Assembly: GCF_010500815.1 (NCBI RefSeq)
Contig: NZ_JAAAMG010000004.1
Span: 1 to 50,090, forward strand
DNA from: Jiella pacifica
GTDB taxonomy: Bacteria > Pseudomonadota > Alphaproteobacteria > Rhizobiales > Rhizobiaceae
Direction: 5' to 3'
Length of the DNA stretch: 50,090 bases
Shown here: positions 1 through 50,090 of the stretch, piece by piece
Layout: every line of letters begins with the position of its first letter
How positions within the stretch are numbered: position 1 is the stretch's first letter
The notes under the pieces: model-generated
Database searches by the model: none
What the model was told of the DNA's origin: nothing
Seen by the model: only the letters and a program-made list of their open reading frames with translations
Program-made: the position numbers and the translations under genes

Positions 1-150
1 AGGCCGATCTCGACGCCTGGCTCGTCCACTACAACACCGAACGCCCGCACCTCGGCTACCGCAACATGGGCCGTAGGCCAGTCGAAACCGTCATGTCATT
101 CGTCAGTCAAGAAGCTTAAGTGGACACACGGTTCCCGTGGTCATGGGACA
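1..150 (+). mobile_element. right part of an IS481-type insertion sequence
   Basis: The stretch holds the last 39 codons of a transposase followed by about 30 bp that probably form the IS end. The terminal sequence read from the outside begins TGTCCCATGACC near position 150, as expected for an IS481-group end starting with TG. The left part lies outside the window, so the IR match and target duplication cannot be tested. Confidence 0.6.
3..119 (+). CDS. IS481 family transposase, C-terminal fragment (5' end outside window)
   Basis: Only the C-terminus of the DDE integrase-like transposase is present. The readable residues include WLVHYNTERPHLGYRNMGRR, the typical end of IS481-family transposases, where a Tyr-Asn-x-x-Arg-Pro-His motif follows the catalytic glutamate by a short distance. 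The gene ends with TAA at 117-119 and its catalytic D, D, E residues lie upstream of the window. The element appears to be simply cut by the window edge, so nothing can be said about its activity. Nearby IS3-type debris suggests that this host region collects insertion sequences. Confidence 0.75.
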   Translation, partial: ADLDAWLVHYNTERPHLGYRNMGRRPVETVMSFVSQEA

Positions 151-383
151 CCCTTTCGTTACAAAGTCGCAGTAAGCCTAGAAGTATTTCTTGGCGGGAA
201 TTGATCGATTTTTCGCAGGAAATGCCGGAATTGAGTGTCGGGACTGCTCTCGATTCAATTCGATCATCCGCCTACCCAGGATGAATTGGGGTTTTTATTT
301 AGATTTACAAGTGCCCGCGCGATCATCGCCCATACCGACATGATTGCCTGAGTCGCAGCCATCGCCGCGGGCCGGACGCCGGC

Positions 384-650
384 TCAAGCAAAATCCTTGC
401 CGGTGAGTACGTACATCTTCTTACGGCTGCGGGCATAGGCTTTCGCAGCAACCGTCAGGATGATCTCGCGCGCCGCGTCGAAGGCCTTCAGCAGGCCGGT
501 TTCCGAACCAGTCTGCGCCGTTCCGCCCGAGGCAAGCGCGGCCTCTTCGACGAAGAAGGGCACCTCCATCATGCCGTCATAGCCCACGAAGCGGACCCGA
601 TGGCCATGCGCGTCGTAACTGCGCGATCGATTGGGGAAGGTGAGTGCCAT
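384..650 (-). CDS. DUF1488 family protein
   Basis: An 88-residue protein when started at the internal ATG at 650, which gives the family-typical N-terminus MALTFPNRSRSYD. An upstream in-frame ATG at 740 would add 30 residues with no family resemblance. The pattern FPNxSRSYD, VRFxGYD and MEVPFFVE matches the DUF1488 family of small rhizobial proteins, which has no known function. The ending is KMYVLTGKDF. It stands alone between IS remnants with no operon partners. No catalytic or membrane segment is visible. Confidence 0.75.
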   Translation of the reverse strand: MALTFPNRSRSYDAHGHRVRFVGYDGMMEVPFFVEEAALASGGTAQTGSETGLLKAFDAAREIILTVAAKAYARSRKKMYVLTGKDFA

Positions 651-780
651 GATGATGAACTTCTCGTGCTGGCGGGGAGCCGCCCCGCGGAAAATCCACG
701 GGCGAAGGTGCCGATTCTGGACTGGGAACCGGTCTGCCAAGCAGGCCCGGCCGGGGCGGTCAGGAGCCTTTGATCTGCCA

Positions 781-926
781 CTGAGTTTTCCTCGCTCCGA
801 GATTAGAGTCCCGATCCTTGATCGAAGGACGGAGTGATGAAGCGGAAGCGATTTACGGAAGAGGACATTATCACGAGTTGCAGCATTCTCGGAGTTATAT
901 ATTTTTTATTTTATTTATACTTGTAG
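781..926 (+). pseudogene. IS3-type element left end and truncated orfA
   Basis: An ATG at 837 starts MKRKRFTEEDII, nearly identical to the usual start of IS3-family OrfA proteins (MKRKRFTEEQII). After about 12 residues the similarity stops, and the frame runs into an AT-rich stretch with a TAG at 924. The preceding 55 bp, beginning CTGAGTTTTCC and ending GGAGTG before the ATG, look like the matching IS leader. It is a remnant: most of orfA and all of orfB are missing. The IS-leader assignment is from memory of such elements, not from an alignment. Confidence 0.55.
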
Positions 927-1412
927 GAAATCGCGCAGTGCGTGACATCCGCCAGGACGGCGATCAGCTTTGCTACCGCTCGTGACATGTCACAAAGCGT
1001 CACGCGCCGCATCTCGCTAAGAGATCGATATAAGCCTTCTCACGACGGCGAGATTGGTCGTGGAGATCATCAACCACCAAGTCAAATGCCTGATACAGGA
1101 AATCGAGGAGATGTTTCCTGGCTCATACGATGATCAGGATAATGCACTGTAGATCATGCAATTCGCCTCGCGGAGAAGGCATCCTGCGCTGAAGAGACTG
1201 AAAACTCACCGCGCCTGCCAGTACCAACGTCGTCCCCCGCGGGGCCGTGAGGCGCATCCGGCGCGGTTCCAGATCCCCTTCATCGGCCTGATGACACCCC
1301 CCACTCACCCGGATCGAAATGCTTGCTCCAGGACGGCAGAGGCGGCTTGATTGGCACCGCCCGGCGTGAGACGTCTCCCGTGCGGTTGTGACCTGTTGCG
1401 AGGGAATGGCGA
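927..1412. other. 486-bp gap: degenerate sequence with a possible protein remnant
   Basis: No convincing intact gene. A 43-residue open stretch at 1021-1152 (plus strand, no start codon, preceded directly by TAA) reads LVVEIINHQVKCLIQEIEEM and looks protein-like, so it may be debris of another transposase or host gene; I do not recognise the family. A perfect palindrome GTGACATGTCAC lies at 982-993. The promoter of the phospholipid operon should lie in the last 100 bp, but I see no clear -35/-10 pair. Confidence 0.4.
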
Positions 1413-2075
1413 ATGGCGACGGACGAAAGCAAAGGCAAGGCGCCGCTTGGCGATCGACGGCCTCTTGCCTCACGCGAACGGCCATGGGCGGGCCGGCTTC
1501 TGCGGTTTCTCCTTCGCACTCGAATGACCGCCAACCAGATCTCCGCGCTCGGCATCGTCTTTTCGCTGGCCGGCGCCGCAGCCTTCGTCTTCGCCGCGCG
1601 CCTGCCTCAGCCCGCCCTGTGGATCGTCGGCGCGCTGTGCATCCAGCTGCGTCTTGTCGCCAACCTGATGGACGGGCTGGTGGCGGTGGAGGGCGGCAGA
1701 GGCTCGACCAGCGGTGCGCTCTGGAACGAGGCTCCGGACCGTCTGGAGGACAGCCTGTTCCTCGTGGCTTTCGGCTATGCCCTGGGGGTGGGCTGGCTCG
1801 GCTGGCTTTCGGCTCTCTGTGCGGCGGTCGCCGCCTATGTCCGTCTTCTGGGGGGCACGGTGGGCCTGAAGCAGGATTTCCGCGGCCCGATGGCCAAGCA
1901 GCACCGCATGGCGGCCCTGACGCTCGCGGCCGGCGTCGCCTTCGCCGAAGCCTTTCTCGCCGCGAGCCATCCGGTTTCCACGGTGCTTCTCGCCCTGATC
2001 GCCCTCGGCACCATGGTGACCATCGGCCGCCGGCTGAAAAGCCAGGCCAAGGCTCTCGCCGGACAAGCCCGATGA
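1413..2075 (+). CDS. CDP-alcohol phosphatidyltransferase family protein (variant active site)
   Basis: A 220-residue multi-span membrane protein. Proteins of this fold move a phosphatidyl group from CDP-diacylglycerol to an alcohol. The motif region is at residues 84-109. The canonical D-x2-D-G-x2-A-R-x8-G-x3-D-x3-D appears here as N84-x2-D87-G88-x2-A-V-x8-G101-x3-N105-x3-D109, so two of the four metal-binding aspartates are asparagine and the arginine is valine. It is the first gene of a tight operon: its stop overlaps the ATG of the acyltransferase, and a CdsA homologue follows. Context therefore supports a role in phospholipid or related lipid synthesis, but the substitutions leave the actual reaction open. 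Confidence 0.8.
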   Translation: MATDESKGKAPLGDRRPLASRERPWAGRLLRFLLRTRMTANQISALGIVFSLAGAAAFVFAARLPQPALWIVGALCIQLRLVANLMDGLVAVEGGRGSTSGALWNEAPDRLEDSLFLVAFGYALGVGWLGWLSALCAAVAAYVRLLGGTVGLKQDFRGPMAKQHRMAALTLAAGVAFAEAFLAASHPVSTVLLALIALGTMVTIGRRLKSQAKALAGQAR

Positions 2076-2689
2076 TCGCCGCGGCACGCCTCGTCCTCAT
2101 TGCACTGACGCGCTTTCTTGTGGGTGGCCATGCGCGCTGGGTCGGGTCCGAGCCGACCTTCGAGCAGCGGATCTATTTCGCCAACCACGGCAGCCACCTG
2201 GATACGATCGTCCTTTGGGCGGCCCTTCCGGACGCGTTGCGGTCCGAGACGTCGCCGGTGGCGGCGCGCGATTACTGGGGAAAGGGGCGGCTCAGGCGTT
2301 TCGTGGCCCTCGATATCCTGGGCTGCGTTCTCGTCGAACGCCAGGCGCCGGCGGACAGCGATCCGCTGGCCCCCTTGACGGCGGCCCTGGCCGAGGGGCG
2401 TTCGCTGATCCTGTTTCCGGAGGGCACGCGCGGCGACGGTTCATCCATCATGCCGTTCAAATCCGGGCTCTACAATCTCGCCAACACCCATCCCGGCGTC
2501 CAGCTGATCCCGGTCTTTCTGGACAATCTTGCCCGGGCCTTTCCCAAGGGCGCCTATGTTCCCGCGCCGATCAGCTGTGCGGCGCGTTTCGGCGCTCCGC
2601 TGCGATTGCGGCAGGGCGAAGAGCGGCAGGCGTTTCTCACTCGAGCGCGTGAGGCCGTCGCCACGCTCGGCAGACCGGGGGAGGTCTGA
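2072..2689 (+). CDS. 1-acyl-sn-glycerol-3-phosphate acyltransferase (PlsC-like)
   Basis: A 205-residue acyltransferase of the PlsC/LPLAT family, expected to acylate lysophosphatidic acid or a similar lysolipid at the inner membrane. The catalytic HX4D motif is H39-GSHL-D44, and the second block is FPEGTRG at residues 115-121. The N-terminus carries a short hydrophobic stretch. The start at 2072 gives the 4-bp ATGA overlap with the preceding gene. The open frame continues upstream to 1388 but without family similarity, so the long version is rejected. Together with its neighbours it would convert lysophosphatidate to phosphatidate, the substrate of the next gene. Confidence 0.88.
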   Translation: MIAAARLVLIALTRFLVGGHARWVGSEPTFEQRIYFANHGSHLDTIVLWAALPDALRSETSPVAARDYWGKGRLRRFVALDILGCVLVERQAPADSDPLAPLTAALAEGRSLILFPEGTRGDGSSIMPFKSGLYNLANTHPGVQLIPVFLDNLARAFPKGAYVPAPISCAARFGAPLRLRQGEERQAFLTRAREAVATLGRPGEV

Positions 2690-2692
2690 GCC

Positions 2693-3634
2693 ATGGATGA
2701 TCGGCGTATCATCATCCTTCTCGCCGGCGTGATCGGCATCCTTCTGGCCGGTTCGCTTGCCTCCTTCGTGTTGTCGCGGCGCGCCCACAGCGAAGCCATG
2801 CAGACGACGGTTCGCAACCTCGAATCGCGGGTAAAGGCCTGGTGGGTGATGGTGGCGATCTTTGCCGCCGCCTTTCTTCTGGGGCCGACGGTGACGCTCA
2901 TCCTCTTCGCGCTCACCTCGTTCTACTGCCTGCGCGAGATGATCACGCTGACGCCCACCCGTCCCGCCGACCACCGGGCGGTGGCGACGGCATTCTACGT
3001 GTTCATTCCCCTGCAATACTGGCTGATCTTCGACGAATGGCAGACGGTCTTCGCCATCGCGATCCCGGTTTATGCCTTTCTGCTCTTGCCGGTCCTGACC
3101 GTCCTCGCCGGCGAGACCGACCATTTCCTGGAGCGGACCGCCAAGCTGCAATGGGGTCTGATGCTGACGGTCTATTGCATCAGCCATGCGCCGGCGCTTC
3201 TGATTCTCGATATTCCCGGCCACGAGGGGGAGAACTTCCTCTGGCTGTTCTTCCTGATCGCCGTGGTGCAGCTCTCGGACGTCCTTCAGTATGTCTTTGG
3301 CAAGCTGTTCGGCCGGCACAAGGTCGCCCCGCGCATTTCGCCCGCCAAGACCTGGGAAGGGCTGATCGGCGGCGGCCTGTCGGCGGCGCTCGTCGGGGCC
3401 GGGCTGTTCTGGATCACGCCCTTCTCCCCGCTTCAGGCCGGTGGCATGGCGCTCGCCATCGTCGTCGCCGGCTTTTGCGGCGGGCTCGTGCTGTCAGCGA
3501 TCAAGCGCTCGCTGGGCGCCAAGGACTGGGGTACGATGATCGAGGGCCACGGCGGGGCTCTGGACCGGATGGACTCCGTCACCTTCGCCGCGCCGATCTT
3601 TTTCCACCTGACGAACTACTTCTTCGTTCCGTGA
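2693..3634 (+). CDS. phosphatidate cytidylyltransferase (CdsA-like)
   Basis: A 313-residue polytopic membrane protein, longer than the rhizobial housekeeping CdsA by an N-terminal extension. It makes CDP-diacylglycerol from CTP and phosphatidate. The C-terminal CdsA signature is fully visible: S-x-I-K-R-S-x3-K-D-W-x5-G-H-G-G-x-L-D-R-x-D around residues 265-291. It starts 3 bp after the stop of the acyltransferase, so the three genes are probably co-transcribed. This may be a second, specialised copy next to a divergent CDP-alcohol transferase, as in the E. coli ynbAB arrangement, rather than the essential cdsA; that part is inference. Confidence 0.85.
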   Translation: MDDRRIIILLAGVIGILLAGSLASFVLSRRAHSEAMQTTVRNLESRVKAWWVMVAIFAAAFLLGPTVTLILFALTSFYCLREMITLTPTRPADHRAVATAFYVFIPLQYWLIFDEWQTVFAIAIPVYAFLLLPVLTVLAGETDHFLERTAKLQWGLMLTVYCISHAPALLILDIPGHEGENFLWLFFLIAVVQLSDVLQYVFGKLFGRHKVAPRISPAKTWEGLIGGGLSAALVGAGLFWITPFSPLQAGGMALAIVVAGFCGGLVLSAIKRSLGAKDWGTMIEGHGGALDRMDSVTFAAPIFFHLTNYFFVP

Positions 3635-3730
3635 GACGCCCTGTGGCCCGCCGTCGTTCACTCCATCCAGTGGCATGCTCCTTGATCGATTGCCGGCGAC
3701 TTCGTCGGGCTTTCCTCCACTGAAGTCACT

Positions 3731-4156
3731 TCAGTCCCGCGTTATCGCCATCAGCGCCTTCGTCCCGTCGAAGACCTCGACCAGTTTTGCAAAGCGGTTG
3801 CCGTCGAAGGTCCACCAGTGGCCGAGCCAGGTGTGGGCAGTCTTGCCGGTGGCCTTGGCTCGAACCTTCACGATCGAGAAGACCGCCACCTCGTCCCTCT
3901 GTTCAATGAAGGTCTGCGGCTCATAAAAGAGAGGCTCCCAGTCGCGTTCCATCGCGTCGAAATACGCGCCGATCTCCTCGCGTCCGCGGTAGACGTCCGC
4001 GATCACCAGGGGATGCTCGGCCTTCTCGGTCTGCAGCGAATGGAGAACCGGATTGTCGGCGGCAAAATCCAGCCAGACGTTCCGGTCCGCGCCGGAACAC
4101 TCCACCCAGCATCGATAGGCATGCCTCAGGATCGCGACGCGTTCGCTATCGGCCAT
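3731..4156 (-). CDS. NTF2-like (SnoaL-type) domain protein
   Basis: A 141-residue protein with the NTF2/SnoaL alpha-plus-beta barrel pattern: an N-terminal helix with HAYRCW, the YRGREEIGAYFDAMERDW segment, then strands ending in TWLGHWWTFDGNRFAKLVEVFD. Members include small hydrolases, isomerases and accessory domains, and nothing here fixes a substrate. A GGAGGAAGCC ribosome site precedes the ATG at 4156. It is transcribed away from the lipid operon and in the same direction as the ABC transporter genes. A small inverted repeat (ACTGAA/TTCAGT, 3719-3735) overlaps its stop codon and may help to end transcription of the two convergent units. Confidence 0.75.
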   Translation of the reverse strand: MADSERVAILRHAYRCWVECSGADRNVWLDFAADNPVLHSLQTEKAEHPLVIADVYRGREEIGAYFDAMERDWEPLFYEPQTFIEQRDEVAVFSIVKVRAKATGKTAHTWLGHWWTFDGNRFAKLVEVFDGTKALMAITRD

Positions 4157-4282
4157 GGCTTCCTCCCAGGATCGTCATCGACCAGATTACAATCGAGGAG
4201 GCTCATGCGCGAGGCGTTTCTTAAACGGCTCCTGCAGCCGGGAAGCGGCGCTTTCCTCCGTCGGGGGTGTCATGCGGTTCGC

Positions 4283-5026
4283 TTAAGCCCCCAAACTCCT
4301 GACGAAGCGGATGGTGCGCGGTTCGGTGGGCGCTCCGAAGATCGCGTCGGGCGCACCTTCCTCGACGATTTCGCCGGCCTCGAGAAAGGCGACGTGGCTC
4401 GCGAGGCTGCGGGCGAGTCTGAGGTCGTGCGTCGCCATCAGCATCGTCGCGCCGTCTTTCGCCAGCGTCCGCAGAACGTCCACCACCTCCTCGGCGAGCT
4501 CCGGATCGAGTGCCGACGTGGGCTCGTCACAGAGGATCAGGGCGGGCGAGGGGGCGAGCGCCCGAGCAATCGCCACGCGCTGCTGCTGACCGCCCGACAG
4601 CGTCGCCGGCCAGGCTTCCGCCTTCTCCGACATCCCCACTTGGTCGAGAAGCGCCATGGCCCGTTCGCGAGCCTTCGCCTTCGGCCATTTCTGCACCGTC
4701 ACCAGCGCCTCCATGACGTTCTCGACGACCCGCTGGTGCGGAAAGAGCTGGAAGTTCTGGAAGATCATACCGGTGCGCCGACGCAGCCTGAGGACGTCCG
4801 ACTGCGATGGTCGCCGCTTGCCCGAAAACTCCAGCCGGACGTCGCCGATCTCGACGGTGCCGGCATCGGGGGTCTCGAGCAGGTTGGCGCAGCGCAGGAG
4901 CGTGCTCTTGCCGCTTCCCGACGGCCCGATCAGGGCCGTCACGGCGCCTTCCTGTACCGCGAGGCTGACGCCTTTCAGGACGAGATTTCCCGAGAAGCTC
5001 TTTTCGATGCCGGACAGACGGATCAT
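4283..5026 (-). CDS. amino acid ABC transporter ATP-binding protein (cystine type)
   Basis: A 247-residue ABC ATPase that powers the polar amino-acid importer encoded with it. Walker A is GPSGSGKST at residues 34-42, followed by the Q-loop region FQNFQLFPH, the ABC signature LSGGQQQR, Walker B LILCDEPTSALD and the switch histidine in MATHD. The start at 5026 overlaps the stop of the permease gene by 4 bp. The frame is open for 260 codons further upstream, but that part is only a shadow of the permease gene. The cystine assignment rests on the binding protein; the ATPase alone would fit any amino acid of the PAAT family. Confidence 0.9.
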   Translation of the reverse strand: MIRLSGIEKSFSGNLVLKGVSLAVQEGAVTALIGPSGSGKSTLLRCANLLETPDAGTVEIGDVRLEFSGKRRPSQSDVLRLRRRTGMIFQNFQLFPHQRVVENVMEALVTVQKWPKAKARERAMALLDQVGMSEKAEAWPATLSGGQQQRVAIARALAPSPALILCDEPTSALDPELAEEVVDVLRTLAKDGATMLMATHDLRLARSLASHVAFLEAGEIVEEGAPDAIFGAPTEPRTIRFVRSLGA

Positions 5027-5721
5027 CGGGCCCGCTCCATGAACCCGCCATGACGCCCGAAGCGGACTTCCAGCCGGGCCTGCAGGGTCGTGAGAATGGA
5101 AGAGAAAATGAGATAGATCAGCGCCGCCTCGATATAGAGGATCAGCGGCTCGTAGGTCACGGCAACGATCCGCTGGGCCTGCTGGAAAAGCTCCGGCACG
5201 GTGATCGCCGCGGCGAGCGAGGTGTCCTTGACCAGGGAGATGAACGTGTTGCCGAGGGGCGGCACGGCGACACGCGTCGCCTGCGGCAGGATCGTCCGGC
5301 GGAGCGCCTGGCGCGTCGTCATGCCGATCGAGTAGGCGGCTTCCCACTGGCCTCTCGAGATCGAGGTCAGTGCGGCGCGGATGACCTCCGAGCTGTAGGC
5401 GCCGACATTCAGGGTAAAGCCGATCAACGCCGCTGGAAAGGCATCGATCAGAATGCCGGCGCTTGGCAGTCCGTAGAAGATGACGAAGAGCTGCACCAGA
5501 AGCGGCGTGCCGCGAATGATCCAGACATAGAAGCCGGCGACCGCCGCCAGCGGCTTCGGCGCGAACAGCCGCACCACCGCCGTCAGCAGCCCGACCCCAA
5601 GCCCGAGAACGAATGACAGGATCGCCAGCGGGACGGTGAAGACGAGCCCGGCACGCAAAAGCGGCCAGAACGACGTCAGCATCAATTGCAGCCAGTCGGG
5701 CAAAACGGCCTCTTTGCTCAT
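5023..5721 (-). CDS. amino acid ABC transporter permease (cystine type)
   Basis: A 232-residue inner-membrane permease of the His/Glu/Gln/Arg/cystine family with about five spans. The cytoplasmic EAA loop that docks the ATPase is clear: QWEAAYSIGMTTRQALRRTI. The segment WIIRGTPLLVQLFVIFYGLP is typical of this family. It sits between the binding-protein gene and the ATPase gene in one operon, with a 4-bp overlap to the latter. Its closest well-known counterpart is the E. coli YecS/TcyL component; this is based on recalled sequence and not on an alignment. Confidence 0.9.
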   Translation of the reverse strand: MSKEAVLPDWLQLMLTSFWPLLRAGLVFTVPLAILSFVLGLGVGLLTAVVRLFAPKPLAAVAGFYVWIIRGTPLLVQLFVIFYGLPSAGILIDAFPAALIGFTLNVGAYSSEVIRAALTSISRGQWEAAYSIGMTTRQALRRTILPQATRVAVPPLGNTFISLVKDTSLAAAITVPELFQQAQRIVAVTYEPLILYIEAALIYLIFSSILTTLQARLEVRFGRHGGFMERAR

Positions 5722-5789
5722 GGGGTGTGGTCGTCATGGGATCCGACGGCAGCTCGCGCCGTGCCGCCGGATGAGAGCCGAGGGGTGTC

Positions 5790-6563
5790 CTACTGGGACA
5801 CGTCCTCACCGAAATACTTGTCGGAGATCCGCTTGTAGGTGCCGTCGGCCTTGATGTCCTTCAAGGCGTCGTTGATGGCAACAACGAGGTCCGGATTACC
5901 CTTCTGAACGATGATGCCGGAGGCGGCGGCTTCCGATTGTGCCGCGACCGCCTCGACCGGCGCATCCGGCTGCTGCTTCTTGAAATCGAGGAAGGATAGG
6001 TTGTCGTTCACGGTCGCGTCGGCCCGACCGGTGATGACCAACTGGATCGACTGGTCGAAGCCCTCGGTCGCCACCAGGGTCGCTCCCGCATTCTCGGCTA
6101 TCTTGCCATAATTCGAGGTCAGCGACTGGGCGGCGCGCTTGCCCTCCAGGTCCTCGAAACCCTTGATCTCCTCGTTGTCGTCCTTGACGATCAAGACCGC
6201 CTTCGAGACGATGTAGGGATCCGAGAAGTCGAAGCGCTGCTGGCGCTCGGGGGTGATGCCGACCTGGTTGATCACCGCGTCGTAGCGGTCGGCGCTGAGG
6301 CCGGCGATCAGCCCGTCCCATTTGCCCTCGACGAATTGCGGCTCGACGCCGAGGCGCTTGGCGACCTCCTCGCCGATCTCGACGTCGAAGCCGACCAGCT
6401 TGCCCGAGGCGTCGTGATAGGTGAAGGGCGCGTAGGTGCCCTCCGTGCCGACGCGGAAGACGCCGGACTGCTTGATGTCATCAAGGCTGCCGGCGAAAGC
6501 TGAGGATGCGGGGGTGGCCGCGAGGATTGCGAGCGAAACGAGAGCGAAGAGGCGCTTCTTCAT
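5790..6563 (-). CDS. periplasmic cystine/polar amino acid-binding protein
   Basis: A 257-residue solute-binding protein of family 3. The N-terminus MKKRLFALVSLAILAATPASSAFA is a signal peptide with a likely cut after AFA near residue 24. The mature part has VGTEGTYAPFTYHD, GFDVEIGEEVAKRLG, KWDGLIAGL and DAVINQVGIT, matching the cystine-binding FliY/TcyJ/TcyA group rather than the glutamine or histidine binders. An AGGAAAG ribosome site precedes the ATG. It is the first gene of the transporter operon. The 219-bp gap upstream (6564-6782) should contain the promoter, but no clear regulator site is visible. Confidence 0.88.
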   Translation of the reverse strand: MKKRLFALVSLAILAATPASSAFAGSLDDIKQSGVFRVGTEGTYAPFTYHDASGKLVGFDVEIGEEVAKRLGVEPQFVEGKWDGLIAGLSADRYDAVINQVGITPERQQRFDFSDPYIVSKAVLIVKDDNEEIKGFEDLEGKRAAQSLTSNYGKIAENAGATLVATEGFDQSIQLVITGRADATVNDNLSFLDFKKQQPDAPVEAVAAQSEAAASGIIVQKGNPDLVVAINDALKDIKADGTYKRISDKYFGEDVSQ

Positions 6564-6782
6564 GAGATTCTTTCCTGATCGGATTGGTTGAGCCGTATCT
6601 GAGCCGTGGGCATTCCGTTCGCAAGGAACGCGGTTCTCCTGAAGGGCCTGCCGCGGAGAACTTTTGTCTTCTCTCTGAAGAGAGCTCCGGCGAGCGCCGC
6701 TCGGTGCGGTGAGCCGTTGATCGCTGTCAGATGCGATTGGGCAGGCTGAAGGGCTGGCGAAAAGGGATCGATCTTTCGCCCA

Positions 6783-7514
6783 TCATCCACAGCCAAGGAC
6801 TTCGGCGACCTCCAGCAACGAGCCAGCGATCACATCCCAGTTCGACCGGGGCTCGAGATCGCTGGTCTGAGCCGGCCCGTGCTCCCGCGGGCGTCGCACG
6901 AAAACCGTGCGAAAGCCGAGCGCCCGCGCCGCGGCGAGATCCTCGTTGTGGGCGGCGACCATGGCGATGCGCTCGGGCGGAAGGCCGACGGCCGCGGCCG
7001 ATTTGAGGTAGGTCTCGGGCTGTGGCTTATAGCTTTTCGCCACCTCGGCGCCGACGATGATGTCCCAGGGAAGCCCCCCGAACCGCGCAAGCTTCATCAT
7101 GCCGGCCATGTGTCCATTCGAAATGGGGCCGATCGCGAAGCGGCGCTTCAGGCGCGTCAGACCCTCGACGCTGTCCGGCCAAGGGTCGAGCCTCTCCCAG
7201 GCGAGGTTCAGGTCGATAAGTTCGGTTTCCGGAATCTGCCCGACGTCTACCCCGTGGCGCGAAAGCACGGTTTCCAGGTTTTCGCGGTTGAGGACGTCGA
7301 GCTTCACCCAAGGGCGCTCTCCCGAGCGCACGCGCTCCATGGCCGGCTGGTAGAGCGCGCGCCACTCGTCGGCGAACCGGTATGGGTCCACATGAACACC
7401 GTGTCGCCTCAGGAAGGGCTCAGCCAAGCGCGTGACGCTCGACCGCCAGTCGACGACCGTGCCGAAGACGTCGAAGCCGAGAAACGCCACCTGCTCGAAC
7501 GGGTCCTCTATCAT
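6783..7514 (-). CDS. haloacid dehalogenase type II
   Basis: A 243-residue HAD-superfamily hydrolase. Motif I is GFDVFGTVVDWR with the nucleophilic aspartate at residue 15, and motif II is in PISNGHM. The lysine of motif III is in AEVAKSYKPQPETY, and motif IV corresponds to AAHNEDLAAAR. This FDVFGT-VVDWR form is typical of 2-haloacid dehalogenases, which replace a halogen at C2 of short carboxylic acids; many relatives act on other substrates. The start at 7514 places an AAGG site about 9 bp upstream. An ATG at 7541 is the alternative and would add nine residues. Confidence 0.85.
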   Translation of the reverse strand: MIEDPFEQVAFLGFDVFGTVVDWRSSVTRLAEPFLRRHGVHVDPYRFADEWRALYQPAMERVRSGERPWVKLDVLNRENLETVLSRHGVDVGQIPETELIDLNLAWERLDPWPDSVEGLTRLKRRFAIGPISNGHMAGMMKLARFGGLPWDIIVGAEVAKSYKPQPETYLKSAAAVGLPPERIAMVAAHNEDLAAARALGFRTVFVRRPREHGPAQTSDLEPRSNWDVIAGSLLEVAEVLGCG

Positions 7515-7614
7515 GGCGCGCCTTTTTGGTTGGTTGGCCATCTCAGGGAGTGCCGGCCTGCCCTGGTCAATGCATGGGAGGGTCACTCCCATGCTGAGGA
7601 GCGCCAGCCTTGCA

Positions 7615-8757
7615 TCACAGAGGCAACGCGAACTGGACCGTTTCGGTTCGCATCGAAGCTTCGGTCGTCAGCCCTGACAATGTTACGCCAAGCAGCCGGA
7701 CGCCGCGAGGGTCCGCCGGGAGCTCGCCGAGCAGACGAAAGGCCGCCTGTTCGATGGACATTCGGGACGTGACGGGCCGGGGCGATGAGAGGGCGCGGGT
7801 GATCTGCCGGAAGTCGGCGTATTTCACCTTCAGCGTCACGGTCCGGCCGCGCGTTCCCGTCTTCTCGCAATGACGCCAGACCTTGTCGATGATCGGTCCG
7901 AGTGCCTCCCGCATCGCCTCCTGGGAGTGGAGATCCGCCGAGAAGGTGTTCTCCGCCCCGACCGACTTGCGGATGCGATTGGCCCGGACCGGACGCTCGT
8001 CGATGCCGCGGGAGATGCCGAAGTAGTAGGGACCGATCTTGCCGAAGTGCTCCCGCAGAAAGGCGAGGGACTGCGCCTTGAGATCGGCTCCCGTGTGGAT
8101 GCCCAGGCGTTCCATCTTGGCGGCGGTTGCCGGGCCGATGCCGTGGAAGTGCCCGACGGGCAGGTGTTCGACAAAGCTCTCGCCTTCGGCCGGCGTGACG
8201 ACGAATAGCCCGTCAGGCTTGCGATGGTCGGAGGCGAGCTTGGCGAGGAACTTGTTGTAGGAAACGCCCGCGGAGGCGGTGAGGCCCGTCGCTTCGCGGA
8301 TGCGGCGCCGAATGATCTCCGCGATCACGGTTGCCGACGAGATCGCCTGCTTGTTGGTCGTGACGTCGAGATAGGCCTCGTCCAGCGAGAGGGGCTCGAT
8401 GAGATCGGTATGCTCTGCGAAGATCGCCCGGATCTCGGCCGAGACAGCCTTGTAGACATCGAAACGCGGCTTCACGAAGATGAGGTCCGGGCACCACCGT
8501 TTCGCGGTGACGGAGGGCATGGCCGAACGCACGCCGAACGCGCGCGCCTCGTAACTCGCCGCCGCGACGACACCCCGCTCGGCCGAGCCACCGACGGCAA
8601 CGGGCTTGCCGCGCAGCGCGGGATCGTCCCTCTGCTCCACCGACGCATAGAAGGCGTCCATGTCGACATGGATGATCTTGCGTGGCCGGGGGCATGCAGA
8701 GGCCTGCATGACGTCCGCGGTTGCTTCTCCATGCTCGCGTCCCGCCGAGGCGGTCAT
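7615..8757 (-). CDS. dinB: DNA polymerase IV
   Basis: A 380-residue Y-family translesion polymerase. The first catalytic block is HVDMDAFYASVEQRDDP, with the metal-binding aspartate at residue 32. The second is SLDEAYLDVT, with D126 and E127. The helix-hairpin-helix part includes HGIGPATAAKMERLGI, and the little finger ends in QFALPL, a plausible beta-clamp binding tail. It copies past lesions such as N2-guanine adducts with low fidelity. An SOS box 110 bp upstream indicates LexA control. The Mu-like prophage was inserted some 430 bp upstream of this gene without breaking it. Confidence 0.95.
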   Translation of the reverse strand: MTASAGREHGEATADVMQASACPRPRKIIHVDMDAFYASVEQRDDPALRGKPVAVGGSAERGVVAAASYEARAFGVRSAMPSVTAKRWCPDLIFVKPRFDVYKAVSAEIRAIFAEHTDLIEPLSLDEAYLDVTTNKQAISSATVIAEIIRRRIREATGLTASAGVSYNKFLAKLASDHRKPDGLFVVTPAEGESFVEHLPVGHFHGIGPATAAKMERLGIHTGADLKAQSLAFLREHFGKIGPYYFGISRGIDERPVRANRIRKSVGAENTFSADLHSQEAMREALGPIIDKVWRHCEKTGTRGRTVTLKVKYADFRQITRALSSPRPVTSRMSIEQAAFRLLGELPADPRGVRLLGVTLSGLTTEASMRTETVQFALPL

Positions 8758-9186
8758 CTCGCCTCTCCGTCCGTATATCGCATCGGAGCTGCACCTTTCG
8801 ACTATTCCACCGGCGTTCGTCGCCGCTGAACGGGATCAAGTACCAGAAATTCTCCATCCATCTCAAGAACATAAGGAGAACCCAACCGCAACCCACGAGG
8901 TGTGCTCTTCCGATCAGAACCGATGCCACGCATGGCGACCAGCTGAAGGCGCACCAGGGTGTTCGTCTCTCCGCTCATCGACGACGGATACGCGGAAGGG
9001 CAGGACCGGCGCCGAGCGAAGCGGCTTCAAAGGCGACGAGGAAGCCCCCCGCATCGGCCGGCCGGACAGGAGCTCTTCACGAAGCAAGATGGCGCTGTCC
9101 CGCTCGTGGAGGCGCGACAGCGGGATCTCGGGGCCGGCCGACTCGCTCCGCTCGTTGTCATCAGGAGCAATCATTCACGGCCGACG
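8758..9186. other. 429-bp intergenic stretch upstream of dinB, up to the prophage end
   Basis: It contains the dinB promoter region with an SOS box (8867-8881) and no gene I can defend. An 86-codon minus-strand frame at 8914-9174 ends in low-complexity Arg/Ser/Pro sequence and has no family resemblance. If it were real, the prophage would sit 13 bp before its start codon. Confidence 0.5.
8867..8881 (-). promoter_or_regulatory. SOS box (LexA site) of dinB
   Basis: The plus strand reads GAACATAAGGAGAAC, i.e. GAAC-N7-GAAC; on the gene strand GTTC-N7-GTTC. This is the established LexA target of alphaproteobacteria. It lies about 110 bp before the dinB start, a sensible place for control of an SOS polymerase. 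Confidence 0.85.
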
Positions 9187-9493
9187 TGCTGTAACGCGCA
9201 AGATCAGATGCGAATTGCCGGGATTAGGCGGGATCGGCCGGAATTTCGTGGTATGAGGCCGCATTTTCCGGGGGTTCCGGGGCGTGTTTAGGGCACCGAG
9301 CGCCGTTCAGGGCGCGCAAGTTCAAACGCGAATGTTCCTGAATGAACGCTGCGACGAGCGTGTCGACGAGGCGCGCGGTCGAGGCGATGGATTGCCGCAG
9401 AAGTGGCTTGGATAGCGCCTTTTGGGCTCGCAAACCCTTCGTCAGACCTCGGTGCGGTCGGACGCAGCCGATGGCGCAACTTCAAACGGCATC
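9187..9493 (+). other. prophage left end with three transposase-site repeats
   Basis: Repeat 1 (9195-9219) begins CGCGCAAG-ATCAGAT-GCGAAT and repeat 2 (9313-9337) reads CGCGCAAG-TTCAAAC-GCGAAT. Repeat 3 (9474-9493) keeps GCGCAA-TTCAAACG with a diverged tail. All have the same orientation. Repeat 1 starts 5-8 bp inside a TG dinucleotide (TG at 9187 or TGT at 9190), and the 118-bp step to repeat 2 is close to the spacing of L1 and L2 in Mu. I infer that these are the MuA sites L1-L3 and that the prophage begins at 9187-9190. Confidence 0.65.
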
Positions 9494-9512
9494 GGCGCTG
9501 AAAACAGCCAGT

Positions 9513-9548
9513 TTGACTCTCGCCTCCAAAGGAGAACATATAAAGAAC
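9513..9548 (+). promoter_or_regulatory. SOS-controlled promoter at the phage left end
   Basis: A GAAC-N7-GAAC LexA site lies at 9534-9548, and its 7-bp centre is ATATAAA. A -35-like TTGACT is at 9513-9518, so a -10 element (CATATA or ATATAA, 18-19 bp away) falls exactly inside the LexA site. LexA binding would block it and DNA damage would open it. It points rightward to the 90-residue ORF at 9625, whose stop overlaps the 3' end of the repressor gene. Confidence 0.7.
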
Positions 9549-9624
9549 GTGCGGCGTAGTCCTATGGAGAAAGCCATTGCGCAAGAGACCCTTACCCACG
9601 AACGGTCAGCCGGTGAAGGAATTC

Positions 9625-9897
9625 ATGGTCTGTCCGCCGGACATGTTGTCATTCGATCAGAAGACGCGTGAGCGCTTCGTCGCGCACATGGCGCGGCGGT
9701 TCCCGGATCGCACATTCACCGTCCTTTCCGGCGCCAATGTCGCGCTCCGGTACGAGTATCTGATCCTGCCGGTGATGGGCTCGGTCGGCGACGGCGGCGA
9801 GCTCTTCGACGAGCCGTCGCAAGCGTTTATCGCCGAGCTGTACGAGACCGCCGATGCTTTCGAGGCGGCGCCCGAGCGCGAGCGGCTGGCGAGCTAG
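9625..9897 (+). CDS. small phage protein under an SOS box, function unknown
   Basis: A 90-residue acidic protein beginning MVCPPDMLSFDQKTRERF and ending EAAPERERLAS. The ATG at 9625 is chosen because AAGGA stands 5 bp before it; a TTG at 9577 would add 16 residues. It is convergent with the repressor gene and overlaps its 3' end by 4 bp. The preceding promoter carries a LexA site, so the protein should be made on DNA damage. By analogy with SOS-controlled antirepressors (Tum of phage 186), a role in prophage induction is possible; no sequence similarity to those proteins was seen. I do not recognise the family. Confidence 0.6.
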   Translation: MVCPPDMLSFDQKTRERFVAHMARRFPDRTFTVLSGANVALRYEYLILPVMGSVGDGGELFDEPSQAFIAELYETADAFEAAPERERLAS

Positions 9898-10586
9898 ATC
9901 GAGCCCCCTGCCCAGAACACCCGTCCGGCCACGTGCAGCTCAGCCACCTCGCCGGACGGGACCAGCTCGTCTTCATAGATGTCGCGGTTGTCGCTGCGCA
10001 GAATGACCGAGCCGTCGCGCTTCAAGATCACGCGCTTGACGATCAAAAGCCCCGAAAAAACAACGGCATAGATTCTGCTGTCGACGATCCGGTCAATCCC
10101 CGTGTCGACGAGGACGGTGTCACCGTCCTTGAAGGTCGGCAGCATGGAATCGCCGTGGATGTCGAGCAGCCGGACCGATGAGGGCTCGACCCCTTGCGCC
10201 CGCAGCCACGCGCTGTGGAAGCCGAAATAGCTGACATCACCATCGGCGATCTGCACGAGCGCGCCTGGCCCGGCGTCGGCGCGGGTGCCGATGCGCGGGA
10301 CTATGGCGATGCGCCCGTCGTCGACCATGATCGGCGCCCCGCTGACAGGCGCGAGAGCCGTCGCTTGGTCTGCCGGATCGCCTGTAAGCAACTGATGAAC
10401 ATCAATTCCCAGTTTGCCTATGCCGGCCAGGACCTCAGCCCCGGGACGAGATTTACCTGCCTCATATTTCTCCCATGAGGGAAGCGATACGCCGGCTCTA
10501 TCCGCGATCTCCTTTTGAGAAAGCCCCATCTTTTTACGGGCATCCCTCAAACGAGCGGGAAAACCCGGATCAATCGTCAGAGACAT
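9894..10586 (-). CDS. CI/LexA-type phage repressor (XRE HTH + S24 peptidase domain)
   Basis: A 230-residue repressor in the position of Mu c. Residues 11-60 form an XRE helix-turn-helix (MGLSQKEIADRAGVSLPSWEKYE). The C-terminal S24 domain has the nucleophile S147 in HGDSMLPT and the general base K184 in LLIVKRV. The 37-residue spacing between them equals that in LexA and UmuD. An Ala-Gly pair at 105-106 lies 42 residues before the serine and is a candidate self-cleavage site. The repressor could therefore respond to RecA directly, in contrast to the unrelated Mu repressor. It is transcribed leftward, divergent from ner, with operator-like sites between. Confidence 0.88.
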   Translation of the reverse strand: MSLTIDPGFPARLRDARKKMGLSQKEIADRAGVSLPSWEKYEAGKSRPGAEVLAGIGKLGIDVHQLLTGDPADQATALAPVSGAPIMVDDGRIAIVPRIGTRADAGPGALVQIADGDVSYFGFHSAWLRAQGVEPSSVRLLDIHGDSMLPTFKDGDTVLVDTGIDRIVDSRIYAVVFSGLLIVKRVILKRDGSVILRSDNRDIYEDELVPSGEVAELHVAGRVFWAGGSI

Positions 10587-10626
10587 CAGCGTCGAGCCCG
10601 AACTGTCGGCCTCGACGACTCTTGCG

Positions 10627-10732
10627 CTCGATCGTGTTTAACGCGAGTTCGCGCAGTAAATTCAAAGCCATACGATCGTACGGTCAGTGAGCTGGGAATG
10701 GCGGAACTGTCGGCCATAAGATCGTATTGACA
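10627..10732. promoter_or_regulatory. repressor/Ner operator region with three GATC-centred sites
   Basis: Three sites share CGATCGT or AGATCGT: CTCGATCGTG (10627-10636), the perfect palindrome TACGATCGTA (10671-10680) and TAAGATCGTA (10717-10726). Their spacing of 44 and 46 bp is about four helical turns. The third abuts a TTGACA (10727-10732) that can serve as the -35 of the rightward early promoter. A separate direct repeat GAACTGTCGGCC occurs at 10600-10611 and 10704-10715. Which protein binds which repeat is inference. Confidence 0.6.
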
Positions 10733-10829
10733 CCCGTAATATTCGATGGCAAGGTTAACGCCACGAACTGTTGCACCACACCCCGCAAAAGACCGCCTCC
10801 TCACAAGCCGGTCTCATCCGAGGAACCTG

Positions 10830-11135
10830 ATGGCGAAGCCTCGACCCTGGACCCCCAAAAGGATCCGCGCGGCCCTTCTCGACCGCGACCTGACGCTGAC
10901 GAAACTCGCCAAGCGCGAAGGCCTCTGGGACTCCGCCTGCAGGGAGGCCGTCTCGACCAGCGGCAACACCCGCGGCCAGCAAGCCATCTCCCGCGCCCTC
11001 GGCGTGCCGCTGTGGGAGCTCTTCCCCCACAAGTTCCGCAAGCCGACGGACGAGGCCGACCATAGCCGCAACGGGTGTGGTGGCGAAAGGCAAAAGCGTG
11101 GCGTCACATCTTCCAGCGAGAGGGCTTCGGCATGA
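10830..11135 (+). CDS. ner: Ner-like DNA-binding protein
   Basis: A 101-residue protein whose first 70 residues match the Ner/Nlp winged-helix family: KPRPWTPKRIRAALLDRDLT, then LAKREGL, and the recognition part QQAISRALGVPLWELFPHKF. In Mu, Ner turns down the early and repressor promoters during lytic growth. The ATG at 10830 has AGGA 6 bp upstream. An upstream in-frame ATG at 10746 lies too close to the promoter and is not preferred. The C-terminal 30 residues are polar and probably disordered. First gene of the rightward early operon, whose genes nearly all overlap by 1-4 bp. Confidence 0.85.
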   Translation: MAKPRPWTPKRIRAALLDRDLTLTKLAKREGLWDSACREAVSTSGNTRGQQAISRALGVPLWELFPHKFRKPTDEADHSRNGCGGERQKRGVTSSSERASA

Positions 11136-11254
11136 GCTGGCTGTCGGCGTTAACCACGGCGGCCGCCAGGCCGGAGGCGGCGATGCTCGCCATGGCCTAC
11201 GGGCTCGCGCTGATCGCGCTCAGTGGCGCGCTGTGGTGGAGGGACCGGGCGTGA
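11132..11254 (+). CDS. tiny membrane protein
   Basis: A 40-residue protein, MSWLSALTTAAARPEAAMLA and onward, with one hydrophobic span (AMLAMAYGLALIALSGALWW) ending in WRDRA. Its ATG overlaps the ner stop (ATGA), suggesting translational coupling. Mu-like phages often carry such short single-span proteins early, some of them used for superinfection exclusion, but nothing specific supports that here. Confidence 0.55.
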   Translation: MSWLSALTTAAARPEAAMLAMAYGLALIALSGALWWRDRA

Positions 11255-11403
11255 CCTCTCCTTTCACCAAACTCCGTCGCATCGTCGCTGAGATCCGCGA
11301 AGGCGATCCGATCCTGCGCTCGCGGCTCGGCCGCGCCCGCATCGTCGAGGCGACGCTCGACCAATCCCCACTCCCGCAACCCGCCGCAGCTGAAGGAACG
11401 TCC

Positions 11404-11934
11404 ATGAGCGAGACCAGCGACTTCATTGCCCAATGCGAGGCTTTCGCCCGGAAGTTCCCTGCGGCGACCCTCAGCGAGGGCGATCCGACCGGGGCGGTCG
11501 AGGGGGCGTTCTCCACCGATCGCCACGCGCGCCAGACGGCCGGGATCCGAATGAAGCTGGCCGCCCGCCAGCGGATCGACGAGATCCTGGCCGACGACCT
11601 CGCCGCGACGACGGCAGCGAAGGCTCGCGTCGCAGAAGAGGAGGAGAACGCTCGGAACCGTGAGCTTCTCCAGCGCATCACTGCCTCGATCATGGGCTGC
11701 ACCGAGGACGACGACGCGGAACCAGCCGGCAACGCGGCTTCGGTGGAGGCGGCGCCCGCCGAAGCGAGCGCCGTCGTTCAACGTGCGCAGCGGGTCGCAC
11801 GGCTCATCGAGATGATCGAGGCGGAGTTCGGCCCCTTCTCAGGCGCGACGAACGCCGACACCAGTCGGGTGCTGATCGATACCGCGGTTCAGGTCTTCGG
11901 CCCCAGCCACCTACGTAGCATTCTGGGGCTTTGA
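11404..11934 (+). CDS. early phage protein, function unknown (paralogue of the 12289 gene)
   Basis: A 176-residue soluble, charged protein. The ATG at 11404 has GAAGGAA 6 bp upstream. A GTG at 11251, overlapping the previous stop, would give 227 residues and cannot be excluded. The N-terminal part (SDFIAQCEAFARKFPAATL) resembles that of the protein at 12289 (GEFMAACTSFARRHPAAVL), so the two are probably duplicates. The middle is helical and rich in Glu/Ala, and the end (VARLIEMIEAEFGPFSG...) looks like a second small domain. The family is not recognised. Confidence 0.6.
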   Translation: MSETSDFIAQCEAFARKFPAATLSEGDPTGAVEGAFSTDRHARQTAGIRMKLAARQRIDEILADDLAATTAAKARVAEEEENARNRELLQRITASIMGCTEDDDAEPAGNAASVEAAPAEASAVVQRAQRVARLIEMIEAEFGPFSGATNADTSRVLIDTAVQVFGPSHLRSILGL

Positions 11935-12090
11935 TCCCGTGAGCCCGTCGATCTCAATCTTCAGCTTGTCGATCCATGCTTCGATCTCCTCCTTTCGATC
12001 GGGCTCCGGATGGCTCGCTGTCGGCTTCTTGCCCGCGATCACCAATCGGGCGGCGATCTCGACGAGCTTGAGGGCGGTTTCTTCCTTCAT
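11911..12090 (-). CDS. small minus-strand protein in the early region
   Basis: A 59-residue highly charged protein, MKEETALKLVEIAARLVIAG at the start, then a Glu/Lys-rich helix (PDRKEEIEAWIDKLKIEIDGL). A GGGAGA site stands 8 bp before the ATG at 12090. It runs against the early operon and overlaps the end of the 11404 gene by 24 bp. It would be expressed when the early operon is silent, i.e. in the lysogen; that is inference. Confidence 0.5.
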   Translation of the reverse strand: MKEETALKLVEIAARLVIAGKKPTASHPEPDRKEEIEAWIDKLKIEIDGLTGSKPQNAT

Positions 12091-12288
12091 TGCAATTTCT
12101 CCCGTGTCGGTTGTTGGCACTCCGATCATGAGGGAAACGCGCCACCTGCGACAGTGGTGGGGCGGCGGGGCTACCCGTATTTCCTCCCGAACAACTGCGG
12201 ACGGTCTCGCTTCGGCGAGCCGTCCGGCTCTTTGCCTCATCCCCGTCGCGCCTCCGGCGCTCCACGCCTCTTGTCGGGCGCCCGTTGC

Positions 12289-12540
12289 ATGACGGCGGGC
12301 GAGTTCATGGCCGCCTGCACCTCCTTCGCCCGCCGGCATCCGGCGGCGGTGCTGGAGATGGCCGCGCCGGAACTCGCCGTCGATCCCCGGGCCTCGGCCC
12401 GTCACGTCCGCAGCACGGTGCTTCAGGCCCGCAAGCGGATGATCACCACCGCCAAACTCACACTGCGCACCGCGGCGATCGCCAGCGAGGGTGCCACCGA
12501 TCCCGACCTCTTCACCACGCCAGAGAGACTGACCGCATGA
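12289..12540 (+). CDS. small early phage protein, function unknown
   Basis: An 83-residue basic protein. Residues 4-22 (GEFMAACTSFARRHPAAVL) parallel the start of the 11404 protein, pointing to a duplicated helical domain. The rest (RHVRSTVLQARKRMITTAKLTLRTAAIA) is a basic helix that could touch DNA or a partner. The stop overlaps the ATG of the ParB-like gene. Between 12091 and 12288 lies about 200 bp with the promoter side of the minus-strand gene and no other gene. Confidence 0.6.
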   Translation: MTAGEFMAACTSFARRHPAAVLEMAAPELAVDPRASARHVRSTVLQARKRMITTAKLTLRTAAIASEGATDPDLFTTPERLTA

Positions 12541-13382
12541 CATCGATTTCCATTTCCTCGATCGACACCGCGAACCGGCTCCGGACCCTCGATCCCGACT
12601 GGGTCGCGGTGCTCGCCGAAGAGATCGCCGTCGACGGGCTCGTCGAGCCGATCCGGGTCGCCCAGCGGGGCAACGGCTACAAGCTGATCACCGGCGCGCG
12701 CCGCATCGCCGCGCATCTGAAGCTCGGCTGGGACGAGATCGAGGCAACCATTGAGGACGAGGCCGATTTCGCCGACGACACGGCCGTCCGGCTCGCCGAG
12801 ATCAAGGGTCATATGCTGCGGGGCGATCTGACCGCGCTCGACCGGGCGGTTACCGTGTCGGCCTGGTGCGACCTCTATAAGGCCGAGAACGGGAGCGCCA
12901 AGCCCGGCCGCAAGGCCAAGCTCGCCGTCGTCGAGGGCAGCTCGGACGAAGCGCTGGAGGAAATGAGTGTCACGATGACACTCAATTGGTCCGATGCCGC
13001 GCAAAGCGCGCTCCGTCTCGGACGCAAGACGCTGTTCCGGCACCTCAAGATTGCCCGGAAGATCGACGCCGACCTGCGCGCCCGGATCGCGCTCCACCCG
13101 ATCGCCAATTCCCAGCGCGACCTAATGGCTCTCGCTGAAATGACGCCGGTGCGCCAGAGCGCGATCGTCGATCTGCTGACGAGCGACCCTGCCAAGGCGG
13201 AGACCGTCGCGGAGGCGATCGCCAAGCTCGACGAGGCGCCCACGCTCATCAAGCCGAGCCGCGTCGACAAGCTGGTCGAGCGCTTCTCGGGACTCGGCGA
13301 GACGGACAAGTTCAAGTTCTTCGATCGCAATGCCGATCTGATCGAGGCTTGGTTCGCGCGCCGCCGCAAGAAGGCGGCCTGA
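12537..13382 (+). CDS. ParB-like nuclease/CTPase domain protein
   Basis: A 281-residue protein with a ParB N-terminal domain: LDPDWVAVLAEEIAVDGLVEPI, then LITGARRIAAHLKLGW, the GxxR nucleotide-binding box. This is followed by a helix-turn-helix-like region (SDAAQSALRLGRKTLFRHLKIARKI) as in ParB/Noc proteins. The C-terminus is basic (AWFARRRKKAA). ParB-like genes at this spot are known from alphaproteobacterial Mu-like phages such as RcapMu; their role there is unclear, perhaps organising phage DNA or regulating early transcription. No parA partner is present. Confidence 0.85.
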   Translation: MTSISISSIDTANRLRTLDPDWVAVLAEEIAVDGLVEPIRVAQRGNGYKLITGARRIAAHLKLGWDEIEATIEDEADFADDTAVRLAEIKGHMLRGDLTALDRAVTVSAWCDLYKAENGSAKPGRKAKLAVVEGSSDEALEEMSVTMTLNWSDAAQSALRLGRKTLFRHLKIARKIDADLRARIALHPIANSQRDLMALAEMTPVRQSAIVDLLTSDPAKAETVAEAIAKLDEAPTLIKPSRVDKLVERFSGLGETDKFKFFDRNADLIEAWFARRRKKAA

Positions 13383-13384
13383 CG

Positions 13385-13873
13385 ATGGCGCGCGCCCGCG
13401 ACACCCAGACCCTCGATATTTTCGACTGGCAGCCGCCGCAGGTGGCGGTCGGCTACGACGAGGACGTGGCCGGTCGCGGGCCGCTCGACATGAAGATCGC
13501 CCGCATCCTGTCGCGCGCCCTGCAGGAATATCAGGACGAGACAGGCCTCTCGCGAGGCGAGGTCGCCACCAAGATCGGCGAGCATCTCGATCGGATCGTC
13601 ACCAAAAACACGGTCTACAAGTGGACCTCGCCCAGCGCGACGGAAAACCGGATCCATCTCGACGAGTTCGCCGCCGTCATCCACGTGACCGGCAAGACCG
13701 ATCTCCTGGGCTTCCTGCCGGGCCTGTTCGGCTACGCCGTCGTTTCCTCCGAGCACAAGGAAATCATCCGAAATCACGAGATGCGCGAGCACAAGAAGCG
13801 CATTGAGACATATCATGCCGAGCTGGACGCGCAGATCGCCGCCAGCGACGCGCGACTGCGGGGGCGGCGATGA
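13385..13873 (+). CDS. early phage protein with possible HTH segment
   Basis: A 162-residue protein starting 2 bp after the ParB-like stop. The middle (DETGLSRGEVATKIGEHLDRIVTKNTVYKWTSP) has the rhythm of a helix-turn-helix, followed by FAAVIHVTGKTDLLGFLPGLFGYAV. The end is a charged helix (MREHKKRIETYHAELDAQIA) that may form a coiled coil. I recognise it only as a conserved neighbour in such prophages. A DNA-binding role in the transposition region is plausible but not shown. Confidence 0.65.
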   Translation: MARARDTQTLDIFDWQPPQVAVGYDEDVAGRGPLDMKIARILSRALQEYQDETGLSRGEVATKIGEHLDRIVTKNTVYKWTSPSATENRIHLDEFAAVIHVTGKTDLLGFLPGLFGYAVVSSEHKEIIRNHEMREHKKRIETYHAELDAQIAASDARLRGRR

Positions 13874-14082
13874 GCAAAATTTCCCTCGCCTCCCAGATCT
13901 CCGCCGTCGAGGCCGCGGCCCAAGGCAAGCAGGCCACGATGACGCGCGGCCAGCGCGAGTTGCACGAGACGCATCTGGCAGCTGCGGTGAAGACGCTGCG
14001 CTGGGTCGCGGAGCACGAAGAGACTATTCGTGGCAACGCCATGAACCGGCAAGCTTGGCGGATGATCGAGGCCCAGTCATGA
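13870..14082 (+). CDS. small early phage protein
   Basis: A 70-residue helical protein (MSKISLASQISAVEAAAQGK at the start), translationally coupled on both sides by ATGA overlaps with the preceding gene and with the transposase. There is no motif. Because it is locked between the HTH-like protein and MuA it probably belongs to the transposition or regulation module. Confidence 0.6.
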   Translation: MSKISLASQISAVEAAAQGKQATMTRGQRELHETHLAAAVKTLRWVAEHEETIRGNAMNRQAWRMIEAQS

Positions 14083-16277
14083 AAGAATGGCTGACGGCGC
14101 GCGAGATCGCCGAGGAGAAGCTGCCGGAGCTTCCCTCCAACCGTACTGCGATGATCGCCTTTGCCGAGCGCGAGGGTTGGAACGACCATCCGCTGGCCCG
14201 CAAGCGGGCGGGCCGCGGCGGCGGCATGGAATACCATATCCGGCTTTTGCCGCTGATGGCGCAGATCTACTACAAGCGCCGCTGGCTGCGGCTCGGAGCG
14301 GTCGACATGCCGCCGGCGGCGAACGACGAAGCCCGGCCGGTCGAAAACGCGGCAAGCCGGCGCGAGGCCCTCAACCGGGACAGCCGTCTAGCCGTCCTGA
14401 AGCTCTATGACGGCTTCCGGCAGGGCTTCACGGGCATGGAGAAGTACGCCCTCCAGACGTTCGTCCTCAGCTACAATTCGCGCAAGCTCCACATTCCGGA
14501 GTGGCTGGCCGAGGCGATGCCGGAGATTACGCGCGACCAGGTCCGCCGCTGGTCCGGCAAGAAGAAGAAGGGGCAGGCGCTCGGATTCGACCGCGGCGCC
14601 GCCCGCAAGGGCACGGGCGTCCTCGACACGGCCAACGAAGGCGCGGTCAGGATCTTCATCCTCGGCCTCATCGCCCATGCGCCGCACCTGTCGGCGGGTG
14701 AAATTCGTCGACAGGTTCGCGGCGAGTTCGGCGACACGCTCGAAGCCATTTCAAAAGGCGCTCCAAAGACCATTCCGGTGCCGCCGATCCGGACCTTCCA
14801 GCACTTCTTGAAGGCGCAGAAGCAGGAGCACCGGGCCGAACTGCTGATGATCACCAATCCCGACGGCTTCCGCTCGACGATGGCGATGTCCGGCACCGGC
14901 TCGCTTTCGTACATCACCGAGCCGAACCAGATGTGGCAGATCGATGCCTCGCCGGTGGACGCCATCTGCACGGATGGCCGGCAGACCGTCTATGCCTGCA
15001 TCGACATCGCGACCCGCCGGGCGATCTTCTACATCTCGCCGACCCCCACGGCCGAGGCCGTGGGCCTGCTCATCCGCCGGGCAATCCTCGCCTGGGGCGT
15101 GCCGGAAGAGATCAAGTGCGACAACGGCTCGGATTTCATGGCCGTGGCGACGCAGCGGCTCCTCGCCGCCCTCAACATCACCCTGACGCCCTCCGACCCT
15201 TACGCCCCCCAGCAGAAGGGCTTCGTCGAGCGGGTCATCAGGACCTTCCAGCACCGGCTGGTGGCGACGCTGCCCGGCTACGTCGGCCATTCGGTGGCCG
15301 ACCGGAAGGTGATCGAAAACCGCAAGAGCTTCGACAAGCGGCTCGGGCGAGACGATGCCACGATCTTCGGCGTGACGCTGTCCGGCGCCGAGTTGCAGAC
15401 GATCTGCGATCGTTGGGCCGAGACCGACTATCAGCACAGCCCGCATTCCGGCCTCGGCGGAAAGACGCCGTTCCAGGTCGCCGCATCGAGCCATCACACC
15501 GTGCGCCGAATCGAGGATCCGCGCATCCTCGACATTCTGCTCTCGCCGGTCGCGGGGAAAGACGGGCTGCGCACCGTCACCAAGTTCGGCGTCCGGATCG
15601 AGGACAACTTTTACAAGGACGAGAGCGGCACAATCCTGCCCGGGCGGCAGGTGTTCGTCCGGCGCGATCCCAACGACGTCGGTCGTATCCTGCTATTCGA
15701 TCCGGCCGACGGTCGATTCCTGGACGAGGCGATCTGCGGTGAGATCGCCGGCATCGACATGAAGACGCGGACGAAGGCGAAGAAGGAACTGCGGGCGGAG
15801 TATCTGCGCGAGAAGACGGCGCCGATCATCAAGGCCGCGAGGGACATCGCCAAGGGCCCGGCCCTGCACGAGCGCTCGCAACAGGTCGCGATGCGCGACA
15901 TGCCGAATGTCACCCCCCTGCCGAAGCCCGAGGTTACCCATACGACGCCGGAAATCGCCGCCGCATTGGCCGCGGCCGAACACGGCAAGCGCAAGCCGAA
16001 GGCAGCCAAGCCGCTCGAAGGCCGTGCAGCGGAAATTCACGACCAGATCCAGCGCGATCTCAGCGCTGACGCAGCGCCACGCAAAGCCACCAACGTCGTG
16101 CAGCTGGACACCCGCGAAACTCGCTGGCGCCGCGCGCTGGCGATCGAGGCTTCCATGGAAGCGGGAGCCGACATCCCAGCCGACGATGCGCGCTGGCTGA
16201 TGGGCTACCGCGACGACCCCGAATACCGCGTGATGAAGCGGATGAGCGCCGAGCATGGCAGCGCTTTGAGCTTCTGA
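14079..16277 (+). CDS. Mu-type DDE transposase (MuA homologue)
   Basis: A 732-residue transposase that would cut and join the phage ends during replicative transposition. Residues 1-70 form a Mu-type DNA-binding winged helix (WLTAREIAEEKLP...FAEREGW). The RNase H-like core carries D289 (QIDASPVDA), D348 (KCDNGSDF) and E384 (KGFVERVIRTF). The core is followed by the Mu C-terminal beta barrel (GTILPGRQVFVRRDPNDVGR) and a basic, Ala/Lys-rich tail that in Mu contacts MuB. All three catalytic residues are intact. The length is slightly above MuA (663). It overlaps the previous gene by 4 bp. Confidence 0.95.
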   Translation: MKEWLTAREIAEEKLPELPSNRTAMIAFAEREGWNDHPLARKRAGRGGGMEYHIRLLPLMAQIYYKRRWLRLGAVDMPPAANDEARPVENAASRREALNRDSRLAVLKLYDGFRQGFTGMEKYALQTFVLSYNSRKLHIPEWLAEAMPEITRDQVRRWSGKKKKGQALGFDRGAARKGTGVLDTANEGAVRIFILGLIAHAPHLSAGEIRRQVRGEFGDTLEAISKGAPKTIPVPPIRTFQHFLKAQKQEHRAELLMITNPDGFRSTMAMSGTGSLSYITEPNQMWQIDASPVDAICTDGRQTVYACIDIATRRAIFYISPTPTAEAVGLLIRRAILAWGVPEEIKCDNGSDFMAVATQRLLAALNITLTPSDPYAPQQKGFVERVIRTFQHRLVATLPGYVGHSVADRKVIENRKSFDKRLGRDDATIFGVTLSGAELQTICDRWAETDYQHSPHSGLGGKTPFQVAASSHHTVRRIEDPRILDILLSPVAGKDGLRTVTKFGVRIEDNFYKDESGTILPGRQVFVRRDPNDVGRILLFDPADGRFLDEAICGEIAGIDMKTRTKAKKELRAEYLREKTAPIIKAARDIAKGPALHERSQQVAMRDMPNVTPLPKPEVTHTTPEIAAALAAAEHGKRKPKAAKPLEGRAAEIHDQIQRDLSADAAPRKATNVVQLDTRETRWRRALAIEASMEAGADIPADDARWLMGYRDDPEYRVMKRMSAEHGSALSF

Positions 16278-16301
16278 CGGGAACCGTCGCCGGCAGGCGA
16301 C

Positions 16302-16328
16302 AAAAAAAGAGCCCCGGCGAACCGGGGC
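16302..16328 (-). terminator. minus-strand rho-independent terminator inside the early operon
   Basis: Stem GCCCCGG (16311-16317), loop CGAA, stem CCGGGGC (16322-16328), with seven A residues at 16302-16308. Read on the minus strand this is a GC-rich hairpin followed by TTTTTTT, a classic terminator. A second hairpin GTCGCC-GGCA-GGCGAC (16286-16301) sits just before the A-run. On the plus strand there is no T-run after either stem, so rightward transcription into the MuB gene should pass. Confidence 0.7.
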
Positions 16329-16352
16329 CCATCAACAGATGCGGAGAGAAGA

Positions 16353-17093
16353 ATGGACATGCCAACAGCAAACGTCAACCGATCGACGGCGCCGCTCAAG
16401 AACGTCGTTAACATGATGGTGCTGATCGATGCGATGCGCTCGCGTGATCAGCACTCCTCGAGCCTCGCCTTGTTCTCCGGCCCGTCCGGCTACGGCAAGA
16501 GCTTCGCCGCCCGCTACGCCCAGAACGCCACGCAAGGCATTTATGTCGAGGTCAAGTTCGGTTGGACGCGGAAGATCTTCCTTTCGTCGCTCCTGATCGA
16601 GCTCGGCGAGACGAGCCCCCGCGGCACCTGCGGCGACATGTATCTGGAAATCGTCAAGCGCCTCGGCGGAGATCCGACGCGGCCACTGATCATCGACGAG
16701 GCCGATTACCTGCTCGCCAAGGGCCTCGTCGAATACGCCCGCGACTTCGGCGACTCCACCGGTGTGCCCGTCATCCTGATCGGCGAGGAGAAGCTTCCGA
16801 GCAAACTCAAGGCCATCGAGAAGGTCGACAACCGGGTGCTCGAACGGGTGCTGGCCGTGCCCTGCGACCTCGACGACGCCAAGACGCTCGCCCGTCTGCT
16901 CTGCCCCAAGCTCAATCTCGCCGATGATCTTCTCGCCCATCTCCTCGAGAAGACGAAGGGTCGGACCCAGCGGCTGGTGAACACCTTGAACGACGTCCGC
17001 AAGTTCGCGCGGCGCGCCGGCGTCGAGCAGCTCGACGTCGAGAGCTACCACGGCCCGATCGACACGGCCGCCGTGCCGATGAGGACCGCCTGA
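16353..17093 (+). CDS. MuB-type AAA ATPase (transposition target protein)
   Basis: A 246-residue AAA+ ATPase. Walker A is GPSGYGKS at residues 43-50 and Walker B LIIDEAD at 112-118. Sensor-like text follows (VILIGEE), and the C-terminal helical part has KGRTQRLVNTLNDVRKFA. In Mu, MuB coats target DNA, stimulates MuA and gives target immunity. It follows the transposase gene after a 75-bp spacer that contains the minus-strand terminator. It is shorter than Mu B (312) because it lacks the N-terminal HTH extension. Confidence 0.92.
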   Translation: MDMPTANVNRSTAPLKNVVNMMVLIDAMRSRDQHSSSLALFSGPSGYGKSFAARYAQNATQGIYVEVKFGWTRKIFLSSLLIELGETSPRGTCGDMYLEIVKRLGGDPTRPLIIDEADYLLAKGLVEYARDFGDSTGVPVILIGEEKLPSKLKAIEKVDNRVLERVLAVPCDLDDAKTLARLLCPKLNLADDLLAHLLEKTKGRTQRLVNTLNDVRKFARRAGVEQLDVESYHGPIDTAAVPMRTA

Positions 17094-17716
17094 TGAGCGC
17101 GATCCTGGAATTTCGAACGGCGCCGGGCAAGCCGGTGCTGCGCGGCCACGCCTTCTTCTGGAGCGTCATTCGCGAGCTTGGCGCGGAAGGTGGTCTGGTC
17201 TCGGTCCATGCCGTGCTTCAACGGACCAACCGGACAGAGCGATCGACGGTCGCCGACTATTTCCGGCGGCTGGAAGCGGCCGGGATCATCGAAGACAGCG
17301 GCGAGCGGGAGACGCTCCACAAAGGCAGGGATACGCCGCTCTATAAGCTCCTCAAGACGCCGTTGGCGACGCCGCGGGTCAACCGCGACGGAACTCCCGC
17401 CCAACAGGGTCGCGGCCAGCAGCACATGTGGAACGTGCTGCGTGGCCCGGAAAGCCGCGGCGGCCTCACGGCCGATGACTTGGCGCTGAGGGCCGCCACG
17501 GAAGAGATCCCTGTCTCGGTGCATAGCGCTAAAGCCTTTTTGAAGCGTTTGAACGCAGCGGGGTACCTCGCCCAGGTCAAGCACGGCCTGTGGAAGCTGA
17601 AGCCGGCGATGGACACGGGACCACTGGCGCCGCTGATCCTGAAAACGAAGGTGGTCTACGACCAGAACCTGCGCGAGGCGCAGAGCCCCCTCGAGGCCGA
17701 GGAGGATCGTCCATGA
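17093..17716 (+). CDS. early phage protein with tandem winged-helix-like parts
   Basis: A 207-residue protein overlapping MuB by one base (TGATG). Residues 20-75 (FFWSVIRELGAEGGLVSVHAVLQRTN...VADYFRRLEAAGIIED) read as a winged helix. Residues 110-170 (HMWNVLRGPESRGGLTADDLALRAA...AKAFLKRLNAAGYLAQVKHGLWKL) look like a second one. Two such domains suggest binding of DNA as a tandem. The family is known to me only as a conserved hypothetical in Mu-like prophages of alphaproteobacteria. Confidence 0.7.
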   Translation: MSAILEFRTAPGKPVLRGHAFFWSVIRELGAEGGLVSVHAVLQRTNRTERSTVADYFRRLEAAGIIEDSGERETLHKGRDTPLYKLLKTPLATPRVNRDGTPAQQGRGQQHMWNVLRGPESRGGLTADDLALRAATEEIPVSVHSAKAFLKRLNAAGYLAQVKHGLWKLKPAMDTGPLAPLILKTKVVYDQNLREAQSPLEAEEDRP

Positions 17717-18084
17717 CCTTTCTCGAGAAGGCTCGCACGAGCTGGTCACCGGCACCCGACTGGATCGAGGAGCTGGCGCTGTTTGCCGACGCGCAAGGCC
17801 TCAAGGGAGCCGCCTTGCGGACCGGCGTCGGCGGGTCGACGATTAGCCAGGTCCTGTCGAAGAAATACCCCGGCGTCCTCGGGAACGTCGAAGCCCGGGT
17901 GCGCGGCGCGCTGATGCGAGAGACCGTGGACTGTCCGGTCCTCGACGAGATGCGCCGCGACGTCTGCCTCAACTGGCAGGCCAAGCCCTTTGCCGCGACC
18001 TCCTCGCTGCGGGTCTCGATGTTCCGGGCATGCCGCTCCGGCTGTCCCCACTCCAAACACACGAGAGGAACCGACCATGAGTAA
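17713..18084 (+). CDS. HTH DNA-binding phage protein with Cys-rich end
   Basis: A 123-residue protein. The first part (DWIEELALFADAQGLKGAAL, then TGVGGSTISQVLSKKYPG) is a Cro-like helix-turn-helix. The C-terminal part has a set of cysteines (DCPVLDEMRRDVCLN, then RACRSGCPHS) that could bind a metal. This combination is recurrent in the early region of Mu-like prophages, where it is usually labelled transcriptional regulator. The ATG overlaps the previous stop by 4 bp. Confidence 0.72.
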   Translation: MTFLEKARTSWSPAPDWIEELALFADAQGLKGAALRTGVGGSTISQVLSKKYPGVLGNVEARVRGALMRETVDCPVLDEMRRDVCLNWQAKPFAATSSLRVSMFRACRSGCPHSKHTRGTDHE

Positions 18085-18325
18085 GCAAACCCTGGCGCCC
18101 CTGTCGGCGCGCATTCGCGAACTGCGGACGTTCTTCGGCGAATACGACCGCGCCGGCGTCGTCCTCGGCGGCGTTGCCGTCGATGCCCTGGCCGAGCGCC
18201 TGCGGAGCTTCGAGATCGACGCGGCCGACCTGGAGCGCGGGCCTCGGCCTCGCCCCTTCCCCGCCCGCCCCATGTCCGAGATTGCCAGGCGCTATGCCGG
18301 GACGGCTGCGGGAGCGGCCCGATGA
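18077..18325 (+). CDS. small early phage protein
   Basis: An 82-residue protein, MSKQTLAPLSARIRELRTFF onward, with a helical N-terminal half and a Pro/Arg-rich middle (RGPRPRPFPARPMSEIARRYAG). It overlaps both neighbours. GAGAGGAA is placed 8 bp before the ATG at 18077. No family recognised. Confidence 0.6.
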   Translation: MSKQTLAPLSARIRELRTFFGEYDRAGVVLGGVAVDALAERLRSFEIDAADLERGPRPRPFPARPMSEIARRYAGTAAGAAR

Positions 18326-18549
18326 TCCCCTCGATCAGACAGCCAGTGATCCGGACTCCGGTGGAAAGGATGCTCCAGGCCGAGGAGCTCATCCGGGCGA
18401 TGCGCCGGAGGATTATCGACCCCAGGCGGGCCGCTGCGGCCGAAGAGGCCGTGGTGGCGATCGACAACGCCATCGCAGAACTCGTCGCTGCCCGCGCCGA
18501 GATCAACGCCGGACATCTCGTCCGGGCTGCCGATCGGGTGGCGTCATGA
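18322..18549 (+). CDS. small early phage protein
   Basis: A 75-residue, mostly helical and Ala/Arg-rich protein (PVERMLQAEELIRAMRRRII, then VAIDNAIAELVAARAEI). It is coupled to both neighbours by ATGA overlaps. Position and base composition match the surrounding real genes, and I see no motif. Confidence 0.6.
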   Translation: MIPSIRQPVIRTPVERMLQAEELIRAMRRRIIDPRRAAAAEEAVVAIDNAIAELVAARAEINAGHLVRAADRVAS

Positions 18550-19262
18550 ACGCCATCCGCACCATCACCGCGGCCGTGGCGGAGATCCGCGGCGTGGCGC
18601 TGGCCGACATCCTGTCGGACCGGCGATCCAAAGAGATCGTCAGGCCCAGGCACGAGGCGATGTATTTCGCCAAGACGATGACGCCGGCGACGCTGCCGGC
18701 GATCGGGCGGCGTATGGGCGGCCGCGATCACAGCACGGTCCTCAGTGGCATCAGGAATATCGAAGCCCGGATCGCCACCGAGGCAGGCTATGGCGACGAG
18801 ATCGAGGCGATTGGCGCGATCATCGCCAAGCGGCTGCCCGGCGAGGGCAAATTTCAGCTGGTGCCTGCCGAGGACATCGACGTCGAGACGCTGGCGCGGC
18901 GGATCGAGGCAGCGGTCGCGGCGGGCGAAACCATCTCCGTCTTCGCCGACGAGGTCGCGGCGCTGGCCTCCCGGTTCGTCGAACTCGACCGAAAGGTGAT
19001 CGAGCTTGGCTCGAAGATCGCTGCGATGGCGCGGCGCGAGGCCGAGTTCGCCGAGCGGCTGGCCGCGCATGAGGCCCGAACCCTCGCCTCGACAGTCACC
19101 ATCGCCGCGCCGCACCCGGCGCCGGTGCAGGCGGTGATCGATGCGTTCCGGCAGTTCGAAAGCGACCGCTTCAGCGCCCGCGAGCGGTTCGCCCAGCAGC
19201 AGCTCGATCGAGCATTGAAAGCACTTCAAACCACCGTCGAACAGAAGGACATCGCAGCATGA
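18546..19262 (+). CDS. DnaA domain IV-like protein with coiled-coil tail
   Basis: A 238-residue protein. Residues 1-80 match the DNA-binding domain IV of DnaA: VAEIRGVALADILSDRRSKE, RPRHEAMYFAKTMTPATLP, then the signature IGRRMGGRDHSTVLSGIRNIE. The AAA+ ATPase of DnaA is absent. The remainder is a long Glu/Ala-rich helix with a probable coiled coil around residues 120-180 (FADEVAALASRFVELDRKVIELGSKIAAMARR). It may bind DnaA boxes and so bring host replication factors to phage DNA, or compete with DnaA; both are inference. It sits between small early genes and DUF3164. Confidence 0.82.
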   Translation: MNAIRTITAAVAEIRGVALADILSDRRSKEIVRPRHEAMYFAKTMTPATLPAIGRRMGGRDHSTVLSGIRNIEARIATEAGYGDEIEAIGAIIAKRLPGEGKFQLVPAEDIDVETLARRIEAAVAAGETISVFADEVAALASRFVELDRKVIELGSKIAAMARREAEFAERLAAHEARTLASTVTIAAPHPAPVQAVIDAFRQFESDRFSARERFAQQQLDRALKALQTTVEQKDIAA

Positions 19263-19930
19263 GCGCGGCCATTCAGGACCTGCCGACCAACAACGGAACG
19301 AGCCTGCCGCCGGGTGCGGTGGAGGTCGGCGGGAAAGTCTACCTGCCAGATTCCAAGGGCAATCTCGTGCCGATCGACCTCGTGAAGCCGGAAGACCGGC
19401 TGGAAGACGAGATGGTGCGCAAGTGCCTTGCCTTCGCCGAGGACCTCTCTTCCCAGATCGCCCGGTTTCGGGGGCACACGATGGAGGACATCGGCGCCTT
19501 CCAGTCGATCCTAGACCAGGAATACGGCGCCAAGCGCGGCGGGGCGAAGGGCAACGCCACCTACATGAGCTTCGACGGTCGGATGAAGGTGCAGGTCCAG
19601 CAGGCCGACCTGATCGAGTTCGGCGCGCAGCTGCAGACGGCGAAGAAGCTGATCGACGAATATCTGACGGCGCTCACGGTCGACGCCTCGGCCGAGATCC
19701 AGGTCTTCGTCAACCGCGCCTTCGACGTCGACAAGGAAGGCCAGGTCAATCGGTCGGAACTGTTCCGGCTGCGCCGGCTGCAGATCGACGACAAGCGCTG
19801 GCAGGACGCCATGCGGGCGATCTCGGAAGCCATCCGGGTCGTCGGTTCGAAAGAATACGTCCGCTTCTACAAGCGCGAGAGCCATGACGGCGCCTGGCAG
19901 GCGGTCACCATCGATCTGGCCAAGGCGTGA
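19259..19930 (+). CDS. DUF3164 family protein
   Basis: A 223-residue protein with the DUF3164 pattern: VEVGGKVYLPDSKGNLVPIDLVKPED, then the helical middle, KGNATYMSFDGRMKVQVQQAD, and the close RRLQIDDKRWQDAMRAISEAIRVVGSKEYVRFYKR. The family is conserved in the early regions of Mu-like phages and its function is not established. The start overlaps the DnaA-like gene by 4 bp. Confidence 0.85.
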   Translation: MSAAIQDLPTNNGTSLPPGAVEVGGKVYLPDSKGNLVPIDLVKPEDRLEDEMVRKCLAFAEDLSSQIARFRGHTMEDIGAFQSILDQEYGAKRGGAKGNATYMSFDGRMKVQVQQADLIEFGAQLQTAKKLIDEYLTALTVDASAEIQVFVNRAFDVDKEGQVNRSELFRLRRLQIDDKRWQDAMRAISEAIRVVGSKEYVRFYKRESHDGAWQAVTIDLAKA

Positions 19931-19940
19931 GGAGGCGGAG

Positions 19941-20273
19941 ATGGCGGAGATCGACACAGTTAAAGTCGCCAGCCTGATGGGCCGCATCGACGAAGAGCTC
20001 GCGCAGGTCGGACCGGCGCCGTCGATCCGCGATTACGACGGTTGGCGCACCCACCAGGGCGCCTACCGCAAGATCATCGACGGGTTGGTCGCTGAGGAAG
20101 GGGCTGCCTATCGCGCTGGCTCGGGTGACGGCTATCGGCTGGCCATGGCCGGCATCGCGACCACCTGCACCGGCGGCGATGCAGGCCTCCTGCGCAACTG
20201 GGTCAACGCGGCCTCTCGCCGCCTTGCCGCAATGCGGGCAGCGCCGGCCTCGTCGGATGGTGGTGCAGCATGA
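19941..20273 (+). CDS. small early phage protein
   Basis: A 110-residue protein following DUF3164 after 10 bp, with a strong GGAGGCGGAG ribosome site directly before the ATG. Content is mixed helical: SLMGRIDEELAQVGPAPSIR, then YDGWRTHQGAYRKIIDGLVAE. No family or catalytic motif recognised. Confidence 0.6.
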   Translation: MAEIDTVKVASLMGRIDEELAQVGPAPSIRDYDGWRTHQGAYRKIIDGLVAEEGAAYRAGSGDGYRLAMAGIATTCTGGDAGLLRNWVNAASRRLAAMRAAPASSDGGAA

Positions 20274-20626
20274 CCGCGCTACCCGAGGCCCGGATCATCG
20301 TTACGGTTCCGCTTGCCAGGGGCGGCGGCAGCCGGGTGGTGGCGATCGACGAGCGCGAAGTCTGCCATGTCTGCACCGTCGACGATCGCCGCGAGGGCCA
20401 AGCGGCCGATCAGAGCTTCACGGCCGAGATCGCCCAGGAGATGGCGCGGCGGGTGCTGGCCGGCGACGAGCGGGCGCAGACGGCGCCCGGCATGCTGCGA
20501 ATCCTCGCGGCGGCGGTGCTGATGCTCCACCAAGAGACCCTCGAATTTGCCGAGGAGATCATGGAGCTCCGGGAGCAGGAGAGCGACCTCCTCGACGGGA
20601 TGCCGACAGAAGGTGTCACGGGATGA
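20270..20626 (+). CDS. small early phage protein
   Basis: A 118-residue protein. It starts with beta-rich text (ARIIVTVPLARGGGSRVVAI, then REVCHVCTVDD) and ends in a long helix (MLHQETLEFAEEIMELREQE). It overlaps neighbours by 4 bp on both sides. Not recognised. Confidence 0.58.
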   Translation: MTALPEARIIVTVPLARGGGSRVVAIDEREVCHVCTVDDRREGQAADQSFTAEIAQEMARRVLAGDERAQTAPGMLRILAAAVLMLHQETLEFAEEIMELREQESDLLDGMPTEGVTG

Positions 20627-21102
20627 GCGACGTGCGCACCTGCCGCGAATGCGGCATCAGCCACATCGAGCAGGGAGACGAGATCGACGGCGAGCCGCTG
20701 TGCTGGGCCGAGGACGATCTCTGCTCGCGCTGCCAGGACGTCCTGTTCAAGCAGCAGGAAGCGGACGCGGCGCGCTATCGGTATCTGCGGAACCGCAGCA
20801 CCACCTCAGCCGCGATCGCCGAGGGCGGCGTGTTTGGCGGGCAGATCCCGGACAATCTCATCCTCGGCGGCGAGGATCTTGACCGGGCTATCGACGCGGC
20901 CATCAGCCAAAGCGCCGGGCGCTACGGGGACACGCTGGAGCGACGGTTGGCGCTCTGCCTCGCCGAGATCGTCGACCAGCCGCTGCTCACCGGCCGGGAC
21001 GAGCCGGGCGGCTTCTCGTCGCCGCTGGAGATCCGGCTCGGCTTCTTCAAGCCGGAGCTGTCGGAGCGCGCGGCCGAGCTGCTGGAAGAGGTGGGGCTGT
21101 GA
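20623..21102 (+). CDS. small phage protein with N-terminal zinc-ribbon-like cysteines
   Basis: A 159-residue protein. Residues 7-38 have CRECGISHIEQGDEIDGEPLC and CSRCQDVLF, i.e. two CxxC pairs, likely a metal-binding ribbon. The rest is an acidic helical domain (RYRYLRNRSTT; NLILGGEDLDRAIDAAI). Similar arrangements are seen in phage early proteins of unknown role. Confidence 0.6.
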   Translation: MSDVRTCRECGISHIEQGDEIDGEPLCWAEDDLCSRCQDVLFKQQEADAARYRYLRNRSTTSAAIAEGGVFGGQIPDNLILGGEDLDRAIDAAISQSAGRYGDTLERRLALCLAEIVDQPLLTGRDEPGGFSSPLEIRLGFFKPELSERAAELLEEVGL

Positions 21103-21539
21103 CACGTATTGAAGAACTGAGAAGCCTGCTCGAAAAGCTCGATGCGGCGAAAGGCCCGGATCGGCAGATCGACGCGGCGCTGATGGCGCTGCTCTACGTC
21201 CGAGGACGTAGGAACCTCGGAACTCAGGAGAATTCCGGCCCAGGCGGTAGGTGGGTGCCTGTCGAGGACGACGTCTGGATCGACCCGGCGACCGACAAAT
21301 GGGTGAGTACGGGGGCCCTCGACTTCACAAGGTCGCTCGACGCGGCAATCCGCTTCGTCGAACGCGCGATTCCGCAAGCGGAGTGGGAGGTAAAGTCCAA
21401 GACGTCTTACCGCGACTTCGGCCTTGCTTTCGTCCGACTGAACGATCTGACCCGTGTAGGGGGCGAGTGTGAAACCCCGACGCTATCGCTTCTTGCCGCC
21501 GCTCTTGGCGTCATGATCCGGCAGGATGGTCGCTCATGA
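21099..21539 (+). CDS. phage ABA sandwich domain protein
   Basis: A 146-residue protein starting with GTG overlapping the previous stop (GTGA). The C-terminal half fits the short phage ABA sandwich family: LDFTRSLDAAIRFVERAIP, then WEVKSKTSYRDFGLAFVRL and SLLAAALGVMIRQ. The family is widespread in prophages and has no known activity. The N-terminal helix IEELRSLLEKLDAAKGPDRQ is characteristic as well. Confidence 0.65.
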   Translation: MTRIEELRSLLEKLDAAKGPDRQIDAALMALLYVRGRRNLGTQENSGPGGRWVPVEDDVWIDPATDKWVSTGALDFTRSLDAAIRFVERAIPQAEWEVKSKTSYRDFGLAFVRLNDLTRVGGECETPTLSLLAAALGVMIRQDGRS

Positions 21540-22171
21540 CCGCGCTCGCGATGATGCACGTCGCCAAGCGCGACCTAGGCCTCGACGACGACACCTATCG
21601 GGCGGTGCTCCTCCGGGTAACCGGCAAGCGGTCGTCGAAGGACATGAGCGAGAGCGAACAGCGGGCGGTGCTCGACGAATTCCGCCGGCAGGGCTTCAAG
21701 CCCGCCCTTCGACAAGCTCAGGGTGAGGGTCGCGGGAAGACGAAGCCGCTGTCCGGCCCCTACGCCAAGAAGGCGCAGGCGCTTTGGATCGCGCTGTGGA
21801 ACCTCGGCGCGGTCGAGGACAAGCGCGATTCCGCGCTGCTCGCCTTCGTCTGCCGGCAGACCGGCATCGAGCGGACCGAGTGGGTGCTCGATGCGAAGCA
21901 CGGCCGGGCCGTGATCGAAGCGCTGAAGGGCTGGTGCGCTCGCGAGGGGGTGGATTGGAGCGATGGTGGTCGGCACGGATTTCAGATTGCGCTGGCGCAG
22001 TGGTCCCAGCTTCAGCTCATCGACAGGAGCGCTACACGCGGGTTTTGGGTCGAGATTGCGTCGATCCTGAAACGCAGCGTCGTTGTCGATAAGCCCACCG
22101 ACGCCGAATGGATCACGGTGATGAACGCGCTCGGCAAGCGGATCCGGGCACGAAAGGCGGGCTCGTCATGA
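21536..22171 (+). CDS. gemA: GemA/gp16 family regulatory protein
   Basis: A 211-residue protein of the Mu gp16 (GemA, DUF1018) family: LAMMHVAKRDLGLDDDTYRA, LRVTGKRSSKDMSESEQRAV, then GPYAKKAQALWIALWNLG and FVCRQTGIER. In Mu, GemA affects host gene expression and DNA supercoiling after infection. In the linker after residue 57 the protein carries ALRQAQGEGRG, which is the translation of a repetitive host element inserted in frame (see the repeat entry). The function is probably kept, since both flanking blocks are intact. Confidence 0.88.
   Translation: MTALAMMHVAKRDLGLDDDTYRAVLLRVTGKRSSKDMSESEQRAVLDEFRRQGFKPALRQAQGEGRGKTKPLSGPYAKKAQALWIALWNLGAVEDKRDSALLAFVCRQTGIERTEWVLDAKHGRAVIEALKGWCAREGVDWSDGGRHGFQIALAQWSQLQLIDRSATRGFWVEIASILKRSVVVDKPTDAEWITVMNALGKRIRARKAGSS
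21705..21728 (+). repeat. REP-like dispersed element inside gemA
   Basis: The sequence CCCTTCGACAAGCTCAGGG followed by TGAGG is a well-known dispersed repeat of alphaproteobacterial chromosomes, recognisable by its translations ALRQAQGE and PSTSSG. Here it lies in the phage gemA gene without breaking the frame. The identification is from memory of the motif; copy number in this genome cannot be seen from the window. Confidence 0.6.
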
Positions 22172-22407
22172 GCCGGCGCAAGCGCAAGCCAGTCACTGCG
22201 ACACTCTCGGCCGAGGCGCTGGAGCGGATCGCGGCCGAGGTCTCGCCAGGCCATGCCGGCTGGCGGAGCCAAGGTTACCGCCTCGCCAAGGGATGCCGGC
22301 TTTGGCGCCGCACGGATGGCACTTGGACGATCCGGTTCGTCTATCAGGATCCGGCCGATAAGAGCTTCTCGTTCACGGCGATCGTCAAAGGCGTCGTCTT
22401 CGCATGA
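22168..22407 (+). CDS. small basic phage protein
   Basis: A 79-residue basic protein (MSRRKRKPVTATLSAEALER), then a beta-rich part (GCRLWRRTDGTWTIRFVYQD...FSFTAIVKG). It is coupled by ATGA overlaps to gemA and to the methyltransferase. It may be a small nucleic-acid binding protein; the family is not recognised. Confidence 0.6.
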   Translation: MSRRKRKPVTATLSAEALERIAAEVSPGHAGWRSQGYRLAKGCRLWRRTDGTWTIRFVYQDPADKSFSFTAIVKGVVFA

Positions 22408-23099
22408 CCGGCGCGGCGATCCCTCGCTCGGTGGGCGGTCCGCGCCTCGAGGCGGCGGATTCGCTCGACTATTTTCCGACGCCGCCCTGGGCGACGCGGG
22501 CGCTGTTTGCGGAGATCTTAGGGACGAAGGCGTTTCGGGATCTCGACGTCGAGGAGCCCGCCTGCGGCGAAGGGCACATGGCCTATGTGCTGCAGGAGGT
22601 TTTTGGGACGGTGCGGGCGAGCGACGTCTTCGACCATGGCTACCGCCTCGGCGGTGACTTCGCCCTGCGCGACTTCCTGGAACCTGAAGCCTGGGACGGG
22701 ATCGCGCGGCCCGACTGGATCATCACCAATCCGCCGTTCGGCACAAAGCTGCTGGCCTTCATGCGCCGGGCTCTCGCAAGGGCGCGGACCGGCGTCGCCA
22801 TCTACATGCCGACCGTCAAGCTCGATGGGATCAACCGCCATCGCGTCGTCTACGGCTCTCAGCCACCGCACACGATCGCCCAGTTCGTCGAGCGGGCGCC
22901 CTGCCACAAGGGGCGCTGGGAGCCGGACGGTGGCACCTTCACCTCCTATTGCTGGGTGATCTGGCGGCTCGACCGCGCGGTCAGAGATCCCGTCGTCAAG
23001 TGGATCCGGCCCTGCCGCTCGCGGCTGACCTACAGCCGAGACATCGAGCTGTTTGGATGGCCCGCCGAAAGCGGTGAACCTCTGGCGGAAGCGCTATGA
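22404..23099 (+). CDS. DNA N6-adenine methyltransferase
   Basis: A 231-residue class I methyltransferase. The SAM-binding motif I is EEPACGEGHMAYVL at residues 50-63, and the catalytic motif IV is NPPF at 109-112, preceded by DWIIT. The order I then IV and the NPPF form fit N6-adenine enzymes. DYFPTPPWATRALF at the start is typical of phage-borne members. The target sequence cannot be read from the protein. It may protect phage DNA from host restriction (the role of mom in Mu) or mark regulatory sites. It sits directly before mor. Confidence 0.85.
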   Translation: MTGAAIPRSVGGPRLEAADSLDYFPTPPWATRALFAEILGTKAFRDLDVEEPACGEGHMAYVLQEVFGTVRASDVFDHGYRLGGDFALRDFLEPEAWDGIARPDWIITNPPFGTKLLAFMRRALARARTGVAIYMPTVKLDGINRHRVVYGSQPPHTIAQFVERAPCHKGRWEPDGGTFTSYCWVIWRLDRAVRDPVVKWIRPCRSRLTYSRDIELFGWPAESGEPLAEAL

Positions 23100-23479
23100 G
23101 CGAGCGGCTGGAAGACGAGCTGATCGCGCTGCTCGGGGCGGAGGACTTCATCCGCCTGGTCGAGGCCTATGGCGGCGAGCGGCGCTACATCCCAAAAAGC
23201 GAGACTGGCACCGAGATCTCGGGAACGCTCGGAGAAGATGTTGCCGGGAAGCTCGCCAAGCGGTTCGGCGGCGACGAGCTTTCGATCCCTCTTGCCCGCG
23301 CCTTCCGGGCAAGACACTATCGCGCCGATCGGCTGAACAATCGCGAGATTGCCAAGCGCCTCGGAATCAGCGTCAACGGTGTCGAGAAGCTGTTCCGCCG
23401 CCGCCCCTCCGCCCGGCCGCCGCGCCGGCGCCAGGTCGACCCGCGCCAGACCGACCTCTTCGGTTCGCCCGGAAACTGA
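23096..23479 (+). CDS. mor: Mor-type transcription activator
   Basis: A 127-residue protein of the Mor/C family, which activates middle or late phage transcription. The N-terminal dimerisation part is DELIALLGAEDFIRLVEAYGGERRYIP. The helix-turn-helix is LNNREIAKRLGISVNGVEKLFRR (about 80-102), followed by a basic, proline-rich tail. It is the last gene of the early operon. Eighteen bases after its stop begins the first of two identical palindromic boxes that are the likely targets of this protein. Only one Mor/C-type gene is visible in the window. Confidence 0.88.
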   Translation: MSERLEDELIALLGAEDFIRLVEAYGGERRYIPKSETGTEISGTLGEDVAGKLAKRFGGDELSIPLARAFRARHYRADRLNNREIAKRLGISVNGVEKLFRRRPSARPPRRRQVDPRQTDLFGSPGN

Positions 23480-23496
23480 CACCCGGAAGCCGGCAG

Positions 23497-23543
23497 CCGG
23501 GACATGTCCCGACTGATACCCCGCCGCCCCATCCCGCATGGTC
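23497..23543 (+). promoter_or_regulatory. late promoter module 1 (lysis/terminase operon)
   Basis: The box CCGGGACATGTCCCGACTGA (23497-23516) contains the palindrome GGGACATGTCCC. Exactly 21 nt further comes ATGGTC (23538-23543), followed by GGGCC. The same box, spacing and ATGGTC-n-GGGCC block recur at 31919. I infer a Mor-dependent promoter whose dimer site is centred near -43, as in Mu Pm; no good -35 is present, as expected for activator-dependent promoters. Confidence 0.65.
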
Positions 23544-23579
23544 GGGCCTCGATCGTCCATGCGCGAGAGGCACCCCCCG

Positions 23580-24254
23580 ATGCAAAAAGACATCGTCAAG
23601 ACCTTCCAGGGCCGGCTCCAGGGGCTTGGCTACTATCACGGCGAGATCGACGGCGATGCCGGCACGATGACGTCCTCGGCGACCGTGGCATTCAAGACCG
23701 CCCACGGACTCGCCGCCCGCGACTATGTCGGCCCGATCACCATGACGACGCTTTTCTCGACGGCCGCGAAGGCGGCACCGATCATCGTTCCGCCTTCGCT
23801 GATGCCGTCCGTCGATCCCTCGCTCGACTTGCTGCTCGCAGAGGCACGAAAGTGGATCGGGCTGAAGGAAATTCCCGGGCCGGTCGACAACGAGCAGATC
23901 GTCAAGTGGGGGAAGGCCGCTGGCATCACCTGGTGGAACAACGATGACGACGCCTGGTGCGCCGTCGCCATCAATGGCTGGCTGGTCGCCTGCGGGTTCC
24001 CCTCGACGAAGTCGGCGCTGGCGCGCTCGTTCTGCAATTACGGCAAGCGCATCACCGTGCCGGTGCCCGGCGCGATCGGCGTCATTCCGCGTGGATCCAG
24101 CCCGACCTTCGGGCACGTCTTCCTGATCGAGAAAGTCCACGCCAACGGCACCGTGACCGCCATCAACGGGAATGTCTCGAATATGGTGAAACGGTCGACC
24201 TACACGATCTCGTCGATCCTCAACGACGGCCTGCGGCTGCCGATCGCCGCCTGA
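23580..24254 (+). CDS. peptidoglycan hydrolase (PG-binding domain + TIGR02594-type CHAP-like domain)
   Basis: A 224-residue endolysin candidate. Residues 5-60 form a peptidoglycan-binding domain (VKTFQGRLQGLGYYHGEIDG...TVAFKTAHGL). From about 88 onward the TIGR02594 domain follows: ARKWIGLKEIPGPVDNEQIV, the catalytic cysteine in DDAWCAVAINGWLV, and the histidine in FGHVFLIEKV. No signal peptide is evident, so a holin would be needed for export. It is the first gene after late promoter module 1, in the lysis position of Mu-like phages. Confidence 0.85.
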   Translation: MQKDIVKTFQGRLQGLGYYHGEIDGDAGTMTSSATVAFKTAHGLAARDYVGPITMTTLFSTAAKAAPIIVPPSLMPSVDPSLDLLLAEARKWIGLKEIPGPVDNEQIVKWGKAAGITWWNNDDDAWCAVAINGWLVACGFPSTKSALARSFCNYGKRITVPVPGAIGVIPRGSSPTFGHVFLIEKVHANGTVTAINGNVSNMVKRSTYTISSILNDGLRLPIAA

Positions 24255-24313
24255 TCTCGGCCTGGCGGGGCAGCGTCTCCGCCCCTTTCAAACTGCTTTC
24301 GAAGAGGGTTTCC

Positions 24314-24946
24314 ATGCGTTTTCTCACCTTCACCGCCGCCCTGTTCGGCGCCGTCGTTTCGAGCTTCGGCGCGGCGCCGGCGATGCCGGCGGTGACAGAT
24401 CCGGAATTTCAGGTTTCGCGTTTCTGGAGATACGTCGCCGCCGGCCTCAACTTCGCGATCCTTTTCGGTCTCGTCGCGCTGCTCTTCGTTCTCGTCTTCG
24501 CCGGCATCGCCCATGCCGAGGTCGCAGCGCCGGCGCTGGTCGACCTCGGACCGATCGCCGGGGCGCTGATCGAGATCCTCGCTCCGATGGCGTTGGCGCT
24601 TCTCTCGGCGCTCGCAGCCTGGGCCTTCGCGCTGTTCCGCAAAAAGACCGGGTGGCAGATCGACGGCGAGGTCGGCAAGATCGTCGATCAGGGCCTCGGC
24701 AAGGCTGTCGACTACGCGGCCGAGAAGCTGAAGGACCGTGCTGCCGGCGGCATTCCGATCGCGCTGAAGAACGAGGCGATCAGCATCGCCGCCGGCTATG
24801 CGGCGCAGAAGCTGCCCGGGGCGCTGAAGCATTTCGGGATCACCGATCAGGGCGACCACCGGCTCGCCGAGATGATCGAGGCGCGGCTCACCGACTGGCT
24901 CGTCGATCCGGAGACGGAACGGCTCGGCGCCATACAGGCAGCCTGA
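24314..24946 (+). CDS. holin-like membrane protein
   Basis: A 210-residue protein with two strong hydrophobic segments (about 38-67, FAILFGLVALLFVLVFAG; and about 78-110, ILAPMALALLSALAAWAFAL). It ends in a long cytosolic helical part (GKIVDQGLGKAVDYAAEKLK, then ISIAAGYAAQKLPGALKHFG, LAEMIEARLTDW). The second part resembles LLH-type phage holins. The start at 24314 has GAAGAGGG upstream in a leader that recurs before other late genes. Its place after the endolysin supports a holin role. Confidence 0.65.
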   Translation: MRFLTFTAALFGAVVSSFGAAPAMPAVTDPEFQVSRFWRYVAAGLNFAILFGLVALLFVLVFAGIAHAEVAAPALVDLGPIAGALIEILAPMALALLSALAAWAFALFRKKTGWQIDGEVGKIVDQGLGKAVDYAAEKLKDRAAGGIPIALKNEAISIAAGYAAQKLPGALKHFGITDQGDHRLAEMIEARLTDWLVDPETERLGAIQAA

Positions 24947-25023
24947 CGGCAGTCGACGCAATGTCGACCGCGGCGCCGACGCGTGCCGCGGCATTCCGAT
25001 TCCAGACAGCAGGATCTTCTTGA

Positions 25024-25446
25024 ATGTCCCGTGGCCGCGTCGTCGACCTCTTCACTGCAACCTTCTTTCCCGATCCGGCCCGTCCTGTCGAATGGCTTTC
25101 GCTTCTCGGGCTCGCCGGATGGGCGCAGTTTCTTGCCGGTGACCCGGATGTCCTGCAGCGCGACAGCTACACCGCGTTTAACTTCCTTCCGGCCTGGGGC
25201 TGGGTGCTGCTGATGGTGAGCGTCGTCGTGGTGCATCTCGCGGCTATGGTGCCGGCGACGCGCCAACGAGCGACCCTGCGCTTCCTCGCCATGGCAATCG
25301 CCGCGGGGCTGTGGACCATCGTCGCGCTCAGCTTCTGGAACGGCCAGGCGATCACCACCGGCGCCCGCATGTATACGGCGATCGCCTTTCTCACGGCGAT
25401 GACAGGAGTGTGGCTCGGATGGAACCGACCGCAGAGGCGCCCATGA
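25024..25446 (+). CDS. multi-span membrane protein of the lysis region
   Basis: A 140-residue protein with three or four hydrophobic segments (WLSLLGLAGWAQFLAG; GWVLLMVSVVVVHLAAMV; LRFLAMAIAAGLWTIVALSF; YTAIAFLTAMTGVWLGW). It follows the holin-like gene after 77 bp and overlaps the next gene by 4 bp. It could be a second holin, an antiholin or another lysis component. I do not recognise the family, so the assignment rests on location and topology. Confidence 0.6.
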   Translation: MSRGRVVDLFTATFFPDPARPVEWLSLLGLAGWAQFLAGDPDVLQRDSYTAFNFLPAWGWVLLMVSVVVVHLAAMVPATRQRATLRFLAMAIAAGLWTIVALSFWNGQAITTGARMYTAIAFLTAMTGVWLGWNRPQRRP

Positions 25447-25856
25447 AGGAACTCGTCGATCTTGCCGGCAAGCTCGCCAGCACGGCTGGCCCCGCAGTTG
25501 CGGCAATCGTCGTCGTGCTGATCGTCCTGATCGTCGGCCTGAAATGGTCCGGAGTTCTGGCGACGGTCGGGAACAAGAAGACGCTCATCGACGACGGCCA
25601 GATCAGCGCGGTGACCCAGGGCATCGCGTCGATCGCCGAGAAGGTCGACGGGATCGAGGCGCGGATCTCCCACGTCGAGAGCGACGTCCAGCACCGCGCC
25701 ACCCGGGAAGAGGTGCACAAGCTGGAGCTGTCCTTCACCCGCATGGAGGGCCGCTTCGAATCGATCGATCAGCGCACCGCCGCGACGGCCCACGGCGTCC
25801 AGCGGATCGAATCCTTCATGTACGAGGCCGCGATGCGCGCGAAGGACGGGAAATGA
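25443..25856 (+). CDS. DUF2730 family protein (Mu gp25-like)
   Basis: A 137-residue protein with one N-terminal membrane span (AVAAIVVVLIVLIVGLKW) and a long coiled-coil-like part (GIASIAEKVDGIEARISHVES, then RMEGRFESIDQRTAATAHGV). This layout and its position before gp26- and gp27-like genes fit DUF2730. In Mu-like phages such one-span coiled coils in the lysis region may act as spanin-like or holin partners; that is not proven. Confidence 0.7.
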   Translation: MKELVDLAGKLASTAGPAVAAIVVVLIVLIVGLKWSGVLATVGNKKTLIDDGQISAVTQGIASIAEKVDGIEARISHVESDVQHRATREEVHKLELSFTRMEGRFESIDQRTAATAHGVQRIESFMYEAAMRAKDGK

Positions 25857-26179
25857 GAGGGATGAACTTCGAGGGCTTCTCCGACGCCTATGACGAGAGC
25901 GCGCGCCTGTGCATTCTGCGGTGCCTCGCCGAGCAGGGCGATTATCGCCTGACGGATTCGATGCTCGATGACTTGATGTCGGACCGCTACGCGATCAACC
26001 GAGGGCGCGGCTATGTCCGCACACAGCTCGCCTGGCTCGAACAGAGCGCCGGCGCGGTGAGGTTGATCCGTTCGTCCGAGCCCGTCGTCATTGCCGTCCT
26101 GACGGAAGCCGGCGCCGATCATGTCCTCATGCGATCCGTCCTGCCGGGCATCAAGCGGCCCTCCGCCGGAGGTCGCTGA
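25853..26179 (+). CDS. Mu gp26-like small wHTH phage protein
   Basis: A 108-residue protein with a winged-helix pattern: LCILRCLAEQGDYRLTDSML, then SDRYAINRGRGYVRTQLAWLEQ and a wing VRLIRSSEPVVIAVLTEAGADHV. It matches the small conserved gene found between gp25 and gp27 in Mu-like phages (VpaChn25_0724 type). Either the ATG at 25853 (overlap with the previous stop) or that at 25862 could be the start. Role unknown; DNA contact near the packaging genes is possible. Confidence 0.7.
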   Translation: MRGMNFEGFSDAYDESARLCILRCLAEQGDYRLTDSMLDDLMSDRYAINRGRGYVRTQLAWLEQSAGAVRLIRSSEPVVIAVLTEAGADHVLMRSVLPGIKRPSAGGR

Positions 26180-26181
26180 AG

Positions 26182-26763
26182 ATGAGCCGGCGGCGGCGCA
26201 AGGGCGAAGGACGCGGGCGTCTGTCGGCGATCGACATGCTGCCGGAGATCGCTGGGCCCGACATCCAGTGGGCAGTCGACGAGTTGATCGCAAGCCAAAG
26301 GCCACAGACCGAGATCCTCGCCGAGTTCAACGAACGGCTGGCGGCGATCGGCCTCGGCCCGATCTCGTCATCCGCCTTCAATCGGCATTCGCTGCGGATC
26401 GCAGCCACGACCAGGCGCATGAAGGAGACCCAGGAGGTCACGCGGGCGATCACGGATCGGCTCGGCCCGGATTCCGGCGACCAGATGACGGTCGGCCTGG
26501 CGGTGCTGCTGAAACAGGCTGCCTGGGATCTCGCCGAGCAGGGCCGGCTCGATCCGGAGAACGTGATGTTCCTCTCCCGCTCGCTGCAGGCGGTTGTCGG
26601 TGCGCAGAAGACCAGCGCCGACGTGCGGCGCGCTGCCCAGGCGGAAATGCAGAAGAAGCTCGACCAGGCGGCGGATGCCTTCGAGAAAGTGGCCGGTGAA
26701 AAGGGCTTCTCGGCCGAGACCGTCGAGGCGATCAAGGCCCGCATCTTGGGCGTCGCGTCATGA
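26182..26763 (+). CDS. DUF3486 family protein, putative small terminase (gp27-like)
   Basis: A 193-residue protein with the DUF3486 layout: a basic start (MSRRRRKGEGRGRLSAIDML), a helix-turn-helix-like first half (QWAVDELIASQRPQTEILAE; PISSSAFNRHSLRIAA), and a helical second half (VGLAVLLKQAAWDLAEQG; VMFLSRSLQAVVGAQKT). Members precede the large terminase in Mu-like phages and are taken as the DNA-recognition subunit of packaging. Its stop overlaps the start of the large subunit by 4 bp. Confidence 0.82.
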   Translation: MSRRRRKGEGRGRLSAIDMLPEIAGPDIQWAVDELIASQRPQTEILAEFNERLAAIGLGPISSSAFNRHSLRIAATTRRMKETQEVTRAITDRLGPDSGDQMTVGLAVLLKQAAWDLAEQGRLDPENVMFLSRSLQAVVGAQKTSADVRRAAQAEMQKKLDQAADAFEKVAGEKGFSAETVEAIKARILGVAS

Positions 26764-28367
26764 CCCGGCCGGTGACCGAAGCCGAATGGGCCGAGCTGCG
26801 GCGCGAGGCAATGGCCGTCATGCCATCCGAGGTCGCCGGGCTTCCGGATGTGCTCCTGACATATCAGCAGGAGCTGGTCGCTTCGGTCTCGGCCAACGCG
26901 TTGACGGTGACCGACAAGTCTCGCCGAATCGGCGCTACCTGGGGCGTCGGCGCGGCGGCAGTCCTGACCTCGGGCTCAAAGCGCTCCGCCGGCGGGATGG
27001 ACACGCTTTATCTCGGCTACAATCTCGACATGGCGCGGGAGTTCATCGACACCTGCGCGATGTGGGCGCGGGCGTTCAACCAGGCCTGCTCGAAGGTCCA
27101 GGAATACCTGTTCACCGAGGAAGGCGAGAAGGGCGAGGACCGAGCGATCCAGGCATTCCGGATCACATTCGCTTCCGGCTTTGAGATTGCGGCTCTCTCG
27201 TCAAAGCCCCGGTCACTGCGCGGCCGCCAGGGTTTCGTCATCCTCGACGAGTTCGCCTTCCACGACGATGCCGAGGAGCTGCTCAAGGCCGCGATGGCGC
27301 TCTTGATCTGGGGCGGCAAGGTGTTGGTGATCTCGACGCACAACGGCGTCGACAACCCGTTCAATCTGCTGATTCAAGAGATCCGCGAAAGGCGACGGCC
27401 CGGCAACGTCGTCCGCTGCACGTTCGACGACGCGCTCGAACAAGGCCTCTATCAGCGGATCTGCCTCATCCGCGGCCGGGAATGGTCGCCAGAGGCCGAG
27501 GCGAAGTTCCGGGACGAGATCCGCGCCTTCTACGGCGACGGCGCGGCCGAAGAGCTTGATTGCATCCCCGCCCAGGGCTCCGGCGTCTATCTCACCTCGG
27601 CGCAGATCGAGGCCGTCATGGTGGCGGACGCACCGGTCTTCCGTCTGTCCTGCCCGGCGGGCTTCGAGCTCAAACCGGATGCCGAGCGCGTCGCCTATGT
27701 CCAGGCGTGGCTCGAGCAGACGGTGGCGCCGCATCTCGAAACGCTCGATCGACGGCTCCGCCATTCCTACGGCTTCGACTTCGGCCGGTCCGGCGACCTG
27801 TCGGTGTTCGTGCCAGTGGTCGAACAGCGGGACCTCGTCCGACGCGTGCCCTTCGTCGTCGAGCTGCGCAACGTGCCGTTCCGCCAGCAGGAGCAGCTGC
27901 TGTTCTGGATCGTCGACCGCCTGCCTCGCTTCGGCAACGGCCGCCACGACGCCCGAGGTAACGGTCAGTTCCTCGCCGAATACGCCATCCAGCGCTACGG
28001 GGCCCTGGCGATCGAGGCGGTGATGCTGAGCCAGGCCTGGTATCTGGAAAACATGCCGCCGATGAAGGCGGCGATCGAGGACCGCACGCTGCTCATCCCG
28101 CGTGACGTCGACCTCAAGGCCGACCTGCGGCAGATCCAGATGGTTCGGGGCATTCCAATGGTGCCGAACGACGCTCGCACCAAAGGTTCGGATGGCGGCC
28201 AGCGGCATGGCGACTTTGCCGTCGCGCTCTGCCTCGCCCACCAGGCCGCAAAGGCCGACGTCATGGAATACGGCTACACGCCGGCCTCCGCCCTCGATCA
28301 GGCCGGCGGGCTCGGCTTTGCGACCGGCGGGACGAGCCTCAATACGGGGGACCGAACGCTATGGTGA
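26760..28367 (+). CDS. large terminase subunit (gp28-like)
   Basis: A 535-residue packaging motor protein. The ATPase has a Walker A-like block TDKSRRIGATWG (residues 51-62), typical of the K-S-R-R-x-G-x-T form in this family. Walker B is GFVILDEFAF with D163-E164, and motif III is VLVISTHNG. The nuclease half begins near 340 with YGFDFGRSGDLSVFVP, where an aspartate is expected to bind metal. It translocates DNA into proheads and makes the headful cut, as Mu gp28 does. It overlaps the portal gene by 7 bp. Confidence 0.92.
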   Translation: MTRPVTEAEWAELRREAMAVMPSEVAGLPDVLLTYQQELVASVSANALTVTDKSRRIGATWGVGAAAVLTSGSKRSAGGMDTLYLGYNLDMAREFIDTCAMWARAFNQACSKVQEYLFTEEGEKGEDRAIQAFRITFASGFEIAALSSKPRSLRGRQGFVILDEFAFHDDAEELLKAAMALLIWGGKVLVISTHNGVDNPFNLLIQEIRERRRPGNVVRCTFDDALEQGLYQRICLIRGREWSPEAEAKFRDEIRAFYGDGAAEELDCIPAQGSGVYLTSAQIEAVMVADAPVFRLSCPAGFELKPDAERVAYVQAWLEQTVAPHLETLDRRLRHSYGFDFGRSGDLSVFVPVVEQRDLVRRVPFVVELRNVPFRQQEQLLFWIVDRLPRFGNGRHDARGNGQFLAEYAIQRYGALAIEAVMLSQAWYLENMPPMKAAIEDRTLLIPRDVDLKADLRQIQMVRGIPMVPNDARTKGSDGGQRHGDFAVALCLAHQAAKADVMEYGYTPASALDQAGGLGFATGGTSLNTGDRTLW

Positions 28368-29962
28368 AGGCTGCGATCGTCCGCTTCCAGGATCGCTGGG
28401 GTCGCTCGCCGGAAGCCTCGACGCTCGGCTCGGAATTCGCGACACCGCAGGAATGGGGTCCGCGCCGGGTGATCGGCGACGCGGTCGTCTCCGGGCTCGG
28501 CCCCGAGCGGCTCGCCGGGATCCTGCGCCAGTCGGCCGACGGCGATGCGCGCGCCTATCTCACCCTCGCGATGGAGATGGAGGAGCGCTACCTCCACTAC
28601 GCCTCGCAGCTGCAGACCCGGCGCCTCGCCATTGAGGGCATCGCCGTGACGATCGAGCACGACGAGGCGGTGCCCGCCAGGATCGTCGATGCCGTCAACG
28701 ATCTGGTCGAGGATCCGGACTTCGAGGAAATGGCCGGCACCCTCACGGACGCGATCGGTAAGGGCTATGCGGTCTCCGAGATCATCTGGGACTATCAGCG
28801 CGGGATGCTGCGCCCCGTCGACTTCCGCTGGCGGGACCAGCGCTTCTTTCAGTACGACGAGGCAACCCGGACCGAGCTGCGGCTGCGCGACGATGCCGAT
28901 CCGCGCAACGGGCTGGCGCTGCCGGCGGCAAAGTTCATCGTGCACGAGCCGCGCACACGCATGGGGCTGCCGATCCGGCGCGGCATGGCGCGTCCAGCCG
29001 CCTGGGCGTTCCTGATCCAGAGCTTCGCCCTCAAGGACTGGGCGAGCTTCGCAGAGATCTACGGCGTGCCGCTGCGGATCGGTAAGTTCGGCCCGAACGC
29101 GTCGGACGCCGATAAGCGGATCCTGCTCCATGCAGTGAGGGCCATCGCCAACGACGCGGCCGCGATCATCCCGGCCGGGATGGAATTTGAATTCGCCAAA
29201 GTCGAAGGCCAGCACGGCGCCGCCGTCTTCGGCGGGCTGATCGACTATGTCGACAAACAGGTCTCCAAGCTCGTCCTCGGCCAGACGATGACGTCCGACA
29301 ACGGCTCGTCCCGTGCCCAGGCCGAGGTTCACAACGACGTGCGGCTGGATCTCCAGGCGGCGGACGGAAAGCAGCTCGGTCAGACGATCACCCGCGACCT
29401 GGTCGTGCCGTTCGTGGCGATGAACTTCGGGCCGCAGGAGATCTATCCGCGCGCCACTTATCAGGTGGCGGCTCCCGAGGATCTGGAAGGGCTGAAGAGC
29501 TACGTGACGGCGCTTGTGCCGCTCGGCCTGAAGGTATCGCAGCGCGAGATGCGCGAGCGCGGCGGTCTGTCGGAACCGGAGGACGGCGAGGAGCTGCTGG
29601 CCGCGCCGATTGCGAAACCGGAAGAGCCTGGCAAAGCGCCCGCGGCGCCGACGACGAAAAACGCTCCCAACAAGAGCGAGCCGCCGCCCGCGACGCTCGC
29701 CGCCCGGGCTGCGCCTCGGACCGACGCCATCGACCGGGCGGTCGACGAGATCCTCGGCGACTGGGAGCCGCTGATCGCGCCGATGATCGCCGGGCTGGAG
29801 GCGAAGCTCTCGGTGGCGGCGGACGAGGCGGAGGCCCGCGCGATCCTGACGGCGCATCTCAGCGCGATGGACCCGAGCGCATTGGCCGAGAAACTGACGC
29901 AAGCCGTCTTCGCTGCTCGGCTCGCCGGCGAGGCCGACGAGCCGCTGACAAGCGAGGCTTGA
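28361..29962 (+). CDS. portal protein, DUF935 (gp29-like)
   Basis: A 533-residue portal subunit with the DUF935 pattern: LTLAMEMEERYLHYASQLQT near 65-85, DVRLDLQAADGKQLGQTITR, and MGLPIRRGMARPAAWAFLIQ. The portal forms the dodecameric ring through which DNA enters. The C-terminal 100 residues are Ala/Pro-rich and then helical (DAIDRAVDEILGDWEPLIAP). It follows terminase in the standard packaging order. Confidence 0.92.
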   Translation: MVKAAIVRFQDRWGRSPEASTLGSEFATPQEWGPRRVIGDAVVSGLGPERLAGILRQSADGDARAYLTLAMEMEERYLHYASQLQTRRLAIEGIAVTIEHDEAVPARIVDAVNDLVEDPDFEEMAGTLTDAIGKGYAVSEIIWDYQRGMLRPVDFRWRDQRFFQYDEATRTELRLRDDADPRNGLALPAAKFIVHEPRTRMGLPIRRGMARPAAWAFLIQSFALKDWASFAEIYGVPLRIGKFGPNASDADKRILLHAVRAIANDAAAIIPAGMEFEFAKVEGQHGAAVFGGLIDYVDKQVSKLVLGQTMTSDNGSSRAQAEVHNDVRLDLQAADGKQLGQTITRDLVVPFVAMNFGPQEIYPRATYQVAAPEDLEGLKSYVTALVPLGLKVSQREMRERGGLSEPEDGEELLAAPIAKPEEPGKAPAAPTTKNAPNKSEPPPATLAARAAPRTDAIDRAVDEILGDWEPLIAPMIAGLEAKLSVAADEAEARAILTAHLSAMDPSALAEKLTQAVFAARLAGEADEPLTSEA

Positions 29963-29966
29963 GGGC

Positions 29967-31271
29967 GTGGCGATCGAGATCGAGGCGCTGCCCTTCACCG
30001 AGGCGATCGCCGCGCTGGAGCGGCGTGGCACGACCCTCAAGCCGCAGTTCTCCTGGCTCGACGACTGGCAGTCCGATCACGCCTCCATGTTCACGGTCGC
30101 CAAGAGCGCCGGTTTCGACGTGGCGGGAGATATCTTCGACGGGCTTTCAAAGGCGCTTTCGGAAGGGCGAACGGTTGCCGATTTCTCGAAAGAGCTGAAG
30201 CCGCTCCTCCAGGCCAAAGGCTGGTGGGGCAAGCAGATCGTGGCGGACCCCGCGACCGGCGAAGATGTCGTGGCGCAACTCGGCTCGACCCGCCGGCTCG
30301 AATTCATCTTCGACGTCAACATGCGGGTCAGCTACGCCGCCGGTCACTGGTCGAGCTTCGAGCGCAACAAGGCGGCGCGGCCGTTCCTGCGCTACGTTCA
30401 CCTGGAGGGGCAGGAGCATCCGCGCCTGCAGCACCAGGCTTGGCACAACACCGTTCTTTCGGTCGATCATCCCTGGTGGGAAACCCATGCCTGCCCGAAT
30501 GGCTGGGGCTGCCATTGCACACTGCAGAGCCTGTCGCCGCGGGACGTCGACCGGCTGCTGGCGCGCGGAGTGCCGCTCAAGTTCGACCCGCCGCCGGGCG
30601 GCACGCGCGAATGGCTGAACAAGCGAACCGGCGAGATCCAGACGATCCCCGACGGGATCGATCCCGGCTGGGCGTACAATCCGGGCAAAGCGGGGTACGA
30701 GGCCCAGCGGGCGGCCTCGGCCGAGAAGCTCTCGCGCTCGGCCGAGGCGGTGGCGGTCAAGGTTTCAAGACCGGGTGAAGCGGGGGCGACCGCTGCCGCG
30801 GCGCGAATGCGCCACGCCGGGCAGCTCGTCGACGAGCCGGCCTTCGGCGCGCTCATCGAGGCAGCGAAGACCTTCGATCACAAGGATCGGTCTCCCGCCT
30901 CGTCGCAGGCTGGGCGCAGGGCCGTGGCAATCGCCATCCTCTCCGATGAGCAACGGCGGGAGATCGGGGCCGAGACGAGCAGCGTCGTCCTGTCGCTGCA
31001 CACGGCGGCCAAGCAGCTCGCGCATCATCCGGACATCGAGCGCAGCGACTACAAGCTCGTCCAGGAGCTGATCGAGACGGCAGAGGTCCGCGTCGCCGAG
31101 GGGGAACGCGAACATGCGTTTGGCGGCTTCGTGAATGGAAGCGCCTGGTGGGCCGTCGTGAAGAGCATTCGCGAGAGCGCCGAGGTATTTCTCACGTCGT
31201 TCCGCCGGATGAGCCGCCGGCAGATCCGCATGAAAGGTCTGAAAGGGAAGGATGGACCTGGAGGGTCGTAA
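29967..31271 (+). CDS. gp30/F-like head morphogenesis protein with C-terminal nuclease-like domain
   Basis: A 434-residue protein starting with GTG 5 bp after the portal stop. Residues 1-220 are the Mu F-like minor head domain: KPQFSWLDDWQSDHASMFTV at the start, then HPRLQHQAWHNTVLSVDHPW and the cysteine-containing NGWGCHCTLQSLSPRDVDRL. The C-terminal part, about 270-425, fits a phage Barnase-EndoU-ColicinE5/D-RelE-like (PBECR2-type) nuclease domain: LSLHTAAKQLAHHPDIERSD, WWAVVKSIRESAEVFLTSFR. Such fusions are thought to inject or use an RNase-like toxin with the particle. The domain call is from pattern memory. Confidence 0.85.
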   Translation: MAIEIEALPFTEAIAALERRGTTLKPQFSWLDDWQSDHASMFTVAKSAGFDVAGDIFDGLSKALSEGRTVADFSKELKPLLQAKGWWGKQIVADPATGEDVVAQLGSTRRLEFIFDVNMRVSYAAGHWSSFERNKAARPFLRYVHLEGQEHPRLQHQAWHNTVLSVDHPWWETHACPNGWGCHCTLQSLSPRDVDRLLARGVPLKFDPPPGGTREWLNKRTGEIQTIPDGIDPGWAYNPGKAGYEAQRAASAEKLSRSAEAVAVKVSRPGEAGATAAAARMRHAGQLVDEPAFGALIEAAKTFDHKDRSPASSQAGRRAVAIAILSDEQRREIGAETSSVVLSLHTAAKQLAHHPDIERSDYKLVQELIETAEVRVAEGEREHAFGGFVNGSAWWAVVKSIRESAEVFLTSFRRMSRRQIRMKGLKGKDGPGGS

Positions 31272-31419
31272 GTCCCTCGCGGCTCATGGCCGGCTGTACA
31301 GTATGGCTCAGGTCCGTTCACAACATAGTCGATCCGCGACGGGGCGACAACGGCAAGACGCTTCGCTAGAAGATCCGCCACCAAGCCGATCCACCATCGC
31401 CCGCCTGCCGGAGACCACC
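31272..31419. other. 148-bp spacer before a possible moron
   Basis: Non-coding spacer after the F-like gene, with no clear terminator. It is the first interval of more than 100 bp since the lysis genes, which fits the edge of an inserted gene. Confidence 0.4.
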
Positions 31420-31755
31420 ATGCCTGACGAGGCTTCGACCTTTTCTCCCGCACTCGAATGGCGTCGCGCCTGGCGAGGGGAAGGCGCCGAAGACTTCATC
31501 GCGCTTTGGAAGGGTACGGCGGTCGGCCGGTTCTATCGCTACGACGTCTCGTCTCTTCTCAATGGGCAATGGTTGTGGACGGTCTTCGCGTTTCACCGAT
31601 CGCCCACGGCTGAAAGCGGATGTTTGAACGGGTTCGTGGACGGCCCCGCAAGCAAGGCGGCCCGCGTTGTGGAGGAAGCTTTCGAACGGGCCAGAACGGT
31701 CTGGGGGGTGCCGGACGTGATCCGTTTCGCCCCGCCTCACACAGAGGCTCGCTGA
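31420..31755 (+). CDS. hypothetical protein between the two late operons (possible moron)
   Basis: A 111-residue protein starting at ATG 31420 with GGAG six bases upstream. It contains EWRRAWRGEGAEDFIALWKG, YRYDVSSLLNGQWLWTVFAF and a helical end (AARVVEEAFERARTVWG). The open frame extends upstream to 31252, but without a ribosome site. In Mu, gene G stands at this place; here the G homologue has moved downstream (36218). The gene is bordered by unusual spacers on both sides (31272-31419, 31756-31918), which suggests an extra gene not belonging to the core. No family recognised. Confidence 0.55.
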   Translation: MPDEASTFSPALEWRRAWRGEGAEDFIALWKGTAVGRFYRYDVSSLLNGQWLWTVFAFHRSPTAESGCLNGFVDGPASKAARVVEEAFERARTVWGVPDVIRFAPPHTEAR

Positions 31756-31918
31756 CGCGCGAAAGCCATTCCCGACGCGCCGTTGCCCGTCTCAGGCCCC
31801 CGAATCGCGCTGGTGCCCTTTGAAGACCCTTTGACGGCGATCCTGTTCCCGATCATTGTCGGGCATCGGCGCCCGGCGGCGGCGATTCCCCTTCCGACAG
31901 ATCTGCCATCACGCGCCA

Positions 31919-31965
31919 CCGGGACATGTCCCGACTGAAAAACCCTGTCCGGTCCTGCGATGGTC
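31919..31965 (+). promoter_or_regulatory. late promoter module 2 (protease/capsid operon)
   Basis: The 20-bp box at 31919-31938 is identical to that at 23497-23516, and ATGGTC follows after exactly 21 nt (31960-31965), then cGGGCC. The ATG of the protease gene at 31972 lies only just beyond, so the transcript would have a very short leader, or the start lies further in. Presumed Mor-dependent. Confidence 0.65.
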
Positions 31966-31971
31966 CGGGCC

Positions 31972-33105
31972 ATGACACGCCCCGCAAACCATTCTGATTT
32001 GGCCCTTCTTTCGATCGATGACGCGCGATGCGTCTCGACCGGCGAGGTCGTTGTCGCTCTCGCTGCGACGGCGAGCACATCCGCAGGGTCGGCGCCGGCC
32101 TGGATCAAGATCGCACCGCGCGGACGGGTCGCCACCCGTGACGGGCGCTCCTACGCCTTCGATCCGGAAGGGCTTGCCGCCCGCTTTGCCGTCGACGACG
32201 TCAAGGTGCCGGTGGATTTCGAGCACGGCACCATTCACCTCGCGGCCAAGGGCCAGCGGACCGATGCCATCGGCTGGATCGAGGAGCTCGCCGCGCGTGA
32301 CGACGGGCTCTATGGCCGCGTCGACTGGCTCGATACCGGCAAGGCGGCACTCGCCGCCCGCACCCATCGCTACGTCTCGCCGACCTTTCCGCACGATGCG
32401 AGCGGCAACGCCGTCTTCCTGCATTCGGTCGCGCTGGTGACGGCGCCGGCGCTCTCGAACATGCCGGCGCTTGCCGCCGCCCATTCCCCGCAACCATCCA
32501 CGGACAGCGCCATGAGCGAAAAGATCGCGGCCGCCCTCGGGCTCGCCGCCGGAACCAGCGAGGCCGCCATCCTGGCAGCCATCCCCGGCCTGGTGAAGAA
32601 ACTCGACGAGGGCAAAGTCGTCACGGCCCTCGGGCTTCCCGCCAACGCCGACGAAACCGCCATCCTGTCGGCGATCGCCGATCTGAAGAAGAAGCCGGAT
32701 GGCGACGTCGCCAGCCTCCGGGCGGAGCTTTCGACGACGCAGAGCGAACTTGCCGCCCTGCAGGCGACGACGCGCAAGGGCGTCGTCGACACCCTGCTCG
32801 ACACGGCGCTGAAGGAAAAGCGCATCGTGCCGGCCCAGCGCGAGAGCTACGCCGCGCTCTGCGCGACCGATGCCGGCCTGACGCAGGTCACGGCCCTCCT
32901 GGCTGCCACGCCGCCAGCGCTGGGCGCCTCCGGCCTCGACGGCAAGCTGCCCGGTGAGGGCGGAACGAAGGCCGTCGACCCGGTAGCGCTCGCCGCCAAG
33001 GCCAACGCCTATCTCTCGGCCCAGACCGCGGCCGGAAACCCCATCAGCTACATCGACGCCTTTGCCCACGTGCAGGCTGAAGCCGAGAAGGATGCGGCCA
33101 AGTGA
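31972..33105 (+). CDS. phage protease with C-terminal scaffold (gpI/Z-like)
   Basis: A 377-residue head maturation protease of the Mu I type. The protease half (1-180) has WIKIAPRGRVATRDGRSYAF, VPVDFEHGT and AIGWIEELAARDDGLYGRVD, with a later TPALSNMPAL-like block (VTAPALSNMPALAA). The second half is helical and acts as scaffold. The ATG at 32512 (MSEKIAAALGLAAG) may be an internal start for a separate 197-residue scaffold, as with Mu Z; its ribosome site is weak. An in-frame ATG at 31960 lies inside the promoter block and is not preferred. Confidence 0.85.
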   Translation: MTRPANHSDLALLSIDDARCVSTGEVVVALAATASTSAGSAPAWIKIAPRGRVATRDGRSYAFDPEGLAARFAVDDVKVPVDFEHGTIHLAAKGQRTDAIGWIEELAARDDGLYGRVDWLDTGKAALAARTHRYVSPTFPHDASGNAVFLHSVALVTAPALSNMPALAAAHSPQPSTDSAMSEKIAAALGLAAGTSEAAILAAIPGLVKKLDEGKVVTALGLPANADETAILSAIADLKKKPDGDVASLRAELSTTQSELAALQATTRKGVVDTLLDTALKEKRIVPAQRESYAALCATDAGLTQVTALLAATPPALGASGLDGKLPGEGGTKAVDPVALAAKANAYLSAQTAAGNPISYIDAFAHVQAEAEKDAAK

Positions 33106-33482
33106 GCTACGCCCTCAATCGCGACATCCGTTCCTTCCAGGCCGCCGGCGCGATCGGCGGCCGTCTGATCGTCGCCGCCTCCGGTCCGGCGGGCGACATC
33201 GCCACGGCCGTCGCCCGGCAGGGCTTTGGCGTCGCCGAGCGGGTGGGTTCCGAGGCCGGCCAAATGTGCGACGTCACCGTCGCCGGGATGACCGAAGTCA
33301 TCGCCGGCGGTGACCTCGACTTCGACGATCCGGTGACCTCCGACGCCAACGGCCGGGCCGTCAAGGCCGTCGCCGTGGCCGGCCAGACGGTCCGCATCGT
33401 CGGCTTCATCCGCGGCGAAGGCACCACCGGCGACATCCTGCCGATCCAAGTCGCGCCGAGCCTCCTCGCAACGCCGGCCTGA
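33102..33482 (+). CDS. head decoration/capsid cement protein (DUF2190-like)
   Basis: A 126-residue beta-rich protein with GTG start overlapping the protease stop. Text such as GGRLIVAASGPAGDIATAVA, then DVTVAGMTEVIAGGDLDFDD, VTSDANGRAVKAV and VRIVGFIRGEGTTGDILPI is typical of DUF2190 capsid cement proteins. It would stabilise the expanded head. It sits, as usual, between the protease/scaffold and the major capsid gene. Confidence 0.82.
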   Translation: MSYALNRDIRSFQAAGAIGGRLIVAASGPAGDIATAVARQGFGVAERVGSEAGQMCDVTVAGMTEVIAGGDLDFDDPVTSDANGRAVKAVAVAGQTVRIVGFIRGEGTTGDILPIQVAPSLLATPA

Positions 33483-33529
33483 CGGGCTCGCAGCCGTCAC
33501 CTTCATCCGAAGCACAGGATTTCCGCCCA

Positions 33530-34501
33530 ATGGCACCGAACCGCCCGTTTCCCGTCGATCCGATCCTCACCGGCTTCGCGATCGGCTACCGCAACCCGGC
33601 CTATGCCTTCATCGCCGACGACGTTCTGCCGCGCACCCCGGTGATGGGCGAGCGTTTCTCCTGGACCGAGTATCCGCTGGAGGAAGGCTTTAGGGTCGTC
33701 GACAACCGCGTCGGGCGCACCGGCCGGGTCAACCGGGTCGAGTTCACCGGCACCCGGCGCGATTCCTCGGTCGAGGATTTCGGCCTGGAAGCGCCAATTC
33801 CCAACTCCGACATCGATGCGGCGGAGAAGATGAAGGCGCAGGGCCTCGGCAACTTCGATCCGCGCCAGCGGGCGGTGATGGGGATAGAGGACTACAACCA
33901 GATCAACCGCGAGATCCGCGTTGCCAGCCTCGTCCAGAGCCCGGCGAGCTACCCGACCTCGCAGAAGATGGCGCTGTCGGGCACCGACCAGTTTTCCGAC
34001 TACGACAATTCAGATCCGATCGGCGTCATCAAGGACGTCATCGACTCCACCCTGGTCTTCCGGCCCAACCAGGTGACGATGGGCCATCGCGACTGGACCA
34101 TCCTCTCCTCGCATCCCAAGCTGATCAACGCCGTGAAGGGTGGGCTCACCACCGAGGGCATGATCACCCGCCAGCAGTTCGCCGATCTCTTCGAGCTGAA
34201 GAAAGTGCTGGTCGGCGAAGCCTATATGGACGCCGCGAAGTTCGGCCACGCCGCCGACATCCAGCGGGTCTGGGGCGGCAACATGGTCTTCCAGTTCGTG
34301 AACCCCTCTGCCGACGTCAATGCCGGCACGATCACCCACGGCTTCACGGCGACCTACGGCACAAAGATCTCCGGTTCGATGCCCGATCCGAACGTCGGCC
34401 TCGAAGGCGGCGAGACGGTGCGGTCGGGCGAGCGGATCAAGGAGCTGATCGTCGCGCCGGGCGTGAGCTTCCTCCTCCAGGACGTCGTCGCTCCGGCCTG
34501 A
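33530..34501 (+). CDS. major capsid protein
   Basis: A 323-residue protein at the standard major-head position. FPVDPILTGFAIGYRNPAYA at the start and ERFSWTEYPLEEGFRVVDNR are typical of a capsid family in siphoviruses and Mu-like phages. TMGHRDWTILSSHPKLINAV and FADLFELKKVLVGEAY belong to the A domain of an HK97-type fold. It is not the classic Mu gpT sequence. It follows a 47-bp leader. Confidence 0.82.
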   Translation: MAPNRPFPVDPILTGFAIGYRNPAYAFIADDVLPRTPVMGERFSWTEYPLEEGFRVVDNRVGRTGRVNRVEFTGTRRDSSVEDFGLEAPIPNSDIDAAEKMKAQGLGNFDPRQRAVMGIEDYNQINREIRVASLVQSPASYPTSQKMALSGTDQFSDYDNSDPIGVIKDVIDSTLVFRPNQVTMGHRDWTILSSHPKLINAVKGGLTTEGMITRQQFADLFELKKVLVGEAYMDAAKFGHAADIQRVWGGNMVFQFVNPSADVNAGTITHGFTATYGTKISGSMPDPNVGLEGGETVRSGERIKELIVAPGVSFLLQDVVAPA

Positions 34502-34543
34502 TCCGCCGGCCTCTCCGCAAGTTCTTCGAAAAGGCTTTGAACG

Positions 34544-35104
34544 ATGGCGAAAGACACGACCAAACCCCGCGGCACGGACAGCACGCCGCCTGCCGCTTCC
34601 GGCGCCGCACCGACCACGCTGGACGCGGCTGCGACCGCGGCCGCTGCAGCCGAAGCTGCACAGGAGAGCGGCGCGATGAAGGTGACGAGCGAAGCGGCGA
34701 CGCAGCCGGTTCTGGAGACGGTGCAGACCTCGACGTCGCCGGATGGCGAACCGCGCTCGGCCGAGATAGAGCCGCAGATGCCGCGCTCGGCTGCGTTCCG
34801 GGCCCGAACCGCCGGATCGGTCTTCGATCCCGGCTTTCCGGGAAGCGGACGCTCGACCTACGCCGGGACGTTGCCGGCGCGAACCCGGGTGCTGCCGGGC
34901 GGCGAACGCATCGCGATCACCGCCGTCGCGCCGGATACCGAGACCCGCGAGTTTACCGCGACGATCCGCATCCTGAAATCGAAGACGCTCTACGAGCCCG
35001 GCGCCATGGTGCCGCTCACCCGGCGTGACTTCGAAGCCAAGCGCTCGCACGGCTCGGTCGTCGAGCGGTTCTTCGAGGACGGCCTGGAGGTCGCGGCCGA
35101 ATAA
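34544..35104 (+). CDS. hypothetical head-region protein (gp35 position)
   Basis: A 186-residue protein. The first 80 residues are Ala/Thr/Glu-rich and probably disordered. The second half (TRVLPGGERIAITAVAPDTE, then FTATIRILKSKTLYEPGAMV and PLTRRDFEAKRSHGSVVERF) is a small folded domain that recalls gp35-like proteins of Mu-type phages. Function unknown. Its ATG at 34544 is in a leader with TTCGAAAAGG. It is the last gene before the structured gap and the acyl carrier cassette. Confidence 0.65.
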   Translation: MAKDTTKPRGTDSTPPAASGAAPTTLDAAATAAAAAEAAQESGAMKVTSEAATQPVLETVQTSTSPDGEPRSAEIEPQMPRSAAFRARTAGSVFDPGFPGSGRSTYAGTLPARTRVLPGGERIAITAVAPDTETREFTATIRILKSKTLYEPGAMVPLTRRDFEAKRSHGSVVERFFEDGLEVAAE

Positions 35105-35116
35105 TCGTCGTCGGAA

Positions 35117-35347
35117 CGGTGGGGCTCGTCCCGCCGGCGATCGGCGCGGCCCGATATCAAGAGGGCCGCGCCACTGCAATACCAGCGGGCCCCGGCCCCC
35201 ATGCTGGCGGTCGTGCCGGACGAGCAGCGCCAATGCTGCCGGCGCGCCAGCGGACGGGGAAGGCCCCGAGCGGACCCACAGGCCACGCAGGCGCCTGCCG
35301 CATCCCTTCGAGGTCCGGGGCTCGGAGGATCCTCAATCAGGAGCCCC
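35117..35347 (+). ncRNA. hairpin-rich non-coding leader before the acyl carrier gene (candidate structured RNA)
   Basis: In 231 nt I can draw: CGGTGGG/CCCGCCG (35117-35136, one GU pair); GGCGCGGCCC/GGGCCGCGCC, ten perfect pairs (35143-35172); CCAGC/GCTGG (35182-35207); GCCG-GCAGC/GCTGC-CGGC with a 5-nt bulge (35215-35243); CGGGG-AAGG-CCCCG (35255-35268); CGGACC/GGTCCG (35271-35317) enclosing the palindrome GCAGGCGCCTGC; and GGGGCTC/GAGCCCC (35317-35347), which covers part of the next ribosome site. There is no T-run, so no ordinary terminator. High GC favours chance stems, so the call is tentative. Confidence 0.45.
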
Positions 35348-35350
35348 AAC

Positions 35351-35659
35351 GTGACCAGCCCCGCAACTCCAATACTCACATCCTCCGCCAACGTGGCTCC
35401 GGCCGAGATCCGCGCGACCGTCGCCGACAAGGTGCGGTCCGTCATCGTCGACTGCCTCGGCGTGGCGGCGTTCGAGGTCACCGAAGGGGCGTCGCTTGCC
35501 GAGGATCTCGGCGCCGACAGCCTCGACATGGTCGAGATCGCGCTCGAGCTGGAGTCGGAGTTCGGCGTCACCCTCGACGACGAGACGGTCGACCAGGTGT
35601 CGATCGTCAAGGATTTCGTCGAGGCAGTCACATCCTGCCTGGCAAGGCGCGCAGCATGA
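35351..35659 (+). CDS. phage-borne acyl carrier protein
   Basis: A 102-residue acidic protein starting with GTG, AGGAG 7 bp upstream. After a 15-residue unstructured start it is a complete four-helix carrier protein: IRATVADKVRSVIVDCLGVA, then EGASLAEDLGADSLDMVEIA with the phosphopantetheine serine at residue 57, and LELESEFGVTLDDETVDQVS. The sequence is close to fatty-acid type AcpP, not to polyketide carriers, but it differs in the N-terminal extension and the Ala/Arg-rich end. It lies among virion genes, so it is probably made late. Holo-ACP formation would need the host AcpS. The role is unknown: lipid modification of a virion part or interference with host lipid metabolism are possibilities. 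Confidence 0.85.
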   Translation: MTSPATPILTSSANVAPAEIRATVADKVRSVIVDCLGVAAFEVTEGASLAEDLGADSLDMVEIALELESEFGVTLDDETVDQVSIVKDFVEAVTSCLARRAA

Positions 35660-35784
35660 GCGCCGGGTTCCGGATCTCGGCCGCGCTTGGCGGCACAGTT
35701 GCCATCCTGGCTCTCTCCTATGGCCTGGCACTCCTCGGCGAACCGAGCAGCGTCTGGCTGTGGCAGATGGCGGGGGCGCTGTGA
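35656..35784 (+). CDS. 42-residue single-span membrane protein coupled to the carrier protein
   Basis: The ATG at 35656 overlaps the carrier stop (ATGA) and the TGA overlaps the next ATG (TGATG), so its reading frame is locked into the operon. The protein has one span (ISAALGGTVAILALSYGLAL) with a short tail ending WLWQMAGAL. It is too short for a known enzyme. A function together with the acyl carrier protein at the membrane is attractive but only inferred. Confidence 0.6.
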   Translation: MSAGFRISAALGGTVAILALSYGLALLGEPSSVWLWQMAGAL

Positions 35785-36218
35785 TGGAGGATTTCGCGAC
35801 CAAGCAGGATCTGATCGACCGGTTCGGGCAGACCGAACTCGTCCAGCTCACCGACCGCACCAACCGGCCGCCGACGACGGTCGACGACACGACGGTGTCC
35901 CAAGCGCTCGGCGATGCCTCGGCGTTGGCGTCGGGCTATGTCGGCAAGATCTACCAGCTGCCATTCGCGGAGGTTCCGCCGGCGCTGGTGAAGTCGGTGG
36001 CCGACATCGCCCGCTATTATTTGCACGGCAGACGCGCTGAAAAGGATGGCGAGGTCGAGCGCGCCTACAAGGAAGCCGTCGGCTGGCTGAAGGACATCGC
36101 CCGGGGCGTGGTGCAGCTCGACGTCGGCGGTGTGCCGCCGGCGCAGCCCGAGGGCGGCTCTGTCCAGATCTCTGGGCCGCAGCGGCGGTTTTCCCGCGAC
36201 ACGCTGAGGGGCATGTGA
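35784..36218 (+). CDS. DUF1320 family protein (gp36-like)
   Basis: A 144-residue head-tail connector-type protein with the DUF1320 signature: DFATKQDLIDRFGQTELVQL, then VSQALGDASALASGYVGKIY and VADIARYYLHGRRAEKDGEV. In Mu-like phages this gene follows the capsid and gp35 genes. Here the acyl carrier cassette lies between gp35 and gp36, so the cassette looks inserted into an otherwise standard order. Confidence 0.88.
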   Translation: MEDFATKQDLIDRFGQTELVQLTDRTNRPPTTVDDTTVSQALGDASALASGYVGKIYQLPFAEVPPALVKSVADIARYYLHGRRAEKDGEVERAYKEAVGWLKDIARGVVQLDVGGVPPAQPEGGSVQISGPQRRFSRDTLRGM

Positions 36219-36805
36219 TGGCGGCCGAGGGCATCCGGATCGTCGTCGACGACGCCGTCGTCATGGAAGCGCTGTTGCGGCTGGAGCAGCGCGATCGCTC
36301 GAACGCGATCAACGCGATCGGCGCCTATCTGGTGACGGCCACTCAGCAGCGCTTCGAGCGCGAACAGGGGCCGGATGGTAGGCCCTGGCAGCGGCTTTCG
36401 CCTCGCACAGCCAACGCGCGGATCGGCAAGACGCGGCGGGGCTACGACCACATACTGCGGGTGAAGAACCGGCTTTATTCGAGCGTCAAGTACCAAGCCG
36501 ATGCGGCCAGTCTGGCCGTCGGCACGAACGTCGACTATGCGGCGATCCAGCAGCTCGGCGGCACGATCAAGAAGCCGGCGCGCCGGCAGACGATCTACCA
36601 GCGCTACAATCCGAAGACCGGGGATCTCGACCAGCGCTTCGTGAAGCGCTCGCGCTCGAATTTCGCTCGCCACGTCGACGTCGCGGCTCATTCGATCACC
36701 ATCCCGGCGCGGCCTTATCTTGGCATCTCCGACGAGGACCGCGCCGAGATCCTGGAGATCGTCGCCGACACCGAGCGCCGGTCGCTTGCAGGAGGCGGCC
36801 GATGA
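36218..36805 (+). CDS. phage virion morphogenesis protein (gpG-like)
   Basis: A 195-residue protein of the virion morphogenesis family (Mu G, P2 S type): LVTATQQRFEREQGPDGRPW, then WQRLSPRTANARIGK, LRVKNRLYSSVKYQAD, and the end ITIPARPYLGISDEDRAEIL. It is needed for head completion and tail joining. The ATG at 36218 overlaps the DUF1320 stop; a GTG at 36215 is the alternative. In Mu this gene lies before the protease; here it follows gp36. Confidence 0.88.
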   Translation: MAAEGIRIVVDDAVVMEALLRLEQRDRSNAINAIGAYLVTATQQRFEREQGPDGRPWQRLSPRTANARIGKTRRGYDHILRVKNRLYSSVKYQADAASLAVGTNVDYAAIQQLGGTIKKPARRQTIYQRYNPKTGDLDQRFVKRSRSNFARHVDVAAHSITIPARPYLGISDEDRAEILEIVADTERRSLAGGGR

Positions 36806-37230
36806 TCGTCGCCGAGATCGAGGCTCGCCTCGTCGAGCGCTGCCAAGCTTCCTTCGCGATCATCGCAGGAGCGATCGACCTGGCGCGGGTCAAGGAGCGG
36901 CCGCCGGCCTCACCCGCCGCCTATGTCGTGCCGATCCGCGAGGTCAGCGCCGAGAACAGCCGCATGACCGGCGTCTCTCAGCGGACCGAGATGGACGTCG
37001 GCGTCGTCATCATCGTCGACAACGTCTCGGACGACACCGGCGCTGCTGCCGGCAAGGATCTGGAGTCGCTGAAGGCAATCGTTCGCAAGGCCCTGATCGG
37101 GTGGCAGCCGGCGAGCGCCGAGGACGTCATCATCCACGTCTCGGGCGAGATGACGAGCGCTAAGGGCGGCACCGTGTGGTGGGAAGAGCAGTTCGCCACC
37201 GCCTACTACCAGAACGACGAGGAGAGTTGA
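36802..37230 (+). CDS. tail terminator-type protein (gp37-like)
   Basis: A 142-residue protein with VAEIEARLVERCQASFAIIA at the start, then ASPAAYVVPIREVSAENSRM, TEMDVGVVIIVDNVSDDTG and VRKALIGWQPASAED. This is the pattern of the gp37/tail-terminator family that caps the tail tube. It is coupled to the preceding gene by a 4-bp overlap. Confidence 0.8.
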   Translation: MIVAEIEARLVERCQASFAIIAGAIDLARVKERPPASPAAYVVPIREVSAENSRMTGVSQRTEMDVGVVIIVDNVSDDTGAAAGKDLESLKAIVRKALIGWQPASAEDVIIHVSGEMTSAKGGTVWWEEQFATAYYQNDEES

Positions 37231-37231
37231 G

Positions 37232-37450
37232 ATGCCGGTGAGACAAGGCGGACGAACGATCCGCGACCCGAAGACGGGGAAGGAAAAGCACGAGGGCGGC
37301 ACCCGTCAGGAACGGACCGAGGGCGAGATCCCCAAGGACCACCCAGCCAAGACGCGGCTCGCCGAGCAGGCAAAGGCCGAGGCGCCCGCGACCGAGGAGC
37401 CACCGAAGATTGAGGGCGGCAAGGCCGCAGCGCCGAAGGGGAAGGACTGA
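37232..37450 (+). CDS. small charged protein of the tail region
   Basis: A 72-residue, strongly charged and probably disordered protein (VRQGGRTIRDPKTGKEKHEG, then Lys/Glu/Pro-rich). The opening VRxGGRTIRDPxT recalls the small gp38/DUF2635 proteins that stand at this place in Mu-like phages, but the rest is too simple in composition to be sure. Confidence 0.6.
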   Translation: MPVRQGGRTIRDPKTGKEKHEGGTRQERTEGEIPKDHPAKTRLAEQAKAEAPATEEPPKIEGGKAAAPKGKD

Positions 37451-37454
37451 AGCC

Positions 37455-38384
37455 ATGGCCACCCGCAAATTCCGCAAGCTCGCGGCGCTGACGAAGATCG
37501 AGACGACATACGGCGTCGACGCCGTGCCGACCGGCGCGGCCGACGCCATGCTGATGACCGACGTCGCCTTCACGCCAATGGAAGGCCAAGAGGTCAGTCG
37601 CGATCTGCTGCTCCCGTATCTCGGCCACCAGGGTGTCGAGCTGGCCGGGCTCTATGCCCGGCTGCAGGGCTCGGTAGAGATCGCCGGCGCCGGCGCGGCC
37701 GGAACTGCGCCGGCCTATGGGCCGCTGCTTCGGGCGTGCGGAATGGCCGAGGACGAGGAGACCGGCGTCTCAGTCTCCTATCTGCCTGCCTCCGCCAACG
37801 AAGAGGCGGCTTCGATCTACTTCAACGCCGACGGCGTCCGTCACGTCCTGCTCGGCTCGAGGGGCACCTGGACCGCCAATCTCGCGCCGAACCAGGTCCC
37901 GCGCTTTCGCTTCGACATGATGGGCCTGCTCGGCACGATCACCGATGCGGCGCTGCCGACGGTCGACGTGGACGCCTTCAAGCGTCCGAAGGTGGCCAGC
38001 AAGGCTCAAACTGTGATGTCGCTGTTCGGCTGGACGGCGATCGCCGAGAGCCTGGCGCTCGATTACGGCAACCAGGTCGAGGCGCGGTTTCTGATCGGCG
38101 CGGAATCGATGGAGATCACTGATCGCCGTTCGACCGGCACCGCCGTGGTCGAGGCCAAGAGCATGGCGACCAAGGACTGGTTTGCCATCGCCAAGGCTCG
38201 CACCCGAGGCGCGCTGTCGCTCGTCCACGGCGTCGCCGCCGGCAACATCGTCGAGTTCGCGGCCCCGCAGGTCGAGATTGGCCGGCCGACGCAGGGCCAG
38301 ACCCAGGGCATCCTCAACTATTCGCTGCCGCTGATGCTCTGCCACGACACCGGCGACGACGAGCTGTCGATCGTCGTCCGCTAG
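37455..38384 (+). CDS. phage tail tube protein
   Basis: A 309-residue tail tube subunit of siphovirus type. ALTKIETTYGVDAVPTGAAD and PYGPLL-like AYGPLLRACGM at about 93-104 are family hallmarks, as is GILNYSLPLMLCHDTGDDEL at the end. No sheath gene accompanies it, so the tail should be flexible and non-contractile, unlike Mu itself. It begins 4 bp after the previous stop with an AAGGACTGAAGCC leader. Confidence 0.85.
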   Translation: MATRKFRKLAALTKIETTYGVDAVPTGAADAMLMTDVAFTPMEGQEVSRDLLLPYLGHQGVELAGLYARLQGSVEIAGAGAAGTAPAYGPLLRACGMAEDEETGVSVSYLPASANEEAASIYFNADGVRHVLLGSRGTWTANLAPNQVPRFRFDMMGLLGTITDAALPTVDVDAFKRPKVASKAQTVMSLFGWTAIAESLALDYGNQVEARFLIGAESMEITDRRSTGTAVVEAKSMATKDWFAIAKARTRGALSLVHGVAAGNIVEFAAPQVEIGRPTQGQTQGILNYSLPLMLCHDTGDDELSIVVR

Positions 38385-38436
38385 CCCCCCACGCGCTGCA
38401 CTTCAGCCCCTTCAAACGCCCTTCGAAGGATCTTCC

Positions 38437-38811
38437 ATGGCCAACTTCGTCCTCGCCGAAACCTACCGCTACTGGTGGCCGGTCACCGTCCACATTCCCG
38501 ACCCGAAAGCCGCCGGCAAGACCATCGCCCAGGCCTTCGAGATGGAATTCGAGGCCATTCCCCAGGACGAGGCCGAGGCATTGCAGGCCGCCTATCTGGC
38601 CCTCGAAACCGCGGAGGAGCGGGCCGCTCATCAGCACGACCTTCTCAAGCGCGTCTCCAAGGGATGGCGGAATGTCGAGGCGCCGGGCGGCGGCGAACAG
38701 CCCTTCAGCGAGCACGCCTTCGACAAGGCGCTGCAGTTTCCGTGGTTCCGCGCAGGGGTCTACCGCGCGATGTCGCAGTCGATGTCCGGCGAGGCGCGAT
38801 CGGGAAACTGA
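38437..38811 (+). CDS. tail assembly chaperone, short form (lambda G-like)
   Basis: A 124-residue protein between tail tube and tape measure, the position of lambda gpG. It is acidic and helical (AFEMEFEAIPQDEAEALQAA; YLALETAEERAAHQHDLLKR). It ends at TGA 38809-38811, directly after the slippery heptamer GGGAAAC. Most ribosomes should stop here and yield the short chaperone. It would coat the tape measure during tail assembly. A leader with TTCGAAGGA lies 10 bp before the ATG. Confidence 0.85.
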   Translation: MANFVLAETYRYWWPVTVHIPDPKAAGKTIAQAFEMEFEAIPQDEAEALQAAYLALETAEERAAHQHDLLKRVSKGWRNVEAPGGGEQPFSEHAFDKALQFPWFRAGVYRAMSQSMSGEARSGN

Positions 38812-38834
38812 GGGCGGCGGCGCGCGCCGCCGCC
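38802..38834 (+). promoter_or_regulatory. programmed -1 ribosomal frameshift signal
   Basis: Slippery heptamer G GGA AAC (38802-38808) in the zero frame, then TGA, then a perfect inverted repeat from 38813: nine pairs GGCGGCGGC / GCCGCCGCC around the loop GCGC. The spacer between heptamer and stem is 4 nt. Lambda uses GGGAAAG at the same place. A -1 slip gives ...GGG AAA CTG and continues to 39188. Confidence 0.88.
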
Positions 38835-39188
38835 TTTGCGTGGGCAGGACGGGCCGATCCCGCCCTCTCGGCGCGAATCGACGAGGACCTTCAGGCGCAG
38901 TTCGCGGCGCTCGGCGTCGCGGTGGATCTCGAAGAAGCGGAAGACGGGGAGAGCGACGACGTGGCGGTGTGGGCGATCAACTGGCAGACGGTGCGGGCGT
39001 TTCTTGCCTGCGCGACGTGCTGGCGCGTCGCCGTCGGCCTCGCCGGTATGACGCGCCTCGGGCTCGACTATGCCGGCGTCGACGCGATGCTGCGGCGCCG
39101 CGGCTTCGACGACGTCGACTTTGCCGATCTGCAGCTGATGGAAGAGGCGGCACTCGAAGCCTTCGGCGAAGTGGCGGAGGGCAATTGA
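38809..39188 (+). CDS. frameshift extension of the tail chaperone (lambda GT-like)
   Basis: Downstream half made only after the -1 slip. The fused protein would have 124 + about 126 residues. The extension begins LRAAARAAAFAWAGRADPAL and contains WAINWQTVRAFLACATCWRV and GLDYAGVDAMLRRRGFDDVD. It lacks its own start codon with a ribosome site, which supports expression by frameshift. In lambda the T part links the chaperone to the tail tube. It ends overlapping the tape measure ATG (TGATG). Confidence 0.85.
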
Positions 39189-42100
39189 TGGTCCAGCCGC
39201 TGAAGTTCTCGATGATCATGACGCTCGACGCCAAGGGCGTCGGGCAAGGCGCGAAAGACGCGCGTCAGGAGATCACCGCGACCGGCCAGGCGGCCAAGGC
39301 CGCCGGCGGCGACCTCGGCACGATGACGGCAGCGATGAAGGCCGAGGCCGCCGCGGCCGAGGACGTCCGGCGTGCGTTGAGCGGCGCGGCCGGAGCGGAG
39401 GTCGCCTATCGCGAAGAGGTGCAGCGGCGGCTCGGTGCGAACCAAAACCGGGTCGGCGCACCGCTTCTGCCTCCCGGGTTGGGCGGCGGGAGCGGCGGCC
39501 CGACCGACCTGCCGCCGCAGAACCAGTCACCGATGCTCGCCGAGATCCGCGAGCGCTACAATCCGCTCTACAAGATCGGCCAGGACTACAAGCGGACGCT
39601 CGCCGAGATCGCCGCCGCCGAGCGCACGGCCGGGCTCGCCAGCGCCGAGGCGAACGTCTACCGCCGCCAGGCGGCCGAGCTTGCCGAGCGGCAGATGCGG
39701 GCACTGACCCGAGGCGAGCGCAATCAATCGGTGGCGGGCGGATTCCTGCAGAGGGTCGGCTTCCGGCCCGACCAGGGGATGAACCTGCTCCGGCAGGGCG
39801 GCGACGTCGGCACCATGGCGCTGATGGGCGCCTCGGCGACCCAGATCCTGACCAGCCAGGGCTTCCAGATCGCCGAGGTCTTTGCCGATGCCGAGGGCGG
39901 TGCCAAGAAGGCACTGAAGGGCATCGGGCAGGAAGTGCTCGGCCTGACGCGGTTCATCACGCCAGGGACAGTTGCCATGACGGCCTTTGCCGGCGCAACT
40001 GCCGTCATGGCGCTGCGGACGAGCGAGGCAGAACGCTCGATCACCGAATCGGAAAAGGCGGTCCGCAGTTACAACGAGGCGCTAAAGGACACCAGCACGA
40101 TCTATGGCGACGTTTCCGCCGGGGCGGCAGCGGTCATGTCGCGAGAACTCCGAGTTTCGCCGGACCTCGCGCAGGCCCGCCTTGATGCGGCGGTCCGCCA
40201 GCAACAGCTGGCAAGAGGTCAAGCGTCGGACGCCGTCGTCGAGAACGTCGCGAACTTCCGGACCTCGACCCTCGAAGGGCTTCAGAGCGCGGCCGACTGG
40301 CTGACGAATTCGAACTATCGTCGGACCGTCGGGGACGTTCAGTCGCTGGTCTCGGAACTGGTGCGAGGCAAGGCGAACGCCGCCGAATTCCAGGAAAGCC
40401 TTGCCGACATTCGGCTCGATCCGGATACGCCGGACGCCGTGCGCAAATGGATCGACGAGCTGCTCTCGCTTTCCGACGCGGCGCGGCAGGCTGAGGCTCG
40501 GGCCGTCGCCTTACGCAAAGCCGTGGAGGAAACGCGCCGCGCGGCCGCCAGAGGCGCCTACCGGGAGGCCGCTGGCGAACTCGCCTCGCTGGTGCCTGCG
40601 AATCTAACGTCGCGCCAGGAGATCGAGCGGGCCTATTCCCAAACGATCGGCCGGATCCACGAGCTGCGCGAAAGCCCGCGTTTCGTTGAGGGCAAGAGAA
40701 ACATCGCCGACGCGCAGCGCAAGGCGGCCCTCGACGAACTGACCCGCCAGGAAGAGATCCGCCGGCAGGGCGTGTTGCTCGACATCCAGTCGATCGGCGC
40801 CCGCACAACAGCCGAGCGGGCGGCGATCGAGAGCGCGAAGGCGTTCAACCAGGCGCTAACCGATCCGAGCCTCGAAGAGCATGAGCGGCGGCTGCGCGGC
40901 AGCGAGGCGGCGCTACGGGTCTATGCCGAGGCACAGCGCGAGGCGAATGACGCTGCCCGGAATGCGGCAGACGAACTGGCGCTGGCCGGACTTGAGGGGC
41001 ATGCCCGTCAGCTCGCGGCGATCAATCAGGAGGTCGCCCGGCAGATCGAACTCAATCCGCAGCTCGCCGAGACCTGGCAGGCCTATGGCGCGGCGCGGCG
41101 GGCGGCGCTGGCGATCGAGACGCGGCAGAGCCTCTTTCGGCCGCAGGAAGAGGAGCTGGCGAAGATCGAGGCCGAGGCCGCGGCGATCGGCGCCTCCGCG
41201 GCGGAGCGCCGGCGGATCATGGCGGATCTGCAGGCCGAGCAGGACATCCGCCGGGCTGGCATCGACGTGATGAGCGATGAGGCAGATGGCTATCGCCAGA
41301 ACGCCAGGGCGCTCGCCGAATACCGGGCCGACGTCGAACGGGCCGGCGAGGCCTGGCAGAGCGTCCAGGCGGCCGGGTCGAGCGCTCTCGACACGTTGCT
41401 CGATGCGGGCCTCGACAGCTCAGCCTCCATCGCCGACGCTTTCGACCAGGCCGGCAAGGACATCGTCAAGTCACTCTTCGACCTGTCCGTCCGCAATCCG
41501 CTGCAGAACCTCCTGACCGGTGCCGAGGCCCCGACGCTCGATGATCTCGGCGGCTTCGAGGGGATCTGGGCACGCATCACCGGACAGGAGGTGAAGAAGC
41601 CGACGGCGCCCGCGATCACGCTCGCCGAGCGCGGTTCCTCGACCGACATGCCGCTGTACGTCTCGCTGGTCGGCCCGGGCATCGGGAGCATGCCCGGCTT
41701 GATCGGGCCCGGTGGGGCTGCGGGCGCCCTCGACCGGCTCGCGTCGGGGTCGGGCGAAGGCGCCTTCCTGCAGCTCGTCCGGAGGGCTGAGGGAACGGAA
41801 GGACCAAACGGCTACAACACGACCCTCGGCTACGGTGCCTTCACCGGCGGCGAGAAAAACCTCAGCGGCATGACGCTCGACCAGATCGATGCGCTGCAGA
41901 CGGCGATGCTGCGGCACCCTCAGAACGCCTTCAATTCGTCTGCCGTCGGCGCCTACCAGATCGTCCGCACGACGCTTCGCGGCCTGCGGGACGAGATGGG
42001 GCTTTCCGGTGAGACGCTGTTTTCGCCGCAGCTGCAGGACACGATGGCGTTGCGGCTGGCGGACAGCCGGGGCGCCTCGGTCTCGGGCCTGCGCAACGAG

Positions 42101-42868
42101 TGGGAGGGCCTGCGCGGCGTTGGCGGCGATCAGATCCTCGCAGCCTATCAGTCGCAGATGAAGGCGACGGCTTCGACCCTGTCGCAGTCCGCCTCTGCCC
42201 TGGGGCCCGCCGCGAACCAGTTCACCAGCGGGATGGAGCAGACGCTCAACGGCACGCTGCTCGGAGGTGTCGGCCAGATCGCCGATCAGTTCGTCCCTGG
42301 GCTCGGTGGCGTCCTGCAGCAGCTCATCCGCGATATCGGCAATGTCGGCGGCGGCGGGATCGGCAAGCTTTTGGGATCGCTCTTCGGCGGAGGTTCCGGG
42401 GGCGCGGACCCTTGGGCCGGGATGCGCTTTGACACCGGCGGCTACACCGGCGACGGACCACGGCACGCGGTTGCCGGCTACGTCCATGCCGGCGAGGTCG
42501 TCTGGAACCAGGACGACGTGAAGGCCGCCGGCGGCCCGAAGGCGGCCGAGGCGATCCGCATCGGCATCCGCAGCGGCGGCCGGGGCTATGAGCATGGCGG
42601 CGTGGTCGGCGGCGACCGGCCGGTCAGCGGTGCCAGGCAGGCTTCCGCCGGAACCTGGTCAGCGCCTGCGCCGATCGTCCAGATCTTCGATCAGCGCCGC
42701 GGCGGGGAGGATATCGAACGGCGCGAGGGCGTCGGGCCTGACGGCGAGCGCCGCCTGGAGATCTACGTTCGCGACAAGGTGAGAGAAGAGGTGACCGGTG
42801 CCGGCACCGACACCAATCGCGTCTTGCGCAGCGGTTACGGCGTCGCGCCGGGGCTGGTGACACGATGA
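39188..42868 (+). CDS. tail tape measure protein with embedded muralytic domain
   Basis: A 1226-residue protein that sets tail length and is ejected first. The N-terminal third is helical with TMP features (FSMIMTLDAKGVGQGAKDAR; GDVGTMALMGASATQILTSQ, plus a hydrophobic stretch near 260). Residues of about 855-990 form a lysozyme-like or muramidase domain: FLQLVRRAEGTEGPNGYNTT, GYGAFTGGEKNLSGMTLDQI, NSSAVGAYQIVRTTLRGLRD, likely used to pierce the peptidoglycan. The C-terminus is Gly-rich with GFDTGGYTGD-like (RFDTGGYTGDGPRHAVAGYV) tail motifs. Confidence 0.92.
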   Translation: MVQPLKFSMIMTLDAKGVGQGAKDARQEITATGQAAKAAGGDLGTMTAAMKAEAAAAEDVRRALSGAAGAEVAYREEVQRRLGANQNRVGAPLLPPGLGGGSGGPTDLPPQNQSPMLAEIRERYNPLYKIGQDYKRTLAEIAAAERTAGLASAEANVYRRQAAELAERQMRALTRGERNQSVAGGFLQRVGFRPDQGMNLLRQGGDVGTMALMGASATQILTSQGFQIAEVFADAEGGAKKALKGIGQEVLGLTRFITPGTVAMTAFAGATAVMALRTSEAERSITESEKAVRSYNEALKDTSTIYGDVSAGAAAVMSRELRVSPDLAQARLDAAVRQQQLARGQASDAVVENVANFRTSTLEGLQSAADWLTNSNYRRTVGDVQSLVSELVRGKANAAEFQESLADIRLDPDTPDAVRKWIDELLSLSDAARQAEARAVALRKAVEETRRAAARGAYREAAGELASLVPANLTSRQEIERAYSQTIGRIHELRESPRFVEGKRNIADAQRKAALDELTRQEEIRRQGVLLDIQSIGARTTAERAAIESAKAFNQALTDPSLEEHERRLRGSEAALRVYAEAQREANDAARNAADELALAGLEGHARQLAAINQEVARQIELNPQLAETWQAYGAARRAALAIETRQSLFRPQEEELAKIEAEAAAIGASAAERRRIMADLQAEQDIRRAGIDVMSDEADGYRQNARALAEYRADVERAGEAWQSVQAAGSSALDTLLDAGLDSSASIADAFDQAGKDIVKSLFDLSVRNPLQNLLTGAEAPTLDDLGGFEGIWARITGQEVKKPTAPAITLAERGSSTDMPLYVSLVGPGIGSMPGLIGPGGAAGALDRLASGSGEGAFLQLVRRAEGTEGPNGYNTTLGYGAFTGGEKNLSGMTLDQIDALQTAMLRHPQNAFNSSAVGAYQIVRTTLRGLRDEMGLSGETLFSPQLQDTMALRLADSRGASVSGLRNEWEGLRGVGGDQILAAYQSQMKATASTLSQSASALGPAANQFTSGMEQTLNGTLLGGVGQIADQFVPGLGGVLQQLIRDIGNVGGGGIGKLLGSLFGGGSGGADPWAGMRFDTGGYTGDGPRHAVAGYVHAGEVVWNQDDVKAAGGPKAAEAIRIGIRSGGRGYEHGGVVGGDRPVSGARQASAGTWSAPAPIVQIFDQRRGGEDIERREGVGPDGERRLEIYVRDKVREEVTGAGTDTNRVLRSGYGVAPGLVTR

Positions 42869-43221
42869 ACGTCTGGCCCGCAACCTTGCTGCAGCACGCC
42901 GAGCGAGAGGGCTTCCGGCGGGGCTTCGGCGACGGCCGCCTGTCGACGCCGACCGAGGCGGGACCAACCCGAACGCGCCGGCGCTTCTCCTACGTGCCCG
43001 AGCCGCTGCAGTGCGCCTTCCAGATGACGGATACGCAGCTGGCGACGTTCAAGGCCTTCGTCGCCGATACACTAAGGGGCGGCACGCTTCCCTTCCGCAT
43101 GCCGGCGCAGCGGGAGGACGGCGAGTGGATCGTCAAGTTCGGCGAGACCATGCCGTCCCCGGTGCCGGCCCGCACCCGGACCAAATGGCTCGTCACCCTC
43201 GATCTCGTGAGGCTGCCATGA
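42865..43221 (+). CDS. tail protein, short (distal tail region)
   Basis: A 118-residue protein with ATGA overlap to the tape measure. PEPLQCAFQMTDTQLATFKA, then FVADTLRGGTLPFRMPAQRE and RTKWLVTLDLVRLP match a small family often found directly after tape measure genes in alphaproteobacterial siphophages. It occupies the slot of lambda gpM or of the first baseplate-hub protein, so a distal tail role is probable. Confidence 0.7.
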   Translation: MNVWPATLLQHAEREGFRRGFGDGRLSTPTEAGPTRTRRRFSYVPEPLQCAFQMTDTQLATFKAFVADTLRGGTLPFRMPAQREDGEWIVKFGETMPSPVPARTRTKWLVTLDLVRLP

Positions 43222-43727
43222 GAACGGTTTCGCTAGACCTCCGGAAGGCAATGTTCGACGACGAGACCGGCGAGGTCGTGGTCCTGCTTCTGGCCTTCGA
43301 TCATCCCGATCTCGACGAGCCGATGCTGATCTCCAGCGACAATGCCGATCTCGTCGATTTCGAGGAGCAGCTGCGCGGGACCGTCAGTCGCGGCGCGACC
43401 TATCATTTCATGCCGATGGAGATCGCGCTGCCGGAGGAGGGCGAGGACGCGCAGCCGACCTTGCGCCTCACCGTCTATGACGTCGGCCAGGAGCTCGAGC
43501 CGCTTCTGCAGAAAAGCGTCACGCCGGCGACGGTGACGGCCGAGATCGTGCTCGCCTCGGCGCCAGACGATCCCGAGGTCCAGTTCGCCGACTTCGAACT
43601 GACGCAAGCCGCCATCGAGGCCGGCAATGCCGTCCTCGACCTCACCGTCGACACGCTCGCCTCCGAGCCCTTCCCGGCCGACACCTTCACGCCTGGCCGG
43701 TTCGGCGGTCTCTGGACGACGTTCTGA
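43218..43727 (+). CDS. DUF1833 family tail protein
   Basis: A 169-residue protein with the DUF1833 pattern: VVLLLAFDHPDLDEPMLISS, YHFMPMEIALPEEGEDAQPT, LRLTVYDVGQELEPLLQK, and the end FTPGRFGGLWTTF. It is a conserved tail-tip component in the position of lambda gpL. It overlaps both neighbours by 1-4 bp. Confidence 0.85.
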   Translation: MRTVSLDLRKAMFDDETGEVVVLLLAFDHPDLDEPMLISSDNADLVDFEEQLRGTVSRGATYHFMPMEIALPEEGEDAQPTLRLTVYDVGQELEPLLQKSVTPATVTAEIVLASAPDDPEVQFADFELTQAAIEAGNAVLDLTVDTLASEPFPADTFTPGRFGGLWTTF

Positions 43728-44134
43728 TGGGCAGCCGCTTCGACAGCCTCGTCGGATTGCCCTGGCTGGAGCGAGGCCGCAGCCGGGACGGCTGCGACTG
43801 CTGGGGGCTCGTCCTGATCGCCTTCCGTGAACTTCTCGGGGTCGATCTGCCGAGCTTTGCGGACTCCTACCAGACGACGGCGGACCGTCTGGCGATCGCC
43901 GACATCCTCAGCGGTGCGCGCGAACCATGGATCGCGATCTCCCCGGCGGATGCTCGGCCGATGGATGTCGTCGAGATGCGCGAGCGGCCCTGGCATGTCG
44001 GCCTCGTCATCGGGCGGGGCCAGATGCTGCACATGCCGGCGCAAAAGACCGCGCTCATCGAGCCCTTTACGACGGGTCGGCATGCGCCGCGGGTGACCGG
44101 GATCTTCAGGCATGTCTCGCAGGTGGCGTCGTGA
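43727..44134 (+). CDS. NlpC/P60 family tail-tip peptidase
   Basis: A 135-residue C40 peptidase of the lambda gpK type. The catalytic cysteine is C25 in RDGCDCWGLVLIAF and the histidine is H90 in WHVGLVIGRGQMLHMP. It would cut peptide cross-links in the cell wall during DNA entry. It stands between DUF1833 and the J-like gene, the usual order. The J start overlaps its stop by 4 bp (GTGA). Confidence 0.9.
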   Translation: MGSRFDSLVGLPWLERGRSRDGCDCWGLVLIAFRELLGVDLPSFADSYQTTADRLAIADILSGAREPWIAISPADARPMDVVEMRERPWHVGLVIGRGQMLHMPAQKTALIEPFTTGRHAPRVTGIFRHVSQVAS

Positions 44135-47100
44135 ACTCGCTCGTCCGGAGCCCGATCCAGGGCGAGCTGCTCGGCCCCGGCGAGACTGTCGAGGTCGTAG
44201 CGGCGCTTCATCCGCTGAAGCGCGAACGCGTGCGGATCCGAGTGCCCTCCGGATCGAGCGTTGCTGAGGTGGTGGAGATTTGCGCCGCCGAGGGCAAGGT
44301 CTCGCGGCTCGCGGTCGGCGCCCATGTGTCCGTCAATGGCGAGACGGTCGCGCAGGAACGTTGGGACGGACATCGCGTCGTCACCGGAGATGTCGTCGTC
44401 GTGCGGGCCGTCGCGGGCAAGGCCGTGGGCAATCTTCTGCGGACGATTCTCTCTATCGCGCTCGTTGTGTTCGCGTCCTTCATCGTCGGACCGTCTGTCC
44501 TGGGCATCGCAGGCACGATCCTCGGCACGGTCGTCTCGGCGGCGATCGTCTTCGGCGGCAACCTCGCCCTGAATTCGCTGTTCCCGGCGACCGACACCCG
44601 CGCAATCGACGACCGCAAGCAAGTCTATTCGATCTCCAGCCGGCAGAACCAGGCGGCACGCTGGCAGCCGATCCCCGTCGTCCTGGGCGAGCATCGTGTC
44701 GCCGCCAAATATGCGGCCTCGCCCTACACCGAGTTCGACGGCGACGATCAGTATCTCCGGATGCTCTTCGTCTGGGGCCATGGCCCGCTCGAACTCTCCG
44801 CGATCAAGATCGGCGAGACGCCGATCGAGGATTTCGACGACGTCGAGATCCAGACGTTCGGCGGCTATCCCGACGACGGCCAGCAGACGCTCTATCCGAG
44901 TGAGGTCGTGCAGCTCGATCTCGGCAATCTCGAACTCGCCCAGGAGGACGGGCTCGTCAAACGATCGAGCGCGGCCGAGGCGAGCGAGATCGTCGTCGAC
45001 GTCGTCTGGCCGAACGGTCTCGTCAATATCGACACCAGCACCGGCGACAAGGGCAAGCATACCTGGCGCGGCACTCTGACCCTTCGTGACGACGACACCA
45101 ATGCGGTGTTGCGAACGATCCTGATCGTCGAGAGCGCCAAGAGCTACGACCCGATCCGCAAGAGCTATCGGTTCAAGGATCTCGACGGCGTCAGGGCCTA
45201 CAGCGTCGGCCTGCAGAAGACCTCCGACGACCATGGCGACGATCACGCCGACACTGCGATCTGGTCGGCATTGAAAACCTTCCGGACGTCGCCCCCGATC
45301 GAATACGGCAAGCCACTGGCGATCACGGCGCTGCGGATCCGGGCGACGAAGCAGCTGAACGGCGTCATCACCGACCTGACCGCTCTGGCGCGAGCGAAGG
45401 CGAAGAGCTGGACCGGTTCGGCCTGGATGGACGATACGCCCACCCGAAGCGCCGCCGACCTCTTCCGGCTGGTGCTCCAGGGGCCGGGCAACGCAAGGCC
45501 CAAGACCGACGCGCAGATCGACCTCGCCGCGGTCGAGCGCTGGGCCGATCTCTGTCGGCTCTTCGGCTGGACCTTCGACATGTACCGGGACTTCAAGGCC
45601 TCGGTGCGCGACACGCTGAAGGATATCTGCGCGGCCGGGCGAGCCGTCCCGGTGTTCGTCGACGGCAAGTTCTCGGTGGCGATGGAGGACAGCCTCGCGC
45701 CGATCGTCCAGGCCTTCACGCCGCGCAACAGCCGCAATTTCTCGGTCGTCTATAACTACCGCGAGCTGCCGCACGGCCTGCGCGTCAAGTTCGTCAACCG
45801 GGACAAGGACTATGTCGAGGACGAGACCCTCGTCTTCGACGACGGCTGGAACAAGGAGACGGCAACCCTCTTCGAGCAGGTCGAGTTTCCAGGTGTCACC
45901 GATCCGGATCTGATCTTCCGTCATGCCCGCTATCGGATCGCCGAGGCCAAGCTGCGCAGCCGCGTGCTGCGTTTCACCACCGACCTGGAACACCTCGTCT
46001 GCAGTCGCGGCGACCGGCTGCGGATCGCTCATGACGTCGTCAAATTGGGTTTGAGCCAAGGTCGCATCCGGGCGGTCGCCGGCAACGAGGTGGCCGTCGA
46101 CGAGCCGGTCGTGATGGAGGCCGGCAAGAGCTACGGCATGCGCGTTCGCAAGGCGAGCGTCGTGGAGACGGTGCTGGCGATCGCCAACGATCCCGGCGAG
46201 CACCATACCGTCACCTTCACCGGCACAACGCCCTCGGTCGGCGATGCCTTCATGTTCGGCCTTGCGGGCGAGGAGACGGCCGTCTTCCGGCTCCTGTCGA
46301 TCAAGCCGGGCAAGAACTTCTCCGCCGAGCTGCAGGTCGTCGACGACGCGCCGGGCATCACCTCGGCCGACACGGGCCCGATCGTCGATCCCGGCAGTGC
46401 CGTCGTCGTCGACCCGCCACTCGCCCTCTATCGGCCGCGCAATCTCTCGCTCGCGCAGTCGATCGAGCAGCGGGACGGCATCAACGCCCAGATCACCAAG
46501 GTCTACTGGACCGTTCGCGCCGGCGGGCCACGCATGGATCGATATCTCTTGGTGGCGCAGGCCGCGATCGACGGCGTCCTCACCGAGCACCGGGCGACGG
46601 TGGCCGGCGACGTCTTCTTCGCCGAATTCGTCAATCTGGAAACCGCCGACTGGACGTTCCGCGCACAGGGCTTCACGGTCGACGGGCGTTGGACAGGGTT
46701 CTCGGACCCGATCACCCTCGACCAGATCCTGCCGGAAGACGTGATCGGCGTCGGCCTCGGTCAACTGACCCAGGCCACACGTGAGCTCCTTGCCACGATC
46801 CGGGCCGATATCGACGCGGCCGTCGAGGACGCCGAGACGCTGGCGAGCGAGCTGCAGGCCCAGGCCAACGACCTCGCCGCCGAAGCGCAGGCGCGGGTGG
46901 CCGAGGACGTCGCTCTCGCCGACGAGCTTGCCGCCGAGGCGCAGGCGCGGATCGCGGCCGTCGCCGCCAATGCCGCCGCGGTGGCCGCCGAGGCGCAGGC
47001 CCGGCTGGCGAGCGTCCAGGCGTTGGCTGACGATCTCGCGGCCGAGGCGCAGGCACGGGGAGAGGACGTCGCCACGCTTGCCGCAGCCGACGCGGCGCTG

Positions 47101-50090
47101 GCCGAGGACCTCGCCGCCGAGGCGCAGGCAAGAGGCGACGCCGTCGCAGATCTCGCGGCCGAGGACGCCGCGCTGGCGCAGGAGATCGCCACCGAGGCGC
47201 AGGCACGGATCGCAGACATCGCCGCCGAGACCGACGCCCGCACGCAGGCAGTGGCCGATCAGGCTGCCGCGCTCACCGCCGAGGCGGCGGAGCGGCTGGC
47301 CAACATCCGGGTCCAGGCGCTCGATCTCAGGGCGCTCGCCGATCGTCTGCTCGACATCGACGCGCTGATGGCGGAATCGGCGACCCTCGGTCTCGATCAG
47401 ATCCGCGAGGTGCGGACCCGCATCGACGTCGTGCGCGACGGCATCACCGCCGCTTATACCGATGCGATCACGCTGGCGACCGGCCCGAGCTCGGCGCTGG
47501 CGCAGCGGATGACCGGCCTCGAAGCGGAGATCGTCGAGGAGTCGTCGTCGCGCTCGGCCGAGGTCACCCGCCTCGACCAGGCGATCGTCACGGGGGATGC
47601 GGCCGCAGCCTCGTCCCGCGAGGTGCTGGCGACGCAGATCCGCGGCGGCTACGACGGATCGGACGCTGCGCTCGCCGGCGGGATGATCGGCAGCCTGCGC
47701 TCGACCTTCGCCTCGCAATACGAGGCGCTGACGGAAAGCCTGGTTTCGCTGCAGGCGGGCGTCGACGAGCAGTTCGACTTCCAGCAGCTCTGGCTGTTCG
47801 ACGACGACGGCGAAGGCTGGGCCGGCAACGGCGCGCCGACGTGGATCCCGGGCGGCTGGCTGCGCCCGGCCGATCATGCCAGCGATCCCTATGTCGCCTC
47901 GGCCGATGGGCTCGGCGTTTCCGGCGATCAGTACGGCCAGGTGCGGGCGCGCATCCGGCGGACCGGATCGCCCGTCTGGGAGGGGCGGCTGTGGTGGACC
48001 CTCGCCGAGGGCGCCGGATGGTCAGCGCCACAGAGCGTGACGATTGCCGAACCGACCTTTGCCGACAACGGCACCGCCGTCGTCGTCTGGGAAACCGACG
48101 CCACCGGCACCATCGAGCGGCTGCGGCTCGACCTTTCGGCCGCGCAGACGGCGAGCGATTATTTCGAGATCGACTGGATCGCCATCGGCCGCCCGTCGCC
48201 GGGGGCCTCGATCGCCTCGCAGGAGGCGCTGCGGCAGACGGTGGTCAACGGTCTCGCCAGCGAGGCGACGGCGCGCGAGCAGCTGGCGACGAGCCTGACG
48301 GGCGCGGCCGATCCGGACGGTCTCGCCCTCGGCGACCTATCCTCCGGTCTCCTCTATCAGGAGCGCACCGCCCGGTCCTCGGCCGACGCGGCGCTGTCGC
48401 AGAGCATCCTCGGGCTGGAGGCGTCCCTCGATGACGCCGAGACCGCTCTGTCGGCGAGTGCGACGGCGCTGCAGTCGCTGACGACGCGGGTATCCACCGC
48501 CGAGGGCACGATCGACGGCCAAGGGGCCGCCATCGTCGCCAATTCAGAGGCGCTGACGGCCCTTGAAGGGGAAGTGGCCGGCAAGGCCTCGTCTACGGCG
48601 CTCGATCAGCTGTCGCAGGAAGTCGCGACGCTCGGCGGCGATGGCCTGCAGAGCCAGGCGAGCGCGCTGCGCAGCGTGACGGCGCGGCTGCTCGATCTGG
48701 AGATGGGCCTCGCAGAACAGGAAGCGCTCGGTCTCGTCGGCGACCATGCGACGCGGCAGGCGGTAGCGACCGCCTATGAGCAGCTCGACGCCTATACGCG
48801 CCTCGTCGAGGGACGGGTGGAGACAGAGGCAAAGCGCGTGGACGGCCTGTCGCTGACCCTCGGCGGCAAGGCGGATCTGTCGATCGTCAACGCCACCCGG
48901 GCCGAGGTGGTCGCGCAGGGGTCGCTGCTGCAGACGCAGGTCGCCGCGGTAACTTCGCTTCAGCAGGCGATCGGCACCAAGGCGGACCTTCAGGCGGTCA
49001 CGTCCCTGTCGCAGGCGGTTGACCAGCAAGGCGCGGACATTGCTCTGGTCAACAGTGCCCTGACATCGCTGCAGGGGGAGGTGGCGGACAAGGCGAGCGG
49101 CTCGGTGGTCGCCGCGCTGTCGCAAGCGGTCGAGCAGCAGGGTGAGGCCATCGCACTAGTCAACAGCGCGGTGACGTCGCTTGAGGGTGAGGTGGACGGC
49201 AAGGCGGACGGTTCAGTCGTCGATGCTTTGTCGCAAACGATCAATCAACAGGGCGATGCCATCGGCTTGGTCAACAGCGCCGTCACGTCGCTGCAGGGTG
49301 AGGTGGACGGCAAGGCGAGCGGCTCGGTGGTCACCGCCTTGTCGCAGGCGGTCGATCAGCAGGGCGAGGCCATTGCCCTGGTCAACAGTGCCCTGACATC
49401 GCTGCAGGGCGAGGTGGACGGCAAGGCGGACGGATCGGTGGTGGCCGCGCTGTCGCAGGAGGTCAATCAGCAGGGCGAGGCCATCGACCTGGTCAACAGC
49501 GCGGTGACGTCGCTGCAGGGCGAGCTGGGCGGCAAGGCGGACGGTTCAGTCGTCGACGCTTTGTCGCAAACGGTCAATCAGCAGGGCGAGGCCATCGCCC
49601 TGGTCAACAGCGCGGTAACGTCACTGCAGGGTGAGGTGGACGGCAAGGCGAGCGGCTCGGTGGTCGCCGCCCTGTCGCAGGCGGTCGATCAGCAGGGCGA
49701 GGACATCGCTCTGGTCAACAGCGCCCTGACATCGTTGCAGGGAGAGGTGGACGGCAAAGCGGACGGTTCGGTCGTCGACCAGCTGTTTCAGGAGGTCGCG
49801 ACGCTCGGCGGCGATGGCTTTGCCAGCCAGGCGGGCGCCCTGCGCAGCGTTACTGCGCGGCTGCTCGATCTGGAGATGGGCCTTGCCGAGCAGGAGGCCC
49901 TCGGTCTTGCGGGCGACCAAGCGACGCGCCAAGCCGTCGCGACCGCCTATGAGCAGCTTGACGCTTATACACGCCTCGTCGACGGTCGGGTGGAATCCGA
50001 GGCCAAGCGGGTGGACGGCCTGTCGCTGACCCTCGGCGGCAAGGCGGATGTATCGGTCGTCAACGCCACTCGAGCCGAGGTGGTCGCGCA
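44131..50090 (+). CDS. tail tip/host specificity protein: I-J fusion with fibre repeats (3' end outside window)
   Basis: At least 1986 residues, open to the window edge, GTG start. Residues 1-95 are a ubiquitin-like (beta-grasp) module as in tail assembly protein I, ending in GDVVVVRAVAGKAVG. A glycine-rich hydrophobic stretch follows (VVFASFIVGPSVLGIAGTIL). From about 165 the J/central-straight-fibre part starts (RWQPIPVVLGEHRVAAKYAA). Residues of about 890-1070 are AEAQAR-type coiled-coil repeats. From about 1470 on come fibre repeats of 37 residues (see repeat entries). The protein should build the tail tip and bind the receptor. Confidence 0.88.
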   Translation, partial: MNSLVRSPIQGELLGPGETVEVVAALHPLKRERVRIRVPSGSSVAEVVEICAAEGKVSRLAVGAHVSVNGETVAQERWDGHRVVTGDVVVVRAVAGKAVGNLLRTILSIALVVFASFIVGPSVLGIAGTILGTVVSAAIVFGGNLALNSLFPATDTRAIDDRKQVYSISSRQNQAARWQPIPVVLGEHRVAAKYAASPYTEFDGDDQYLRMLFVWGHGPLELSAIKIGETPIEDFDDVEIQTFGGYPDDGQQTLYPSEVVQLDLGNLELAQEDGLVKRSSAAEASEIVVDVVWPNGLVNIDTSTGDKGKHTWRGTLTLRDDDTNAVLRTILIVESAKSYDPIRKSYRFKDLDGVRAYSVGLQKTSDDHGDDHADTAIWSALKTFRTSPPIEYGKPLAITALRIRATKQLNGVITDLTALARAKAKSWTGSAWMDDTPTRSAADLFRLVLQGPGNARPKTDAQIDLAAVERWADLCRLFGWTFDMYRDFKASVRDTLKDICAAGRAVPVFVDGKFSVAMEDSLAPIVQAFTPRNSRNFSVVYNYRELPHGLRVKFVNRDKDYVEDETLVFDDGWNKETATLFEQVEFPGVTDPDLIFRHARYRIAEAKLRSRVLRFTTDLEHLVCSRGDRLRIAHDVVKLGLSQGRIRAVAGNEVAVDEPVVMEAGKSYGMRVRKASVVETVLAIANDPGEHHTVTFTGTTPSVGDAFMFGLAGEETAVFRLLSIKPGKNFSAELQVVDDAPGITSADTGPIVDPGSAVVVDPPLALYRPRNLSLAQSIEQRDGINAQITKVYWTVRAGGPRMDRYLLVAQAAIDGVLTEHRATVAGDVFFAEFVNLETADWTFRAQGFTVDGRWTGFSDPITLDQILPEDVIGVGLGQLTQATRELLATIRADIDAAVEDAETLASELQAQANDLAAEAQARVAEDVALADELAAEAQARIAAVAANAAAVAAEAQARLASVQALADDLAAEAQARGEDVATLAAADAALAEDLAAEAQARGDAVADLAAEDAALAQEIATEAQARIADIAAETDARTQAVADQAAALTAEAAERLANIRVQALDLRALADRLLDIDALMAESATLGLDQIREVRTRIDVVRDGITAAYTDAITLATGPSSALAQRMTGLEAEIVEESSSRSAEVTRLDQAIVTGDAAAASSREVLATQIRGGYDGSDAALAGGMIGSLRSTFASQYEALTESLVSLQAGVDEQFDFQQLWLFDDDGEGWAGNGAPTWIPGGWLRPADHASDPYVASADGLGVSGDQYGQVRARIRRTGSPVWEGRLWWTLAEGAGWSAPQSVTIAEPTFADNGTAVVVWETDATGTIERLRLDLSAAQTASDYFEIDWIAIGRPSPGASIASQEALRQTVVNGLASEATAREQLATSLTGAADPDGLALGDLSSGLLYQERTARSSADAALSQSILGLEASLDDAETALSASATALQSLTTRVSTAEGTIDGQGAAIVANSEALTALEGEVAGKASSTALDQLSQEVATLGGDGLQSQASALRSVTARLLDLEMGLAEQEALGLVGDHATRQAVATAYEQLDAYTRLVEGRVETEAKRVDGLSLTLGGKADLSIVNATRAEVVAQGSLLQTQVAAVTSLQQAIGTKADLQAVTSLSQAVDQQGADIALVNSALTSLQGEVADKASGSVVAALSQAVEQQGEAIALVNSAVTSLEGEVDGKADGSVVDALSQTINQQGDAIGLVNSAVTSLQGEVDGKASGSVVTALSQAVDQQGEAIALVNSALTSLQGEVDGKADGSVVAALSQEVNQQGEAIDLVNSAVTSLQGELGGKADGSVVDALSQTVNQQGEAIALVNSAVTSLQGEVDGKASGSVVAALSQAVDQQGEDIALVNSALTSLQGEVDGKADGSVVDQLFQEVATLGGDGFASQAGALRSVTARLLDLEMGLAEQEALGLAGDQATRQAVATAYEQLDAYTRLVDGRVESEAKRVDGLSLTLGGKADVSVVNATRAEVVA
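46850..47310 (+). repeat. Ala/Glu-rich coiled-coil repeats in the J-like gene
   Basis: The translation repeats LAAEAQAR/VAAEAQAR-like blocks about every 13-20 residues (for example DLAAEAQARVAEDVALADEL and AVAAEAQARLASVQALADDL). The pattern is that of a trimeric coiled-coil stalk between the tip and the fibre part. The DNA copies have diverged, so this is protein-level repetition. Confidence 0.65.
48550..50090 (+). repeat. 1173-bp long-range repeat in the J-like gene
   Basis: The block around 48550-48917 (LGGDG, ALRSVTARLLDLEMGLAEQE, EQLDAYTRLVEGRVETEAKR, KADLSIVNATRAEVVAQ) recurs at 49723-50090 with few changes, shifted by exactly 1173 bp. The second copy is cut by the window edge, so further copies may follow. 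The 111-bp array lies between the two copies. Confidence 0.85.
48988..49764 (+). repeat. seven tandem 111-bp (37-codon) units in the J-like gene
   Basis: Units begin near 48988 (diverged), 49099, 49210, 49321, 49432, 49543 and 49654, each exactly 111 bp. The protein unit is of the type VDQQGEAIALVNSAVTSLQG with EVDGKADGSVVDALSQ between units. Two unit flavours alternate (KASG-SVVAAL and KADG-SVVDAL). The in-frame step means copy number could change without breaking the gene. Confidence 0.88.

What the first reader, a model, noticed from the sequence alone, without database searches (positions are those of the whole stretch)
35351..35784. Acyl carrier protein plus 42-residue membrane protein inserted in the head-tail module of a Mu-like phage
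A full-length carrier protein with the GADSLD phosphopantetheine site lies between the gp35-position gene and DUF1320 (gp36), two genes normally adjacent. It is coupled by ATGA to a single-span mini-protein, which is coupled by TGATG to gp36, so it is expressed with virion genes. Carrier proteins are not part of any known tail or head assembly pathway I can name. Possible roles: lipid or acyl modification of a virion protein, feeding acyl chains to a membrane step, sequestering the host acyl pool or AcpS late in infection. All roles are inference.
Basis: partly seen in the sequence, partly recalled or inferred. Interest (0 to 1): 0.85.

Follow-up and report, generated by a model that had tools for sequence, protein, structure and literature searches.

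The report
Acyl carrier protein in phage anti-defence slot
A bacterial virus carries a genuine acyl carrier protein gene wedged among its head and tail genes, at the spot where some related viruses keep genes that disarm bacterial immunity, which makes it a testable candidate for a new kind of counter-defence protein.

Summary
Window 35351-35659 encodes a full-length type-II acyl carrier protein (ACP) with an intact DSL serine site. It is ATGA-coupled to a 42-residue hydrophobic protein, which is TGATG-coupled to the Mu gp36-like gene. All 5 gp36 loci found in the genus carry an ACP before gp36. A wider survey (195 distinct gp36 stretches) found 8 ACPs; all 8 lie in the gap before gp36 and keep the serine. 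The mini-protein follows only 3 of 8.

The gap is an accessory-gene slot. Other phages carry Acb2/Tad1-hairpin proteins there (12 of 195; anti-CBASS/anti-Thoeris sponge family), tRNA-Met genes or small hydrophobic proteins; 176 of 195 hold neither ACP nor sponge. In one phage (three contigs) sponge, ACP and gp36 form one coupled row. RcapMu and RcWaterboi hold an Acb2-like gene at this site.

Best reading: not a virion-assembly gene but a late accessory protein, probably holo-ACP made by host AcpS, most likely counter-defence or host takeover (inferred from location). The target is unknown. Phage ACPs as such are known; I found no paper tying them to this site.

The parts
35351..35659 (+). Acyl carrier protein, 102 aa, GTG start, GADSLD phosphopantetheine site
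   Evidence: ACPs in the same gap in 8 distinct phages including this one
35656..35784 (+). 42-aa hydrophobic mini-protein (probable single span), ATGA overlap with the ACP
   Evidence: follows the ACP in 3 of 8 ACP phages
35784..36218 (+). Mu gp36-like (DUF1320) head-tail adaptor, TGATG overlap with the mini-protein; right border of the slot
   Evidence: PF07030 3.7e-34, PHROG 195 head-tail adaptor 1.7e-44
34544..35104 (+). gp35-position protein, no Pfam or PHROG match; left border of the slot
   Evidence: tblastn matches before the ACP in the four related prophages
35105..35350 (+). Leader without a convincing gene; aligned in the five prophages, preceded by a tRNA-Met gene in Jiella endophytica (L055)
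35143..35172 (+). Perfect 10-bp GC stem-loop in the leader, both arms identical in five of five
   Evidence: z -3.8 for the window copy
33530..34501 (+). Major head protein by position; no Pfam match
   Evidence: gene order as in RcapMu

Best explanation
The gap before gp36 is an accessory-gene slot in the late operon of Mu-like phages. This phage fills it with its own ACP. SHOWN: ACP sequence and predicted fold, conserved serine, overlap with the next gene, recurrence in this gap, and sharing of the gap (once within one coupled row) with Acb2/Tad1-hairpin proteins. INFERRED: the protein is made late with capsid and protease, loaded with 4'-phosphopantetheine by host AcpS, and as holo- or acyl-ACP engages an ACP-dependent host process so as to blunt an abortive defence or stress response set off late in infection (for example membrane-lipid damage or its repair, or an ACP-sensing regulator). 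It is thus most likely a counter-defence or host-takeover protein, not a virion part. The target is not identified.
For: In 195 representative gp36 loci (650,134 bp up, 684,431 bp down; parts of phage genomes, not whole ones) all 8 ACP hits and all 13 Acb2/Tad1-hairpin hits (12 loci) end within 421 bp before gp36 on its strand, and no further profile match was found in that DNA; a rough uniform-placement estimate is 8e-5 if only three lineages are independent. PF24729 Acb2_Tad1_hairpin matches the three slot genes tested: L064 (1.5e-18), L080 (6.7e-21), L294 (2e-14); L064 matches PDB p26 at 4.5e-13. In L293/L294/L295 hairpin, ACP and gp36 overlap in one row. RcapMu44 and RcWaterboi gene 42 match the L064 protein (8e-6, 6e-7) and directly precede the gp36 relative. 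The ACP stop overlaps the next start in 8 of 8 (five onto gp36, three onto the mini-protein). AcpS is present in the host genome. Reviews say that a prohead protease interacts with a CBASS sensor (PMC12409349, passage) and that capsid mutants escape CBASS, without direct evidence that capsid activates it (PMC10286901, passage); head genes lie just upstream of the slot here.
Against: Guilt by location only; no experiment. 176 of 195 loci have neither ACP nor hairpin profile match, and the gap also holds tRNAs and small hydrophobic proteins of unknown role, so not every occupant is anti-defence. The L294 hairpin matches PDB p26 only weakly (E 0.026). I know of no defence that targets ACP, and a paper search gave a listing of 13 papers with no evident link (listing only). 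A CBASS cyclase (PF18144) matched in 1 of 10 genus genomes, not in the window's host. ACP dN/dS is higher than that of gp36 and AcpP-like acidity and fold are kept, as expected of a metabolic ACP too.
Confidence: 0.45

Rival explanations
1. Auxiliary metabolic gene: the phage ACP tops up host fatty-acid or phospholipid synthesis late in infection.
For: Canonical acidic ACP; AcpS gene in the host; other phage ACPs are annotated as auxiliary metabolic genes (PMC5463345 and PMC8224337, passages).
Against: No fatty-acid gene beside it: of the 80 best viral ACP loci 5 have FabF/FabG matches, the 4 with gp36 have none. 42% identity to host AcpP over the matched part and on its own branch. Does not explain the site shared with sponge genes.
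Confidence: 0.27
2. Acyl donor for modification of a phage or membrane protein, with the coupled mini-protein as membrane partner.
For: ACP and mini-protein are coupled in 3 of 8 phages, and a different small hydrophobic ORF overlaps the ACP start in L164; in viral contigs the mini-protein was found only beside the ACP (2 loci).
Against: Mini-protein absent in 5 of 8; no acyltransferase recognised among the 26 distinct window ORFs scanned with Pfam, though 12 of them had no match at E up to 0.001 and other window ORFs were not scanned; small hydrophobic slot proteins occur without an ACP.
Confidence: 0.1
3. ACP mimic that binds a host ACP partner (for example the Rsh/SpoT regulator, recalled as ACP-binding) as host takeover unrelated to immunity.
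For: Conserved helix II and serine, diverged flanks; coupled to head-tail genes.
Against: No partner evidence; a pure mimic would not need the serine, which is invariant in 8 of 8.
Confidence: 0.12
4. Hitch-hiking gene with no benefit, spread by recombination in a tolerant gap.
For: Modular slot with many unrelated occupants; dN/dS higher than gp36.
Against: Open frame and serine kept through dS up to 0.90; stop-start overlap kept in 8 of 8; in remnant L076 the ACP frame is intact.
Confidence: 0.06

Closest known systems
Acb2 / Tad1 hairpin sponges (PF24729) before gp36 in Mu-like phages (RcapMu44, RcWaterboi gene 42, slot genes of L064, L080, L294)
   Same: Same gap and strand, similar size, overlap with the next gene; once adjacent to the ACP in one coupled row
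   Different: Different family and chemistry: sponges bind nucleotide signals (PMC10286901, passage); this is a phosphopantetheine carrier. Not a member of that family
Phage-encoded ACPs (PHROG 5934; Erythrobacter phage R6L ORF32, Vibrio phage R16F ORF117, Rhodobacteraceae prophage acpP)
   Same: ACP in a phage, function unclear (passages of PMC5463345, PMC10152775 and PMC8224337)
   Different: Contexts vary: 80 neighbours of other viral ACPs gave 45 Pfam families, the 25 listed matching one member each; here the site is the gap before gp36
Host AcpP (between fabG and fabF, L002)
   Same: Sequence family, acidity, DSL site
   Different: 42% identity over the matched part; the five genus-level phage copies form a separate branch

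Membership tests
Type-II acyl carrier protein | PP-binding domain above the curated cut-off | tested here: met
   PF00550 42.6 bits against 20.8; NF002148 78.1 against 71
Type-II acyl carrier protein | Invariant DSL serine and acidic character | tested here: met
   8 of 8 slot ACPs keep DSL; pI 4.05-4.26 in the 7 computed
Type-II acyl carrier protein | Four-helix bundle fold | tested here: met
   Predicted model, pLDDT 82.6; best PDB fold matches are ACPs
Type-II acyl carrier protein | Conversion to the holo form by AcpS | not testable with these tools
   AcpS family matched in 3 of 4 host genomes incl. G000, not in MAG G008
AcpP equivalog (TIGR00517) | Score above the equivalog cut-off | tested here: not met
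   63.1 bits against 70.45
Acb2/Tad1 hairpin sponge | PF24729 match | tested here: not met
   P0001 matches PF00550 only
Anti-defence gene of the pre-gp36 slot | Location shared with a known anti-defence family | tested here: met
Anti-defence gene of the pre-gp36 slot | Inhibits a defence system | not testable with these tools
   no experiment; no literature link seen (listing only)

The most novel reading that the evidence does not exclude
The slot ACPs are a new class of phage anti-defence protein: a phosphopantetheine carrier, made together with capsid and protease, that blocks or repairs a late abortive defence by capturing, donating or buffering acyl groups, in parallel with (and once coupled to) nucleotide-signal sponges.
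Probability: 0.3. Interest if true: 0.88.

Novelty: new variant of a known kind. Interest (0 to 1): 0.64.

Why it matters
Phage ACPs have been listed as auxiliary metabolic genes with unclear function. In this phage group they were found only in the gap that some relatives use for immune sponges, which turns the function question into a direct test. It also marks the gap before gp36 as a place to look for further counter-defence genes in Mu-like phages, including several uncharacterised small hydrophobic proteins.

Tried and rejected
Obligate ACP + mini-protein module: rejected, mini-protein in 3 of 8. Recent capture of host acpP: unlikely, host AcpP copies form their own tight branch and the five genus-level phage ACPs another (99/92). 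Several independent captures of ACP into the slot: not shown; a single clade of 7 slot ACPs is not rejected (p 0.47); the L293-L295 ACP was not in that tree. Conserved neighbour of phage ACPs in general: none seen among 80 of 97 neighbours scanned. CBASS as the specific target: weak, PF18144 in 1 of 10 genus genomes, G009, beside an E2 and a phospholipase. Terminator reading of the 35143-35172 stem-loop: no T-run. Hairpin over the ACP ribosome-binding site: folds no better than shuffles by a clear margin (z -1.74 to 0.06 in four). Single-sequence scan of viral contigs with P0001 confirmed no relative; the alignment did.

Rows dropped and limits: the survey keeps only loci where a gp36 profile matched at E up to 1e-6 (277 loci, collapsed to 195 by identical matched gp36 stretch, 192 with 300 bp upstream; a broken gp36 can be counted by a piece). 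A weak further gp36 match in the window's own genome (G000:C19, E 4.2e-4) was not examined for an ACP. The viral scans kept the best 80 of 264 and 80 of 288 relatives. The hairpin profile was built from slot sequences and may miss distant members elsewhere; the first count with a three-sequence profile was 8, the second 12. The small-hydrophobic-protein count (19 of 127 loci, not deduplicated) used a cut-off of 2.0 that this window's own mini-protein (1.92) does not reach. Papers: whether the place of Acb2 in Mu-like phages is already described was not checked beyond the searches named in the report.

Full report
OBSERVATION. The ACP is 35351-35659, matches PF00550, passes NCBIfam's ACP subfamily model NF002148 but not the equivalog TIGR00517, and its AlphaFold2 model (mean pLDDT 82.6) finds ACPs, including ACPs in complex with AcpS, as its nearest solved folds. 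The 42-residue protein has one hydrophobic stretch (mean 1.92 over 19 residues). Its start overlaps the ACP stop (ATGA) and its stop overlaps the gp36 start (TGATG). The host genome has its own acpP between fabG and fabF (gene names by my reading of the ORFs).

PHAGE. Around it lies a Mu-like prophage: ParB-like protein, Mu transposase, AAA ATPase, DnaA-like HTH protein, DUF3164, GemA, Mor-like, gp27, terminase, protein F, gp36, tail terminator, tail tube (Pfam). Gene order from head protein to gp36 is that of Rhodobacter phage RcapMu. No acyl-handling enzyme was recognised among 26 ORFs scanned, 12 of which had no Pfam match at E up to 0.001.

RELATIVES. Of 151 related genomes searched with this gp36, 14 have a match. 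Among the 10 genomes of the window's genus in that search, gp36 matched in 4 genomes at 5 places, and all 5 have an ACP before it: the window; the MAG Fulvimarina sp. NAT173; Aurantimonas sp. 22II-16-19i, twice; and Jiella endophytica CBS5Q-3. A sixth, weak match (G000:C19, E 4.2e-4) appeared with the alignment and was not examined. The mini-protein is present in three of the five.

SURVEY. gp36 queries brought in 3 viral loci, 44 genome loci and 80 + 80 partly overlapping viral loci, besides loci of the genome search. After profile matching there were 277 loci and 195 distinct gp36 stretches, 192 with 300 bp upstream. Eight have an ACP in the gap: the five above, a decayed Mu remnant in Aureimonas sp. 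Leaf324 (L076), a metagenomic phage (L164) and a second one on three contigs (L293, L294, L295). All eight keep the serine. Among one representative locus for each of the 195, no further ACP profile match was found in the 1.33 Mb held; these are stretches around gp36, not whole phages.

THE SLOT. The same gap holds Acb2/Tad1-hairpin proteins in 12 of 195, again with no match elsewhere in the held DNA. Pfam names the family for the three I tested; the L064 protein matches PDB p26 at 4.5e-13, the L294 protein only at 0.026. That p26 is Acb2 of Pseudomonas phage PaMx33 is recalled. RcapMu and RcWaterboi have an Acb2-like gene directly before the gp36 relative. A Pseudomonas Beetrevirus has an Acb2-like gene two genes after a head-protein-sized gene; I did not verify its gp36. 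tRNA-Met genes occur before gp36 in 5 of 60 loci scanned (four in the gap, the fifth, L134, about 900 bp upstream), one of them together with the ACP (Jiella endophytica). Small hydrophobic proteins at a strict cut-off occur in 19 of 127 loci. Combinations seen: ACP + mini-protein, hydrophobic ORF + ACP, hairpin + ACP, tRNA + ACP, tRNA + hairpin, hairpin + small hydrophobic protein. 176 of 195 have neither ACP nor hairpin match.

DESCENT AND SELECTION. Five genus-level phage ACPs form one branch (99/92) apart from host AcpP; L164 sits with other viral ACPs (97/87); L076 is unresolved; the tree has few columns and its bootstrap had not settled. One origin for 7 slot ACPs is not rejected (p 0.47). 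Pairwise dN/dS: ACP 0.29-0.73, mini-protein 0.35-0.57, gp36 (4 sequences) 0.23-0.32.

WHAT PHAGE ACPs DO ELSEWHERE. 30 of 50,697 phage records have a tblastn match at E up to 1e-3, many of them unannotated records. Of the 80 viral-contig ACP loci kept out of 287, 4 have gp36 (these phages), 5 have FabF/FabG matches, 71 neither. 80 of 97 neighbour ORFs scanned gave 45 families; the 25 listed, ranked by member count, each match one neighbour, one of them Tad2-like. So no general partner was seen; the fixed site belongs to this group.

MECHANISM. Shown: an ACP, in an accessory slot, overlapping its downstream neighbour, serine invariant, sharing the slot with immune-sponge relatives. Inferred: loading by AcpS (family matched in the host), late presence with capsid and protease, and counter-defence. 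A review passage says a phage prohead protease interacts with a CBASS sensor (PMC12409349); another says capsid mutants escape CBASS, without direct evidence of activation (PMC10286901). That would give a reason for keeping counter-defence genes in this operon. One ACP-carrying host (G009) has cyclase + E2 + phospholipase CBASS genes, but the window's host has no PF18144 match. A membrane-lipid target is therefore only an idea.

NOVELTY. Phage ACPs are known (passages of PMC5463345, PMC10152775, PMC11924767 and PMC8224337). I saw no paper tying an ACP to this slot or to defence in the searches (listings only, save for the papers named in this report); the library lacks most subscription journals.

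The number of window ORFs scanned was corrected to 26 (12 without a match), the weak sixth gp36 match and the weak p26 match of L294 were added, and the bench test that would have put the gene into a phage was replaced by plasmid expression.

Noticed in passing
window 35143-35172: Perfect 10-bp GC stem-loop between the gp35-position gene and the ACP, arms identical in five of five related prophages, no T-run after it.
   Followed up: partly
L055:3387-3460 (also L063, L064, L110, L134): tRNA-Met (CAT) genes inside or before the same gap in Mu-like phages; 5 of 60 loci scanned.
   Followed up: partly
L293/L294/L295, about 450 bp before gp36: Acb2/Tad1-hairpin protein overlapping an ACP start, the ACP itself overlapping gp36.
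   Followed up: yes
L063, L068, L104, L110, L112, L116, L125, L134, L164, L165, L166, L168: Several seemingly unrelated families of 50-100 aa hydrophobic proteins in the gap before gp36, some with a tryptophan-rich end; roles unknown.
   Followed up: partly
L397 (Jiella endophytica, G009): CBASS genes: cyclase, E2-like protein and phospholipase effector, next to ORFs that look like Tn7-type transposition genes (my reading).
   Followed up: partly
L076: Decayed Mu prophage: transposase-like fragment shortly before an intact ACP frame, and a gp36 matched only over residues 4-93.
   Followed up: no
G000:C19:35020-35310 (L392): Weak second gp36-like match in the window's own genome (E 4.2e-4).
   Followed up: no
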